Below are positions 1-41,816 of a stretch of 41,816 bases of DNA, in pieces (the first letter of the stretch is position 1; every line of letters begins with the position of its first letter). The notes under the pieces were generated by a model. That model was given only the letters and a program-made list of their open reading frames with translations, ran no database searches and was not told the DNA's origin. The position numbers were made by a program, and so were the translations under genes. The stretch is from Bacteroides sp. SM23_62_1 (lineage in GTDB: Bacteria > Bacteroidota > Bacteroidia > Bacteroidales > SM23-62): NCBI GenBank assembly GCA_001304505.1, contig LJUQ01000008.1, positions 1 through 41,816 of the forward strand. Reading direction: 5' to 3'.

Positions 1-2
1 CG

Positions 3-221
3 CTGGAGAGAAACCTGATTCACAGTGCGGGAATTGATGTCTGGGAAGAATAGCCGGTTACTGAAAGGCAAACGCTTCTGATTCAACATCCGCGCCTGAT
101 AGGAACAGGACATGTAGCATGGTATTCAGATTATTCGATACAGGAAGTGCAGAAACGGGCGGCTGATAACCTAATTGCTTTATTAAGCGGGGCAATGATA
201 CCGGACTGTCTGAATCCATGA
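3..221 (+). pseudogene. C-terminal remnant of a D-isomer-specific 2-hydroxyacid dehydrogenase, interrupted by in-frame TAG at 51-53
   Basis: Continuous frame from position 3 reads LERNLIHSAGIDVWEE*PVTERQTLLIQHPRLIGTGHVAWYSDYSIQEVQKRAADNLIALLSGAMIPDCLNP*. It resembles the AGxDVwEEEP...TPHiAWYS...rAaeN C-terminal pattern of the family. The 5' end lies outside the window. Confidence 0.6.
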
Positions 222-259
222 ACTCCTGTCAACCATTATGATATCACTTGACCTTCGGA

Positions 260-1450
260 TTATTTATTCAATTCTTTTTCAATTAGTTCTACAGTAAGTT
301 CAACACCATCTGTATTTTGTAATTTACCGGCGATCTCCTGTGCCTTTATCCTGTAACTATCATTCCTAATGCATTCCTGGATAGCGGATGCCATTGCTTC
401 CGCTGTTATTTTTTTAAAACTGCAGGTATCAGGTCCCAATCCTAATTTTACTAACTGTTTTTGATTGGCAAACTGGTCACCCATAAAGGGAAATGCCGCC
501 TGGGGAACACCTGCCCTGGCAATGGCTGCCATGGTGCCTGTTCCCCCGTGATAAATGACAGCTGCTAACCTGGGAAACAAGAATTCGAAAGGTATTTCAT
601 CAACATATAAAATATCATGGTCATTTCCCCCTGGTAAATCAGCCCATCCCTTTGAAATGATTAATCGTCGATTTGTTAAATCCCTTACTTTTTCAAAAAC
701 CTGGCTGTATTTCTCAGCACTTGAGATAGGATTGCTGCCAAATCCGATATATATAGGAGGTTCCCCGGAGTTGAGAAAATTCTCCACATGATCTGGCAAC
801 CTGTTCTTTGATGGCAAAATCATAAAACCGGTTTGTGTATTCGCAAAAAAGACTCCCTCAGGAGCAGGATTTAATTCTTTGTCACATGCAACAACAACAT
901 TATCACCCATCCAGTGTGCCCATACATCCTTGATGGATGGCAACCCATGCCTGGCCCGGTACTTGTTAATAAAACGCTTCATCAGCATATTGACCATGAA
1001 TCTTCCGAAACCGAACATCATCCTGTTTATGAAAGGATCATTCTTACCGGTACCTAACATAATAGGATAAAAAATAACAAGGCGGTAAGTACCCTTTAAT
1101 ATATCTGCGGCTGTATGTACTCCAAGAACAATACCCGCTCCCAGCACCATATCTGCTTCTTTAATTATACCGGGTAAGAGACTCATCTGATCCATGGTGA
1201 GTCTCTTACCCTCTTTAGGAGAAATTGTTACCACAGCCCCTCCTTTTTGTTTTTCAGGATTATCCCTGACTAACTTCCTAATGCCTGGTCCAAAGGCTAC
1301 AAACGGACAGTTATTTTGGCTGGCAAGTTCTTTGTTTTCGGGTGGAGCGCAAATTATAACTTCATGGCCATTTTTCATCAGGCCTGTGGCAAGAGCGACC
1401 ATAGGCTGGACATCGCCTCTTGTGCCAAGAATTACACAAGCAATTTTCAT
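260..1450 (-). CDS. GT1/sterol-glucosyltransferase-like glycosyltransferase
   Basis: N-terminal CVILGTRGDVQPMVALATGLMKNGHEV and C-terminal YHGGTGTMAAIARAGVPQAAFPFMGDQFANQ motifs. Confidence 0.85.
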   Translation of the reverse strand: MKIACVILGTRGDVQPMVALATGLMKNGHEVIICAPPENKELASQNNCPFVAFGPGIRKLVRDNPEKQKGGAVVTISPKEGKRLTMDQMSLLPGIIKEADMVLGAGIVLGVHTAADILKGTYRLVIFYPIMLGTGKNDPFINRMMFGFGRFMVNMLMKRFINKYRARHGLPSIKDVWAHWMGDNVVVACDKELNPAPEGVFFANTQTGFMILPSKNRLPDHVENFLNSGEPPIYIGFGSNPISSAEKYSQVFEKVRDLTNRRLIISKGWADLPGGNDHDILYVDEIPFEFLFPRLAAVIYHGGTGTMAAIARAGVPQAAFPFMGDQFANQKQLVKLGLGPDTCSFKKITAEAMASAIQECIRNDSYRIKAQEIAGKLQNTDGVELTVELIEKELNK

Positions 1451-1734
1451 ATTTCAGAGTATTATCGGTAAATGAAAGAAGTTAACACCTAATGCCTTTC
1501 TTTCGCTGGATTAACTTTTATACAATGCAATAATGCACCTATCAGTATCAGCTGAAAACCTGCCTCCAGGTTTGAATCCTTTTGAATTTCTTCTATATAA
1601 ATATAGATGTTAATATTAATTTTATGTGTTACCTGTCCATCGCGCAATAAAGAATGAAGGTTATAAACTCCAGGCACCATGCACCATGCCTTCTTTCATA
1701 TTTTTTTACTACTTTAACCGGTTAATTACTTGCC

Positions 1735-3000
1735 ATGACATCACGGGAACGAATCTTAGAAACTCTTTCACATCATCTCCCCGACAGAATTCCTGTCGAT
1801 TTTGGTTCGACACCGGTTACAGGGATACATGTCAGGATCATTGATAAACTGCGTGATTTTTTTGGTCTTGGATGGAAGCCGGTAAAGGTAACGGAACCCT
1901 ATCAAATGCTTGGTGAAATGGATGATGAATTGATGGATATACTGGGGATTGATACATTTGGAGTAACAGGCAGAAAGAACATGTTCGGCATTGAAAACAA
2001 GGATTGGAAACCTTTCAGAACCTTCTGGAACCAGGAGGTCCTGATACCTGGTGAGTTTAATACAATGTTTGATGAAAATGGTGATTTATTAATCTTTCCG
2101 GAAGGAGACATATCTGTACCACCAAGTGGGAAAATGCCAAAAGCAAGCTATTTCTTTGATGCCATTGTCAGGCAGGAACCAATCGATGATACAAAAATGA
2201 ATGTAGAGGACAACCTTGAAGAATTTGGCGAGATTTCTAATGAAGATCTTTCTTATTGGGAAATGGCAATCGAGGATGCGAAAAGATCTGGCAGGGCTAT
2301 TATAGCTACATTTGGCGGGACAGCCATTGGTGATATAGCTCTTGTACCGGCTGTTCAGCTTAGACACCCAAAAGGTATCCGAGATATTGCCGAATGGTAT
2401 ATGTCAACGTTAATGCGAACCGACTATCTTCACCAGGTCTTTTCACGTCAAACGGATATTGCATTAAGTAACCTGGATAAAATTAACAGGGTTGCCGGTG
2501 GAAATGTGGATGTTGTTTTTCTGTGTGGAACTGATTTGGGTACACAGGATACGCAGTTCTGTTCGCCGGAACTATTTGTTGAACTGTACTATCCCTATTA
2601 CAAAAAAATGAATGACTGGATTCACCGGAATACAATGTGGAAGACTTTCAAACATTCATGCGGGGCTATAGAACCCTTACTGCAACACTTTATTGATGCA
2701 GGCTTTGATATTATTAACCCGGTACAGATCAGTGCAGCCGGCATGAACCCGGAAAAACTGAAAAATAAATATGGTAATAAAATTGTTTTCTGGGGGGGTG
2801 GTGTAGATACCCAGAAGGTATTATCATTCGGGACACCGGCTGCAGTTGAAGAACAGGTTCTTCAAATGTGTGGAATATTTTCAAAAGACGGAGGTTTTGT
2901 ATTCAATACGGTTCATAATATCCAGGCCAATACTCCGATCGAAAATGTGATAGCGATGTTCAATGCTGTCAGGAAATTTAATGGAATAGCAGCCATTTAA
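1735..3000 (+). CDS. Uroporphyrinogen decarboxylase-family protein (MtaA/CmuA-like methyltransferase)
   Basis: TSRERILETLSHHLPDRIPVDFG start and KHSCGAIEPLLQHFIDAGFDIINPVQ HxC-type metal-binding segment. Confidence 0.8.
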   Translation: MTSRERILETLSHHLPDRIPVDFGSTPVTGIHVRIIDKLRDFFGLGWKPVKVTEPYQMLGEMDDELMDILGIDTFGVTGRKNMFGIENKDWKPFRTFWNQEVLIPGEFNTMFDENGDLLIFPEGDISVPPSGKMPKASYFFDAIVRQEPIDDTKMNVEDNLEEFGEISNEDLSYWEMAIEDAKRSGRAIIATFGGTAIGDIALVPAVQLRHPKGIRDIAEWYMSTLMRTDYLHQVFSRQTDIALSNLDKINRVAGGNVDVVFLCGTDLGTQDTQFCSPELFVELYYPYYKKMNDWIHRNTMWKTFKHSCGAIEPLLQHFIDAGFDIINPVQISAAGMNPEKLKNKYGNKIVFWGGGVDTQKVLSFGTPAAVEEQVLQMCGIFSKDGGFVFNTVHNIQANTPIENVIAMFNAVRKFNGIAAI

Positions 3001-3274
3001 CACGAAGTGAATTCAAGACAATTCTGATTAATTGGAATTGAAAGGAATTTAGGCAGTACCAAAATATTTTATTAACCACAATGGACTCAAAAGAAATCCC
3101 AAAGGAACCCAAAGATTAATAAAAAGGTGTCTTTGTGATCCGTTTAAGTACTTTTAGAATTCCCTTCTGGTTAAATAATTGGAATGTAAATTTAATTTTT
3201 GATAATGTTGGAAATAACTGCTATTATTAACAAGACTTATTAATCTAACATTTATGAATTTTTAAATAAGTATA

Positions 3275-5245
3275 ATGAAAGACCTATTGAAATTATTCTG
3301 CATCACCGCATTACTCTTTATAAATTTAGGTCATGTCTTTGCAGAAGTACGATTACCGAAAATTCTTTCCAGCAATATGGTCCTGCAGAGGGATATTGAG
3401 TTCAAAATCTGGGGATGGGCTGCAAAAGGAGAAAAAGTAACAGTTGTATTTAATGACATAACCCTCTCAACAAAAACCTCTGCTAGTGGTGAGTGGGTGG
3501 TTACTTTTCCCGCAATGAAGGCAGGAGGGCCATATCAAATGTCTATTACAGGAAAAAATAGAATTGAACTTACCAATATCGTGCTGGGAGATGTATGGGT
3601 ATGCTCGGGACAGTCAAATATGGAATGGCCATTATCTCAGGCAAATAATCCGGAGGAAGAAATTGCAGCAGCTAATTTTCCGGATATAAGACTTTTTCAT
3701 GCTCCGCGCAGTGTTCAGGTCAAACCTGTTGATGATGTCAGGAGCGGGGAGTGGGAAGTATGCTCACCAGAAACGGTGAGTAATTTTTCTGCCGTGGGAT
3801 ATTTTTTTGGCCGTTATCTGCACCGGCAGATCAACGTTCCAATTGGACTACTGTTTACTTCCTGGGGAGGTACCAATGTCGAAACATGGATAAGCGCTGA
3901 ATCATCCGTCACAGATGAGGACCTTGCAAACAGGTTGAAAAATATGAATGCATTTAACCCTGAAAAAGACATTCAAAGAAGAAAGGACAGAATTGACAGT
4001 ATTCTTAACATTTTTGGTACCGGAGAGACAGGAATGGTAGATGGGAAGGCGGTTTGGGCAAATCCTGAGCTTGATGACGATCAATGGCTGGATATGGAAT
4101 TACCAGTCCTGTGGGAAAATGCCGGACTTTATGGATTGGATGGTATTGTCTGGTTCAGGAAAGAATTCGATCTGCCTGAGAATATTGCCGCGAATGGAAT
4201 AATTATTCACCTGGGACCAATTGATGACAGTGATATTTCCTGGATCAACGGGATCAAAGTTGGTGAGACCCTGCAAAAATATAATGAAGAAAGAATATAT
4301 AAAATATCACCTGAGATTCTAAGACCCGGTAAAAATGTTATTACAATACGGGTTGAAGATACCGGGGGAGGGGGTGGGATATGGGGCAGGCCTGAACAGA
4401 TGAAGGTTGTATCAGGAGATTTTGAGTTGTCACTGGCAGGAACATGGAAGGCCAGGTTCGGTGCATCAGAAATTAATATCGATCTTACCAGTACCATCAA
4501 CCCGAACAGTTTTCCAACCCTTTTGTTTAATGGTATGATTCATCCGTTCCTTCTTTATTCTGTTAAAGGAGTAATATGGTATCAGGGTGAAGCCAATGCC
4601 AGCAGGGCCTATCATTATCGCACCTTATTCCCGCTGATGATCAATGATTGGAGAAAACAATGGAACAATCCGGATATGCCATTTTTATTTGTCCAGCTGG
4701 CAAATTATATGCAACCTCCATCAGAACCGGGAGAAAGCGAGTGGGCTGAGCTGCGTGAAGCACAATTAATGGCACTTCAGATCCCCAATACAGGTATGGC
4801 CGTAATCATTGATATTGGTGAAGCGGATGATATTCATCCGAAGAATAAACAGGATGTAGGTAAAAGATTAGCCCTTGCTGCATTAAAAATAGTATACAAT
4901 CAGGATATTGTTTATTCAGGACCAATATTTCATAAGATGACTATCTCAGGGAACGAAGCTATTCTAGAGTTTAAGAATGTAGGAGGGGGACTCAAAGCAT
5001 ATGAACGGTACGGGTATGTAAAAGGATTTACAATTGCCGGATCCGACAGGAAATTTTACTGGGCAAAAGCCTATATTGATTCTGACAGGGTTGTGGTATC
5101 AAGTGATAAAGTGGATAATCCGGTAGCAGTAAGATATGGTTGGTCAGATAACCCGGATGATGTGAATCTGTATAATGCGGAAGGGCTTCCGGCTTCTCCT
5201 TTCAGGACCGACCAATGGCCGGGAATTACTGTTGATAAAAAATAA
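3275..5245 (+). CDS. Secreted sialate O-acetylesterase-like (SASA) esterase
   Basis: Signal peptide, VCSGQSNMEWPL Ser block, VIWYQGEANA, DDIHPKNKQDVGKRLALAAL catalytic D/H block, and a beta-galactosidase-like insertion. Confidence 0.9.
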   Translation: MKDLLKLFCITALLFINLGHVFAEVRLPKILSSNMVLQRDIEFKIWGWAAKGEKVTVVFNDITLSTKTSASGEWVVTFPAMKAGGPYQMSITGKNRIELTNIVLGDVWVCSGQSNMEWPLSQANNPEEEIAAANFPDIRLFHAPRSVQVKPVDDVRSGEWEVCSPETVSNFSAVGYFFGRYLHRQINVPIGLLFTSWGGTNVETWISAESSVTDEDLANRLKNMNAFNPEKDIQRRKDRIDSILNIFGTGETGMVDGKAVWANPELDDDQWLDMELPVLWENAGLYGLDGIVWFRKEFDLPENIAANGIIIHLGPIDDSDISWINGIKVGETLQKYNEERIYKISPEILRPGKNVITIRVEDTGGGGGIWGRPEQMKVVSGDFELSLAGTWKARFGASEINIDLTSTINPNSFPTLLFNGMIHPFLLYSVKGVIWYQGEANASRAYHYRTLFPLMINDWRKQWNNPDMPFLFVQLANYMQPPSEPGESEWAELREAQLMALQIPNTGMAVIIDIGEADDIHPKNKQDVGKRLALAALKIVYNQDIVYSGPIFHKMTISGNEAILEFKNVGGGLKAYERYGYVKGFTIAGSDRKFYWAKAYIDSDRVVVSSDKVDNPVAVRYGWSDNPDDVNLYNAEGLPASPFRTDQWPGITVDKK

Positions 5246-5276
5246 AAAAAAGCATCCATTTTCAGGATGCTTTTTT
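5244..5276. terminator. Bidirectional rho-independent terminator between convergent genes
   Basis: AAAAAAAGCATCC-ATTTTCA-GGATGCTTTTTT: perfect stem with A and T tracts on both sides, between stop codons at 5245 (+) and 5291 (-). Confidence 0.9.
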
Positions 5277-5290
5277 AATGTTTTAAAAGC

Positions 5291-5638
5291 TTAACCGTTA
5301 AATCCAATCCTCCTTGTATAGGAAGCCTGTGTCCGTATATAAAAAGCTTTATACTTGAGGTAATGATTACCCTTTTCGTATTCCCAGTGTGTGTTTTTTG
5401 CCTTGAATATTTTTCCGATGCAGGCCTCAAAGATTAATGAAGGGTGGATCTGTGTCGCTCTGGAAGCTTCAATAATAGAATTAAACCTCACACTTCGATC
5501 GGCAAAATGTCCGATAACAGGCAGATGATATTTTCTCTGGCTGTACTTTTTATCAATGCTTTCTTTTACATGTTCAATATCTCTTCTCATTGGATTTTTG
5601 TTTGCATACGAAATTATAAAAAACTTCATCATTTGCAA
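5291..5638 (-). CDS. Small protein with NUMOD1-like helix-turn-helix segment
   Basis: RSVRFNSIIEASRATQIHPSLIFEACIGKIFKAKNTHWEYEK resembles the NUMOD1 pattern (FxSixEAsratgis...i...c.g....a.g..w.y). No nuclease domain is present. Confidence 0.5.
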   Translation of the reverse strand: MQMMKFFIISYANKNPMRRDIEHVKESIDKKYSQRKYHLPVIGHFADRSVRFNSIIEASRATQIHPSLIFEACIGKIFKAKNTHWEYEKGNHYLKYKAFYIRTQASYTRRIGFNG

Positions 5639-5745
5639 AATAAAGATTGTTAATAAGTTAAAAACATTAACTTTTCGGGCATTAGCCTAAAATTTATAAC
5701 ATTTCGGAAAAGCCGAATTTTCAGGCATATTTTCTGACGCCGGGA

Positions 5746-6453
5746 TTGTATAAACCAAAGATGAATATGGAACAAAGAAAAAATGATCATATCGATCTGG
5801 CATTTCAATCCCAGATCACTGCAAATACCAGGGACAACCGGTTCAATTATGAACCTTTACTTAGTGGCCATCCCGAAGATATATTTAAACCCTTTGCTTT
5901 TCTTGGAAAAATCCTGAAGATACCGATCTGGGTGAGCAGTATGACAGGTGGTACAAGGTTGGCTTCCAGGATTAATGCTAATCTTGCCAGGGCATGCAGG
6001 AAGTTTGGAATGGGAATGTGACCCGCCCGCCTTTACAACTTATTAAAACTTCCACTTGAAGCCATTGAGTTTACCGCATTGGGAGGTACAAATTTCACCA
6101 GGCTTGAACTGTTACGATCAGATCTTACCAGACAACAATTATATGAACCACTGTCATATATTGGTCATGATGCTGAAGAAATGCTGGGTATGGTGAATAA
6201 AATCATTGATGAAGGACAGGATATTAAGACAAAACAAATTATTATTTCAGGTGGAATTAAATCTTTCTTGCAGGGTTATTATCTGATTAATAAATGCAAA
6301 CTTCCGTCTATCTACGGACAGGCTTCCACTTTCCTTCAATATGCAAAGGAGGATTATGAATTAATAAAACAATTTATCGACTATCAGGTTAAAGGCCTCT
6401 CACTGGCATACGCATTTCTCAGGGTAAAGGAATCAAAATCCGATGTAAAATAA
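5746..6453 (+). pseudogene. fni: Type 2 isopentenyl-diphosphate delta-isomerase remnant, internally deleted with in-frame TGA at 6019-6021
   Basis: Left part QRKNDHIDLAF...IPIWVSSMTGGTRLASRINANLARACRKFGMGM; right part in the same frame PARLYNLLKLPLEAIEFTALGGTNFTRLELL...IIISGGIKSFLQGYYLINKCK. The central catalytic part of the family is missing. Confidence 0.85.
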
Positions 6454-6475
6454 GGTCATACTGACCGTTTTTTTG
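6454..6475 (+). terminator. Probable rho-independent terminator after the fni remnant
   Basis: GGTCA-TAC-TGACC stem followed by GTTTTTTTG. Confidence 0.65.
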
Positions 6476-6618
6476 TTTACAATAAAGCAAAAAGCAAAGA
6501 TGCTGGTTACCCGGCTTGATGATCCCGGGATACTTATGACAAACTTTTGTTCATTATGGCATTCAGGACTTTTCAACCTAGATAATTAATAACATATTCA
6601 TTTTTTTAGTATGTTTGA

Positions 6619-7587
6619 ATGGTTCAAAAATTGCCAGATCCGAACATGGAAAAAGTGAATACATTCAAAATCTGGATGGCGCAGATAAGGGCAAATTTTA
6701 TCATTCTTGCTGTTTTTCTTGTCATCATTGGATTGGCCTTTTCCCTGAAATATCCTCCCGGATCTGGTACTTCGTTAAATATTTTTCATGCCTTTCTACT
6801 GGTAATTGGTGTGGCCCTGTCTCATATATCCGTGAACCTGTTCAATGAATATTCCGATTTTAAAACAAAAATTGATTATTACACCCGAAGAACTCCTTTC
6901 AGTGGCGGCAGCGGGATGCTCACCACCGGTAAAACAAGACCAGAAAATGTCCGGCAGGTAGGTATAACTGCGCTGGTCATTGCTGCTGCAATTGGTTGTT
7001 ATTTTGCAATCGTCTCCCATTGGATTATTATTTTGTTTTCTCTTATCGGGGGATTCTCTGTATTGTTCTACACAAATTTCCTGGCAAAGAATGTATTGGG
7101 AGAATTATTTGCCGGCCTGTCTTTGGGAACACTTGTTGTCCTGGGGACATATATATCAATGACTGCTTCTCCCGGAATGCCTGTTGGCCAGTTATTACCT
7201 GTAGAGGTTATCTGGATTTCCATCCCGCCTGGGATTCTTACATCTCTCCTGCTACTTATCAATCAATTTCCTGATTTTGAGGCTGATAAGGAAGGTGGAC
7301 GCAAACATCTTGTTATCAGGTTTGGTATTAAAAAAGCATCCTATATTTATACTTCCGGGATGTTTATCACTTTCGGCATTATTGTATTGATGCCAATTAT
7401 CAATATATCTTCCTTCTGGATTTATCTTGCATTAATACCACTTCCACTGGCAATAAAAGCCTGCCTTACAGCTATCAGGCATGGTGATGACTTATCAAGG
7501 ATGATCCCTGCGCTTGGTAATAACGTCCTTACTGTTCTGGGAACAGATCTTTTACTGGCAGTAGCTGTATTTATCGATGTAATATAA
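6619..7587 (+). CDS. UbiA-family prenyltransferase (MenA-like)
   Basis: Polytopic membrane protein with NEYSDFKTKIDYYTRRTPFSGGSGML and NQFPDFEADKEGGRKHLVIRFG Asp-rich motifs. Confidence 0.85.
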   Translation: MVQKLPDPNMEKVNTFKIWMAQIRANFIILAVFLVIIGLAFSLKYPPGSGTSLNIFHAFLLVIGVALSHISVNLFNEYSDFKTKIDYYTRRTPFSGGSGMLTTGKTRPENVRQVGITALVIAAAIGCYFAIVSHWIIILFSLIGGFSVLFYTNFLAKNVLGELFAGLSLGTLVVLGTYISMTASPGMPVGQLLPVEVIWISIPPGILTSLLLLINQFPDFEADKEGGRKHLVIRFGIKKASYIYTSGMFITFGIIVLMPIINISSFWIYLALIPLPLAIKACLTAIRHGDDLSRMIPALGNNVLTVLGTDLLLAVAVFIDVI

Positions 7588-7598
7588 AAGATAACCAG

Positions 7599-10500
7599 TT
7601 AGCCAGACCGGTCTATTTTCTGGAAAGTAACGATAAAATTGGCACCTTTGCCATATTCACTCTCACACCACACACGACCCCCCATTATATCGACAAATTT
7701 TTTCACAATAGATAAACCCAGTCCGGTGGACTTTTCTCCTGCGGTTGGCTGTGCTGTAAGACGTTGAAACTGTTTAAAAAGTTTGTTGAAATCTTCTTCA
7801 CTGACACCAGGGCCTTCATCTTTAAAGTTAATTCTGATTTCACCATCCTGCTCTTCCATATTTATCCACACATTCCTGTCCTTAGGTGAGAATTTAATTG
7901 CATTGGACAGCAGATTTTCAAATATCTGAATCAGGTAGTTTCTATCAGCTATTCCAAAAAGATTTTTATGTTGCAGATGTAACTTGATATTTTTTTGTCT
8001 GGCTGCCTCTTCAAAGTTTGAATAAACCTCCTGTAATACCTGGCCAAAATCCATTTTTTCACAATTCAGGTTTACTTTCTTTTGTTCAATCATACGTATA
8101 TCGAGTATCCTCGATATCATCTGGTTCATTCTCTCAAGTGCCCCCACCAGGAATTTGATATTGTCTCTCTCATCTTCATTTAAATTGCTGGCAGTTGTTT
8201 TCAGGTTATTCGCAATACTGAGACTGCTCGTAAGAGGATTCCTGAGATCATGTGCAACGATCTCAATCAGATGGTTCTTTTCCTGGTTAAGATCAACCAG
8301 TTCCTTATTCACTTTTTCAATTTCAAGCTTTTGTTTGTTTATATTTTCGTTTGCAATTTTTAAATTCTCAGTTTGTTCCTGGATCTTTTTATAGGCGGTT
8401 GAATTTTCAAGCGCAATTTTCGTGTAGACTGCCAGGTTTCTTAAGATATTCAGGTGATAGTCGGTATAAACATTTTTTTCAAAACTCTGAACTGTAATCA
8501 CTCCAATAACTTTTTTATCCTGTATGAGAGGAAGATAAATGATAGAGGATGAATTACCTGATTTGCCCGGTGGTGTGATAGACGGCAGGTAATTTTTATA
8601 TTCCTGCTCAAAATCATTGATAAATATTTCTTTTTTATTCTTAACGCAATATACTGAGAGGCGCAGTTGATCATCCAGGGAGAAGCTCAGGAAGTCGAGT
8701 GTCTCAGTTTTCTCTATAACCCCGGGGAAATCCAGTGAATGATTTTTTTCATTCACAATACCGATTCCAAATACTGTCGCATCCATCAGGTTATTAATTG
8801 CTTGATATACGGAGCTTACAATATTTTCAACCGTCAATTGCGATGTAATAATCCGGCCGATCTCACTGAGACGTTCAAGATTCTGGTAAGCTTCCTGAAG
8901 ATTTTCTGCCTGGACCATAATTTCTTCCTTCTGCTGTTCGAGTTGCTTGTTTTTCTTTACTACTTCCGATGTTTTGTCTCTGACAAGCTCTTCCAGTTCA
9001 TGCTTTTTCTGCTCTACCATCCTGATACGTATTCTGAAGATACTATAGGTAATACCCAGAAATATTATAACCAGCATGGATATAAACCAGATTGAATTCC
9101 ACCAGGCTCTTTTTATTCTAAAAGTAAATTCAGCCGGCTGTACATTCCAGATGCCATCATTATTCATAGCTCTTACCATGAAGGTATACTCTCCAGGCGG
9201 TATTTTTGGGTATACTGCTTCTGTCCTGTTGCTGACAGGTGACCATTCCTTATCAAGTCCGTCAAGTTTCCATTGATACCTGACTTTTTCGGGAGCCTGG
9301 TAACTCAGGGCCTCAAAATCAAAAGTAAAATGATTGCTGTCATGCGGTAACACAAGGTTTTCTGGTAATGGAAACCATTCCTGCACACCTGAGTGGAATT
9401 TACTATAATCATCGTTTCTCCACTGTATCTGTTGATAGAACAGTTTAATGTTGGTGATGTGGATTATAGGTTGAACAATATTAGGTTCAACGTTTCGGGG
9501 ATCATATTTCATTGCACCTTTCACTGTACCAAACCACAAACTTCCTTCTTGATCAATATAATTTGCAGCACCATTATTTTCTATACCTGTGAATCCATCC
9601 GATGTTCCAAAATGTTGAATGGAAGCAATATTACCTGTAGAATCAAAGCTGATCCGGTCAACACCATTTTGTGTCCCTGCCCATATATTTCCGGAGTGAT
9701 CGGTCAGGATAGAATAGATAATATTGGATGTTAATCCTTCGCTGGTAGTGAGGTGCCAGATACTTTTATCATCAAGAATATTGATACCACCTGCAAATGT
9801 TGCCATCCAGAAGCGCCCAGTAAAATCTTCCGTGATTTGCAGGATAATCGTGTTATTCAATCCATCTTCTGTTGTATAACTTTTGGTTGTCCCATTCTCA
9901 TAGACAGTTGCACCATTATTGGTTGAGAACCATACCCGTCCTCTGGTGTCTTTATACAGACTATGTACCTGGTTACTTTGAAGGGTACCATTTAAGATGG
10001 TTAATTGTTCCCGGTTACCGCTATTGATTTTAAAGACACCGTTACCAAGAGTAGCCAGCCATAATGTGCTATCATCTTTCAAGGCGTAAGAGAACTGGAA
10101 TGGAGTATCAAATCCAAAATTATGGCTTACAGAAGTAATATTTTTACCGTCGGACAGGAAAAGTCCATTGAGCGTTAAAATCAATAACCTGTTCCTCTCA
10201 ATTTCTATGAAATGTCTGACATTTACGAGCCCGGGATACCTATCCTGTGAAAAAGGTGTAAAACGGCTCCCGTCATATTTAACAATGCCGGCACTTGACA
10301 GGCCAAACCAGTAATCACCATTTGAATCCTGAAAAATTGCCCGTACCACATCTCCATTAATGATACTCTCAAAATTATAGGCGATGAAATTATTTTTACT
10401 GTACTGGATCAATCCTCCACCCTGTGTGCCCATCCAGATATTTCCTTCATGATCCTCCATGAAATTAAGAATGAAATCATTTGGCAGACCGTTACTTTGC

Positions 10501-11402
10501 TCAAAATAGGTGATTTCTCCTGTGGCCTGGTCAAACATGGCTATACCTTCTCCAGGATTGCTGAACCAGATCCGTCGGGTATGGTCTCTGTACATATTAT
10601 TGACACCATTCCACCAAGGATCTTCCTTTGTTTCGAATTGAATCAGGTTTCCATTTTTATAAGCATAAAGTGTTTGCTGCGTTACGGAGCTTACTGCTCT
10701 GAACCAGATATATCCTTCACCACAATAGAATAATGGCAGGATAAAATTCCCTTCCAGTTGAGAGTTATTATTTATCGACGAATAGGTGATACTGTTATCG
10801 GAAAGGCAATATAAACCATTTCGTGTACCCAGATACAGACTGTCCGGTGTATTAAGAAAACCAAAAAACAGGTTGTTATTGTTGGTTAATTCAGGAAACC
10901 TGTTTGTTACTTCAACCAGACTGTCATTTTCTATTTTTAATAAACGTGTACCGGAAGGCTCATCATTTGAGATTACCCATATATCTCCATGAATATCTTC
11001 ATGAAAAAAGATGTAAGACCTGAGGAAAGGAACAGGTTCTTCAAAGTAGTTTCTGAATGATAATCCATTATATTGTGTGACACAATGCGATGCACCAATC
11101 CAGAGATTACTGTCTGAATCTTCAAAAAGTGCCCAGAGCTGGTTGTTTCCAAGGCCGTCCTGTGTGGTAAAGGTTTGAAAGGATTTTCCATTAAAACGAG
11201 ATAATCCCCCTCCATTTGTACCAACCCAGATATTTCCCCTTGAATCATGAATAGTGGCATTTACTTCAGTCTGAGGTAATCCATCCTCAAGAGAAAAATT
11301 CCGGAAGCCATACTGCTGGCCATTTAATGAACATATATTCAGTAATAAAATAAAAATTATATATGTTAATCTTGAATACATATTGCATTGCAGAATATGC
11401 AA
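7599..11402 (-). CDS. Propeller (Reg_prop)/Y_Y_Y sensor + GAF + HisKA/HATPase histidine kinase, no REC or AraC domain
   Basis: Repeated D..GNIWVGTxGGGL propeller blades, YQWKLDGLDKEWSPVSNRTEAVYPKIPPGEYTFMVRA (Y_Y_Y), TM segment, GAF-like region, EIVAHDLRNPLTSS H-box, GLGLSIVKKFVDIMGG. The likely true start is M8 (MYSRLTY). Confidence 0.9.
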   Translation of the reverse strand: MHILQCNMYSRLTYIIFILLLNICSLNGQQYGFRNFSLEDGLPQTEVNATIHDSRGNIWVGTNGGGLSRFNGKSFQTFTTQDGLGNNQLWALFEDSDSNLWIGASHCVTQYNGLSFRNYFEEPVPFLRSYIFFHEDIHGDIWVISNDEPSGTRLLKIENDSLVEVTNRFPELTNNNNLFFGFLNTPDSLYLGTRNGLYCLSDNSITYSSINNNSQLEGNFILPLFYCGEGYIWFRAVSSVTQQTLYAYKNGNLIQFETKEDPWWNGVNNMYRDHTRRIWFSNPGEGIAMFDQATGEITYFEQSNGLPNDFILNFMEDHEGNIWMGTQGGGLIQYSKNNFIAYNFESIINGDVVRAIFQDSNGDYWFGLSSAGIVKYDGSRFTPFSQDRYPGLVNVRHFIEIERNRLLILTLNGLFLSDGKNITSVSHNFGFDTPFQFSYALKDDSTLWLATLGNGVFKINSGNREQLTILNGTLQSNQVHSLYKDTRGRVWFSTNNGATVYENGTTKSYTTEDGLNNTIILQITEDFTGRFWMATFAGGINILDDKSIWHLTTSEGLTSNIIYSILTDHSGNIWAGTQNGVDRISFDSTGNIASIQHFGTSDGFTGIENNGAANYIDQEGSLWFGTVKGAMKYDPRNVEPNIVQPIIHITNIKLFYQQIQWRNDDYSKFHSGVQEWFPLPENLVLPHDSNHFTFDFEALSYQAPEKVRYQWKLDGLDKEWSPVSNRTEAVYPKIPPGEYTFMVRAMNNDGIWNVQPAEFTFRIKRAWWNSIWFISMLVIIFLGITYSIFRIRIRMVEQKKHELEELVRDKTSEVVKKNKQLEQQKEEIMVQAENLQEAYQNLERLSEIGRIITSQLTVENIVSSVYQAINNLMDATVFGIGIVNEKNHSLDFPGVIEKTETLDFLSFSLDDQLRLSVYCVKNKKEIFINDFEQEYKNYLPSITPPGKSGNSSSIIYLPLIQDKKVIGVITVQSFEKNVYTDYHLNILRNLAVYTKIALENSTAYKKIQEQTENLKIANENINKQKLEIEKVNKELVDLNQEKNHLIEIVAHDLRNPLTSSLSIANNLKTTASNLNEDERDNIKFLVGALERMNQMISRILDIRMIEQKKVNLNCEKMDFGQVLQEVYSNFEEAARQKNIKLHLQHKNLFGIADRNYLIQIFENLLSNAIKFSPKDRNVWINMEEQDGEIRINFKDEGPGVSEEDFNKLFKQFQRLTAQPTAGEKSTGLGLSIVKKFVDIMGGRVWCESEYGKGANFIVTFQKIDRSG

Positions 11403-11767
11403 ATTTAGAAAGGTCGGGCTAATTAGCCAATCAAAAAAAATTTTATTGTTAACAAAAGAGGATGGAGGGCCGATTTTTCATAATAAGAATAAATTCCTTT
11501 TAATCATTACAGATATGGTGGTGTGTAACAAAATAACAAATATGGAGTTACATTTATCAGAATACCTTCAAAGGTTTCAAGCATATTACACAGCAGATTT
11601 AACAGATTCACTGAGGCGGGCAAATCATAAATAATCAGTGTATTAAACTTTTTGAGGTCTTTGTTTGAATCTGTGGATTCCCCGTCTTCTCCCCCGTCTG
11701 GCGGATTCGGCAGTCAGGTGCGAATAAGAATTCATTTTTCATCCTCCAATATATTGAAATTTGGTTG

Positions 11768-12598
11768 TCACAAATCACCATGAGGAGGGGGGTATTCTTT
11801 CCATATAACTTCCTTCTGTCGTGAAAATATCTGATGTAAAATAAGGAATAGTAATACAGTTATTACGACTGAAGCAAAATAGACGATCAGGTAATCTCTC
11901 CGGTTGTTGAACAGGTTGGTAAGTGTAACCAGATCACTGCCATAAATATAGGATAGAACGTACCCAAAGCCATTATTGACCATATGAATAAAGATAACGG
12001 CTATCAGAGACCTTGTCTTCCAGTAAATATAACCCATTAATAATCCCGCAATAAAGGCACCAAAAAATTGCCATGGATTAAGATGTAATAATCCGAATAT
12101 AAAACTACTCCAGAGAATTGATTTGACTGGTGAATACCTTCTCAGAAATCCATCAAGAATAATCCCTCTGAGCAATATTTCCTCAAAGACAGGCCCTATC
12201 AGAACAACAAGTATAAGATTAAAAGGACTTTTACTGAGGAGCGTCTCAAATACCTCTTCCATGAATTCTGGTATTGGAATCAGGTTTGTTAACGGATCAA
12301 TGACTACTGCTACGGAAATAGTAATTAACAGCAGTAAAAGGGTTAATGAAACCGGCATGGTTCCGAAGTGTATTAAAGCTTCGGATGGTTCTGCAGATTT
12401 TTTCCTGATATGTATATACCATATGATTAAGATACCTGACAGCGTATATCCGATGAGATTAACCAGGGGGAGATTATCAAATCCTGTGATGGTACTAACT
12501 ATAAGCAGGAGAAAAGCAACTCCAACAGTAATGGCAATAAACAGTCCGAATATTCCCCAGGCCTGCGGTAGGGAAGGGTAGGGATGGGTATTGTTCAT
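11768..12598 (-). CDS. CPBP-family intramembrane (CAAX-type) metalloprotease
   Basis: EEILLRGII (EExxxR), FGLLHLNPWQF (FxxxH) and HMVNNGFGY motifs in a polytopic protein. Confidence 0.85.
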   Translation of the reverse strand: MNNTHPYPSLPQAWGIFGLFIAITVGVAFLLLIVSTITGFDNLPLVNLIGYTLSGILIIWYIHIRKKSAEPSEALIHFGTMPVSLTLLLLLITISVAVVIDPLTNLIPIPEFMEEVFETLLSKSPFNLILVVLIGPVFEEILLRGIILDGFLRRYSPVKSILWSSFIFGLLHLNPWQFFGAFIAGLLMGYIYWKTRSLIAVIFIHMVNNGFGYVLSYIYGSDLVTLTNLFNNRRDYLIVYFASVVITVLLFLILHQIFSRQKEVIWKEYPPPHGDL

Positions 12599-12844
12599 GA
12601 ATGAAAAATTTATTTTGCTTTCAGAGTAAAGTTAATAAGAAAAAGGGTTAGGTTTGGTGGTCAGGGAATGAAAATCGAAATCCGAAACAAAACCGAAAAA
12701 AGAAAACCGAAACCCCGAAAACCGGAACACAGGGAATCGAAACGGTAGAATCTCAAACTCCAACACTCACTCCCACCTCCGCCCCTTTAGGGGCGACATT
12801 TCAAGTACCCCAGGAACCATCTGCATCTCATCAAACCTGCTATC

Positions 12845-15025
12845 TCAGGCCGATCGGTTCAGAACGTCTGATGGAATCTGGGTCTTCCACAATTGTGAAT
12901 AGTATCCATCCATCCGGATAAGTTCATGATGTGAACCTGTTTCTGCTACTTTCCCATCATGAATACAAATAATACGATCAGTAATCGACAGGCTTGTTAA
13001 TCTGTGGGAAATAATAATCAGTGTCCTACCATCTTTTTTTATTTCCAGGATCAGTTTACGTATGATCTTTTCTGAGTATGAATCCAGCGCGGAGGTTGCT
13101 TCATCGAGTATTATTATGGAAGGATCCCGGTATAGTGCTCTCGCGATAGCTATCTTTTGCATTTCACCGCCTGATAGGCACAATCCGCGTTCTCCAACAG
13201 GCGTGACAAGACCATCAGGCAATGAATCGATGAGTGGAAACAATCCAGTTCTTTCAATCAGAGTAAATATTTTCTTCATATCTGGCTTTTCAATACCCGG
13301 TGCTATATTATCAATAAAATTACCCGTAAAAAGATCAATTCTCTGTGGAACAATCCCGACTATCTTTCTGAGGTTATCAGGATGAATATCCTTTATGTCG
13401 TACCTACCAATCCTTATCTTGCCTGATCTGACAGGATATATATTCATCAGGAGTGCAGCCATGGTGCTTTTGCCGCAGCCGCTTTCACCCGTAATTCCTG
13501 TTATTTCATTTCTAAAAATTGTAAGATTAAGGTTATTCAGTAGGTTATTACGATTTCCATACCTGAAGGAGACGTTCTCAAAATGGATATTATCTCTCAC
13601 ATCAGGATTCAGGCTAATAAGGAATCTTCTTTCAGTCTTATCATATTCCAGGTCCAGAATTTGAAACAACCTGTCAGCTGCGATAAGAGCATCCTGCACA
13701 GTCCTGTTCATATTTATGAGAGCAGACACTGGCCCAAGCAGGTAACCAAATAGGCTGTATAGCAGCATCAGTTCCCCCGGCGTGAGTTCCTGTCTGAAGA
13801 CCAGTAAAGACCCGATCCACAGCAATATAATCGTGACTAATCCTGTAAGCATACTGGTACCATGGTATGCGAATATCCCATGTTTACCTGCCGTAAAGTT
13901 TGAGGAAAGGAGCTGAACAAATGCAGATTCTGTCTTATTAAAAGCCAATCCTTCAAGTCCAAGATACCGTATTGTTGCAAAACCGTTTAGCGATTCAACA
14001 AGTTGGGATTCAAGATCCGCTGATTTCTCCATAACATTCCTGAGTATTCTTTTGTTCGCATGATTGAAGAGCGCATAAACAAACATAAATGCTGGAATGG
14101 CAACGACAAGTATGACAGATATTTTTATTGAAATCAGAACGGAAAGGATAACAGAAATGACGATGGTAAAACTGCTTACAACAAGTTCAATCGCGGTATT
14201 ACTGATGAAGAATCTTATTTTCACTGCATCGTTGACCCTTGAAATCAACTCTCCTGTTCGCATGGTATCGAAGAACCGGGATGGCAGTTTAAGCAGGTGT
14301 TTGTAGTAGCCTAGGATCAGGGATCCATCAATAAACTGGCCGGCTTTCATGAGAAATATACTTTTCCAGGTACCAAGGAAAATCCTGAAAAACAAAAGCA
14401 CTATCATGATCACACTCAACAGGTTCAGGAGATTACTGTTTCTGTCAGGTAATATGTTATCGATAATTTTCTGAACATATATTGATACGGTTAGCCCGAG
14501 GATACTGTAAAGGGCTGCACCAAAGAATGCGTGGATCAGAAAACCTGACTGTGGATGTATGAGATGCAGAAATCTACGGAATAATGAGATACTGTTATTT
14601 CCAGGCTTGAAATTTTCACAGGGTGTGAGGATAATTATTACACCTGTCCATAATGACCTGAATTCGTCGAACGGGATTTTATTCAGTGATCCATTTGCAG
14701 GGTCCATATAACAGATTCTTTTTCTGCTGGAACCATAAGCAACTACAAAGTGAAATAAACCATTCGGCATTTTCAAATGTGCAATGAATGGCGCTGGAAT
14801 GTCCCTGATGTTATCCGAAGTCCACCGAACTCCTTTGGCAAGGAATCCCATTTTTTCAGCAGCTTCGATAATCCCCAGTACATTTGTTCCATTCCGGTCG
14901 GTTGAGGACCATTGCCTAATTCTCGATACCGGATGCTTCAGTCCATACCATTCACCAATGGAAGCCAGACAGGCTGCACCACAATCTGTTATATCCTGCT
15001 GCCTGATTCTTGCCGGCCTTCTCAT
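12845..15025 (-). CDS. Peptidase C39-containing ABC transporter/exporter (PCAT, bacteriocin-type)
   Basis: RQQDITDCGAACLASIGEWYG (Cys), GLFHFVVAYG (His), YMDPANG (Asp); TM domain; GESGCGKST Walker A; LSGGEMQKIAIARAL signature; IIILDEATSALD Walker B. Confidence 0.95.
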   Translation of the reverse strand: MRRPARIRQQDITDCGAACLASIGEWYGLKHPVSRIRQWSSTDRNGTNVLGIIEAAEKMGFLAKGVRWTSDNIRDIPAPFIAHLKMPNGLFHFVVAYGSSRKRICYMDPANGSLNKIPFDEFRSLWTGVIIILTPCENFKPGNNSISLFRRFLHLIHPQSGFLIHAFFGAALYSILGLTVSIYVQKIIDNILPDRNSNLLNLLSVIMIVLLFFRIFLGTWKSIFLMKAGQFIDGSLILGYYKHLLKLPSRFFDTMRTGELISRVNDAVKIRFFISNTAIELVVSSFTIVISVILSVLISIKISVILVVAIPAFMFVYALFNHANKRILRNVMEKSADLESQLVESLNGFATIRYLGLEGLAFNKTESAFVQLLSSNFTAGKHGIFAYHGTSMLTGLVTIILLWIGSLLVFRQELTPGELMLLYSLFGYLLGPVSALINMNRTVQDALIAADRLFQILDLEYDKTERRFLISLNPDVRDNIHFENVSFRYGNRNNLLNNLNLTIFRNEITGITGESGCGKSTMAALLMNIYPVRSGKIRIGRYDIKDIHPDNLRKIVGIVPQRIDLFTGNFIDNIAPGIEKPDMKKIFTLIERTGLFPLIDSLPDGLVTPVGERGLCLSGGEMQKIAIARALYRDPSIIILDEATSALDSYSEKIIRKLILEIKKDGRTLIIISHRLTSLSITDRIICIHDGKVAETGSHHELIRMDGYYSQLWKTQIPSDVLNRSA

Positions 15026-15035
15026 CGGGATATGG

Positions 15036-16211
15036 TTATGGTATTAAAGTTTTTTCCCTGGCAACGTATGGATTCAGGTGATAATCGATCCTGCTGACCA
15101 GGAGCTGGAAAATGGATCTTCTTGCCATGAAACAACGGGCCTGGAAGGTCATTCCCTTTTTCAACTTCCCCTGTAAACCATTTCTCATTATCAGTAAATC
15201 CCGGTCAGGTTTGCATCTTACTTTATAAACAGGACGGTTATCAAGCAATATAAAATCGTCAGGAATATCTGTTATAGTCCCGTGAAGGGTCCCCCATTCC
15301 CTGTAGTCAAATGCGTCAACCATCATAATAATTTCCTGGCCCTCCTTCACGGACCCAATGTGAGTTGGTGTAATAAACATTTCACCAATCAACATTGTAT
15401 CGGGTGAAATGCATGCCAGCTCCACTCCCGGTTGAATATTTGATCCCTCGTAAATACCGGTGAACTGTTCAAGATATCCGGAAACAGGTGCAATAATCTC
15501 ACAATATTCCATCTCCTTTTGGATCCTGTTAATTGCAGTCCTGACCTGGATCATCGTATATTGAAGCAGGGATAATTCATTTTGCCAGTTGCTGAAAGTG
15601 CTGTTCATAAGATATTCAAGCTCACTTTTTATTAAAGATTCAGAATAAACAAGATTATCATATTCCTGGTCGCTGATGAATTTACCATGATATAGCTCTT
15701 TAAAACGTTCTTTCTCTTTCGTAGATTTTTTTAATTCTTCTTTCACCTGATGCATCCTGCTGAAATAACTGTTGTATTCAAACCTGTATTTTATTGAGAC
15801 CATTTCAGTATCTTTTTCTGCGAGAAGATTCTGTAAATCTGTCATTTCATTATTCACAAGCATTTCCTCATGCAGTTTCTGATTCAGATCATCCAGCAAA
15901 TGTCGTTGGTTGAGAGTGATTAAAACCTGACCTCTGGTAACCATTTCCCCTTCCCGGCATTGGATCTTTTCTACCTTGCCTGCAATAAGTGAACTGACAA
16001 ATGTTTTTTCACTGACAGGCCGTATGATTCCGGGTGCATTAAAGGAAGTGTTGACATTTATTAAGGGCAGACAGGACATTCCTGTAGTAAAAAAAATAAT
16101 GATTATATAATATAGAATCCTGCCTGAATCAGAGATCTTCCCCAGATAATATTCGTAGCTTCCTCTGAATTGCACGTCTGAAGAAAAATGTCCATGCTCT
16201 TTTAGGTCCAT
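15036..16211 (-). CDS. HlyD-family membrane fusion/adaptor protein of the peptide exporter
   Basis: N-terminal TM helix, biotinyl-lipoyl-like GKVEKIQCREGEMVTRGQVLITL, long coiled coil, APVSGYLEQFTGIYEGSNIQPGVELACI. The gap to the exporter start is 10 nt. Confidence 0.9.
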   Translation of the reverse strand: MDLKEHGHFSSDVQFRGSYEYYLGKISDSGRILYYIIIIFFTTGMSCLPLINVNTSFNAPGIIRPVSEKTFVSSLIAGKVEKIQCREGEMVTRGQVLITLNQRHLLDDLNQKLHEEMLVNNEMTDLQNLLAEKDTEMVSIKYRFEYNSYFSRMHQVKEELKKSTKEKERFKELYHGKFISDQEYDNLVYSESLIKSELEYLMNSTFSNWQNELSLLQYTMIQVRTAINRIQKEMEYCEIIAPVSGYLEQFTGIYEGSNIQPGVELACISPDTMLIGEMFITPTHIGSVKEGQEIIMMVDAFDYREWGTLHGTITDIPDDFILLDNRPVYKVRCKPDRDLLIMRNGLQGKLKKGMTFQARCFMARRSIFQLLVSRIDYHLNPYVAREKTLIP

Positions 16212-16225
16212 CAGTACAACATTTT

Positions 16226-16339
16226 TCAGCCACCAAACAGCAAAGTCTTCAATGTATCCCAGTTCCTGAAAACAAGAATGAAGAATATCAGGGCAACCAG
16301 GAATAAAAGGATACTGTATACGATCTTTTTTGTTTTCAT
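16226..16339 (-). CDS. 37-aa single-TM microprotein with amphipathic C-terminal tail
   Basis: Read directly from the sequence (below the ORF-track cutoff): MKTKKIVYSILLFLVALIFFILVFRNWDTLKTLLFGG*. A-rich upstream AAAAAGATAAAG-ATG; stop lies 14 nt before the HlyD start. Confidence 0.7.
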   Translation of the reverse strand: MKTKKIVYSILLFLVALIFFILVFRNWDTLKTLLFGG

Positions 16340-16363
16340 CTTTATCTTTTTAAATGTTTTGAA

Positions 16364-16437
16364 CAGGGGCTGTATCACAACCATATTTAACCGCACTTTG
16401 CTGTTAACCTTTTACCATGTTGTAACACACCCCCTGT
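16364..16437. repeat. 74-bp terminal-inverted-repeat element (copy A) between precursor 3 and the microprotein
   Basis: CAGGGGCTGTATCACAAC... and ...GTTGTAACACACCCCCTG are imperfect inverted repeats; they match the ends of the elements at 22251 and 27091. Confidence 0.7.
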
Positions 16438-16441
16438 CAGT

Positions 16442-16630
16442 CTATGGTTCAGGTTGTCCACATAATCCAGCAACAAAACTGTTGTAAGTATGTTTTAACC
16501 TGTCGCACATTTCAGCGGTATGCGAGGTTATGAATGGGATCAGCAGAGATGGACTGATTGGAATAAATCCACCTCTGATTTCCAATAACTCATGGCTGCC
16601 AAGCAGTTGTTCATTATTCGATGGTTTCAT
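16442..16630 (-). CDS. Double-glycine-leader peptide precursor 3
   Basis: MKPSNNEQLLGSHELLEIRGG | FIPISPSLLIPFITSHTAEMCDRLKHTYNSFVAGLCGQPEP; canonical L-E-x-x-GG leader next to a C39 exporter. Confidence 0.85.
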   Translation of the reverse strand: MKPSNNEQLLGSHELLEIRGGFIPISPSLLIPFITSHTAEMCDRLKHTYNSFVAGLCGQPEP

Positions 16631-16659
16631 GGTATTTTATTTGTTTTGATATATCAGGA

Positions 16660-16863
16660 TCACATATTATTGACAGCCATATTGGTAACGAAATCTGTAT
16701 ATGCATACATATTTCCCCTGATACCGGTCCCTTCATAAATATAAATACCCACATACCGGATAAGTCTTCCAAGATCATAGGCAAAACTGCCTCCATTGAT
16801 TTGAGATAATTCATTGCTATCTATCTGTCTGAGCGAGTTTGTGATTGTTTCTGATTTTTTCAT
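16660..16863 (-). CDS. Double-glycine-leader peptide precursor 2
   Basis: MKKSETITNSLRQIDSNELSQINGG | SFAYDLGRLIRYVGIYIYEGTGIRGNMYAYTDFVTNMAVNNM; canonical EL-x-x-I-x-GG leader. Confidence 0.88.
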   Translation of the reverse strand: MKKSETITNSLRQIDSNELSQINGGSFAYDLGRLIRYVGIYIYEGTGIRGNMYAYTDFVTNMAVNNM

Positions 16864-16913
16864 GGCTATTTTTTTAAAGAGTAAAACAATTGGATTAACA
16901 ATTCCCTGATGTG

Positions 16914-17102
16914 CTAATGATGTATTTCAGGTTTGCCAAGTAAACCCGCTTTAAAATTGTCCCAATCACGAATTACCTCTTCGACTGCTGCGCAGGCACC
17001 GGCAATTAAGATAGGGAGGAACCATGCAACTCCTCCGGAAGTTTCAAGCAATTCCTTTTGATCCATCAACTGGATGTCATTGAGTTGTTCGATTGTTTTC
17101 AT
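16914..17102 (-). CDS. Double-glycine-leader peptide precursor 1
   Basis: MKTIEQLNDIQLMDQKELLETSGG | VAWFLPILIAGACAAVEEVIRDWDNFKAGLLGKPEIHH; canonical KELLExSGG leader, hydrophobic core and amphipathic tail. Confidence 0.88.
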   Translation of the reverse strand: MKTIEQLNDIQLMDQKELLETSGGVAWFLPILIAGACAAVEEVIRDWDNFKAGLLGKPEIHH

Positions 17103-17314
17103 GTTTTTTGATTTTAGATTAATAATTTATAAATAAAATAAACCGGCCGGTTCTATCCCTTTATGTCAGAAATCCAGATTTATCGTACCCGGAAAATCAT
17201 ATTTTTTGAAATAATTTTTAAATAGTTGGTTCACAGACTATTATAATTACGACTCGATGGTGTATTGATAGAAAGAAGATAGGACAAAGGGAAGAGAGGA
17301 AGATGGAGAAAGGA

Positions 17315-17387
17315 TATAATTATAGCCAATGAATTTTAATCGTGGGGAGAGAAAATATAATTATACCCCACGGTTTTAATGGTGGGA
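17315..17387. repeat. Two direct repeats, ~41-bp period, upstream of the peptide operon
   Basis: TATAATTATAgCCaatgaaTTTTAATcGTGGGg followed by TATAATTATAcCCcacggTTTTAATgGTGGGa. Confidence 0.75.
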
Positions 17388-17422
17388 TTGTAAAAAATTT
17401 AAAATAAAAGATCAGTAATGGA

Positions 17423-18034
17423 TCACCTGATAAAAACAGCCATGATCAATCCGCAGGGTATTAGAGAAATGATTACAATGATGAGGCTTTTCCACCAGGG
17501 CAGGTGTGTTATTTTAGTTAATGTAAGAGTAGACATGTAAAAGATCCATAAAAAAGGTATGATAAATACTCTTAAGTTCTCGATCCATTCAGACCACGGA
17601 AGTGTATCCATACCTTTCATTATTAGAAAAGGGGCAACAAATGTTTCAGGTATCCACATAAATATGATGCATGGAATAAAAATTGTAAAGGACTGGGTTG
17701 TGAAAATTGTATCAAACTCGGGCTTTCTGTCCGTTGCGCTGACCAACAGGTAGACTACCCCGCTATAGGTTAAGAATCCTGCCAGGCCTACAGGTATTGT
17801 TGTAAAGGTCTGTATGAGATACCATTTATCAGGTGGTATTGGTAACCAGGGTGTAGCAACAGGCTTATGACCGAGCAGAAAGAAAATAAGTACTGTTAAT
17901 GAATAAAGGAAATGAAAGGTAATAAGCCACCAGAAACCAATCCATAAGGCCTTTTTCTCCTGGCTGATATCTTGAGCTGCCTTACCCGGTTCAATAATAA
18001 ATCTTAGAAAATATTTGGTTAATTTCCTTAGCAT
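17423..18034 (-). CDS. Yip1-like polytopic membrane protein
   Basis: About five hydrophobic segments; MLRKLTKYFLRFIIEPGKAAQDISQEKKALWIGFWW start is like that of Yip1-domain proteins. Confidence 0.5.
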   Translation of the reverse strand: MLRKLTKYFLRFIIEPGKAAQDISQEKKALWIGFWWLITFHFLYSLTVLIFFLLGHKPVATPWLPIPPDKWYLIQTFTTIPVGLAGFLTYSGVVYLLVSATDRKPEFDTIFTTQSFTIFIPCIIFMWIPETFVAPFLIMKGMDTLPWSEWIENLRVFIIPFLWIFYMSTLTLTKITHLPWWKSLIIVIISLIPCGLIMAVFIR

Positions 18035-18094
18035 AAGTAAGGTCTGAAACTGGATTAAATTATGAGGAAGCTGATGGGATAAATGTAATAGTAA

Positions 18095-18754
18095 TTATTT
18101 ATCATTCGTGGTGATAACCAGGTTCCTGAAGCTTCCATCCGATCCGTTACCGACCCAGAGCCCCAGCCAGCCTTCTTTTTGACCACCTAACTGATTAATT
18201 TCCAGGGAGGATTCTGTTGCATTGTTTACAAAAACCCTTATGGATGGATATTTAATAATGATTGTAACATGAAACCAATCTGCTGGATCCGGAACCGGAT
18301 TAACCGGGTTCTCATACTCTTCCGGATGTTCTTGCCTGAGGACATACCATGTGTTTTTCGGTTCTGAAACATACTGAACCGAATGACTGTTTCTTTCAGG
18401 ATTTTTAAAATTAAAAGGACGGAAATAGATTGCTTCATAAGTGCTGTCATTAATTCCGTGAAAAGCAATGCCGAGAAAACTTCTTTGAAATTCATCCTTA
18501 CCTTTTATATCTACATCTATTGACCCATTTCTGAAATTGAAATCATTTAATCTTGCAAATCCCGATCCTTCACCTGCATTCAGATAGACAGATTGATCAG
18601 CCTTTACATTCTTGGCTTTCCTGTTGTAAACAGTCCATTTATCAGCATTATTGATTTCGGACAGGTCAGGAGTTATTTTGTTTTCCTGTGCGTAGAGTAA
18701 AATAACGGGGAGAAAATAAACGACGATAAGTAAAGAGAATTTTTGTGTTTTCAT
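18095..18754 (-). CDS. Secreted concanavalin-like/DUF1080-like lectin-fold protein
   Basis: Signal peptide; RLNDFNFRNGSIDVDIKGKD, FLGIAFHGINDSTYEAIYFRPFNF, WFHVTIIIKYPSIRVFVNN, EGWLGLWVGNGSDGSFRNLVIT. Confidence 0.7.
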   Translation of the reverse strand: MKTQKFSLLIVVYFLPVILLYAQENKITPDLSEINNADKWTVYNRKAKNVKADQSVYLNAGEGSGFARLNDFNFRNGSIDVDIKGKDEFQRSFLGIAFHGINDSTYEAIYFRPFNFKNPERNSHSVQYVSEPKNTWYVLRQEHPEEYENPVNPVPDPADWFHVTIIIKYPSIRVFVNNATESSLEINQLGGQKEGWLGLWVGNGSDGSFRNLVITTNDK

Positions 18755-18923
18755 GATAGTGGGTTTTGATTATAATTCAGTTATGGTTGGTGATAACAAT
18801 ACCAGAGCCTGTTTTAGGTTAATAAGGGTCACAATTTAAATACTCCCGGTCTTAGTTGAATCTGAATCCTAAGATATAAAAATTTTACGGATAGTAGGTC
18901 CAGGGATAGATGGTGAATGTGGA

Positions 18924-20060
18924 TTATTTTTGATTTTGACCTGGTACAATGATTTTATCAAGTGTTTGCAGATATTTCTCATCTACCACGGCACCCAGGC
19001 CCGGATCATCGGAGACCTTTATAACGCCATTATTTAAATAGGTGATACCACCAATGACAGGATCTTCATTAAACATGAGCGGTGTGTCGAAATCATAATA
19101 TACGATCTGGTCGCTTGATAATGCAAGATGTGCGGAAGCCGTAAATCCCAGACGGGACTCCAGGAAACCACCAACCTGTATTTTTTTCCCTGATTGAACT
19201 GCAAGGTTGATGATTTTGCGGGCTTTGAAAATACCGGATGATTTACCAAGTTTTATATTGAAATAGTCGCAGGCATTCAGATTAATCAGACGTTTTGCAT
19301 CATTGTGATCGAAACACGATTCGTCAGCCATGATCGGAATTGGACTGTGTTGTTTGACTACCGGGAGTTCAGTAAAATTCCAGCGGGGGATTGGTTCTTC
19401 ACAAAATTGAATATTCCATTCTGATAAGGATGAAAGGATTGATATTGCAGTTTGTGTATCCCAGCCCTGGTTAGCATCAAGCCGTAAAGGAATGTCTGAT
19501 CCGACTGCATGCTGGATGGCTATCATGCGTTCAATATCTTTTTCTTCGGATTCACCCAGCTTTATTTTTATTACAGGGAATCCTGATTCTTTAATTTTTA
19601 CGGAATCGCTGGCCATTTTCCCAGGATCATCAATACTGACGGTGTAATCAGTTACGAGGGTTTTATCATTTCTTCCTCCAAGGTATGCATATAAAGGTAA
19701 TCCTGCATGCCTTGAGGCAATATCATGTAAAGCTATATCAAAAGCACTTTTAATGCTGGTATTTCCATATATATAAGTATCCATTGCAGATACACATTCT
19801 CCGATATTCAAGGGATCTCTCCCCAACAGAATTTCTCCAATATTACGGCCGATTATAAAACAGGTTTCCAGAGTTTCGCCCTGTATTGCCTTTGATGGAC
19901 TGCATTCGCCAAAGCCTGTTATACCTTCATTTGTTTTGATAATAACATATATGCTTTCTGCATGATCATGAATTGCCAGAGAAATTTTAAATGGTTCTTT
20001 AAGTTTTATCCTCGACTGGTATATTTCAATCTGCTGAATACGACAATGGTGGTTTGACAT
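18924..20060 (-). CDS. Enolase-superfamily dipeptide epimerase (L-Ala-D/L-Glu epimerase-like)
   Basis: TDYTVSIDD, VIKIKLG (KxK), LRLDANQGW, FCEEPIP, IMADESCFD, DYFNIKLGKSSGI. The track start is 20153, but MSNHHCRIQQ at 20060 is the likelier start. Confidence 0.88.
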   Translation of the reverse strand: MSNHHCRIQQIEIYQSRIKLKEPFKISLAIHDHAESIYVIIKTNEGITGFGECSPSKAIQGETLETCFIIGRNIGEILLGRDPLNIGECVSAMDTYIYGNTSIKSAFDIALHDIASRHAGLPLYAYLGGRNDKTLVTDYTVSIDDPGKMASDSVKIKESGFPVIKIKLGESEEKDIERMIAIQHAVGSDIPLRLDANQGWDTQTAISILSSLSEWNIQFCEEPIPRWNFTELPVVKQHSPIPIMADESCFDHNDAKRLINLNACDYFNIKLGKSSGIFKARKIINLAVQSGKKIQVGGFLESRLGFTASAHLALSSDQIVYYDFDTPLMFNEDPVIGGITYLNNGVIKVSDDPGLGAVVDEKYLQTLDKIIVPGQNQK

Positions 20061-20153
20061 TTTATAAGTATTTATTTGGGACGAGGTTGATGAACAAAAG
20101 AATATTGTAATTATCTTGTGCTTAAAATTAAGAAAATTGTATAAACTTCTCAC

Positions 20154-20174
20154 CCGGTGAATTCAAGTCACCGG
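20154..20174. promoter_or_regulatory. Perfect inverted repeat in the divergent epimerase/GH51 intergenic region (candidate operator)
   Basis: CCGGTGA-ATTCAAG-TCACCGG. Confidence 0.45.
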
Positions 20175-20233
20175 ATGATTAATCGGTATAAAATACAAAT
20201 CTTTAAGCAATATACTTTTTTAAGATTATCATC

Positions 20234-22165
20234 ATGAAATCAATCATTATTACCTTTTGCTTGTTTTTCCTAATTGCCTGTGACACCGGCAATATATCCG
20301 TAAAAATAGATACGGAAAAGACCCAAGAACCTATTTCAGAATATATTTATGGGCAGTTTATTGAGCACCTGGGGCGCTGTATCTACGATGGGATATGGGC
20401 GGAAATGATTGAAGACCGGAAGTTTTACTATCCGGTCAAGGATGACTACAATCCATGGGCAACGGACGACGATCCTTACTGGAAAGCTGGCGAATATCTA
20501 TACCTTGCTGCATCTCCCTGGAAGGTGATCGGTTCGCCCGGGACAGTTATAATGGATACGCTGAACCCTTTTGTCGGCAAACATACCCCTGTTATACATC
20601 TGCCCGGTGATGGAACTACAGCTGGAATTGCACAGGAAAGTATTGCAATCACCGAAGGAAATAATTACACAGGAAGGATCATTCTTGCAGGAGATAAAAG
20701 TGCATTGCCGGTTATAGTACAGCTCGTTATGGAGAACGGTGATATTTTATCCTGGGAAATTGGATCCATTACCCCGGAATATCATGCCTGTTCTCTGGAA
20801 TTTACTGCACCGTCGACAGATAAGAATGTTCAGATTCAAATAATCAGTAAAGGAAAAGGACAATTCAGAATCGGGATAATTTCATTAATGCCGGCAGATA
20901 ATATTTCAGGATGGCGTAAGAATGTAGTTGCATTGATGAAAGAGCTTAATGCTCCTGTTTACCGTTGGCCTGGAGGAAATTTTGTGAGCGGATATGACTG
21001 GAAGGATGGCATAGGTAACAGGGACCAGAGACCACCTCGTAAGAATCCTGCATGGAAAGGAGTTGAACATAATGATGTGGGTATTCATGAGTATATGGAA
21101 TTGATGCAATTGCTTGGATCAGAGCCATTTGTAGCGGTTAATACAGGTCTTGGTACGGTAGATGAAGTAGCTGAGCAGGTTGAATACTGTAACAGTACGG
21201 CTGATTCACCCATGGGAACACTGCGTGCTCAAAACGGCCATCCTGAACCATACGGGGTAAAATGGTGGGCCGTGGGAAACGAGATGTATGGCAGCTGGCA
21301 ACTTGGCCATATGCCTCTTGAAGAATATGTTAAGAAACATAACAGTGTTGCCCGGGCAATGTGGAATATTGATCCAACTATTAAGCTAATTGGAGTAGGG
21401 GAGGTTGGAGAATGGAGTGAGACAATGCTCCGGATATGTTCGGATAACATGAGCCTGATAAGTGAACATATTTACTGCCAGGAACTTGAAGATGTTTCTG
21501 GACATACGAGGCAACTTGCACGGCAAATTAAATATAAAGCGGATGCACACCGGAAATACCGTGATGAGATTGAAGAATTAAAGGGAAAAGATATCAGGAT
21601 TGCGATGGATGAATGGAATTACTGGTATGGAGATTACCTGTATGGTGAACTGGGTGTACGTTACCATCATAAGGATGGGCTCGGTGTTGCAATAGGACTA
21701 CATGAATATTTCAGGAACAGTGATATATATTTCATGGCAAATTATGCACAGACAGTTAATGTGATTGGTTGTATAAAAACCACAAAAACTGATGCAGGTT
21801 TTGCAACCACTGCACTTCCATTAATACTATATCACAAACATTTTGGAACGGTCCCGATTGAAATTACCGGCAGGTCGAAGGATATCGATATTGCAGCAGC
21901 ACTGACCCGGGACGGAAAAGCCCTTACTGTTGCAATTGTTAATCCAAATGAGACCACCCGTAACGTATCACTTGATTTCGGTGAAACACAGGTTAATGAA
22001 GAAGGTGCAAAATGGATAATCCATCATCCTGATCCTGAAGCATATAATGAGCCGGGTAAAACGCCGAATGTAAAGATAGTGGAGGAAAACATAGAATTTA
22101 CCGGGAACTCATTAGAGATCCTTCCATATTCGATTGTGATGTACAGGTTTGAATTGAATGAGTAG
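20234..22165 (+). CDS. Alpha-L-arabinofuranosidase (GH51-like), lipoprotein
   Basis: Lipobox LIAC; YGQFIEHLGRCIYDGIWAEMIEDRKFYY, VYRWPGGNFVSGYDWKDGIG..R, WAVGNEMYGSWQLG, RIAMDEWNYWYG. Confidence 0.93.
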   Translation: MKSIIITFCLFFLIACDTGNISVKIDTEKTQEPISEYIYGQFIEHLGRCIYDGIWAEMIEDRKFYYPVKDDYNPWATDDDPYWKAGEYLYLAASPWKVIGSPGTVIMDTLNPFVGKHTPVIHLPGDGTTAGIAQESIAITEGNNYTGRIILAGDKSALPVIVQLVMENGDILSWEIGSITPEYHACSLEFTAPSTDKNVQIQIISKGKGQFRIGIISLMPADNISGWRKNVVALMKELNAPVYRWPGGNFVSGYDWKDGIGNRDQRPPRKNPAWKGVEHNDVGIHEYMELMQLLGSEPFVAVNTGLGTVDEVAEQVEYCNSTADSPMGTLRAQNGHPEPYGVKWWAVGNEMYGSWQLGHMPLEEYVKKHNSVARAMWNIDPTIKLIGVGEVGEWSETMLRICSDNMSLISEHIYCQELEDVSGHTRQLARQIKYKADAHRKYRDEIEELKGKDIRIAMDEWNYWYGDYLYGELGVRYHHKDGLGVAIGLHEYFRNSDIYFMANYAQTVNVIGCIKTTKTDAGFATTALPLILYHKHFGTVPIEITGRSKDIDIAAALTRDGKALTVAIVNPNETTRNVSLDFGETQVNEEGAKWIIHHPDPEAYNEPGKTPNVKIVEENIEFTGNSLEILPYSIVMYRFELNE

Positions 22166-22250
22166 CTGGAAATCGGTAATATGGTTCTCGGTTCCTGGTG
22201 GGAGTAGGCTAGTGTCGTGAGTTTAATTCCTGTAATCAATATGTATGAAA

Positions 22251-22464
22251 GTGGGGGTATATCACAACGTCAATAATTAGTTAAAATATCATTTCACCCC
22301 CCTCCGCTCCTCCCCCCTAAAAGGGGAAGGCCAGGAGGGGGTACCTGTTCCCCTTCCCACTTCAGGGGAAGGGCATAGGGGATGGGGTGAAGTTAGGAAC
22401 AACAATTTGAGAGATTTCCAGCGCTATTAAATAAAAAGTGGTTGTGACACAGCCCCTTAACTCT
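22251..22464. repeat. Terminal-inverted-repeat element (copy B) with a GC-rich purine/pyrimidine core
   Basis: Left GTGGGGGTATATCACAACGTC; right AGTGGTTGTGACACAGCCCCTTAACT. Confidence 0.7.
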
Positions 22465-22561
22465 GTTATATTTAACGTCAGATTTCTTTTCCCATTCACC
22501 CTTTCTTCCCTTCTCTATCTCTCTCCCTCCCGCTCTCTCGCTCTTTCGCCCTCTCGCTCCT

Positions 22562-25500
22562 TCACTCCTCATACTTCTTCAAAAGCTCGTCAAAACCATC
22601 GGATTCTCTTATATTTTCCAAATCCGGATCAGTACGGATATGGTCGAAATTATCAAATCCTTTTTCAAAAGCCTTTTCGAGCCATTCAAATGCCTCGTTC
22701 TCCATGTACTGGATTGCGTAGAAACATGCCATGTTATAATAGTTGAAGGGAGTATCTGGTGACAGGTCGATAGATTTTTGAAATAGCTCTTTAGATTCAT
22801 CATATTTCTCCATCCTGAGATACGTATAGGCAAGGCCAACCAGATAATTATAATTTTCGGGATCCAGTTCAAGACACTTCTTGAAATGTCTTTCTGAGTC
22901 CTTATACTTTTCAAGGTGCTGATAAACATTGCCTAACTGGTACCATGCATCCGTAAAAGAAGGATCAATTGCCAGAACTTTTTCGAAGTAGGGAATGGCT
23001 TTTTTGTACTCAAGCAGGTTATAATATACATATCCGAGATAGTCATAGCTCCATAAATATTCAGTATTCAATTCAATAACCCTGTTAAAGTATTGAACTG
23101 ACTTCTCGTATTCTCCACTTTTATAGTATGTCTGTCCAAGCATTTGAAAAGCATAAAGATACTCATCATCAGCAAGTGTAGCACGCTCATAATATTCAAG
23201 TGCTTTTCCGGTTTCCCCCAGGGCATCATAAGTATTTCCTAAATTGACAAGAGCATATTTATATTCCGGGTTCAGATCAAAAATTTTCCTGTAATATTCG
23301 AGAGCCTTCTCGTATTCACGGTTGTTATAATAATAATTCCCGATATCATTCAGGATCTCCACATCTGTGGGATCATATTCCGCCGCTTTGAGATAAAATG
23401 CCTGGGCCGATTCAAAATCCCCAACATCCTCATAGATACCAGCGACGGTAGTATATGCCAGGACATAGGATGAATCTGTCCGGATGGCCATCAGATAATT
23501 CTCAATAGCCTGTTCACTATCTCCAAGAAGGTCATAACAATTACCAAGATTGAACCAGGCTTCGCGGAAATTTTTTATTTCCAGGGCCTTTTTATAATAA
23601 TCTATGGCAGATTCATATTCATCCCGGATATAATAGAGATTGCCCAGTGCATTCAGAATATCCTTGTCCTGACTATCAAGTTCCAGTGCCCTGAACAAAT
23701 AAACCTCTGCAGAGTCATATTCATATGCATCGTAATAAATATCACCTATTTCAGAATAAGCCAGGGCATATTTTGGATCTATCATGATTGCTCTCCGGTA
23801 AAACTCAAGGGCTTGCTGTGAGTTTCCCATCTGACTGTAACAATTGCCAAGATTATACCAGGCTTCTTTAAAGTCTTCTTTAATTTCGATTGCTTTCGTA
23901 TAATAAATAATCGCAGTATCGTAAATATCAAGGTCGTAATAAAGGTTTCCGAGTCCATTCAGCACATCTTTATTTTCCTGATTTAATTTAAAAGCAGTTT
24001 CTAAATAGACCTGTGCCGAATCATAATTACTAATATCATAATACATATCACCCATTCCATAATAAGCCAGTACATATCCGGGATCAACGTTGATTGCTTT
24101 ACGGTAATAAATTGCTGCAGTATCATATATCTCCATGACATCAAAGCAGTTTGCCAGGTTATACAGTGCTTCCCTGAAGTTTTTTTTATTATTCAATGCT
24201 TGCTGGTAATAGTGAATTGCTTTCCTGTAAAGATCCTGGTTATAATAATATATGCCAATGCCGTTCAGGATATCTTCATCACGGGGATTTACCTCCAGGG
24301 CTTTCATCATATAAACTTCGGCTGAATCATATTCCTCATTCTTCATAAAAACATTACCAATACGGATCATAGCCAGCGCATATGCCGGGTCAACTTCCAG
24401 TGCCAGCCTGAGATAGTGGATGGCTGAGTCACTCATTGACAGGTTATAATAGCTATTACCGATGTTATACAGGGTATATTTTGAATCCGGCTCACTCCTG
24501 TTTGCCTGGAAATAGTAATCAAGAGCTGTCCTGTAATCCTCCATGCTGAAATAGGTGTTGCCCAGTCCCTGTAATGCACTGCTGTAACCCGGTTTGACAT
24601 CGAGTGCCTTCATGTAATATTCGATGGAGAGATCATACTTTTCCATATCGTCATATAGTTCTCCGAGATTATCAAGGATCTTTTCATCATAGTCATTGTA
24701 ATCATATGCTTGAAGAAAATACTTTTCAGCCTCATTATAATCACCCCGTTTATGATATAAATACCCCAATCCGTTATAACCGGTTGCTTCATCAGCATAT
24801 TCAATACACTGTTTATAAAGAGATTCAGCTTCAGAATACATCTCATTCTCCGCATAGACGATACCAAGATTTATATAAGCATTTTTATAGGAAGAGTCGA
24901 TTGACAAAGCTTCCAGGTAATAATCAATGGCTGTTGATGTATCGCCAAGATGATAATATAAGATACCTATATTATAATATGGATTCACAAGCAGGGAATC
25001 TTTATCCATGGCGAGGTAATAGTATTCCTTACTTTTTTCATATTCTTTCATGTCATAATATACGATGGCCATGTTATTATAAGGATAGCTCCAGTTTGGT
25101 GCAAGACTGATAGCTTTCTCATAGGCATCCATGGCTTTGTCATACTTTTCCATATTATCATAAATCGTTCCAAGTTCATTATAAGCATAGGCTGCATCCG
25201 GTTCGGCCTGTACACATTCTTCAAGCATTTTTAGTTGTGCTTCGGAATCATATGAGTAGATAGATTCCATGAAGAGATACCTGGCCTTAATGTTATCATA
25301 GAGTATAAAAGATGAATCAACCATTTCAAAGGCTTTTTTCTGTTCGAGATAAGCCTGGTAAAGATTGATGGAATCCGTTACATCTTTCCCGCGCACATAA
25401 TTATTCAGGTATATCTGGGTTTTATTCTGTAAAGCTGCCATGAATGTTCTCCTGATCCTGTTATGTATCTTTTCAGCACCCTGGTTTGAAATCAGCTTTT

Positions 25501-26566
25501 CATAGTAATAATATGCATTTAAGGTATCTATATTATTAAAGAAGTCATTCACAAGTGATCCCTGGTCGATACAATCCTGGAATTTGATATAGAGCTCATA
25601 TGATTCGGGATCAAGCTCCGCCTTCAGATCTTCCAGGAATCCTTTGGTTCCCATGGCAAGATACTGACCCGATCCGGTTTCAGATTGTTGTTGCAGTGCA
25701 AGCAGGGTAAGACTATCGACATAGGCAATGATAGTAGCCTGGTTACCGTCAATCAGGGGAGTCTGGCTTCCATTCGTCTCCCTGGATATATTATCATAAA
25801 GGTAAATATTGAGTTCGAACAGTGTCACATTTTTATCACGGTTGCGATCTGCCAGCCCGGACAACCCACGGATCAGGTAATAGGTGAAGACACCGGCCCC
25901 GTTGCCCCATTTTGTACTTTCCATCGACAGTTCACCCACCTGGGAAGAAAGGATTTTCGAGATATTCTCCCATTGTTCTGCAAGAGCTGCTGTTGTATTT
26001 TTCAATCCTTCAGCCCCTCCTGCCAGTTTTCCCGAACGGCATGCATCGGAGATCATCAGGACTTTTGCTTTGTTTGATGAAACAATTGTTGCAAGGTAGT
26101 CCTGGACATATCCCACACCTATGGCACCTGCCATATAACAGGCTCTGGGGGAATCGTATCCAAGTAGGAAACCATTCTGGCGGATGGTTTTGGTTTCCAG
26201 GTCTCCATGCCCTGAAAAGTAAATTGCTACGGTCTCCTCTTCTTGTGTTTCAGTTAGTAACCAGTCGAGACCGGCAAAAAAGTTCGCCGATGTAGCATCT
26301 TCATTAAGCAACAGCATGATATTGGAGCTGTCAAGATTACCTCCGGCCGGGGATAGCAAATAATTATAAAATGAAAGGGCATCTGAATGTGCATACTGTA
26401 AATCATCAATATTCAGGTACCTGGAAATACCCACGATCAATGCACGGTCGATAATTACAGGCTGGTTCTCTGATGTGACCACCCTGGCACCCCTGTAATT
26501 AACCTGTGCATTCATTGTATGAATAATACAAAATGTTGCGAGGAGCAGAAATAATGTATTTTTCAT
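22562..26566 (-). CDS. Secreted caspase-like (peptidase C14) protein with long TPR array
   Basis: Signal peptide MKNTLFLLLATFCIIHTMNAQ from the 26566 start; RALIVGISRYLN..LQYAHSDA, VAIYFSGHGD (His), VLMISDACRSG (Cys); about 25 tandem TPRs. Confidence 0.92.
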   Translation of the reverse strand: MKNTLFLLLATFCIIHTMNAQVNYRGARVVTSENQPVIIDRALIVGISRYLNIDDLQYAHSDALSFYNYLLSPAGGNLDSSNIMLLLNEDATSANFFAGLDWLLTETQEEETVAIYFSGHGDLETKTIRQNGFLLGYDSPRACYMAGAIGVGYVQDYLATIVSSNKAKVLMISDACRSGKLAGGAEGLKNTTAALAEQWENISKILSSQVGELSMESTKWGNGAGVFTYYLIRGLSGLADRNRDKNVTLFELNIYLYDNISRETNGSQTPLIDGNQATIIAYVDSLTLLALQQQSETGSGQYLAMGTKGFLEDLKAELDPESYELYIKFQDCIDQGSLVNDFFNNIDTLNAYYYYEKLISNQGAEKIHNRIRRTFMAALQNKTQIYLNNYVRGKDVTDSINLYQAYLEQKKAFEMVDSSFILYDNIKARYLFMESIYSYDSEAQLKMLEECVQAEPDAAYAYNELGTIYDNMEKYDKAMDAYEKAISLAPNWSYPYNNMAIVYYDMKEYEKSKEYYYLAMDKDSLLVNPYYNIGILYYHLGDTSTAIDYYLEALSIDSSYKNAYINLGIVYAENEMYSEAESLYKQCIEYADEATGYNGLGYLYHKRGDYNEAEKYFLQAYDYNDYDEKILDNLGELYDDMEKYDLSIEYYMKALDVKPGYSSALQGLGNTYFSMEDYRTALDYYFQANRSEPDSKYTLYNIGNSYYNLSMSDSAIHYLRLALEVDPAYALAMIRIGNVFMKNEEYDSAEVYMMKALEVNPRDEDILNGIGIYYYNQDLYRKAIHYYQQALNNKKNFREALYNLANCFDVMEIYDTAAIYYRKAINVDPGYVLAYYGMGDMYYDISNYDSAQVYLETAFKLNQENKDVLNGLGNLYYDLDIYDTAIIYYTKAIEIKEDFKEAWYNLGNCYSQMGNSQQALEFYRRAIMIDPKYALAYSEIGDIYYDAYEYDSAEVYLFRALELDSQDKDILNALGNLYYIRDEYESAIDYYKKALEIKNFREAWFNLGNCYDLLGDSEQAIENYLMAIRTDSSYVLAYTTVAGIYEDVGDFESAQAFYLKAAEYDPTDVEILNDIGNYYYNNREYEKALEYYRKIFDLNPEYKYALVNLGNTYDALGETGKALEYYERATLADDEYLYAFQMLGQTYYKSGEYEKSVQYFNRVIELNTEYLWSYDYLGYVYYNLLEYKKAIPYFEKVLAIDPSFTDAWYQLGNVYQHLEKYKDSERHFKKCLELDPENYNYLVGLAYTYLRMEKYDESKELFQKSIDLSPDTPFNYYNMACFYAIQYMENEAFEWLEKAFEKGFDNFDHIRTDPDLENIRESDGFDELLKKYEE

Positions 26567-26837
26567 AACATTTAATATTTTATAAAGAACTATTTTGATG
26601 AATATATTTATCACACCTTCTTGCAGATTTTGATGCTGATTTTTGCAGAGAAGATTTTCAGATAGGAAATCTGCGAATAACAGGGCTATTAGCTTCATCA
26701 ATCTGCAAGAAGCCTTTAATTGTTAATTTACAAAAGATTACAGGCTAAGTTAAAAAAAAATGGCATTGGGTGCATAAAAGGGAAAACCAGTAGCCAAAAG
26801 AAATTGATAATGAATATCTTAAGATTACTCCTTTTAT

Positions 26838-26978
26838 TTATTTATAAAAGATGGCAGTAATGAAATTAAGGATGGTATCCCATTTCACTATGACGATCAA
26901 AACAGTGATAAGCAGGAGGATATATAAAATGATCCTGCCTAAAGGGAGTCTGGAACGGTTATATGGAAGATTTACCAA
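26838..26978 (-). CDS. Possible 46-aa TM microprotein with a WDT tail (TTG start)
   Basis: LVNLPYNRSRLPLGRIILYILLLITVLIVIVKWDTILNFITAIFYK*; same TM-then-WDT layout as 16226..16339. No ATG start. Confidence 0.3.
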   Translation of the reverse strand: MVNLPYNRSRLPLGRIILYILLLITVLIVIVKWDTILNFITAIFYK

Positions 26979-27090
26979 TGTTTCTTAATTAAGATTATCC
27001 TTTAAAACCAGAGCTTTTAGAAGTATCCGGTTGAAAATCCTCCCGGTCCTGCCAGGCAGGTGGACTTGAATGATTCACAAGCGCTGTTCT

Positions 27091-27246
27091 GAGGGGTGTG
27101 TCACAACTTCATTAAAAGGCTTCTCGCAAAGCACGCAAAGTTTAGGCAAAGACCGCAAAGTACTGAATAACAGATATGTGGTCTTTGCGAACTTCATATT
27201 TTCTTTGCACTTTTTGCGTGAAAAATTAGTTGTGACACAGCCCCTT
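27091..27246. repeat. Terminal-inverted-repeat element (copy C) with a 'CGCAAAG' repeat core
   Basis: Left GAGGGGTGTGTCACAACTTC; right AGTTGTGACACAGCCCCTTAACT; core itself inverted (cgcaaag...ctttgcg). Confidence 0.75.
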
Positions 27247-27271
27247 AACTACTTTGCACATTAGTTATACA

Positions 27272-27294
27272 ACTACCGGTTGGAAACCGGTAGT
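27272..27294. repeat. REP-like palindrome
   Basis: ACTACCGGTTGGAAACCGGTAGT; related copies at 27376..27398, 38796..38818 and 40281..40303. Confidence 0.6.
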
Positions 27295-27375
27295 AACAAT
27301 CCCCGATTAACAATCCAGCCTTCACTTGAGTTCTAGCTGGCAAACAGGTTTGACAATTATCACCATTCCTAACTT

Positions 27376-27398
27376 TCTGCCGGTTGGCAACCGGCAGA
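27376..27398. repeat. REP-like palindrome
   Basis: TCTGCCGGTTGGCAACCGGCAGA. Confidence 0.6.
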
Positions 27399-27584
27399 AC
27401 TTATTCAACCCTTATCAGGATTGTAATTTTTTCTGGCATCTTAATCCGGCACTTCGTATCAGGTTATTCTAAGTTCGTCCCCTTCCGGGGTCTCTATTGC
27501 GACACTGTAACCATTGCGACTCCCCCTCCAACTATGCACCCTGCACTCATAACTCTTCCTTTTCCTTAGCCTTAGCCTCCTTTC

Positions 27585-28559
27585 TTATAGCTCCTCAAAA
27601 TACTCAAACGCATCGATAATGTCGAGGTATACCCCATCAAATCCTGCATCGAGTATCCTGTCGAGATAGGCATTTTCATCACCGAAAATAATCTGTTTCC
27701 ATTCATCCATCCAGTATTTTACCTTATAATTCCCTTCCCAGTAGGGATTTTCCTTATACAGAAATTCAGGATTACCTTTTTTCCAGTTACTTTTCCAGTA
27801 GTACCTGTAATCCTCCGCCTCACCAATACTCATATAGCTGACAACGAGTCTTTTACCTCCATTTGCTTTATTTCGCAGGGCTTCAATATCGGAACCGGTG
27901 AAAGGTTCCTCATCGAAAAACAGATCCATAATCAGGAGATCATAATTGGTAGCTGTGATGGCATTGATAAAATCCTGCCTGTTGGCAAACTGATCTGGAT
28001 TAATAAGATAGAGGAAATTTTTAATTTCACTGAGCGAGATAATCACAGAATCATTTTCACCATACGGTATGGCCGGATAGGAGGGTATATTATCCAGTTC
28101 ACGGTGATCAGCAGCAAAGGAGATATAACCTTTCAGGTTATTCTTTGAGTATGAGTCGTCCATTTTTGAAGGAGTACTGCAATAATCAGTTACAAGAATA
28201 ATCACATCAAATTCACTTGCTATATCGAGGAAATCGGCCATATAGTCTGTTTCAACAGCAGGGGTTGCTTTATTATCATCATCATACCCGTAAAACAAAT
28301 CTTCGCGTCCCTGCCCTTGAATAGCTGACAGGTATGTTAAATCGGCACTGCCTTTATTATCGCCGTTCAGGGTAATCAGTTCCTGGCCATTCTGGGGGAT
28401 AATAATGAAATCAGGACTTATTGATTTGGCGTATGCGCTGATTGCTTGCACAAAATCACGCATTTCCTGTTTAAAGTCAAGGTCGGGGATATCACGGTGG
28501 CAGGTTGTTAAAATTATAATCGGTAAAAATAATAACTGTCGATAGAATCTTTGTTTCAT
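27585..28559 (-). CDS. GH114/TM1410-like endo-alpha-1,4-polygalactosaminidase family lipoprotein
   Basis: YDLLIMDLFFDEEPFTGSDIEALRNKANGGKRLVVSYMSIGEAEDYRYYW...AYLDRILDAGFDGVYLDIIDAFEYF; lipobox-like ILTTCHRD. Confidence 0.82.
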   Translation of the reverse strand: MKQRFYRQLLFLPIIILTTCHRDIPDLDFKQEMRDFVQAISAYAKSISPDFIIIPQNGQELITLNGDNKGSADLTYLSAIQGQGREDLFYGYDDDNKATPAVETDYMADFLDIASEFDVIILVTDYCSTPSKMDDSYSKNNLKGYISFAADHRELDNIPSYPAIPYGENDSVIISLSEIKNFLYLINPDQFANRQDFINAITATNYDLLIMDLFFDEEPFTGSDIEALRNKANGGKRLVVSYMSIGEAEDYRYYWKSNWKKGNPEFLYKENPYWEGNYKVKYWMDEWKQIIFGDENAYLDRILDAGFDGVYLDIIDAFEYFEEL

Positions 28560-28639
28560 GGTGTAATTTTGAAGCCAAGAATAAAAGTAATCAAAATTAT
28601 AACAGAAACAGATATTAGCATCGAAGAGTGTAACGTTAT

Positions 28640-28713
28640 CCTGAACTTGATTCAGGATCTTCGAAGACGATAAGTATGTGGCACCTAAGAAGATCCTGAA
28701 TCAAGTTCAGGAT
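28640..28713. repeat. Long inverted repeat (CCTGAACTTGATTCAGGATCTTC ... AAGATCCTGAATCAAGTTCAGG)
   Basis: Two arms directly visible. The antisense ORF translates to NLIQDLL, a commonly mispredicted repeat-derived peptide. Confidence 0.75.
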
Positions 28714-28885
28714 GACGATGCTATAATCCCGGGTATTGTTTTTAAGATAACTTCTAATCTGTCTGGTGTTTTTGTGCCCAGCCCTTGGTACCTGGTATCT
28801 TGAACCTTGTATTCCTCTAACTGTGCCCTGCACCCACATTTCCTCAGCCTCAACCTAAACCTCAGCTTCAGCCTTAGCCTTCTTC

Positions 28886-31324
28886 CTATTCATACCGCAG
28901 TGATCTGGCCGGATTACGCAACCCTGCCCGGATAGCCTGGTAACTAACCGAAAAGATCGCTATCAGTATGGCAATCAGTCCGGTGAGCAAGAATTCCCAG
29001 AGCTTGACTTGAATACGGTAAGCAAAATTCTGCAGCCAGTTATTTGAATAATAATATCCTGCCGGAAGCGCAATTACCAGTGCAATCAATACATATACTA
29101 TAAATTGTCTTGAGAGTAACATGGAAATGCTAAGAGTATGAGCACCATGACTTTTTCTTATGCCTATTTCTTTTGTTCTTAATTCTGCTGAATATGCAGA
29201 AAGACCGAATAATCCCAGACATGAAATGAATATGGCAAAAATGGCAAAAACCCTCAGCAGTGATTTTAGCTTTTGTTCTGACTTATAATTACGGTTAAAA
29301 TTTTCATCCAGAAAGCGATAATTAAAAACAGTACCGGGTGCAACTTCATCAATTTTATCTTCAAGCATTTTAATAATATTACCCATATCGCCTAGAAATA
29401 CTTTAATAAGTAGATAATTACACCAGAGTGCGCGGAATTCAGGATCATTATTTATTTCAAGCACAAGTGGTTCAATGATATAATGAAGGGATGCATAATT
29501 GAAATCGTCACATACTCCAACGATTTCTCCACGCTGTTCAAAAAAGGAAGTTGCTTTTATTCCAACCGGATTTTCCAGGTTCAACGCCATCACGCAGGTT
29601 TTATTCAAAATGAATTCACTTTGTTCTTCGGATGGTATTTTAACATTTCGTCCTTCAACCAACTTAATTTTCATCAGTGGAATGAAATCATCATCCACAC
29701 GCAGGAATCTCATGGATGGAATATCCGCATCCTCAAGCATGTTATCCGGCCGTAAACCTTCCACACTGAATCTGTTACCGGGCAAATGACTGACAACAGA
29801 TGTTCCTGTAACAAATGATAATTGCTCCAGTTCGTTTTTTAAGGATTCCGGATTGTTGATAATCATCTCCATGGCCTGGTTGTTAAGATCCAGGATGATT
29901 ACATTTTCCAGGTCAATCCCCAGATCCTTCTTTAAGAAAAATTGCATCTGCCGGTAAATAATTACTGTTGAGAAAATCATGAAGACAGATACGCTGAACT
30001 GAAGGATGACCAGTGCTGTTCTGAGTTTGCTGGTTGTTGAGACGGGGCTTCTGAGTTCACCTAGTGCCTGGGCCGAACTGAATTTTGTAACAAAATATGC
30101 CGGGTAAACACCTGATAAAAACCCGAAAAGAAAAGCTATTAGAACAATTATGGAAATATTTCTGAGGGAGAAGATCTCCATTGAGGTAAGATTATTTTCA
30201 GTTATCTCATTATAAAAAGGAATAAAGAGGTCTACTATCAGTATAGATAGAACTGCGGATATCGCTGCAGTAAGAACTGCTTCACCGATAAACTGGAATA
30301 TCAATTGAGTCCGTAATGCGCCATTTACTTTCCTGATAGCCATTTCATTAGTTCTGTTTAATGCATTGGTAGTGGCTATATTCACATAATTAACCCCTGC
30401 AATAAGCAGGATAAAAAGGGCAGCCAGGCCGAAGACCATTGTATAGATGATGTTCCCGTTGGGTTCAATCTCCTGTTCCAGGTGAGATCTCAGATGAATA
30501 TCGGTGATTGGCTGAAATACGAAACGACCATTTTCAAGTGTTTCTTCGCGGCTTTCAAATTCACTGTAGAATTGAATCCTGAATTCCTGTAACTTTTCTT
30601 CCAGGTCACGAACATTAATTCTTTCATCAAGTTTAACATACGTATAGACTCCTGCCCAGTTCCGGTTGTTGTATAGTTCAGAAAGATTTACAGCCCGAAG
30701 CATAGCTTTGAATATTGGCCATGATAATAAATACCTGGGTTTGAAATGAGTTGTTTCGGGGAAATCTTTCATAATAGCTGTTACTGTAAATAGTGTACCC
30801 TGTATCCGTAGTTGTTTTCCTACCGCGTTGTCCTTTCCAAAATATTTTATTGCCAGACTTTCGGAGAGGACGATTGATAAGGGATCAGCCATGGGATTAT
30901 CATGATCTCCAGAAATAATTTCCCAATTGAAAAAATCAACAAAATTGGAATCCACGAAAAATCCCCCGATTTCTTCATGCGTGATCAGTGTCAGACTATC
31001 AGGCTGGTACTCAAAAACCACCTGTAACGGACGCATTCTTAAAACAGATTCTATCTCAGGTATATGACCCATTATCTCTTCGGCCATTAATGGCGGACCG
31101 TTGGCCCAATTCCTTGGGCCTGCCTCATTGTTTAACATCTGAATGACCCGGTATGTGCGGTCTGCTTTACTGAAATGTTTATCATAACTGAGTTCTTTTT
31201 CGACATAGAGATAAATCAGAATACTTACAGCAAGCCCCAGAGATAATCCAAGAAAATTTAAAATGCTGTACAACTTGTATCTCCAGAGATTTCTTATTGC
31301 TGTTATGATGTAGTTTTTTAGCAT
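28886..31324 (-). CDS. FtsX/MacB-type ABC transporter permease
   Basis: MLKNYIITAIRNLWRYKLYSILNFLGLSLGLAVSILI; NEMAIRKVNGA and TKEIGIRKSHGA repeats; ends RNPARSLRYE. Confidence 0.9.
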   Translation of the reverse strand: MLKNYIITAIRNLWRYKLYSILNFLGLSLGLAVSILIYLYVEKELSYDKHFSKADRTYRVIQMLNNEAGPRNWANGPPLMAEEIMGHIPEIESVLRMRPLQVVFEYQPDSLTLITHEEIGGFFVDSNFVDFFNWEIISGDHDNPMADPLSIVLSESLAIKYFGKDNAVGKQLRIQGTLFTVTAIMKDFPETTHFKPRYLLSWPIFKAMLRAVNLSELYNNRNWAGVYTYVKLDERINVRDLEEKLQEFRIQFYSEFESREETLENGRFVFQPITDIHLRSHLEQEIEPNGNIIYTMVFGLAALFILLIAGVNYVNIATTNALNRTNEMAIRKVNGALRTQLIFQFIGEAVLTAAISAVLSILIVDLFIPFYNEITENNLTSMEIFSLRNISIIVLIAFLFGFLSGVYPAYFVTKFSSAQALGELRSPVSTTSKLRTALVILQFSVSVFMIFSTVIIYRQMQFFLKKDLGIDLENVIILDLNNQAMEMIINNPESLKNELEQLSFVTGTSVVSHLPGNRFSVEGLRPDNMLEDADIPSMRFLRVDDDFIPLMKIKLVEGRNVKIPSEEQSEFILNKTCVMALNLENPVGIKATSFFEQRGEIVGVCDDFNYASLHYIIEPLVLEINNDPEFRALWCNYLLIKVFLGDMGNIIKMLEDKIDEVAPGTVFNYRFLDENFNRNYKSEQKLKSLLRVFAIFAIFISCLGLFGLSAYSAELRTKEIGIRKSHGAHTLSISMLLSRQFIVYVLIALVIALPAGYYYSNNWLQNFAYRIQVKLWEFLLTGLIAILIAIFSVSYQAIRAGLRNPARSLRYE

Positions 31325-31575
31325 TGGTGTTCAGTTGTTAGTTCAATAGTGTTTCCGAATCTATTATTAATTTGTTATTTCAAGAAGTCATATGTCATTA
31401 ACAATTTAGCCTTTTAACCACTGATCCGTTTATTTAGTGCTTCAGTTGTTACTAGATTATTTGCATATGTCTATGGAACCAAATCATTCCAAGGTCGCAA
31501 AGCCTGCCTGCCGGCAGGCAGGCGATCGAGGGAACTCGCCGGCTTTTATGTAATCATCCCTCATTGCTTCCTTTT

Positions 31576-31624
31576 TAGCCTCAGCCTCAGCCTCAGCCTC
31601 AGCCTTAGCCTTAGCCTTAGCCTT
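31576..31624. repeat. CCTCAG/CCTTAG hexamer tract
   Basis: tagcctcagcctcagcctcagcctcagccttagccttagccttagcc immediately 3' of the permease ending at 31630. Confidence 0.85.
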
Positions 31625-31629
31625 CTTCC

Positions 31630-34002
31630 TCACTCATATCTCAGACTCTCGGCCGGATTACGTGTTGCGGCATAGAGTGTCTGGTAAAGAATGGTTATGA
31701 AGGATAGTACAAATACAAACAATCCTGTTAGGATATAAAGTTTTGGCCCGACTTCAATCCTGGATGAAAAACCTTTTAACATCACTTTTATTAGTAATAT
31801 AGATAGTGGTGTAGAAATAATAAAAGCTATGATAACTAATTTCAGGAATTCAGCATTAATAATTAATAATATGCGTCTGATGCTAGCACCCATCGCTTTC
31901 CTGATACCTATTTCTTTTGTTTTTTGCTCGGTCATAAAAGTGGAAAGTCCAAATAGGCCCAGACAGGAAATAAAAATGCCAAAAATTGTAAAGTAAAAGA
32001 TAAGTCTGCCTGCAGTATCCATAGCATCTGAAATAGGATCAAGATAATCCTCCATGTGAAAATAAATGAAAGGATAATAAGGATTAAATTTTTCGTGTGA
32101 TGCTTCAATATAATTAAGTGTAACAGACTTATTTGAATCTTTCATTTTTATGAAAATATAGTTTCCAACCTTTTCAAAAGGCAGGATTAAATTTTCTCCA
32201 CCCAGTTTCACAGGAAATGACATAAAATTTTCAACAACTCCAATAATAGTATAGGACTCTTCAGCTAGATAAAAAATTTTTCCGACAGGATCATCCAGTT
32301 CCAGTTTGCTTGTCACAGCTTCATTTACAATAATTTTATTAACAGTGTCGGTGGGATATTCTGGTGAATAGAATCTTCCTTCTGTAAGTTTGATATCGAA
32401 TGTGTTCAGAAAGTCATAACTGACCAGGATTATTCTTGCCAGATCATTAATATCTTCTGATTTTAATCCCCAGGTTACCTCTCCTAAGTCAACATATACA
32501 GGAATATGTGATCCCGAGGTAACTGAAATTATATCAGGATTTGCAAGTAGTTCCTGTTTGAGATAGAAATAATTTTTTCCCAGTTCGTTACTCACGGGCA
32601 GATAAATGATATTCTCACGGTTTACTCCGATATTTGAGGTCTGCAAATATTTAAATTGGAGAAAAGTTACAATTGTTGCAACGATAAAACCGATTGTAAA
32701 GGTGAACTGGACAACAACGAGCACTTTTCTCAACCGGCCACCTCTCGAACCTGTTACCATTGTTTTTTTTAAAACGTCTACGGATTTAAAAGAGGAGAGG
32801 AAAAATGCAGGATAACTCCCCGCAATCAATCCTGTCAGAAGCATAAGTAAAATCAGGAGAATAAGAAAGTAGGGATTTGAAAGATTTAATGTTAATTCTG
32901 TTCCCAGTAGCTTATTAAATGAAGGTAATATGATATCAACAGCCAGGATTGCAATATTGATTGAAAGAAATGCCATGAACATGGTTTCGCCGATAAACTG
33001 CCTGATCAGCTGGCGGCGGGAAGCACCCACAACTTTTCTGATACCTACCTCTTTTGTTCGAGTTAAAAACCGGGCCGTCGAAAGGTTCATGAAGTTGATG
33101 CAGGCTATAATCAGGATCAGGAGGGCCAGGATTGAAAAGATAAGCACAACATAGAAACCACGTCCTTCCCCAAAAAAGCGCATTCTGGCAAATGGTAAAA
33201 GTTTCTGCACCACGAAAATATCTGAGTCAAAACGCGCTGAAAAAAAATCCGGTAATTGATCACTTAATTTTTTATATTCCTCAGGGTTATTCAGCAAAAG
33301 AAAAGTGAAATACGGATTTCCTTCATATCTATTAATATCCCTGCCCAGCTCTGCCAGAAATGAAAATGGTACCAGGAAGTCGAATAAAATGGTTGAATTT
33401 TCAGGATATTCATCAACAATTCCAGTTACCTTAAATTCATATTTTTGGTTTATCCGGATGATCTGATCCATTGGATCTTCTTCTCCAAAATATTTTTCGG
33501 CCATTTCTTTTGTCAGGACAATCGAGTAAGGTTCTTTCAGCGCGGATTGCGGATCTCCTTTTAATAGTGGGAAACTGAATACATTAAAAATCGTTGAATC
33601 AGCTGCATCCACCCCATTCTCAATAAATTTCATTTCCTCCAGGGAGGTCTGATTATCACTGCTGTCATTAATTGGTGGATAATATGATAATAACAGTTCT
33701 CCAACCGCAGTAACTCTCACAGCTTCTTTAACTTCCGGAAAACCTTCTTTCAGAGCCCCGGCAAAAGCACCACCGCTTCTGTCAGTAGTATATTCACCGG
33801 TGCCCAGGTCCATGGTTTGCTGAACAAGAAATATATTTTTAATGTTTTCATGGAACCTGTCATAGGTGACTTCTTTCCATACCCAGATTAAAATAAGCAA
33901 TGAACAGGTTACACCAATCGATAGACCAAGAAGATTAATGACAGAATATATTTTGTTTCTGATAAGGATCCTGAGTGTCGTTTTGAGTATATTTTTAAAC
34001 AT
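31630..34002 (-). CDS. FtsX/MacB-type ABC transporter permease (paralog of 28886..31324)
   Basis: MFKNILKTTLRILIRNKIYSVINLLGLSIGVTCSLLI; TKEVGIRKVVGAS and TKEIGIRKAMGAS; ends RNPAESLRYE. Confidence 0.9.
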   Translation of the reverse strand: MFKNILKTTLRILIRNKIYSVINLLGLSIGVTCSLLILIWVWKEVTYDRFHENIKNIFLVQQTMDLGTGEYTTDRSGGAFAGALKEGFPEVKEAVRVTAVGELLLSYYPPINDSSDNQTSLEEMKFIENGVDAADSTIFNVFSFPLLKGDPQSALKEPYSIVLTKEMAEKYFGEEDPMDQIIRINQKYEFKVTGIVDEYPENSTILFDFLVPFSFLAELGRDINRYEGNPYFTFLLLNNPEEYKKLSDQLPDFFSARFDSDIFVVQKLLPFARMRFFGEGRGFYVVLIFSILALLILIIACINFMNLSTARFLTRTKEVGIRKVVGASRRQLIRQFIGETMFMAFLSINIAILAVDIILPSFNKLLGTELTLNLSNPYFLILLILLMLLTGLIAGSYPAFFLSSFKSVDVLKKTMVTGSRGGRLRKVLVVVQFTFTIGFIVATIVTFLQFKYLQTSNIGVNRENIIYLPVSNELGKNYFYLKQELLANPDIISVTSGSHIPVYVDLGEVTWGLKSEDINDLARIILVSYDFLNTFDIKLTEGRFYSPEYPTDTVNKIIVNEAVTSKLELDDPVGKIFYLAEESYTIIGVVENFMSFPVKLGGENLILPFEKVGNYIFIKMKDSNKSVTLNYIEASHEKFNPYYPFIYFHMEDYLDPISDAMDTAGRLIFYFTIFGIFISCLGLFGLSTFMTEQKTKEIGIRKAMGASIRRILLIINAEFLKLVIIAFIISTPLSILLIKVMLKGFSSRIEVGPKLYILTGLFVFVLSFITILYQTLYAATRNPAESLRYE

Positions 34003-34228
34003 TATTCAAAATTTAGTATGTGACTATAATCCGATTATGATGAGGATGTTTTTAATTAAGAATTTGTAAGTTCCATCAGGGCATATCTCGCAAATACATT
34101 TTTATGAATACCCTGTTTGATCAATTACAAAATATGTTAATCCTGATAGCTCAAACTTTATACCACTCATCTTAAGATAAACTAAATCAATGATATACAT
34201 AGAATAGTCAAAATGTTTATGTTCAAAC

Positions 34229-34262
34229 ATGGACAAATAATTGTCCATTTTTGGACAATTTT
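34229..34262. promoter_or_regulatory. Candidate activator site: ATGGACAA-ATAA-TTGTCCAT plus a third TGGACAA half-site
   Basis: Three TGGACAA/TTGTCCA copies in the divergent region between the permease and the NtrC-type regulator. Confidence 0.5.
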
Positions 34263-34537
34263 GTATTTTCGTGAATCGTGAGTTGTGAGTCGTGAAATGT
34301 TTACGCAGCAAACATTCGCGAACGGGTTGTAATTATTGCTCTATGGAAGCTAATAATAGTGATAGAAAATTTGCATAACTTAAGTGTCACTGAAAAAACA
34401 GGTAATCGAAAACTGAAAATCCCGATTTTCTGTAATCAGCCTGAGGCTGATGCTTAGAAATTCGAGGATCCTCGAAATGTTGACGGAATCAAAGATACCG
34501 ACCATTTCGGGACTGAAAACCGAATACTATTCTCGCA

Positions 34538-35908
34538 ATGAATAAGGGTAATATCCTGATTATTGATGATGATCCCTATATACTTCTTTCAGTGACTACA
34601 CTGCTGGAACAGTATTACAGTACTGTACGTTCCTTAAAGGATCCTGCACTGATTCCTTCTGAACTCAGTGAAACAGCGTGGGATGTGATTTTGCTTGACA
34701 TGAATTTTAAGCCGGGTGATACTTCAGGAGAAGAAGGTTTACAATGGCTGGAAAAAATGCTGACAGATGCTCCTTCATTAAATATCATTGTCATCACTGC
34801 CTATGGGGATGTCGATGTTGCTGTCCGGGCAATGAAATTGGGTGCTATTGATTTTATTGTTAAACCCTGGCAAAATGAAAAATTGGTCAGCACCGTCTCT
34901 GCAGCATTTAAATTAAGCCAGTCAAAGAAGAAAGTTCATCAACTGCAGTTACAGAAATCAATTTTAAGCTCCACAATAGATTTTCAGTATTCGGATATTA
35001 TTGGTAATTCTCCGGCCATAAAACAGGTAATAAAGGATATTGAAAAGGTGGCAGGAACGGATGTCAATGTATTGATTCTCGGGGAGAATGGTACCGGTAA
35101 GGAGCTGGTAGCCAGAGAAATACATCGTAAATCAGAGAGGAAGGAAGAAGTGTTTGTTAATGTTGATCTGGGTTCACTTTCTGAATCACTATTTGAAAGT
35201 GAACTATTTGGTCATCAGAAGGGGGCATATACTGATGCTACCGAAGACAGGGTAGGGAGGTTTGAAGCTGCATCCGGTGGGACACTTTTTCTAGATGAGA
35301 TTGGCAACCTGACATTGCAGCTACAATCAAAGTTATTATCTGCACTTCAGAACAGGAAAATATTTCGTGTTGGCAGTAACAGGTCCATTGAAGTGGATAT
35401 CAGGTTGATATGTGCGACAAACCGATCTCTCAAACAAATGGTTTCACAGGGTGCCTTCAGGCAGGATTTGTTGTACAGAATTAATACCGTGGAAATTGAA
35501 ATACCTCCATTGCGAAAAAGGCAGGAAGATATCCCTATGCTGGCAAACTATTACCTGTCAATTTTTAAAAGGAAATACAGAAAAGATAAATTGAAGCTTC
35601 CCAATGAAGTCATTATGAGGTTACAGCGTTACGAATGGCCCGGTAATATCAGGGAACTACGGCATGCTATTGAGCGGGCGATTATTATGAGTGATGGTCA
35701 TGCCCTAAGGCAAGCAGATTTTCAGTTTTTAGTCAGTGAAGGATCTCAGGAATTTGTAAATGACGATTATGACCTGGATAATTTAGAAAAATGGGCCATT
35801 GACAGCTGTTTGAAAAAATATGGGGGTAATGTATCCAAAGCTGCAATTGAATTAGGTTTAACCCGCGGTTCATTGTACCGTCGTATGCAGAAATATGGTT
35901 TACAATAA
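34538..35908 (+). CDS. Sigma-54-dependent NtrC-family response regulator
   Basis: REC domain (IDDDPYIL, VILLDMNF), AAA+ GENGTGKELVAREIH, GAYTDA (GAFTGA variant), C-terminal Fis HTH (KYGGNVSKAAIELGLTRGSLYRRMQKYGL). Confidence 0.93.
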   Translation: MNKGNILIIDDDPYILLSVTTLLEQYYSTVRSLKDPALIPSELSETAWDVILLDMNFKPGDTSGEEGLQWLEKMLTDAPSLNIIVITAYGDVDVAVRAMKLGAIDFIVKPWQNEKLVSTVSAAFKLSQSKKKVHQLQLQKSILSSTIDFQYSDIIGNSPAIKQVIKDIEKVAGTDVNVLILGENGTGKELVAREIHRKSERKEEVFVNVDLGSLSESLFESELFGHQKGAYTDATEDRVGRFEAASGGTLFLDEIGNLTLQLQSKLLSALQNRKIFRVGSNRSIEVDIRLICATNRSLKQMVSQGAFRQDLLYRINTVEIEIPPLRKRQEDIPMLANYYLSIFKRKYRKDKLKLPNEVIMRLQRYEWPGNIRELRHAIERAIIMSDGHALRQADFQFLVSEGSQEFVNDDYDLDNLEKWAIDSCLKKYGGNVSKAAIELGLTRGSLYRRMQKYGLQ

Positions 35909-37232
35909 TTTCAGATTAAATATTGTTATCAGGATTCTCCTGATTTTTATTATTCTGGCAATCACTGCATATTGGATAACAGGTGGTCACTACCTCAGGA
36001 CAGCCTATGCCGGTATATTAATTATTCTCCTGCTGGTAGAACTATTTATTTACATCGACAGATTAAACAGGAATCTGGCTAATTTTTTTTCTTCGATACT
36101 GGCTGATGATTATTCTGTTCATCTGAGTGATTTCAGGAAAGGTCGCTCATTTAAGAGACTTTATGAAATTCTTAATGCGATCAATCAAAAAATGAAGTTT
36201 CTCAGTAAGGAAAGAGAAACCCGGAGTCAGTATCTTGGGAGCCTGATTGAACAATCTGGTGTTGGTATTCTTTCTATAGACATGCGGGGAAAAATTCACC
36301 TGGTCAATAAGGCTTTCAGGGATCTGCTTGGAATGCAAAGAGCCACTACAGGATTAAATCTGGGCGATCTGTCAAAGGAATTTTTGAATATTATACATGA
36401 TATCCGTCCGGGTGAACATCAATTGATAAGGTGGATTGTTGATAACACAGAAAAACCATTCTCTTTTCAGGTTTCACGCTTTAAGATCGAAGATCAAACC
36501 TTCATTCTTGTTTCAGTCCATGATATCAGGGCAGAGCTTGATGAAAAGGAACTGGAAGCATGGCAAAAACTGATCAGGGTATTAACCCATGAGATTATGA
36601 ACTCTGTCACGCCGGTTGTTTCACTTAGTAACTCCCTTCATGACCTTCTGAATAAAAATGACAAAATGATTTCTGATGACAAATTAAAAAATCGCCTTTC
36701 AGATGGTTTACATGCGATTATTGACAGGAGTTCCGGTTTAATGAAGTTTACATCTGCATACCAGAATCTGACGCGGATCCCTGTTCCAAAAATTCAGGAT
36801 ATACATTCCAGTGACTTCCTGACTAAGATAAGCACCCTGTACCAGGCTGAAATAGAGGGTAAAAAAATTAGTTTCTCAGTAAAGTATGCAGGAAAACCAG
36901 AGCAATTTAAGGGTGACCCTGATCTGCTTGAACAGGTTATAATCAACCTGATCAGAAATGCGGCTGATGCCGTTGAAGGCAGGCCTGATCCCAGGATCAA
37001 CCTGGTTGTGGAAGAAAAACCAGGCTACCAGATAAGGATTCTGGTAGAAGATAATGGAGCAGGAATGGATACCGGAACACTCGATAAGATATTTGTACCT
37101 TTTTTTTCAACCAAGTCTAGCGGTACAGGTATAGGACTCAGTTTGTCACGGCAGATTATCATGATGCATAAAGGGAGTATTGAAGTTGCTTCTGCCGAGG
37201 GTAAAGGGAGTGTTTTCGAGGTGTTGCTTTAG
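35895..37232 (+). CDS. Membrane PAS-containing histidine kinase, cognate to the preceding regulator
   Basis: Two TM helices, PAS region, VLTHEIMNSVTPV H-box, DNGAGMDTGTLDKIFVPFFSTKSSGTGIGLSLSRQI. Overlaps the regulator by 14 nt. Confidence 0.92.
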   Translation: MVYNNFRLNIVIRILLIFIILAITAYWITGGHYLRTAYAGILIILLLVELFIYIDRLNRNLANFFSSILADDYSVHLSDFRKGRSFKRLYEILNAINQKMKFLSKERETRSQYLGSLIEQSGVGILSIDMRGKIHLVNKAFRDLLGMQRATTGLNLGDLSKEFLNIIHDIRPGEHQLIRWIVDNTEKPFSFQVSRFKIEDQTFILVSVHDIRAELDEKELEAWQKLIRVLTHEIMNSVTPVVSLSNSLHDLLNKNDKMISDDKLKNRLSDGLHAIIDRSSGLMKFTSAYQNLTRIPVPKIQDIHSSDFLTKISTLYQAEIEGKKISFSVKYAGKPEQFKGDPDLLEQVIINLIRNAADAVEGRPDPRINLVVEEKPGYQIRILVEDNGAGMDTGTLDKIFVPFFSTKSSGTGIGLSLSRQIIMMHKGSIEVASAEGKGSVFEVLL

Positions 37233-37488
37233 CATGGAGCAGGGAGTAAGGAGTAAGATTAGATAACAAAAATATCAATTGCCGTCAACTTCAGCTGACG
37301 TAGTGTGAGTCCTGGGTTGCGGGAAAAAGTTGTGCCGGTTTACAGGCTGAGTCATTATTTACCAGTCAAAATAAGTGTAATGTCATCCCTTGGTCGCTTC
37401 GTTACTTCGGAATGACCTGTATTATACGACGAGCTGGTAATGAGACTAATAATAGAATTATAGATTTTATCATAAATAAATAATTACG

Positions 37489-38628
37489 ATGAAAACACAA
37501 ACCATTAAATCATTTGCACTCATTTTTACTATTCTCATTTGTGGATGTGCCAGGGAAAAGAAGGCTAAATATCTGACGACTGGTGATACCTTAACAGGTC
37601 CCTGCGATACGCTTGCCACAGCGGAGACAAAATCATTATATAAAAATCTGAAGGAACTGGCAAAGACTAAAGTATTATTCGGCCATCAGGATGACCTGGC
37701 GTATGGCGTATACTGGTGGGAAGAACCAGGGAGATCAGATGTAAAGGAATCATCCGGTTCATATCCTGCTGTCTATGGCTGGGAAATAGGAAATATTGCT
37801 GGAGAAAGAAATTTAGACAGTGTATCTTTTGACAAGATGAAAATATGGATAAGGGAGGGTTATGAGAGGGGAGGTATAATCACGATCAGCTGGCATGAAC
37901 ATAATCCGGCGACTGGTGGAACAACATGGGATACAAGCGGGAGGGCACCATCCAGAATACTTCCCGGTGGTAGTAAACATGAATTCTGGAAACAGAATCT
38001 GGATATGGTAGCAGAATTTATGCTGGATTTGAAAGGTCCGGACGGCGAGCCAATACCTGTTGTCTTCAGGCCATATCATGAGCATACGGGTTCCTGGTTC
38101 TGGTGGGGGGCAGGATCATGCACACCCGATGAATATAAACAGCTCTGGCAATTTACAGTACATTATCTAAGGGATGAAAAAAATGTACATAACCTGCTAT
38201 ATGCCTATTCAACAGATTTTATTGGTACAGAAAAAGAATATCTTGAACGATATCCGGGGAATGAATACATAGATATCCTGGGTTTTGATGATTACCGTAC
38301 GGTGAGAAACCATAAGTCGGCCGATCAGACAATAAAGGAAATACATACAGTTGTTGACATTGCAAAAAGATTTAATAAGATCCCTGCATGGACAGAAACC
38401 GGGCTGGAATCCATTCCTGATCCCGAATGGTGGACAGGGTCATTGCTTAGCAGGATAAAGGCTGATACTATCACCTGCCAGATAGCATGGGTATTGGTCT
38501 GGAGGAATGCACGGACGGACCACCATTACGCTCCCTTCGAAGGCCACCCGTCTGCTGCTGATTTTACAAGGTTCCGGGAGGATCCGTGCATCATGTTTGA
38601 AAATGATTTACCTGACTTGTACCACTGA
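37489..38628 (+). CDS. Beta-mannanase-like GH26 lipoprotein
   Basis: Lipobox LICGC; KVLFGHQDDLAYGVYWW, ITISWHEHNPATGG, VFRPYHEHTGSWFWWG (acid/base), PAWTETGLE (nucleophile region). Confidence 0.92.
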   Translation: MKTQTIKSFALIFTILICGCAREKKAKYLTTGDTLTGPCDTLATAETKSLYKNLKELAKTKVLFGHQDDLAYGVYWWEEPGRSDVKESSGSYPAVYGWEIGNIAGERNLDSVSFDKMKIWIREGYERGGIITISWHEHNPATGGTTWDTSGRAPSRILPGGSKHEFWKQNLDMVAEFMLDLKGPDGEPIPVVFRPYHEHTGSWFWWGAGSCTPDEYKQLWQFTVHYLRDEKNVHNLLYAYSTDFIGTEKEYLERYPGNEYIDILGFDDYRTVRNHKSADQTIKEIHTVVDIAKRFNKIPAWTETGLESIPDPEWWTGSLLSRIKADTITCQIAWVLVWRNARTDHHYAPFEGHPSAADFTRFREDPCIMFENDLPDLYH

Positions 38629-38795
38629 TATAGAAAATATGATCAGGTTAGGAAAGGGTCACAGGGTCGCAATTGTCGCAAGTATGAGGTGTAAGTGGTG
38701 AGTATGGTTTCAGGTTGTTCTGGATATTGGATTTGATTTAGAAAGTATAATAATTGTGTGGGTGTAAAATAAAATTTAGAGAATGCGAAAAAGTT

Positions 38796-38818
38796 GCTGC
38801 CGGTTTTTAACCGGCAGC
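38796..38818. repeat. REP-like palindrome/possible terminator
   Basis: GCTGCCGGTTTTTAACCGGCAGC. Confidence 0.55.
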
Positions 38819-38913
38819 TTTATCAGCAATGGATGAAACTGTGAAATCCGGATTCCAACCGGACCTTCAGGTTCTTTTAGAATATATGGTTACAAAAGAA
38901 ATATCATTCTACG

Positions 38914-40122
38914 ATGAACATCAAGCTCAACACTCTGAAAGAAGAACTGGAAGCACATGTAAAAGAAAAGATACTTCCTTTCTGGATGACCAGGATGGTG
39001 GATCATAAAAATGGAGGATTCTACGGATGGGCAACAAATGATGGGAAAATAATACATGATGCAAACAAAGGTGCCGTATTGAATACAAGAATTTTGTGGA
39101 CATTTTCAGCAGCCTACAGGTTCTTAGGGGATGACCTTTATCTTGAGATGGCAGAACGGTCATGGGAATACCTGGAAAATTTTTTTGCTGATAAGAAATA
39201 TGGCGGCATTTACTGGATGCTTAACTATAAGGGTAAGCCGATTCAGGCTAAAAAGCAGATTTATGCTCTGGCATTTGCCATTTACGCAGCTTCAGAATAT
39301 TATAACGCAACAGGCAATCCATGTGCTCTCGAACTGGCCCTTGATTTATTTAATAAAGTTGAACATTATAGTTTTGATCCAAAACAAAATGGGTATTTCG
39401 AAGCCTTCAGCCGGCACTGGAAATTGCTCGAAGACTTGAGACTGAGCGATAAAGATGTCAACGAAACAAAAACTTTAAATACCCATCTCCATCTTTTAGA
39501 AGCTTACACGAGATTGTCATCGATACATGACAACAGTTTTATGAATGAAAAACTTGTTAATCTTATCAATCTGTTCATTGAACGAATGATTAATTACCGG
39601 CGGCATCATTTAAATATGTTTTTCGATGATAACTGGAATTTAAGATCCAAACTTATCTCCTACGGTCATGATATAGAAGCAAGCTGGCTATTAATGGAAG
39701 CGGCTGAAGTTACCGGCAGCAAGATATTGATCGAGAAATGCAGCAAAATAAGCTGTGATATTGCAGAAACCGTTTTAAATAATGCTGTGGCAGATGATGG
39801 ATCGCTCTATTATGAAGTGACAGAAGAAGAAAGACTTGATGATGACAGGCACTGGTGGCCCCAGGCTGAAGCAATGGTAGGATTTATGAATGCTTACCAG
39901 CATACGGGTGATGAAAAATATATTAATGCAATACTACAAGTGTGGGAATTCATAAAACAGTATATCATTCACCCGGAATATGGGGAATGGTATTTCAGGA
40001 TTAATAATAAATACCAGCCATATCATGAAGAGGAATTTGCCGGCCCCTGGAAAGGCCCTTATCATAACGGGAGAATGTGTTTTGAGATGATAAGGAGGAT
40101 TAATAAATTGCAGCAAAAATAA
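38914..40122 (+). CDS. Cellobiose 2-epimerase / N-acylglucosamine 2-epimerase family
   Basis: FWMTRMVDHKNGGFYGWATNDG, NTHLHLLEAYTRL, YGHDIEASWLLMEA, HWWPQAEAMVGFMNAY. Confidence 0.9.
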   Translation: MNIKLNTLKEELEAHVKEKILPFWMTRMVDHKNGGFYGWATNDGKIIHDANKGAVLNTRILWTFSAAYRFLGDDLYLEMAERSWEYLENFFADKKYGGIYWMLNYKGKPIQAKKQIYALAFAIYAASEYYNATGNPCALELALDLFNKVEHYSFDPKQNGYFEAFSRHWKLLEDLRLSDKDVNETKTLNTHLHLLEAYTRLSSIHDNSFMNEKLVNLINLFIERMINYRRHHLNMFFDDNWNLRSKLISYGHDIEASWLLMEAAEVTGSKILIEKCSKISCDIAETVLNNAVADDGSLYYEVTEEERLDDDRHWWPQAEAMVGFMNAYQHTGDEKYINAILQVWEFIKQYIIHPEYGEWYFRINNKYQPYHEEEFAGPWKGPYHNGRMCFEMIRRINKLQQK

Positions 40123-40528
40123 ATTGTTTAATGGTTAAATTGTTTCTGGCTGATAACTATTTTCTACTTATTGGCCAGGCAAGTGGATCCGGTTTTATTC
40201 AACGATGCAATCTTGATACGGTTGCCCCCTTTCCTCTCAGGTCCAATTGGCAAACTTAACTGTAGTCATCAACGCTAATTAGGTCCGGTTGGAGACCGAA
40301 CCCACTCAAAAGAAGTTCACATAAAAAGCTCACAACCATTAATTAAACAATACACAAATTTTATAAAAACATTTGGACGATACAATTGACACCCTGCACC
40401 CTGCTTATTTAGATCAGATTAAAATTGTTGATAATTTTTAATATATCGTCTGAAAATTAAAAGGGAACCCATATTGCATTTGTATTTTTGCTTTTCTTCG
40501 TGTTGAAACCAAATAATATCATTACGTT

Positions 40529-41713
40529 ATGGCAATAAATGAAAAACATAACAGGAGATTTTTTCTAAAATCATCTTTGCTGGGTGCTTCAGGTGCCCTT
40601 TTAAGCAAGCATATTTTTTCTGCGGGGCAGAGCATGGACATTGAAAAAAAGGTTATAACCCGGACACTGGGAAAGACAGGTATTGAGCTACCGGTGATCA
40701 GTATGGGTGTAATGCGTTCTGATAATCCTAACCTGGTTAAGGCGGCATTAAAAGGTGGCATCAAACATTTTGACACAGCGCATGGATATATGAGGGGTAA
40801 TAACGAAGAAATGCTCGGGAATGTTTTTAAGGATGTACCGAGAGATTCATTTATTATTTCAACAAAAATACCGGCAGGGGAAAGAGGAGCGGGAAATTAC
40901 ACAAAAGAACAATTTCTGGAAAAACTTGATATCAGCCTCACAAGATTACAGATGGATCATGTTGACATACTTTATCTGCATGGTGTAACAAGCCGTGAAG
41001 AGATGTTTAATGAGGCCTGCCTGGAAGCAATGAAGGCTGCAAAAAAAGATGGCAGAACAAAATTTATAGGACTTTCAACGCACCGGAGTGAACCTGAGGT
41101 GATCCGGGCTGCTATAGAAACAGGTATTATAGATGTTGTTGTCACGGCAATCAATTTTAAGCAGGATCATTACCCTGAACTTAAAGCTGCTATTGCAGAA
41201 GGGGCTGAGAAGGGTATCGGGTTTATTGGAATGAAAAATCTTGCCGGAGGTTTCCTTGATGAAGAAAAGCAGAAACCGGTAAATGCCAAAGCGGCTATCA
41301 AATGGGTTTTGCAGGATCCGAATATCACTACATGTATACCAGGTTTTACTGCTTTTGATGAACTTGAGAAAGACCTTGAAATGCTTACCGATATAACCCT
41401 GACTGGTGAAGAGATAAATTCCCTTGAACTTGCATCAAGTGAGATTGGACTGTATTGCCAGGGCTGCAAAAAATGCCTTCCGGCATGCAAGAAATCTCTA
41501 CCGGTTCCTGATATTATGAGAGCCTACATGTATGCATATGGGTACGGCCATATGGAGAAGGCATATAGTACGCTCACAGAATACGATGTTCCGGTGAATC
41601 CATGCGCGGATTGTACTGCCTGCACTGTACAATGTTCAAAAAACTTCCCGGTAGTAGAAAGGATTTCAAAAATAACCCGGCTCAGGAATGTACCTCAGGA
41701 TTTTATAACCTGA
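40529..41713 (+). CDS. Aldo/keto reductase with Tat-like signal and C-terminal Cys-rich (Fe-S-like) domain
   Basis: RRFFLKSSLLGASGAL; TLGKTGIELPVISMGV, HFDTAHGY, ISTKIP, DILYLHGV; CQGCKKCLPACKKSLP and CADCTACTVQC. Confidence 0.9.
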   Translation: MAINEKHNRRFFLKSSLLGASGALLSKHIFSAGQSMDIEKKVITRTLGKTGIELPVISMGVMRSDNPNLVKAALKGGIKHFDTAHGYMRGNNEEMLGNVFKDVPRDSFIISTKIPAGERGAGNYTKEQFLEKLDISLTRLQMDHVDILYLHGVTSREEMFNEACLEAMKAAKKDGRTKFIGLSTHRSEPEVIRAAIETGIIDVVVTAINFKQDHYPELKAAIAEGAEKGIGFIGMKNLAGGFLDEEKQKPVNAKAAIKWVLQDPNITTCIPGFTAFDELEKDLEMLTDITLTGEEINSLELASSEIGLYCQGCKKCLPACKKSLPVPDIMRAYMYAYGYGHMEKAYSTLTEYDVPVNPCADCTACTVQCSKNFPVVERISKITRLRNVPQDFIT

Positions 41714-41816
41714 TTAATAATTTATCATACCAGCAAACCTTTGTGTTCCTTTGTGGTGTACTATGAGTCCTTTAGTGGTTTAATTGATTTTATAACCACC
41801 AAGTGCGCAAAGGATT

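What the first reader, a model, noticed from the sequence alone, without database searches (positions are those of the whole stretch)
16226..16339. Unlisted 37-aa TM microprotein whose tail mimics the exported peptides
MKTKKIVYSILLFLVALIFFILVFRNWDTLKTLLFGG lies between precursor 3 and HlyD, one TM helix followed by RNWDTLKTLLFGG. Compare precursor 1 IRDWDNFKAGLLGKPE. It lacks a GG leader. A membrane-tethered relative of the exported tail is a natural candidate for a self-immunity decoy, a chaperone-like exporter subunit, or a producer-side receptor partner. It falls below the usual ORF-calling cutoff.
Basis: partly seen in the sequence, partly recalled or inferred. Interest (0 to 1): 0.72.

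Follow-up and report, generated by a model that had tools for sequence, protein, structure and literature searches.

The report
Tethered mimic of an exported bacteriocin
A tiny 37-residue membrane protein, conserved beside genes for a secreted two-peptide toxin-like system, carries a tail that imitates one of the exported peptides, and is most likely the producer's self-protection protein, in a bacterial group where immunity to such peptides is largely undescribed.

Summary
The ORF is real: 16339-16226, minus strand, 37 aa, between precursor 3 and HlyD. It is conserved without internal gaps in all six sister genomes held, always after the alpha and beta double-glycine precursors and before HlyD, and is under purifying selection (pn/ps 0.17-0.31 in the closer pairs). 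It belongs to a wider, unannotated Bacteroidia set of leaderless single-TM proteins (33-52 aa), mostly beside an alpha/beta precursor pair. The resemblance to precursor 1 is also real: profile-profile E 1.2e-5 to alpha, none to beta. Tails track their own locus: 52 matched identities over 8 loci against 37 expected, reached by 1.2e-4 of all pairings. Two loci are near copies (TDWDGFKAGISGGI / KNWNDFISGISGGI; YDWEHFKDGLLG / LDWNHFKDGLLG). Four genomes with full alpha-tail TM proteins gave no other alpha hit; in three these sit near CPBP/Abi-type proteases. The exporter lies downstream in the window's family but upstream elsewhere, so linkage is to the precursors. Best explanation: a dedicated immunity protein, N-in/C-out, whose periplasmic tail imitates its peptide's. 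It works like CbnZ, the proven 42-aa single-TM immunity protein of carnobacteriocin XY. The immunity role is inferred; the mimic mechanism is a hypothesis.

The parts
16226..16339 (-). 37-aa leaderless single-TM microprotein, candidate immunity protein (the finding)
16268..16324 (-). predicted TM helix, residues 6-24, Gly-free; N-terminus +4, so N-in/C-out expected
   Evidence: hydropathy and charge; AF2 helix 2-25
16229..16267 (-). tail RNWDTLKTLLFGG, expected periplasmic, resembles the alpha tail
   Evidence: AF2 helix 27-35
16914..17102 (-). precursor 1 (alpha): GG leader, hydrophobic small-residue-rich helix, tail VIRDWDNFKAGLLGKPEIHH
16917..16970 (-). alpha tail RDWDNFKAGLLGKPEIHH, the element imitated
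16660..16863 (-). precursor 2 (beta): GG leader then SFAYDLGRLIRY
16442..16630 (-). precursor 3: GG leader, tail YNSFVAGLCGQPEP resembles alpha; absent from the sister-genus loci
15036..16211 (-). HlyD-type periplasmic adaptor (membrane fusion protein)
   Evidence: (TIGR01843 E 6e-39)
12845..15025 (-). C39-peptidase ABC exporter (PCAT)
   Evidence: TIGR01193 E 1e-142; PF03412, PF00664, PF00005
11768..12598 (-). CPBP/Abi-type (Rce1-like) membrane protease next after PCAT; a similar protein follows PCAT in three sister loci whose contigs reach that far; possible second immunity factor
   Evidence: (PF02517 E 2e-24)

Best explanation
The microprotein is the dedicated immunity protein of a two-peptide (class IIb-like) double-glycine bacteriocin system. 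Steps shown: it is a conserved protein-coding gene in an alpha-beta-(precursor 3)-micro-HlyD-PCAT cluster; it is one TM helix with a basic N-terminus and a short tail; the tail resembles the tail of the cluster's own alpha peptide and changes with it between loci. Steps inferred: it inserts N-in/C-out, so the tail faces the periplasm where the mature alpha peptide would attack; and it protects the producer by occupying whatever the alpha tail docks on (the beta peptide, a membrane receptor, or alpha itself). The alpha helix is rich in Gly/Ala, as expected of a packing, pore-forming helix, whereas the micro's helix is almost Gly-free: it would keep the recognition tail and lack the pore-forming face, a tethered, inactive copy of alpha.
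For: Frame conserved in 6/6 sister genomes, same position; purifying selection. In the 394-genome order sample, all 8 genomes with a strong alpha hit (E < 1e-25) also carry the micro beside alpha/beta. Two more families repeat it: G588 and G1109, G1171 and G1184. Alpha-like tail by profile comparison, not beta-like. Matched tails exceed permuted pairings: p 1.5e-4 with 9 loci, 1.2e-4 exact with 8 loci; at W+4 K/K in most, I/I in G004, E/E in G084. In the window and G1171 the shared residues mostly use different codons, so the match is not just recent DNA copying. Exporter upstream of alpha in G588, G345, G1171 and G1109 but downstream in the window's family. Full alpha-tail TM proteins in genomes with no other alpha hit (G447, G1111, G1134, G1145), in G447, G1111 and G1134 near PF02517 proteases. 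Precedent: CbnZ, 42 aa, one TMD, N-in/C-out, proven immunity (PMC6957408); Abi proteases are known bacteriocin immunity proteins (PMC6957408, PMC8538875).
Against: No functional data of any kind: neither toxicity of alpha/beta nor protection by the micro is shown. The window has three precursors and one micro; some sister loci have two precursors and two micros, so there is no 1:1 rule. A CPBP protease follows PCAT and could itself give immunity. G242 has two such micros but no clear alpha of this type. In an unselected set of C39 loci the association of hydrophobic GG peptides with TM ORFs is only a trend (Fisher p 0.067). Shared ancestry can inflate the covariation test. The G1184 tail pair is nearly identical at DNA level (2 of 10 shared codons differ), so recent duplication explains that case.
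Confidence: 0.6

Rival explanations
1. Exporter accessory: the micro is a small subunit or assembly factor of the HlyD-PCAT exporter, holding alpha's tail during export.
For: 14 bp before hlyD in the window and directly before hlyD in all sister loci; many small TM proteins are subunits of larger membrane complexes (general knowledge).
Against: In G588, G345, G1171 and G1109 the exporter lies upstream of alpha and the micro is next to the precursors instead; G1111's alpha-tail TM protein has no exporter or GG precursor in its 19-kb stretch; most other C39 exporter loci examined have no such ORF.
Confidence: 0.12
2. A leaderless or membrane-bound toxic peptide: the micro is a third effector, an alpha variant without a GG leader that acts from or is released from the membrane.
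For: Tail and overall helix-plus-tail plan match mature alpha; some solitary copies carry the whole alpha tail.
Against: A strongly basic N-terminus and a Gly-poor, very hydrophobic helix suit a retained membrane anchor rather than an exported peptide; copies near CPBP proteases look like immunity islands.
Confidence: 0.1
3. Immunity comes mainly from the CPBP protease or another gene; the micro regulates, senses or stabilises, for example as a sensor partner for returning alpha peptide.
For: CPBP after PCAT in the window's family and CPBPs in several related loci; such proteins are known immunity factors.
Against: No kinase or receptor gene sits beside the micro in the window; CPBP is not between the precursors and the exporter in the window's family while the micro always is; G1171 and G1184 show no CPBP in the short stretches available.
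Confidence: 0.13
4. The tail resemblance is convergence on a generic membrane-interface motif (Trp at the boundary, then an amphipathic turn), with no functional link to alpha.
For: Trp-Asp/Asn at helix ends is common at membrane interfaces (general knowledge); the window pair shares only 7 residues in the tail.
Against: Rare in background TM ORFs (2 of 408); locus-matched covariation; near-copies in G1171 and G1184 and full alpha tails in G447/G1111/G1134/G1145.
Confidence: 0.1

Closest known systems
[quoted passage not shown]
   Same: Very small (42 aa against 37), one TM helix, N-in/C-out (proven for CbnZ, predicted here), encoded near the two GG-leader peptides.
   Different: Gram-positive (Carnobacterium); function proven there and not here; no resemblance of CbnZ to its own bacteriocin is mentioned in the passages read. 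Homology not tested.
Class II microcin systems of Enterobacterales (precursor, immunity protein, PCAT, MFP, TolC; PMC9746304)
   Same: Gram-negative GG precursor cluster with PCAT and membrane fusion protein; immunity proteins are small inner-membrane proteins near the precursor.
   Different: Verified microcin immunity proteins are 51-216 aa; two paired precursors here; phylum Bacteroidota; no tail mimicry described in the passages read.
Abi/CPBP immunity proteases (PlnI-type; PF02517)
   Same: CPBP proteins are present in these clusters and are the other likely immunity factor.
   Different: The microprotein itself is not a CPBP.
Bacteroidetocins (PMC6671954)
   Same: Bacteroidales GG-leader class II peptides with a C39 exporter.
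   Different: Single pediocin-like peptide that also inhibits its producer; no immunity protein found; no small TM mimic reported.

Membership tests
Two-peptide (class IIb) bacteriocin system | Two adjacent small precursors with double-glycine leaders | tested here: met
   alpha and beta adjacent in the window and in all sister loci
Two-peptide (class IIb) bacteriocin system | C39-peptidase ABC exporter with accessory protein | tested here: met
   PF03412/TIGR01193 and HlyD family
Two-peptide (class IIb) bacteriocin system | GxxxG or GxxxG-like motif in the peptides' helices | tested here: inconclusive
   the window alpha helix has small-x3-small but not GxxxG; beta not scored
Two-peptide (class IIb) bacteriocin system | Both peptides needed for antibacterial activity | not testable with these tools
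   needs peptides and assays
NCBIfam TIGR03949 (lactobin A/cerein 7B class IIb) | Score above curated cut-off | tested here: not met
   precursor 1 scores 15.7 against 21.5; not filed as a member
CbnZ-like short immunity proteins | Under about 60 aa with one TM helix, near the structural genes | tested here: met
   37 aa, one TM, directly after the precursors
CbnZ-like short immunity proteins | N-in/C-out topology | tested here: inconclusive
   charge bias predicts it in all 18 proteins compared; not measured
CbnZ-like short immunity proteins | Confers resistance to the cognate peptides | not testable with these tools
   needs expression in a sensitive strain
CbnZ-like short immunity proteins | Sequence homology to CbnZ | not tested
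Abi/CPBP (PF02517) | PF02517 match | tested here: not met
   the microprotein has none; the neighbour at 11768-12598 does
PCAT exporter subunit | Constant linkage to the exporter genes | tested here: not met
   linked to precursors, not exporter, outside the window's family

The most novel reading that the evidence does not exclude
Bacteroidia protect themselves from two-peptide GG bacteriocins with membrane-tethered, leaderless mimics of the toxin itself: each mimic keeps its own alpha peptide's recognition tail on a non-pore-forming helix, is rebuilt when alpha changes, and spreads as an orphan immunity gene to non-producers.
Probability: 0.4. Interest if true: 0.78.

Novelty: new variant of a known kind. 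Interest (0 to 1): 0.64.

Why it matters
How immunity proteins of two-peptide bacteriocins work is described as a mystery (PMC6957408), and for Bacteroidales GG peptides immunity genes have not been found (PMC6671954, PMC10352776). A family of sub-40-residue proteins, below usual gene-calling limits, whose tails copy their cognate toxin would explain why they were missed and gives a precise, testable recognition model: swap the tail and the specificity should follow. It also gives a search rule, a leaderless TM plus the precursor's tail, for finding immunity genes and orphan resistance in a dominant environmental and gut phylum.

Tried and rejected
Family libraries gave nothing for the micro (NCBIfam, Pfam, PHROGs); the PDB profile search gave only chance-level TM hits. 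The wider HlyD search found Chitinophaga, Balneolaceae, Rhodohalobacter and Dyadobacter loci with no clear micro upstream of HlyD. Alpha search in viral contigs and plasmids: nothing. The order-wide micro search gave many weak hits that are TM background; only hits with precursor context were kept, except G283 and G242, which lack a clear alpha. A general association of TM ORFs with hydrophobic GG peptides was tried and is not significant. A GG leader in the micro: none, and its terminal GG is not conserved. GxxxG mimicry of alpha's helix: rejected, the micro's helix is almost Gly-free. The idea that every GG peptide type has a matching TM mimic (other tails in G447, G702, G063, G419) was seen but not tested. 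Literature searches for immunity by mimicry in bacteriocins returned no described case, but the library is partial.

Full report
WHAT IS THERE. The cluster runs, on the minus strand, precursor 1 (alpha, 17102-16914), precursor 2 (beta, 16863-16660), precursor 3 (16630-16442), the microprotein, HlyD (16211-15036), a C39-peptidase ABC exporter (15025-12845) and, 246 bp further, a CPBP/Rce1-like protease (12598-11768). The microprotein matches no Pfam, NCBIfam or PHROGs family.

IT IS A REAL GENE. A search of 98 genomes found it in all six sister-genus genomes held (G001-G006), each hit starting at residue 1. In each it sits directly before hlyD and after two GG precursors equivalent to alpha and beta. 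The alignment has no internal gaps; M1, K2, I18, L22, F24, N26 and W27 are invariant. Nei-Gojobori counts give pn/ps 0.17-0.31 for the closer pairs, comparable with or stronger than the constraint on alpha and beta. A profile finds the family members at E 1e-16 to 1e-19, with the next hit at 8e-5. AlphaFold2 predicts a helix at 2-25, a break, and a short helix at 27-35 (pLDDT 88). The N-terminus is +4 and the tail near neutral in the window and similarly biased in 17 relatives, so N-in/C-out is expected by the positive-inside rule.

IT IS PART OF A WIDER SET. Weak hits with precursor context led to unrelated families: G345 and G084 (same order), G588 and G1109, G1171 and G1184. Each has alpha (GG leader, small-residue-rich helix, tail .DW[DE].F), beta (GG then usually FAYD.G or similar), and a leaderless TM ORF of 33-48 aa ending in a related tail. 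In the 394-genome order sample alpha is found at E < 1e-25 in eight genomes; all eight carry the micro. In most other C39-exporter loci examined, which make Cys-rich or otherwise different GG peptides, there is no such ORF, but the formal test of that contrast is only a trend (p 0.067).

THE TAIL RESEMBLES ALPHA, AND ITS OWN ALPHA BEST. Profile-profile comparison aligns micro and alpha over the end of the helix and the tail (E 1.2e-5, probability 81%), and finds nothing with beta. Position by position, W+4 is K in both for most loci, I in both for G004, E in both for G084; W-2 is R in both for the window, G001, G003 and G006 and not R in either for the rest. Over eight loci the matched pairs share 52 tail residues against a mean of 37 for permuted pairings, a value reached by 1.2e-4 of all 40,320 pairings; with nine earlier loci p is 1.5e-4, and with six divergent ones 0.004. 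The clearest cases are G1171 (alpha TDWDGFKAGISGGI, micro KNWNDFISGISGGI, both at the C-terminus, adjacent genes) and G1184 (alpha YDWEHFKDGLLG, micro LDWNHFKDGLLG). In the window and in G1171 shared residues mostly use different codons, so selection on the protein is more likely than recent copying; in G1184 the DNA is nearly identical, which suggests that tails can be renewed by duplication or conversion (inference). Caveats: loci are few and partly related, and the test does not model the tree.

SOLITARY FULL-TAIL COPIES. In G447, G1111, G1134 and G1145 a leaderless TM protein carries the whole alpha tail (SDWENFKAGLTGNPP, KDWENFKRGLQGAPE, NDWENFKRGIHGKPP, SDWQNFKAGFMGEPP) while the alpha profile finds nothing else in those genomes. 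In G1111 it lies in a stretch with a CPBP protease and other small TM ORFs but no precursor or exporter; in G1134 and G447 it lies near CPBP proteases and other GG peptides. CPBP (Abi) proteins are known immunity factors of two-peptide bacteriocins (PMC6957408, PMC8538875). These look like immunity islands carried by non-producers of this alpha (inference).

HOW IT PROBABLY WORKS. Gene order separates the exporter and immunity roles: in the window's family the exporter follows the micro, but in G588, G345, G1171 and G1109 it precedes alpha, and the micro stays by the precursors. That, the covariation with alpha and the solitary copies favour immunity. CbnZ, 42 aa with one TM, N-in/C-out, was shown by heterologous expression and PhoA/LacZ fusions to be the immunity protein of carnobacteriocin XY (PMC6957408), so a protein of this size and shape can do the job. 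The mimicry suggests how: the tail would take the place of alpha's tail on its partner or receptor, while the almost Gly-free helix cannot pack as alpha's does. Shown: gene, conservation, resemblance, covariation, context. Inferred: topology, immunity. Hypothesis: decoy mechanism.

COMPARED WITH WHAT IS KNOWN. It works like a short single-TM immunity protein, but is not filed as a member of a named family: none matches, and homology to CbnZ was not tested. Precursor 1 falls below the cut-off of TIGR03949, so the peptides are called class IIb-like only. Verified class II microcin immunity proteins are 51-216 aa (PMC9746304). In Bacteroidales, bacteroidetocins have no immunity protein found (PMC6671954), and a Bacteroidales mining study found no homologue of known immunity proteins (PMC10352776). 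No described case of immunity by imitation of the bacteriocin was found in the library searched, which is partial.

VERDICT. Observation confirmed; interpretation partly supported, with immunity the leading role. New variant of a known kind.

Noticed in passing
L090 9265-9591 (+), L091 892-1209 (-), L093 4035-4370 (+), L103 11424-11780 (-), L104 7251-7592 (-), L235 (reverse complement 7806-8138): A 100-120-aa protein beside the exporter in many related loci (not in the window) has an HTH-like N-terminus (weak HTH_11 hit) and a C-terminal double-glycine-leader-like motif (for example LRQDEEKLINGGK), as if a DNA-binding protein carried a C39-cleavable end.
   Followed up: partly
window 16442-16630 (-): Precursor 3 ends YNSFVAGLCGQPEP, close to alpha's DNFKAGLLGKPE: a diverged extra alpha-like peptide, absent from the sister-genus loci.
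   Followed up: partly
L097 4474-4620 (-), L098 2817-2963 (+), L099 7263-7409 (+), L101 6977-7105 (+): A second small TM protein (42-48 aa, W just after the TM) lies upstream of alpha in four sister genomes, under purifying selection in three; the window lacks it.
   Followed up: partly
L089 9473-9610, 9846-9977 and L090 13443-13571: Other TM micros end in YDFGKELGG / YELGRTLGKAL / FELGEKFGKAL, recalling the AYNIGNDIG stretch of a neighbouring GG peptide: a possible mimic of another peptide type.
   Followed up: no
L094 7879-8064 (-) and L095 9413-9541 (-): Two distant loci pair an alpha ending D[IV]REG[FL]SDGY.G with a TM micro ending Y[GS]P[AD]IVR..I: possibly a second cognate class.
   Followed up: no
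L226 8916-9137 (-): An alpha-tail TM protein whose longer frame starts MEKFIGLNEFEKERIKG, resembling an alpha leader with the GG lost: a possible intermediate between toxin and mimic.
   Followed up: no
G000:C295:3830-4186 (L179): The window's genome has a second C39-exporter locus on another contig; no GG precursor was picked up near it by the simple pattern used.
   Followed up: no
window 17423-18034 (-): A Yip1-domain membrane protein (PF04893 E 1e-8) lies upstream of alpha; not examined in the sister loci.
   Followed up: no
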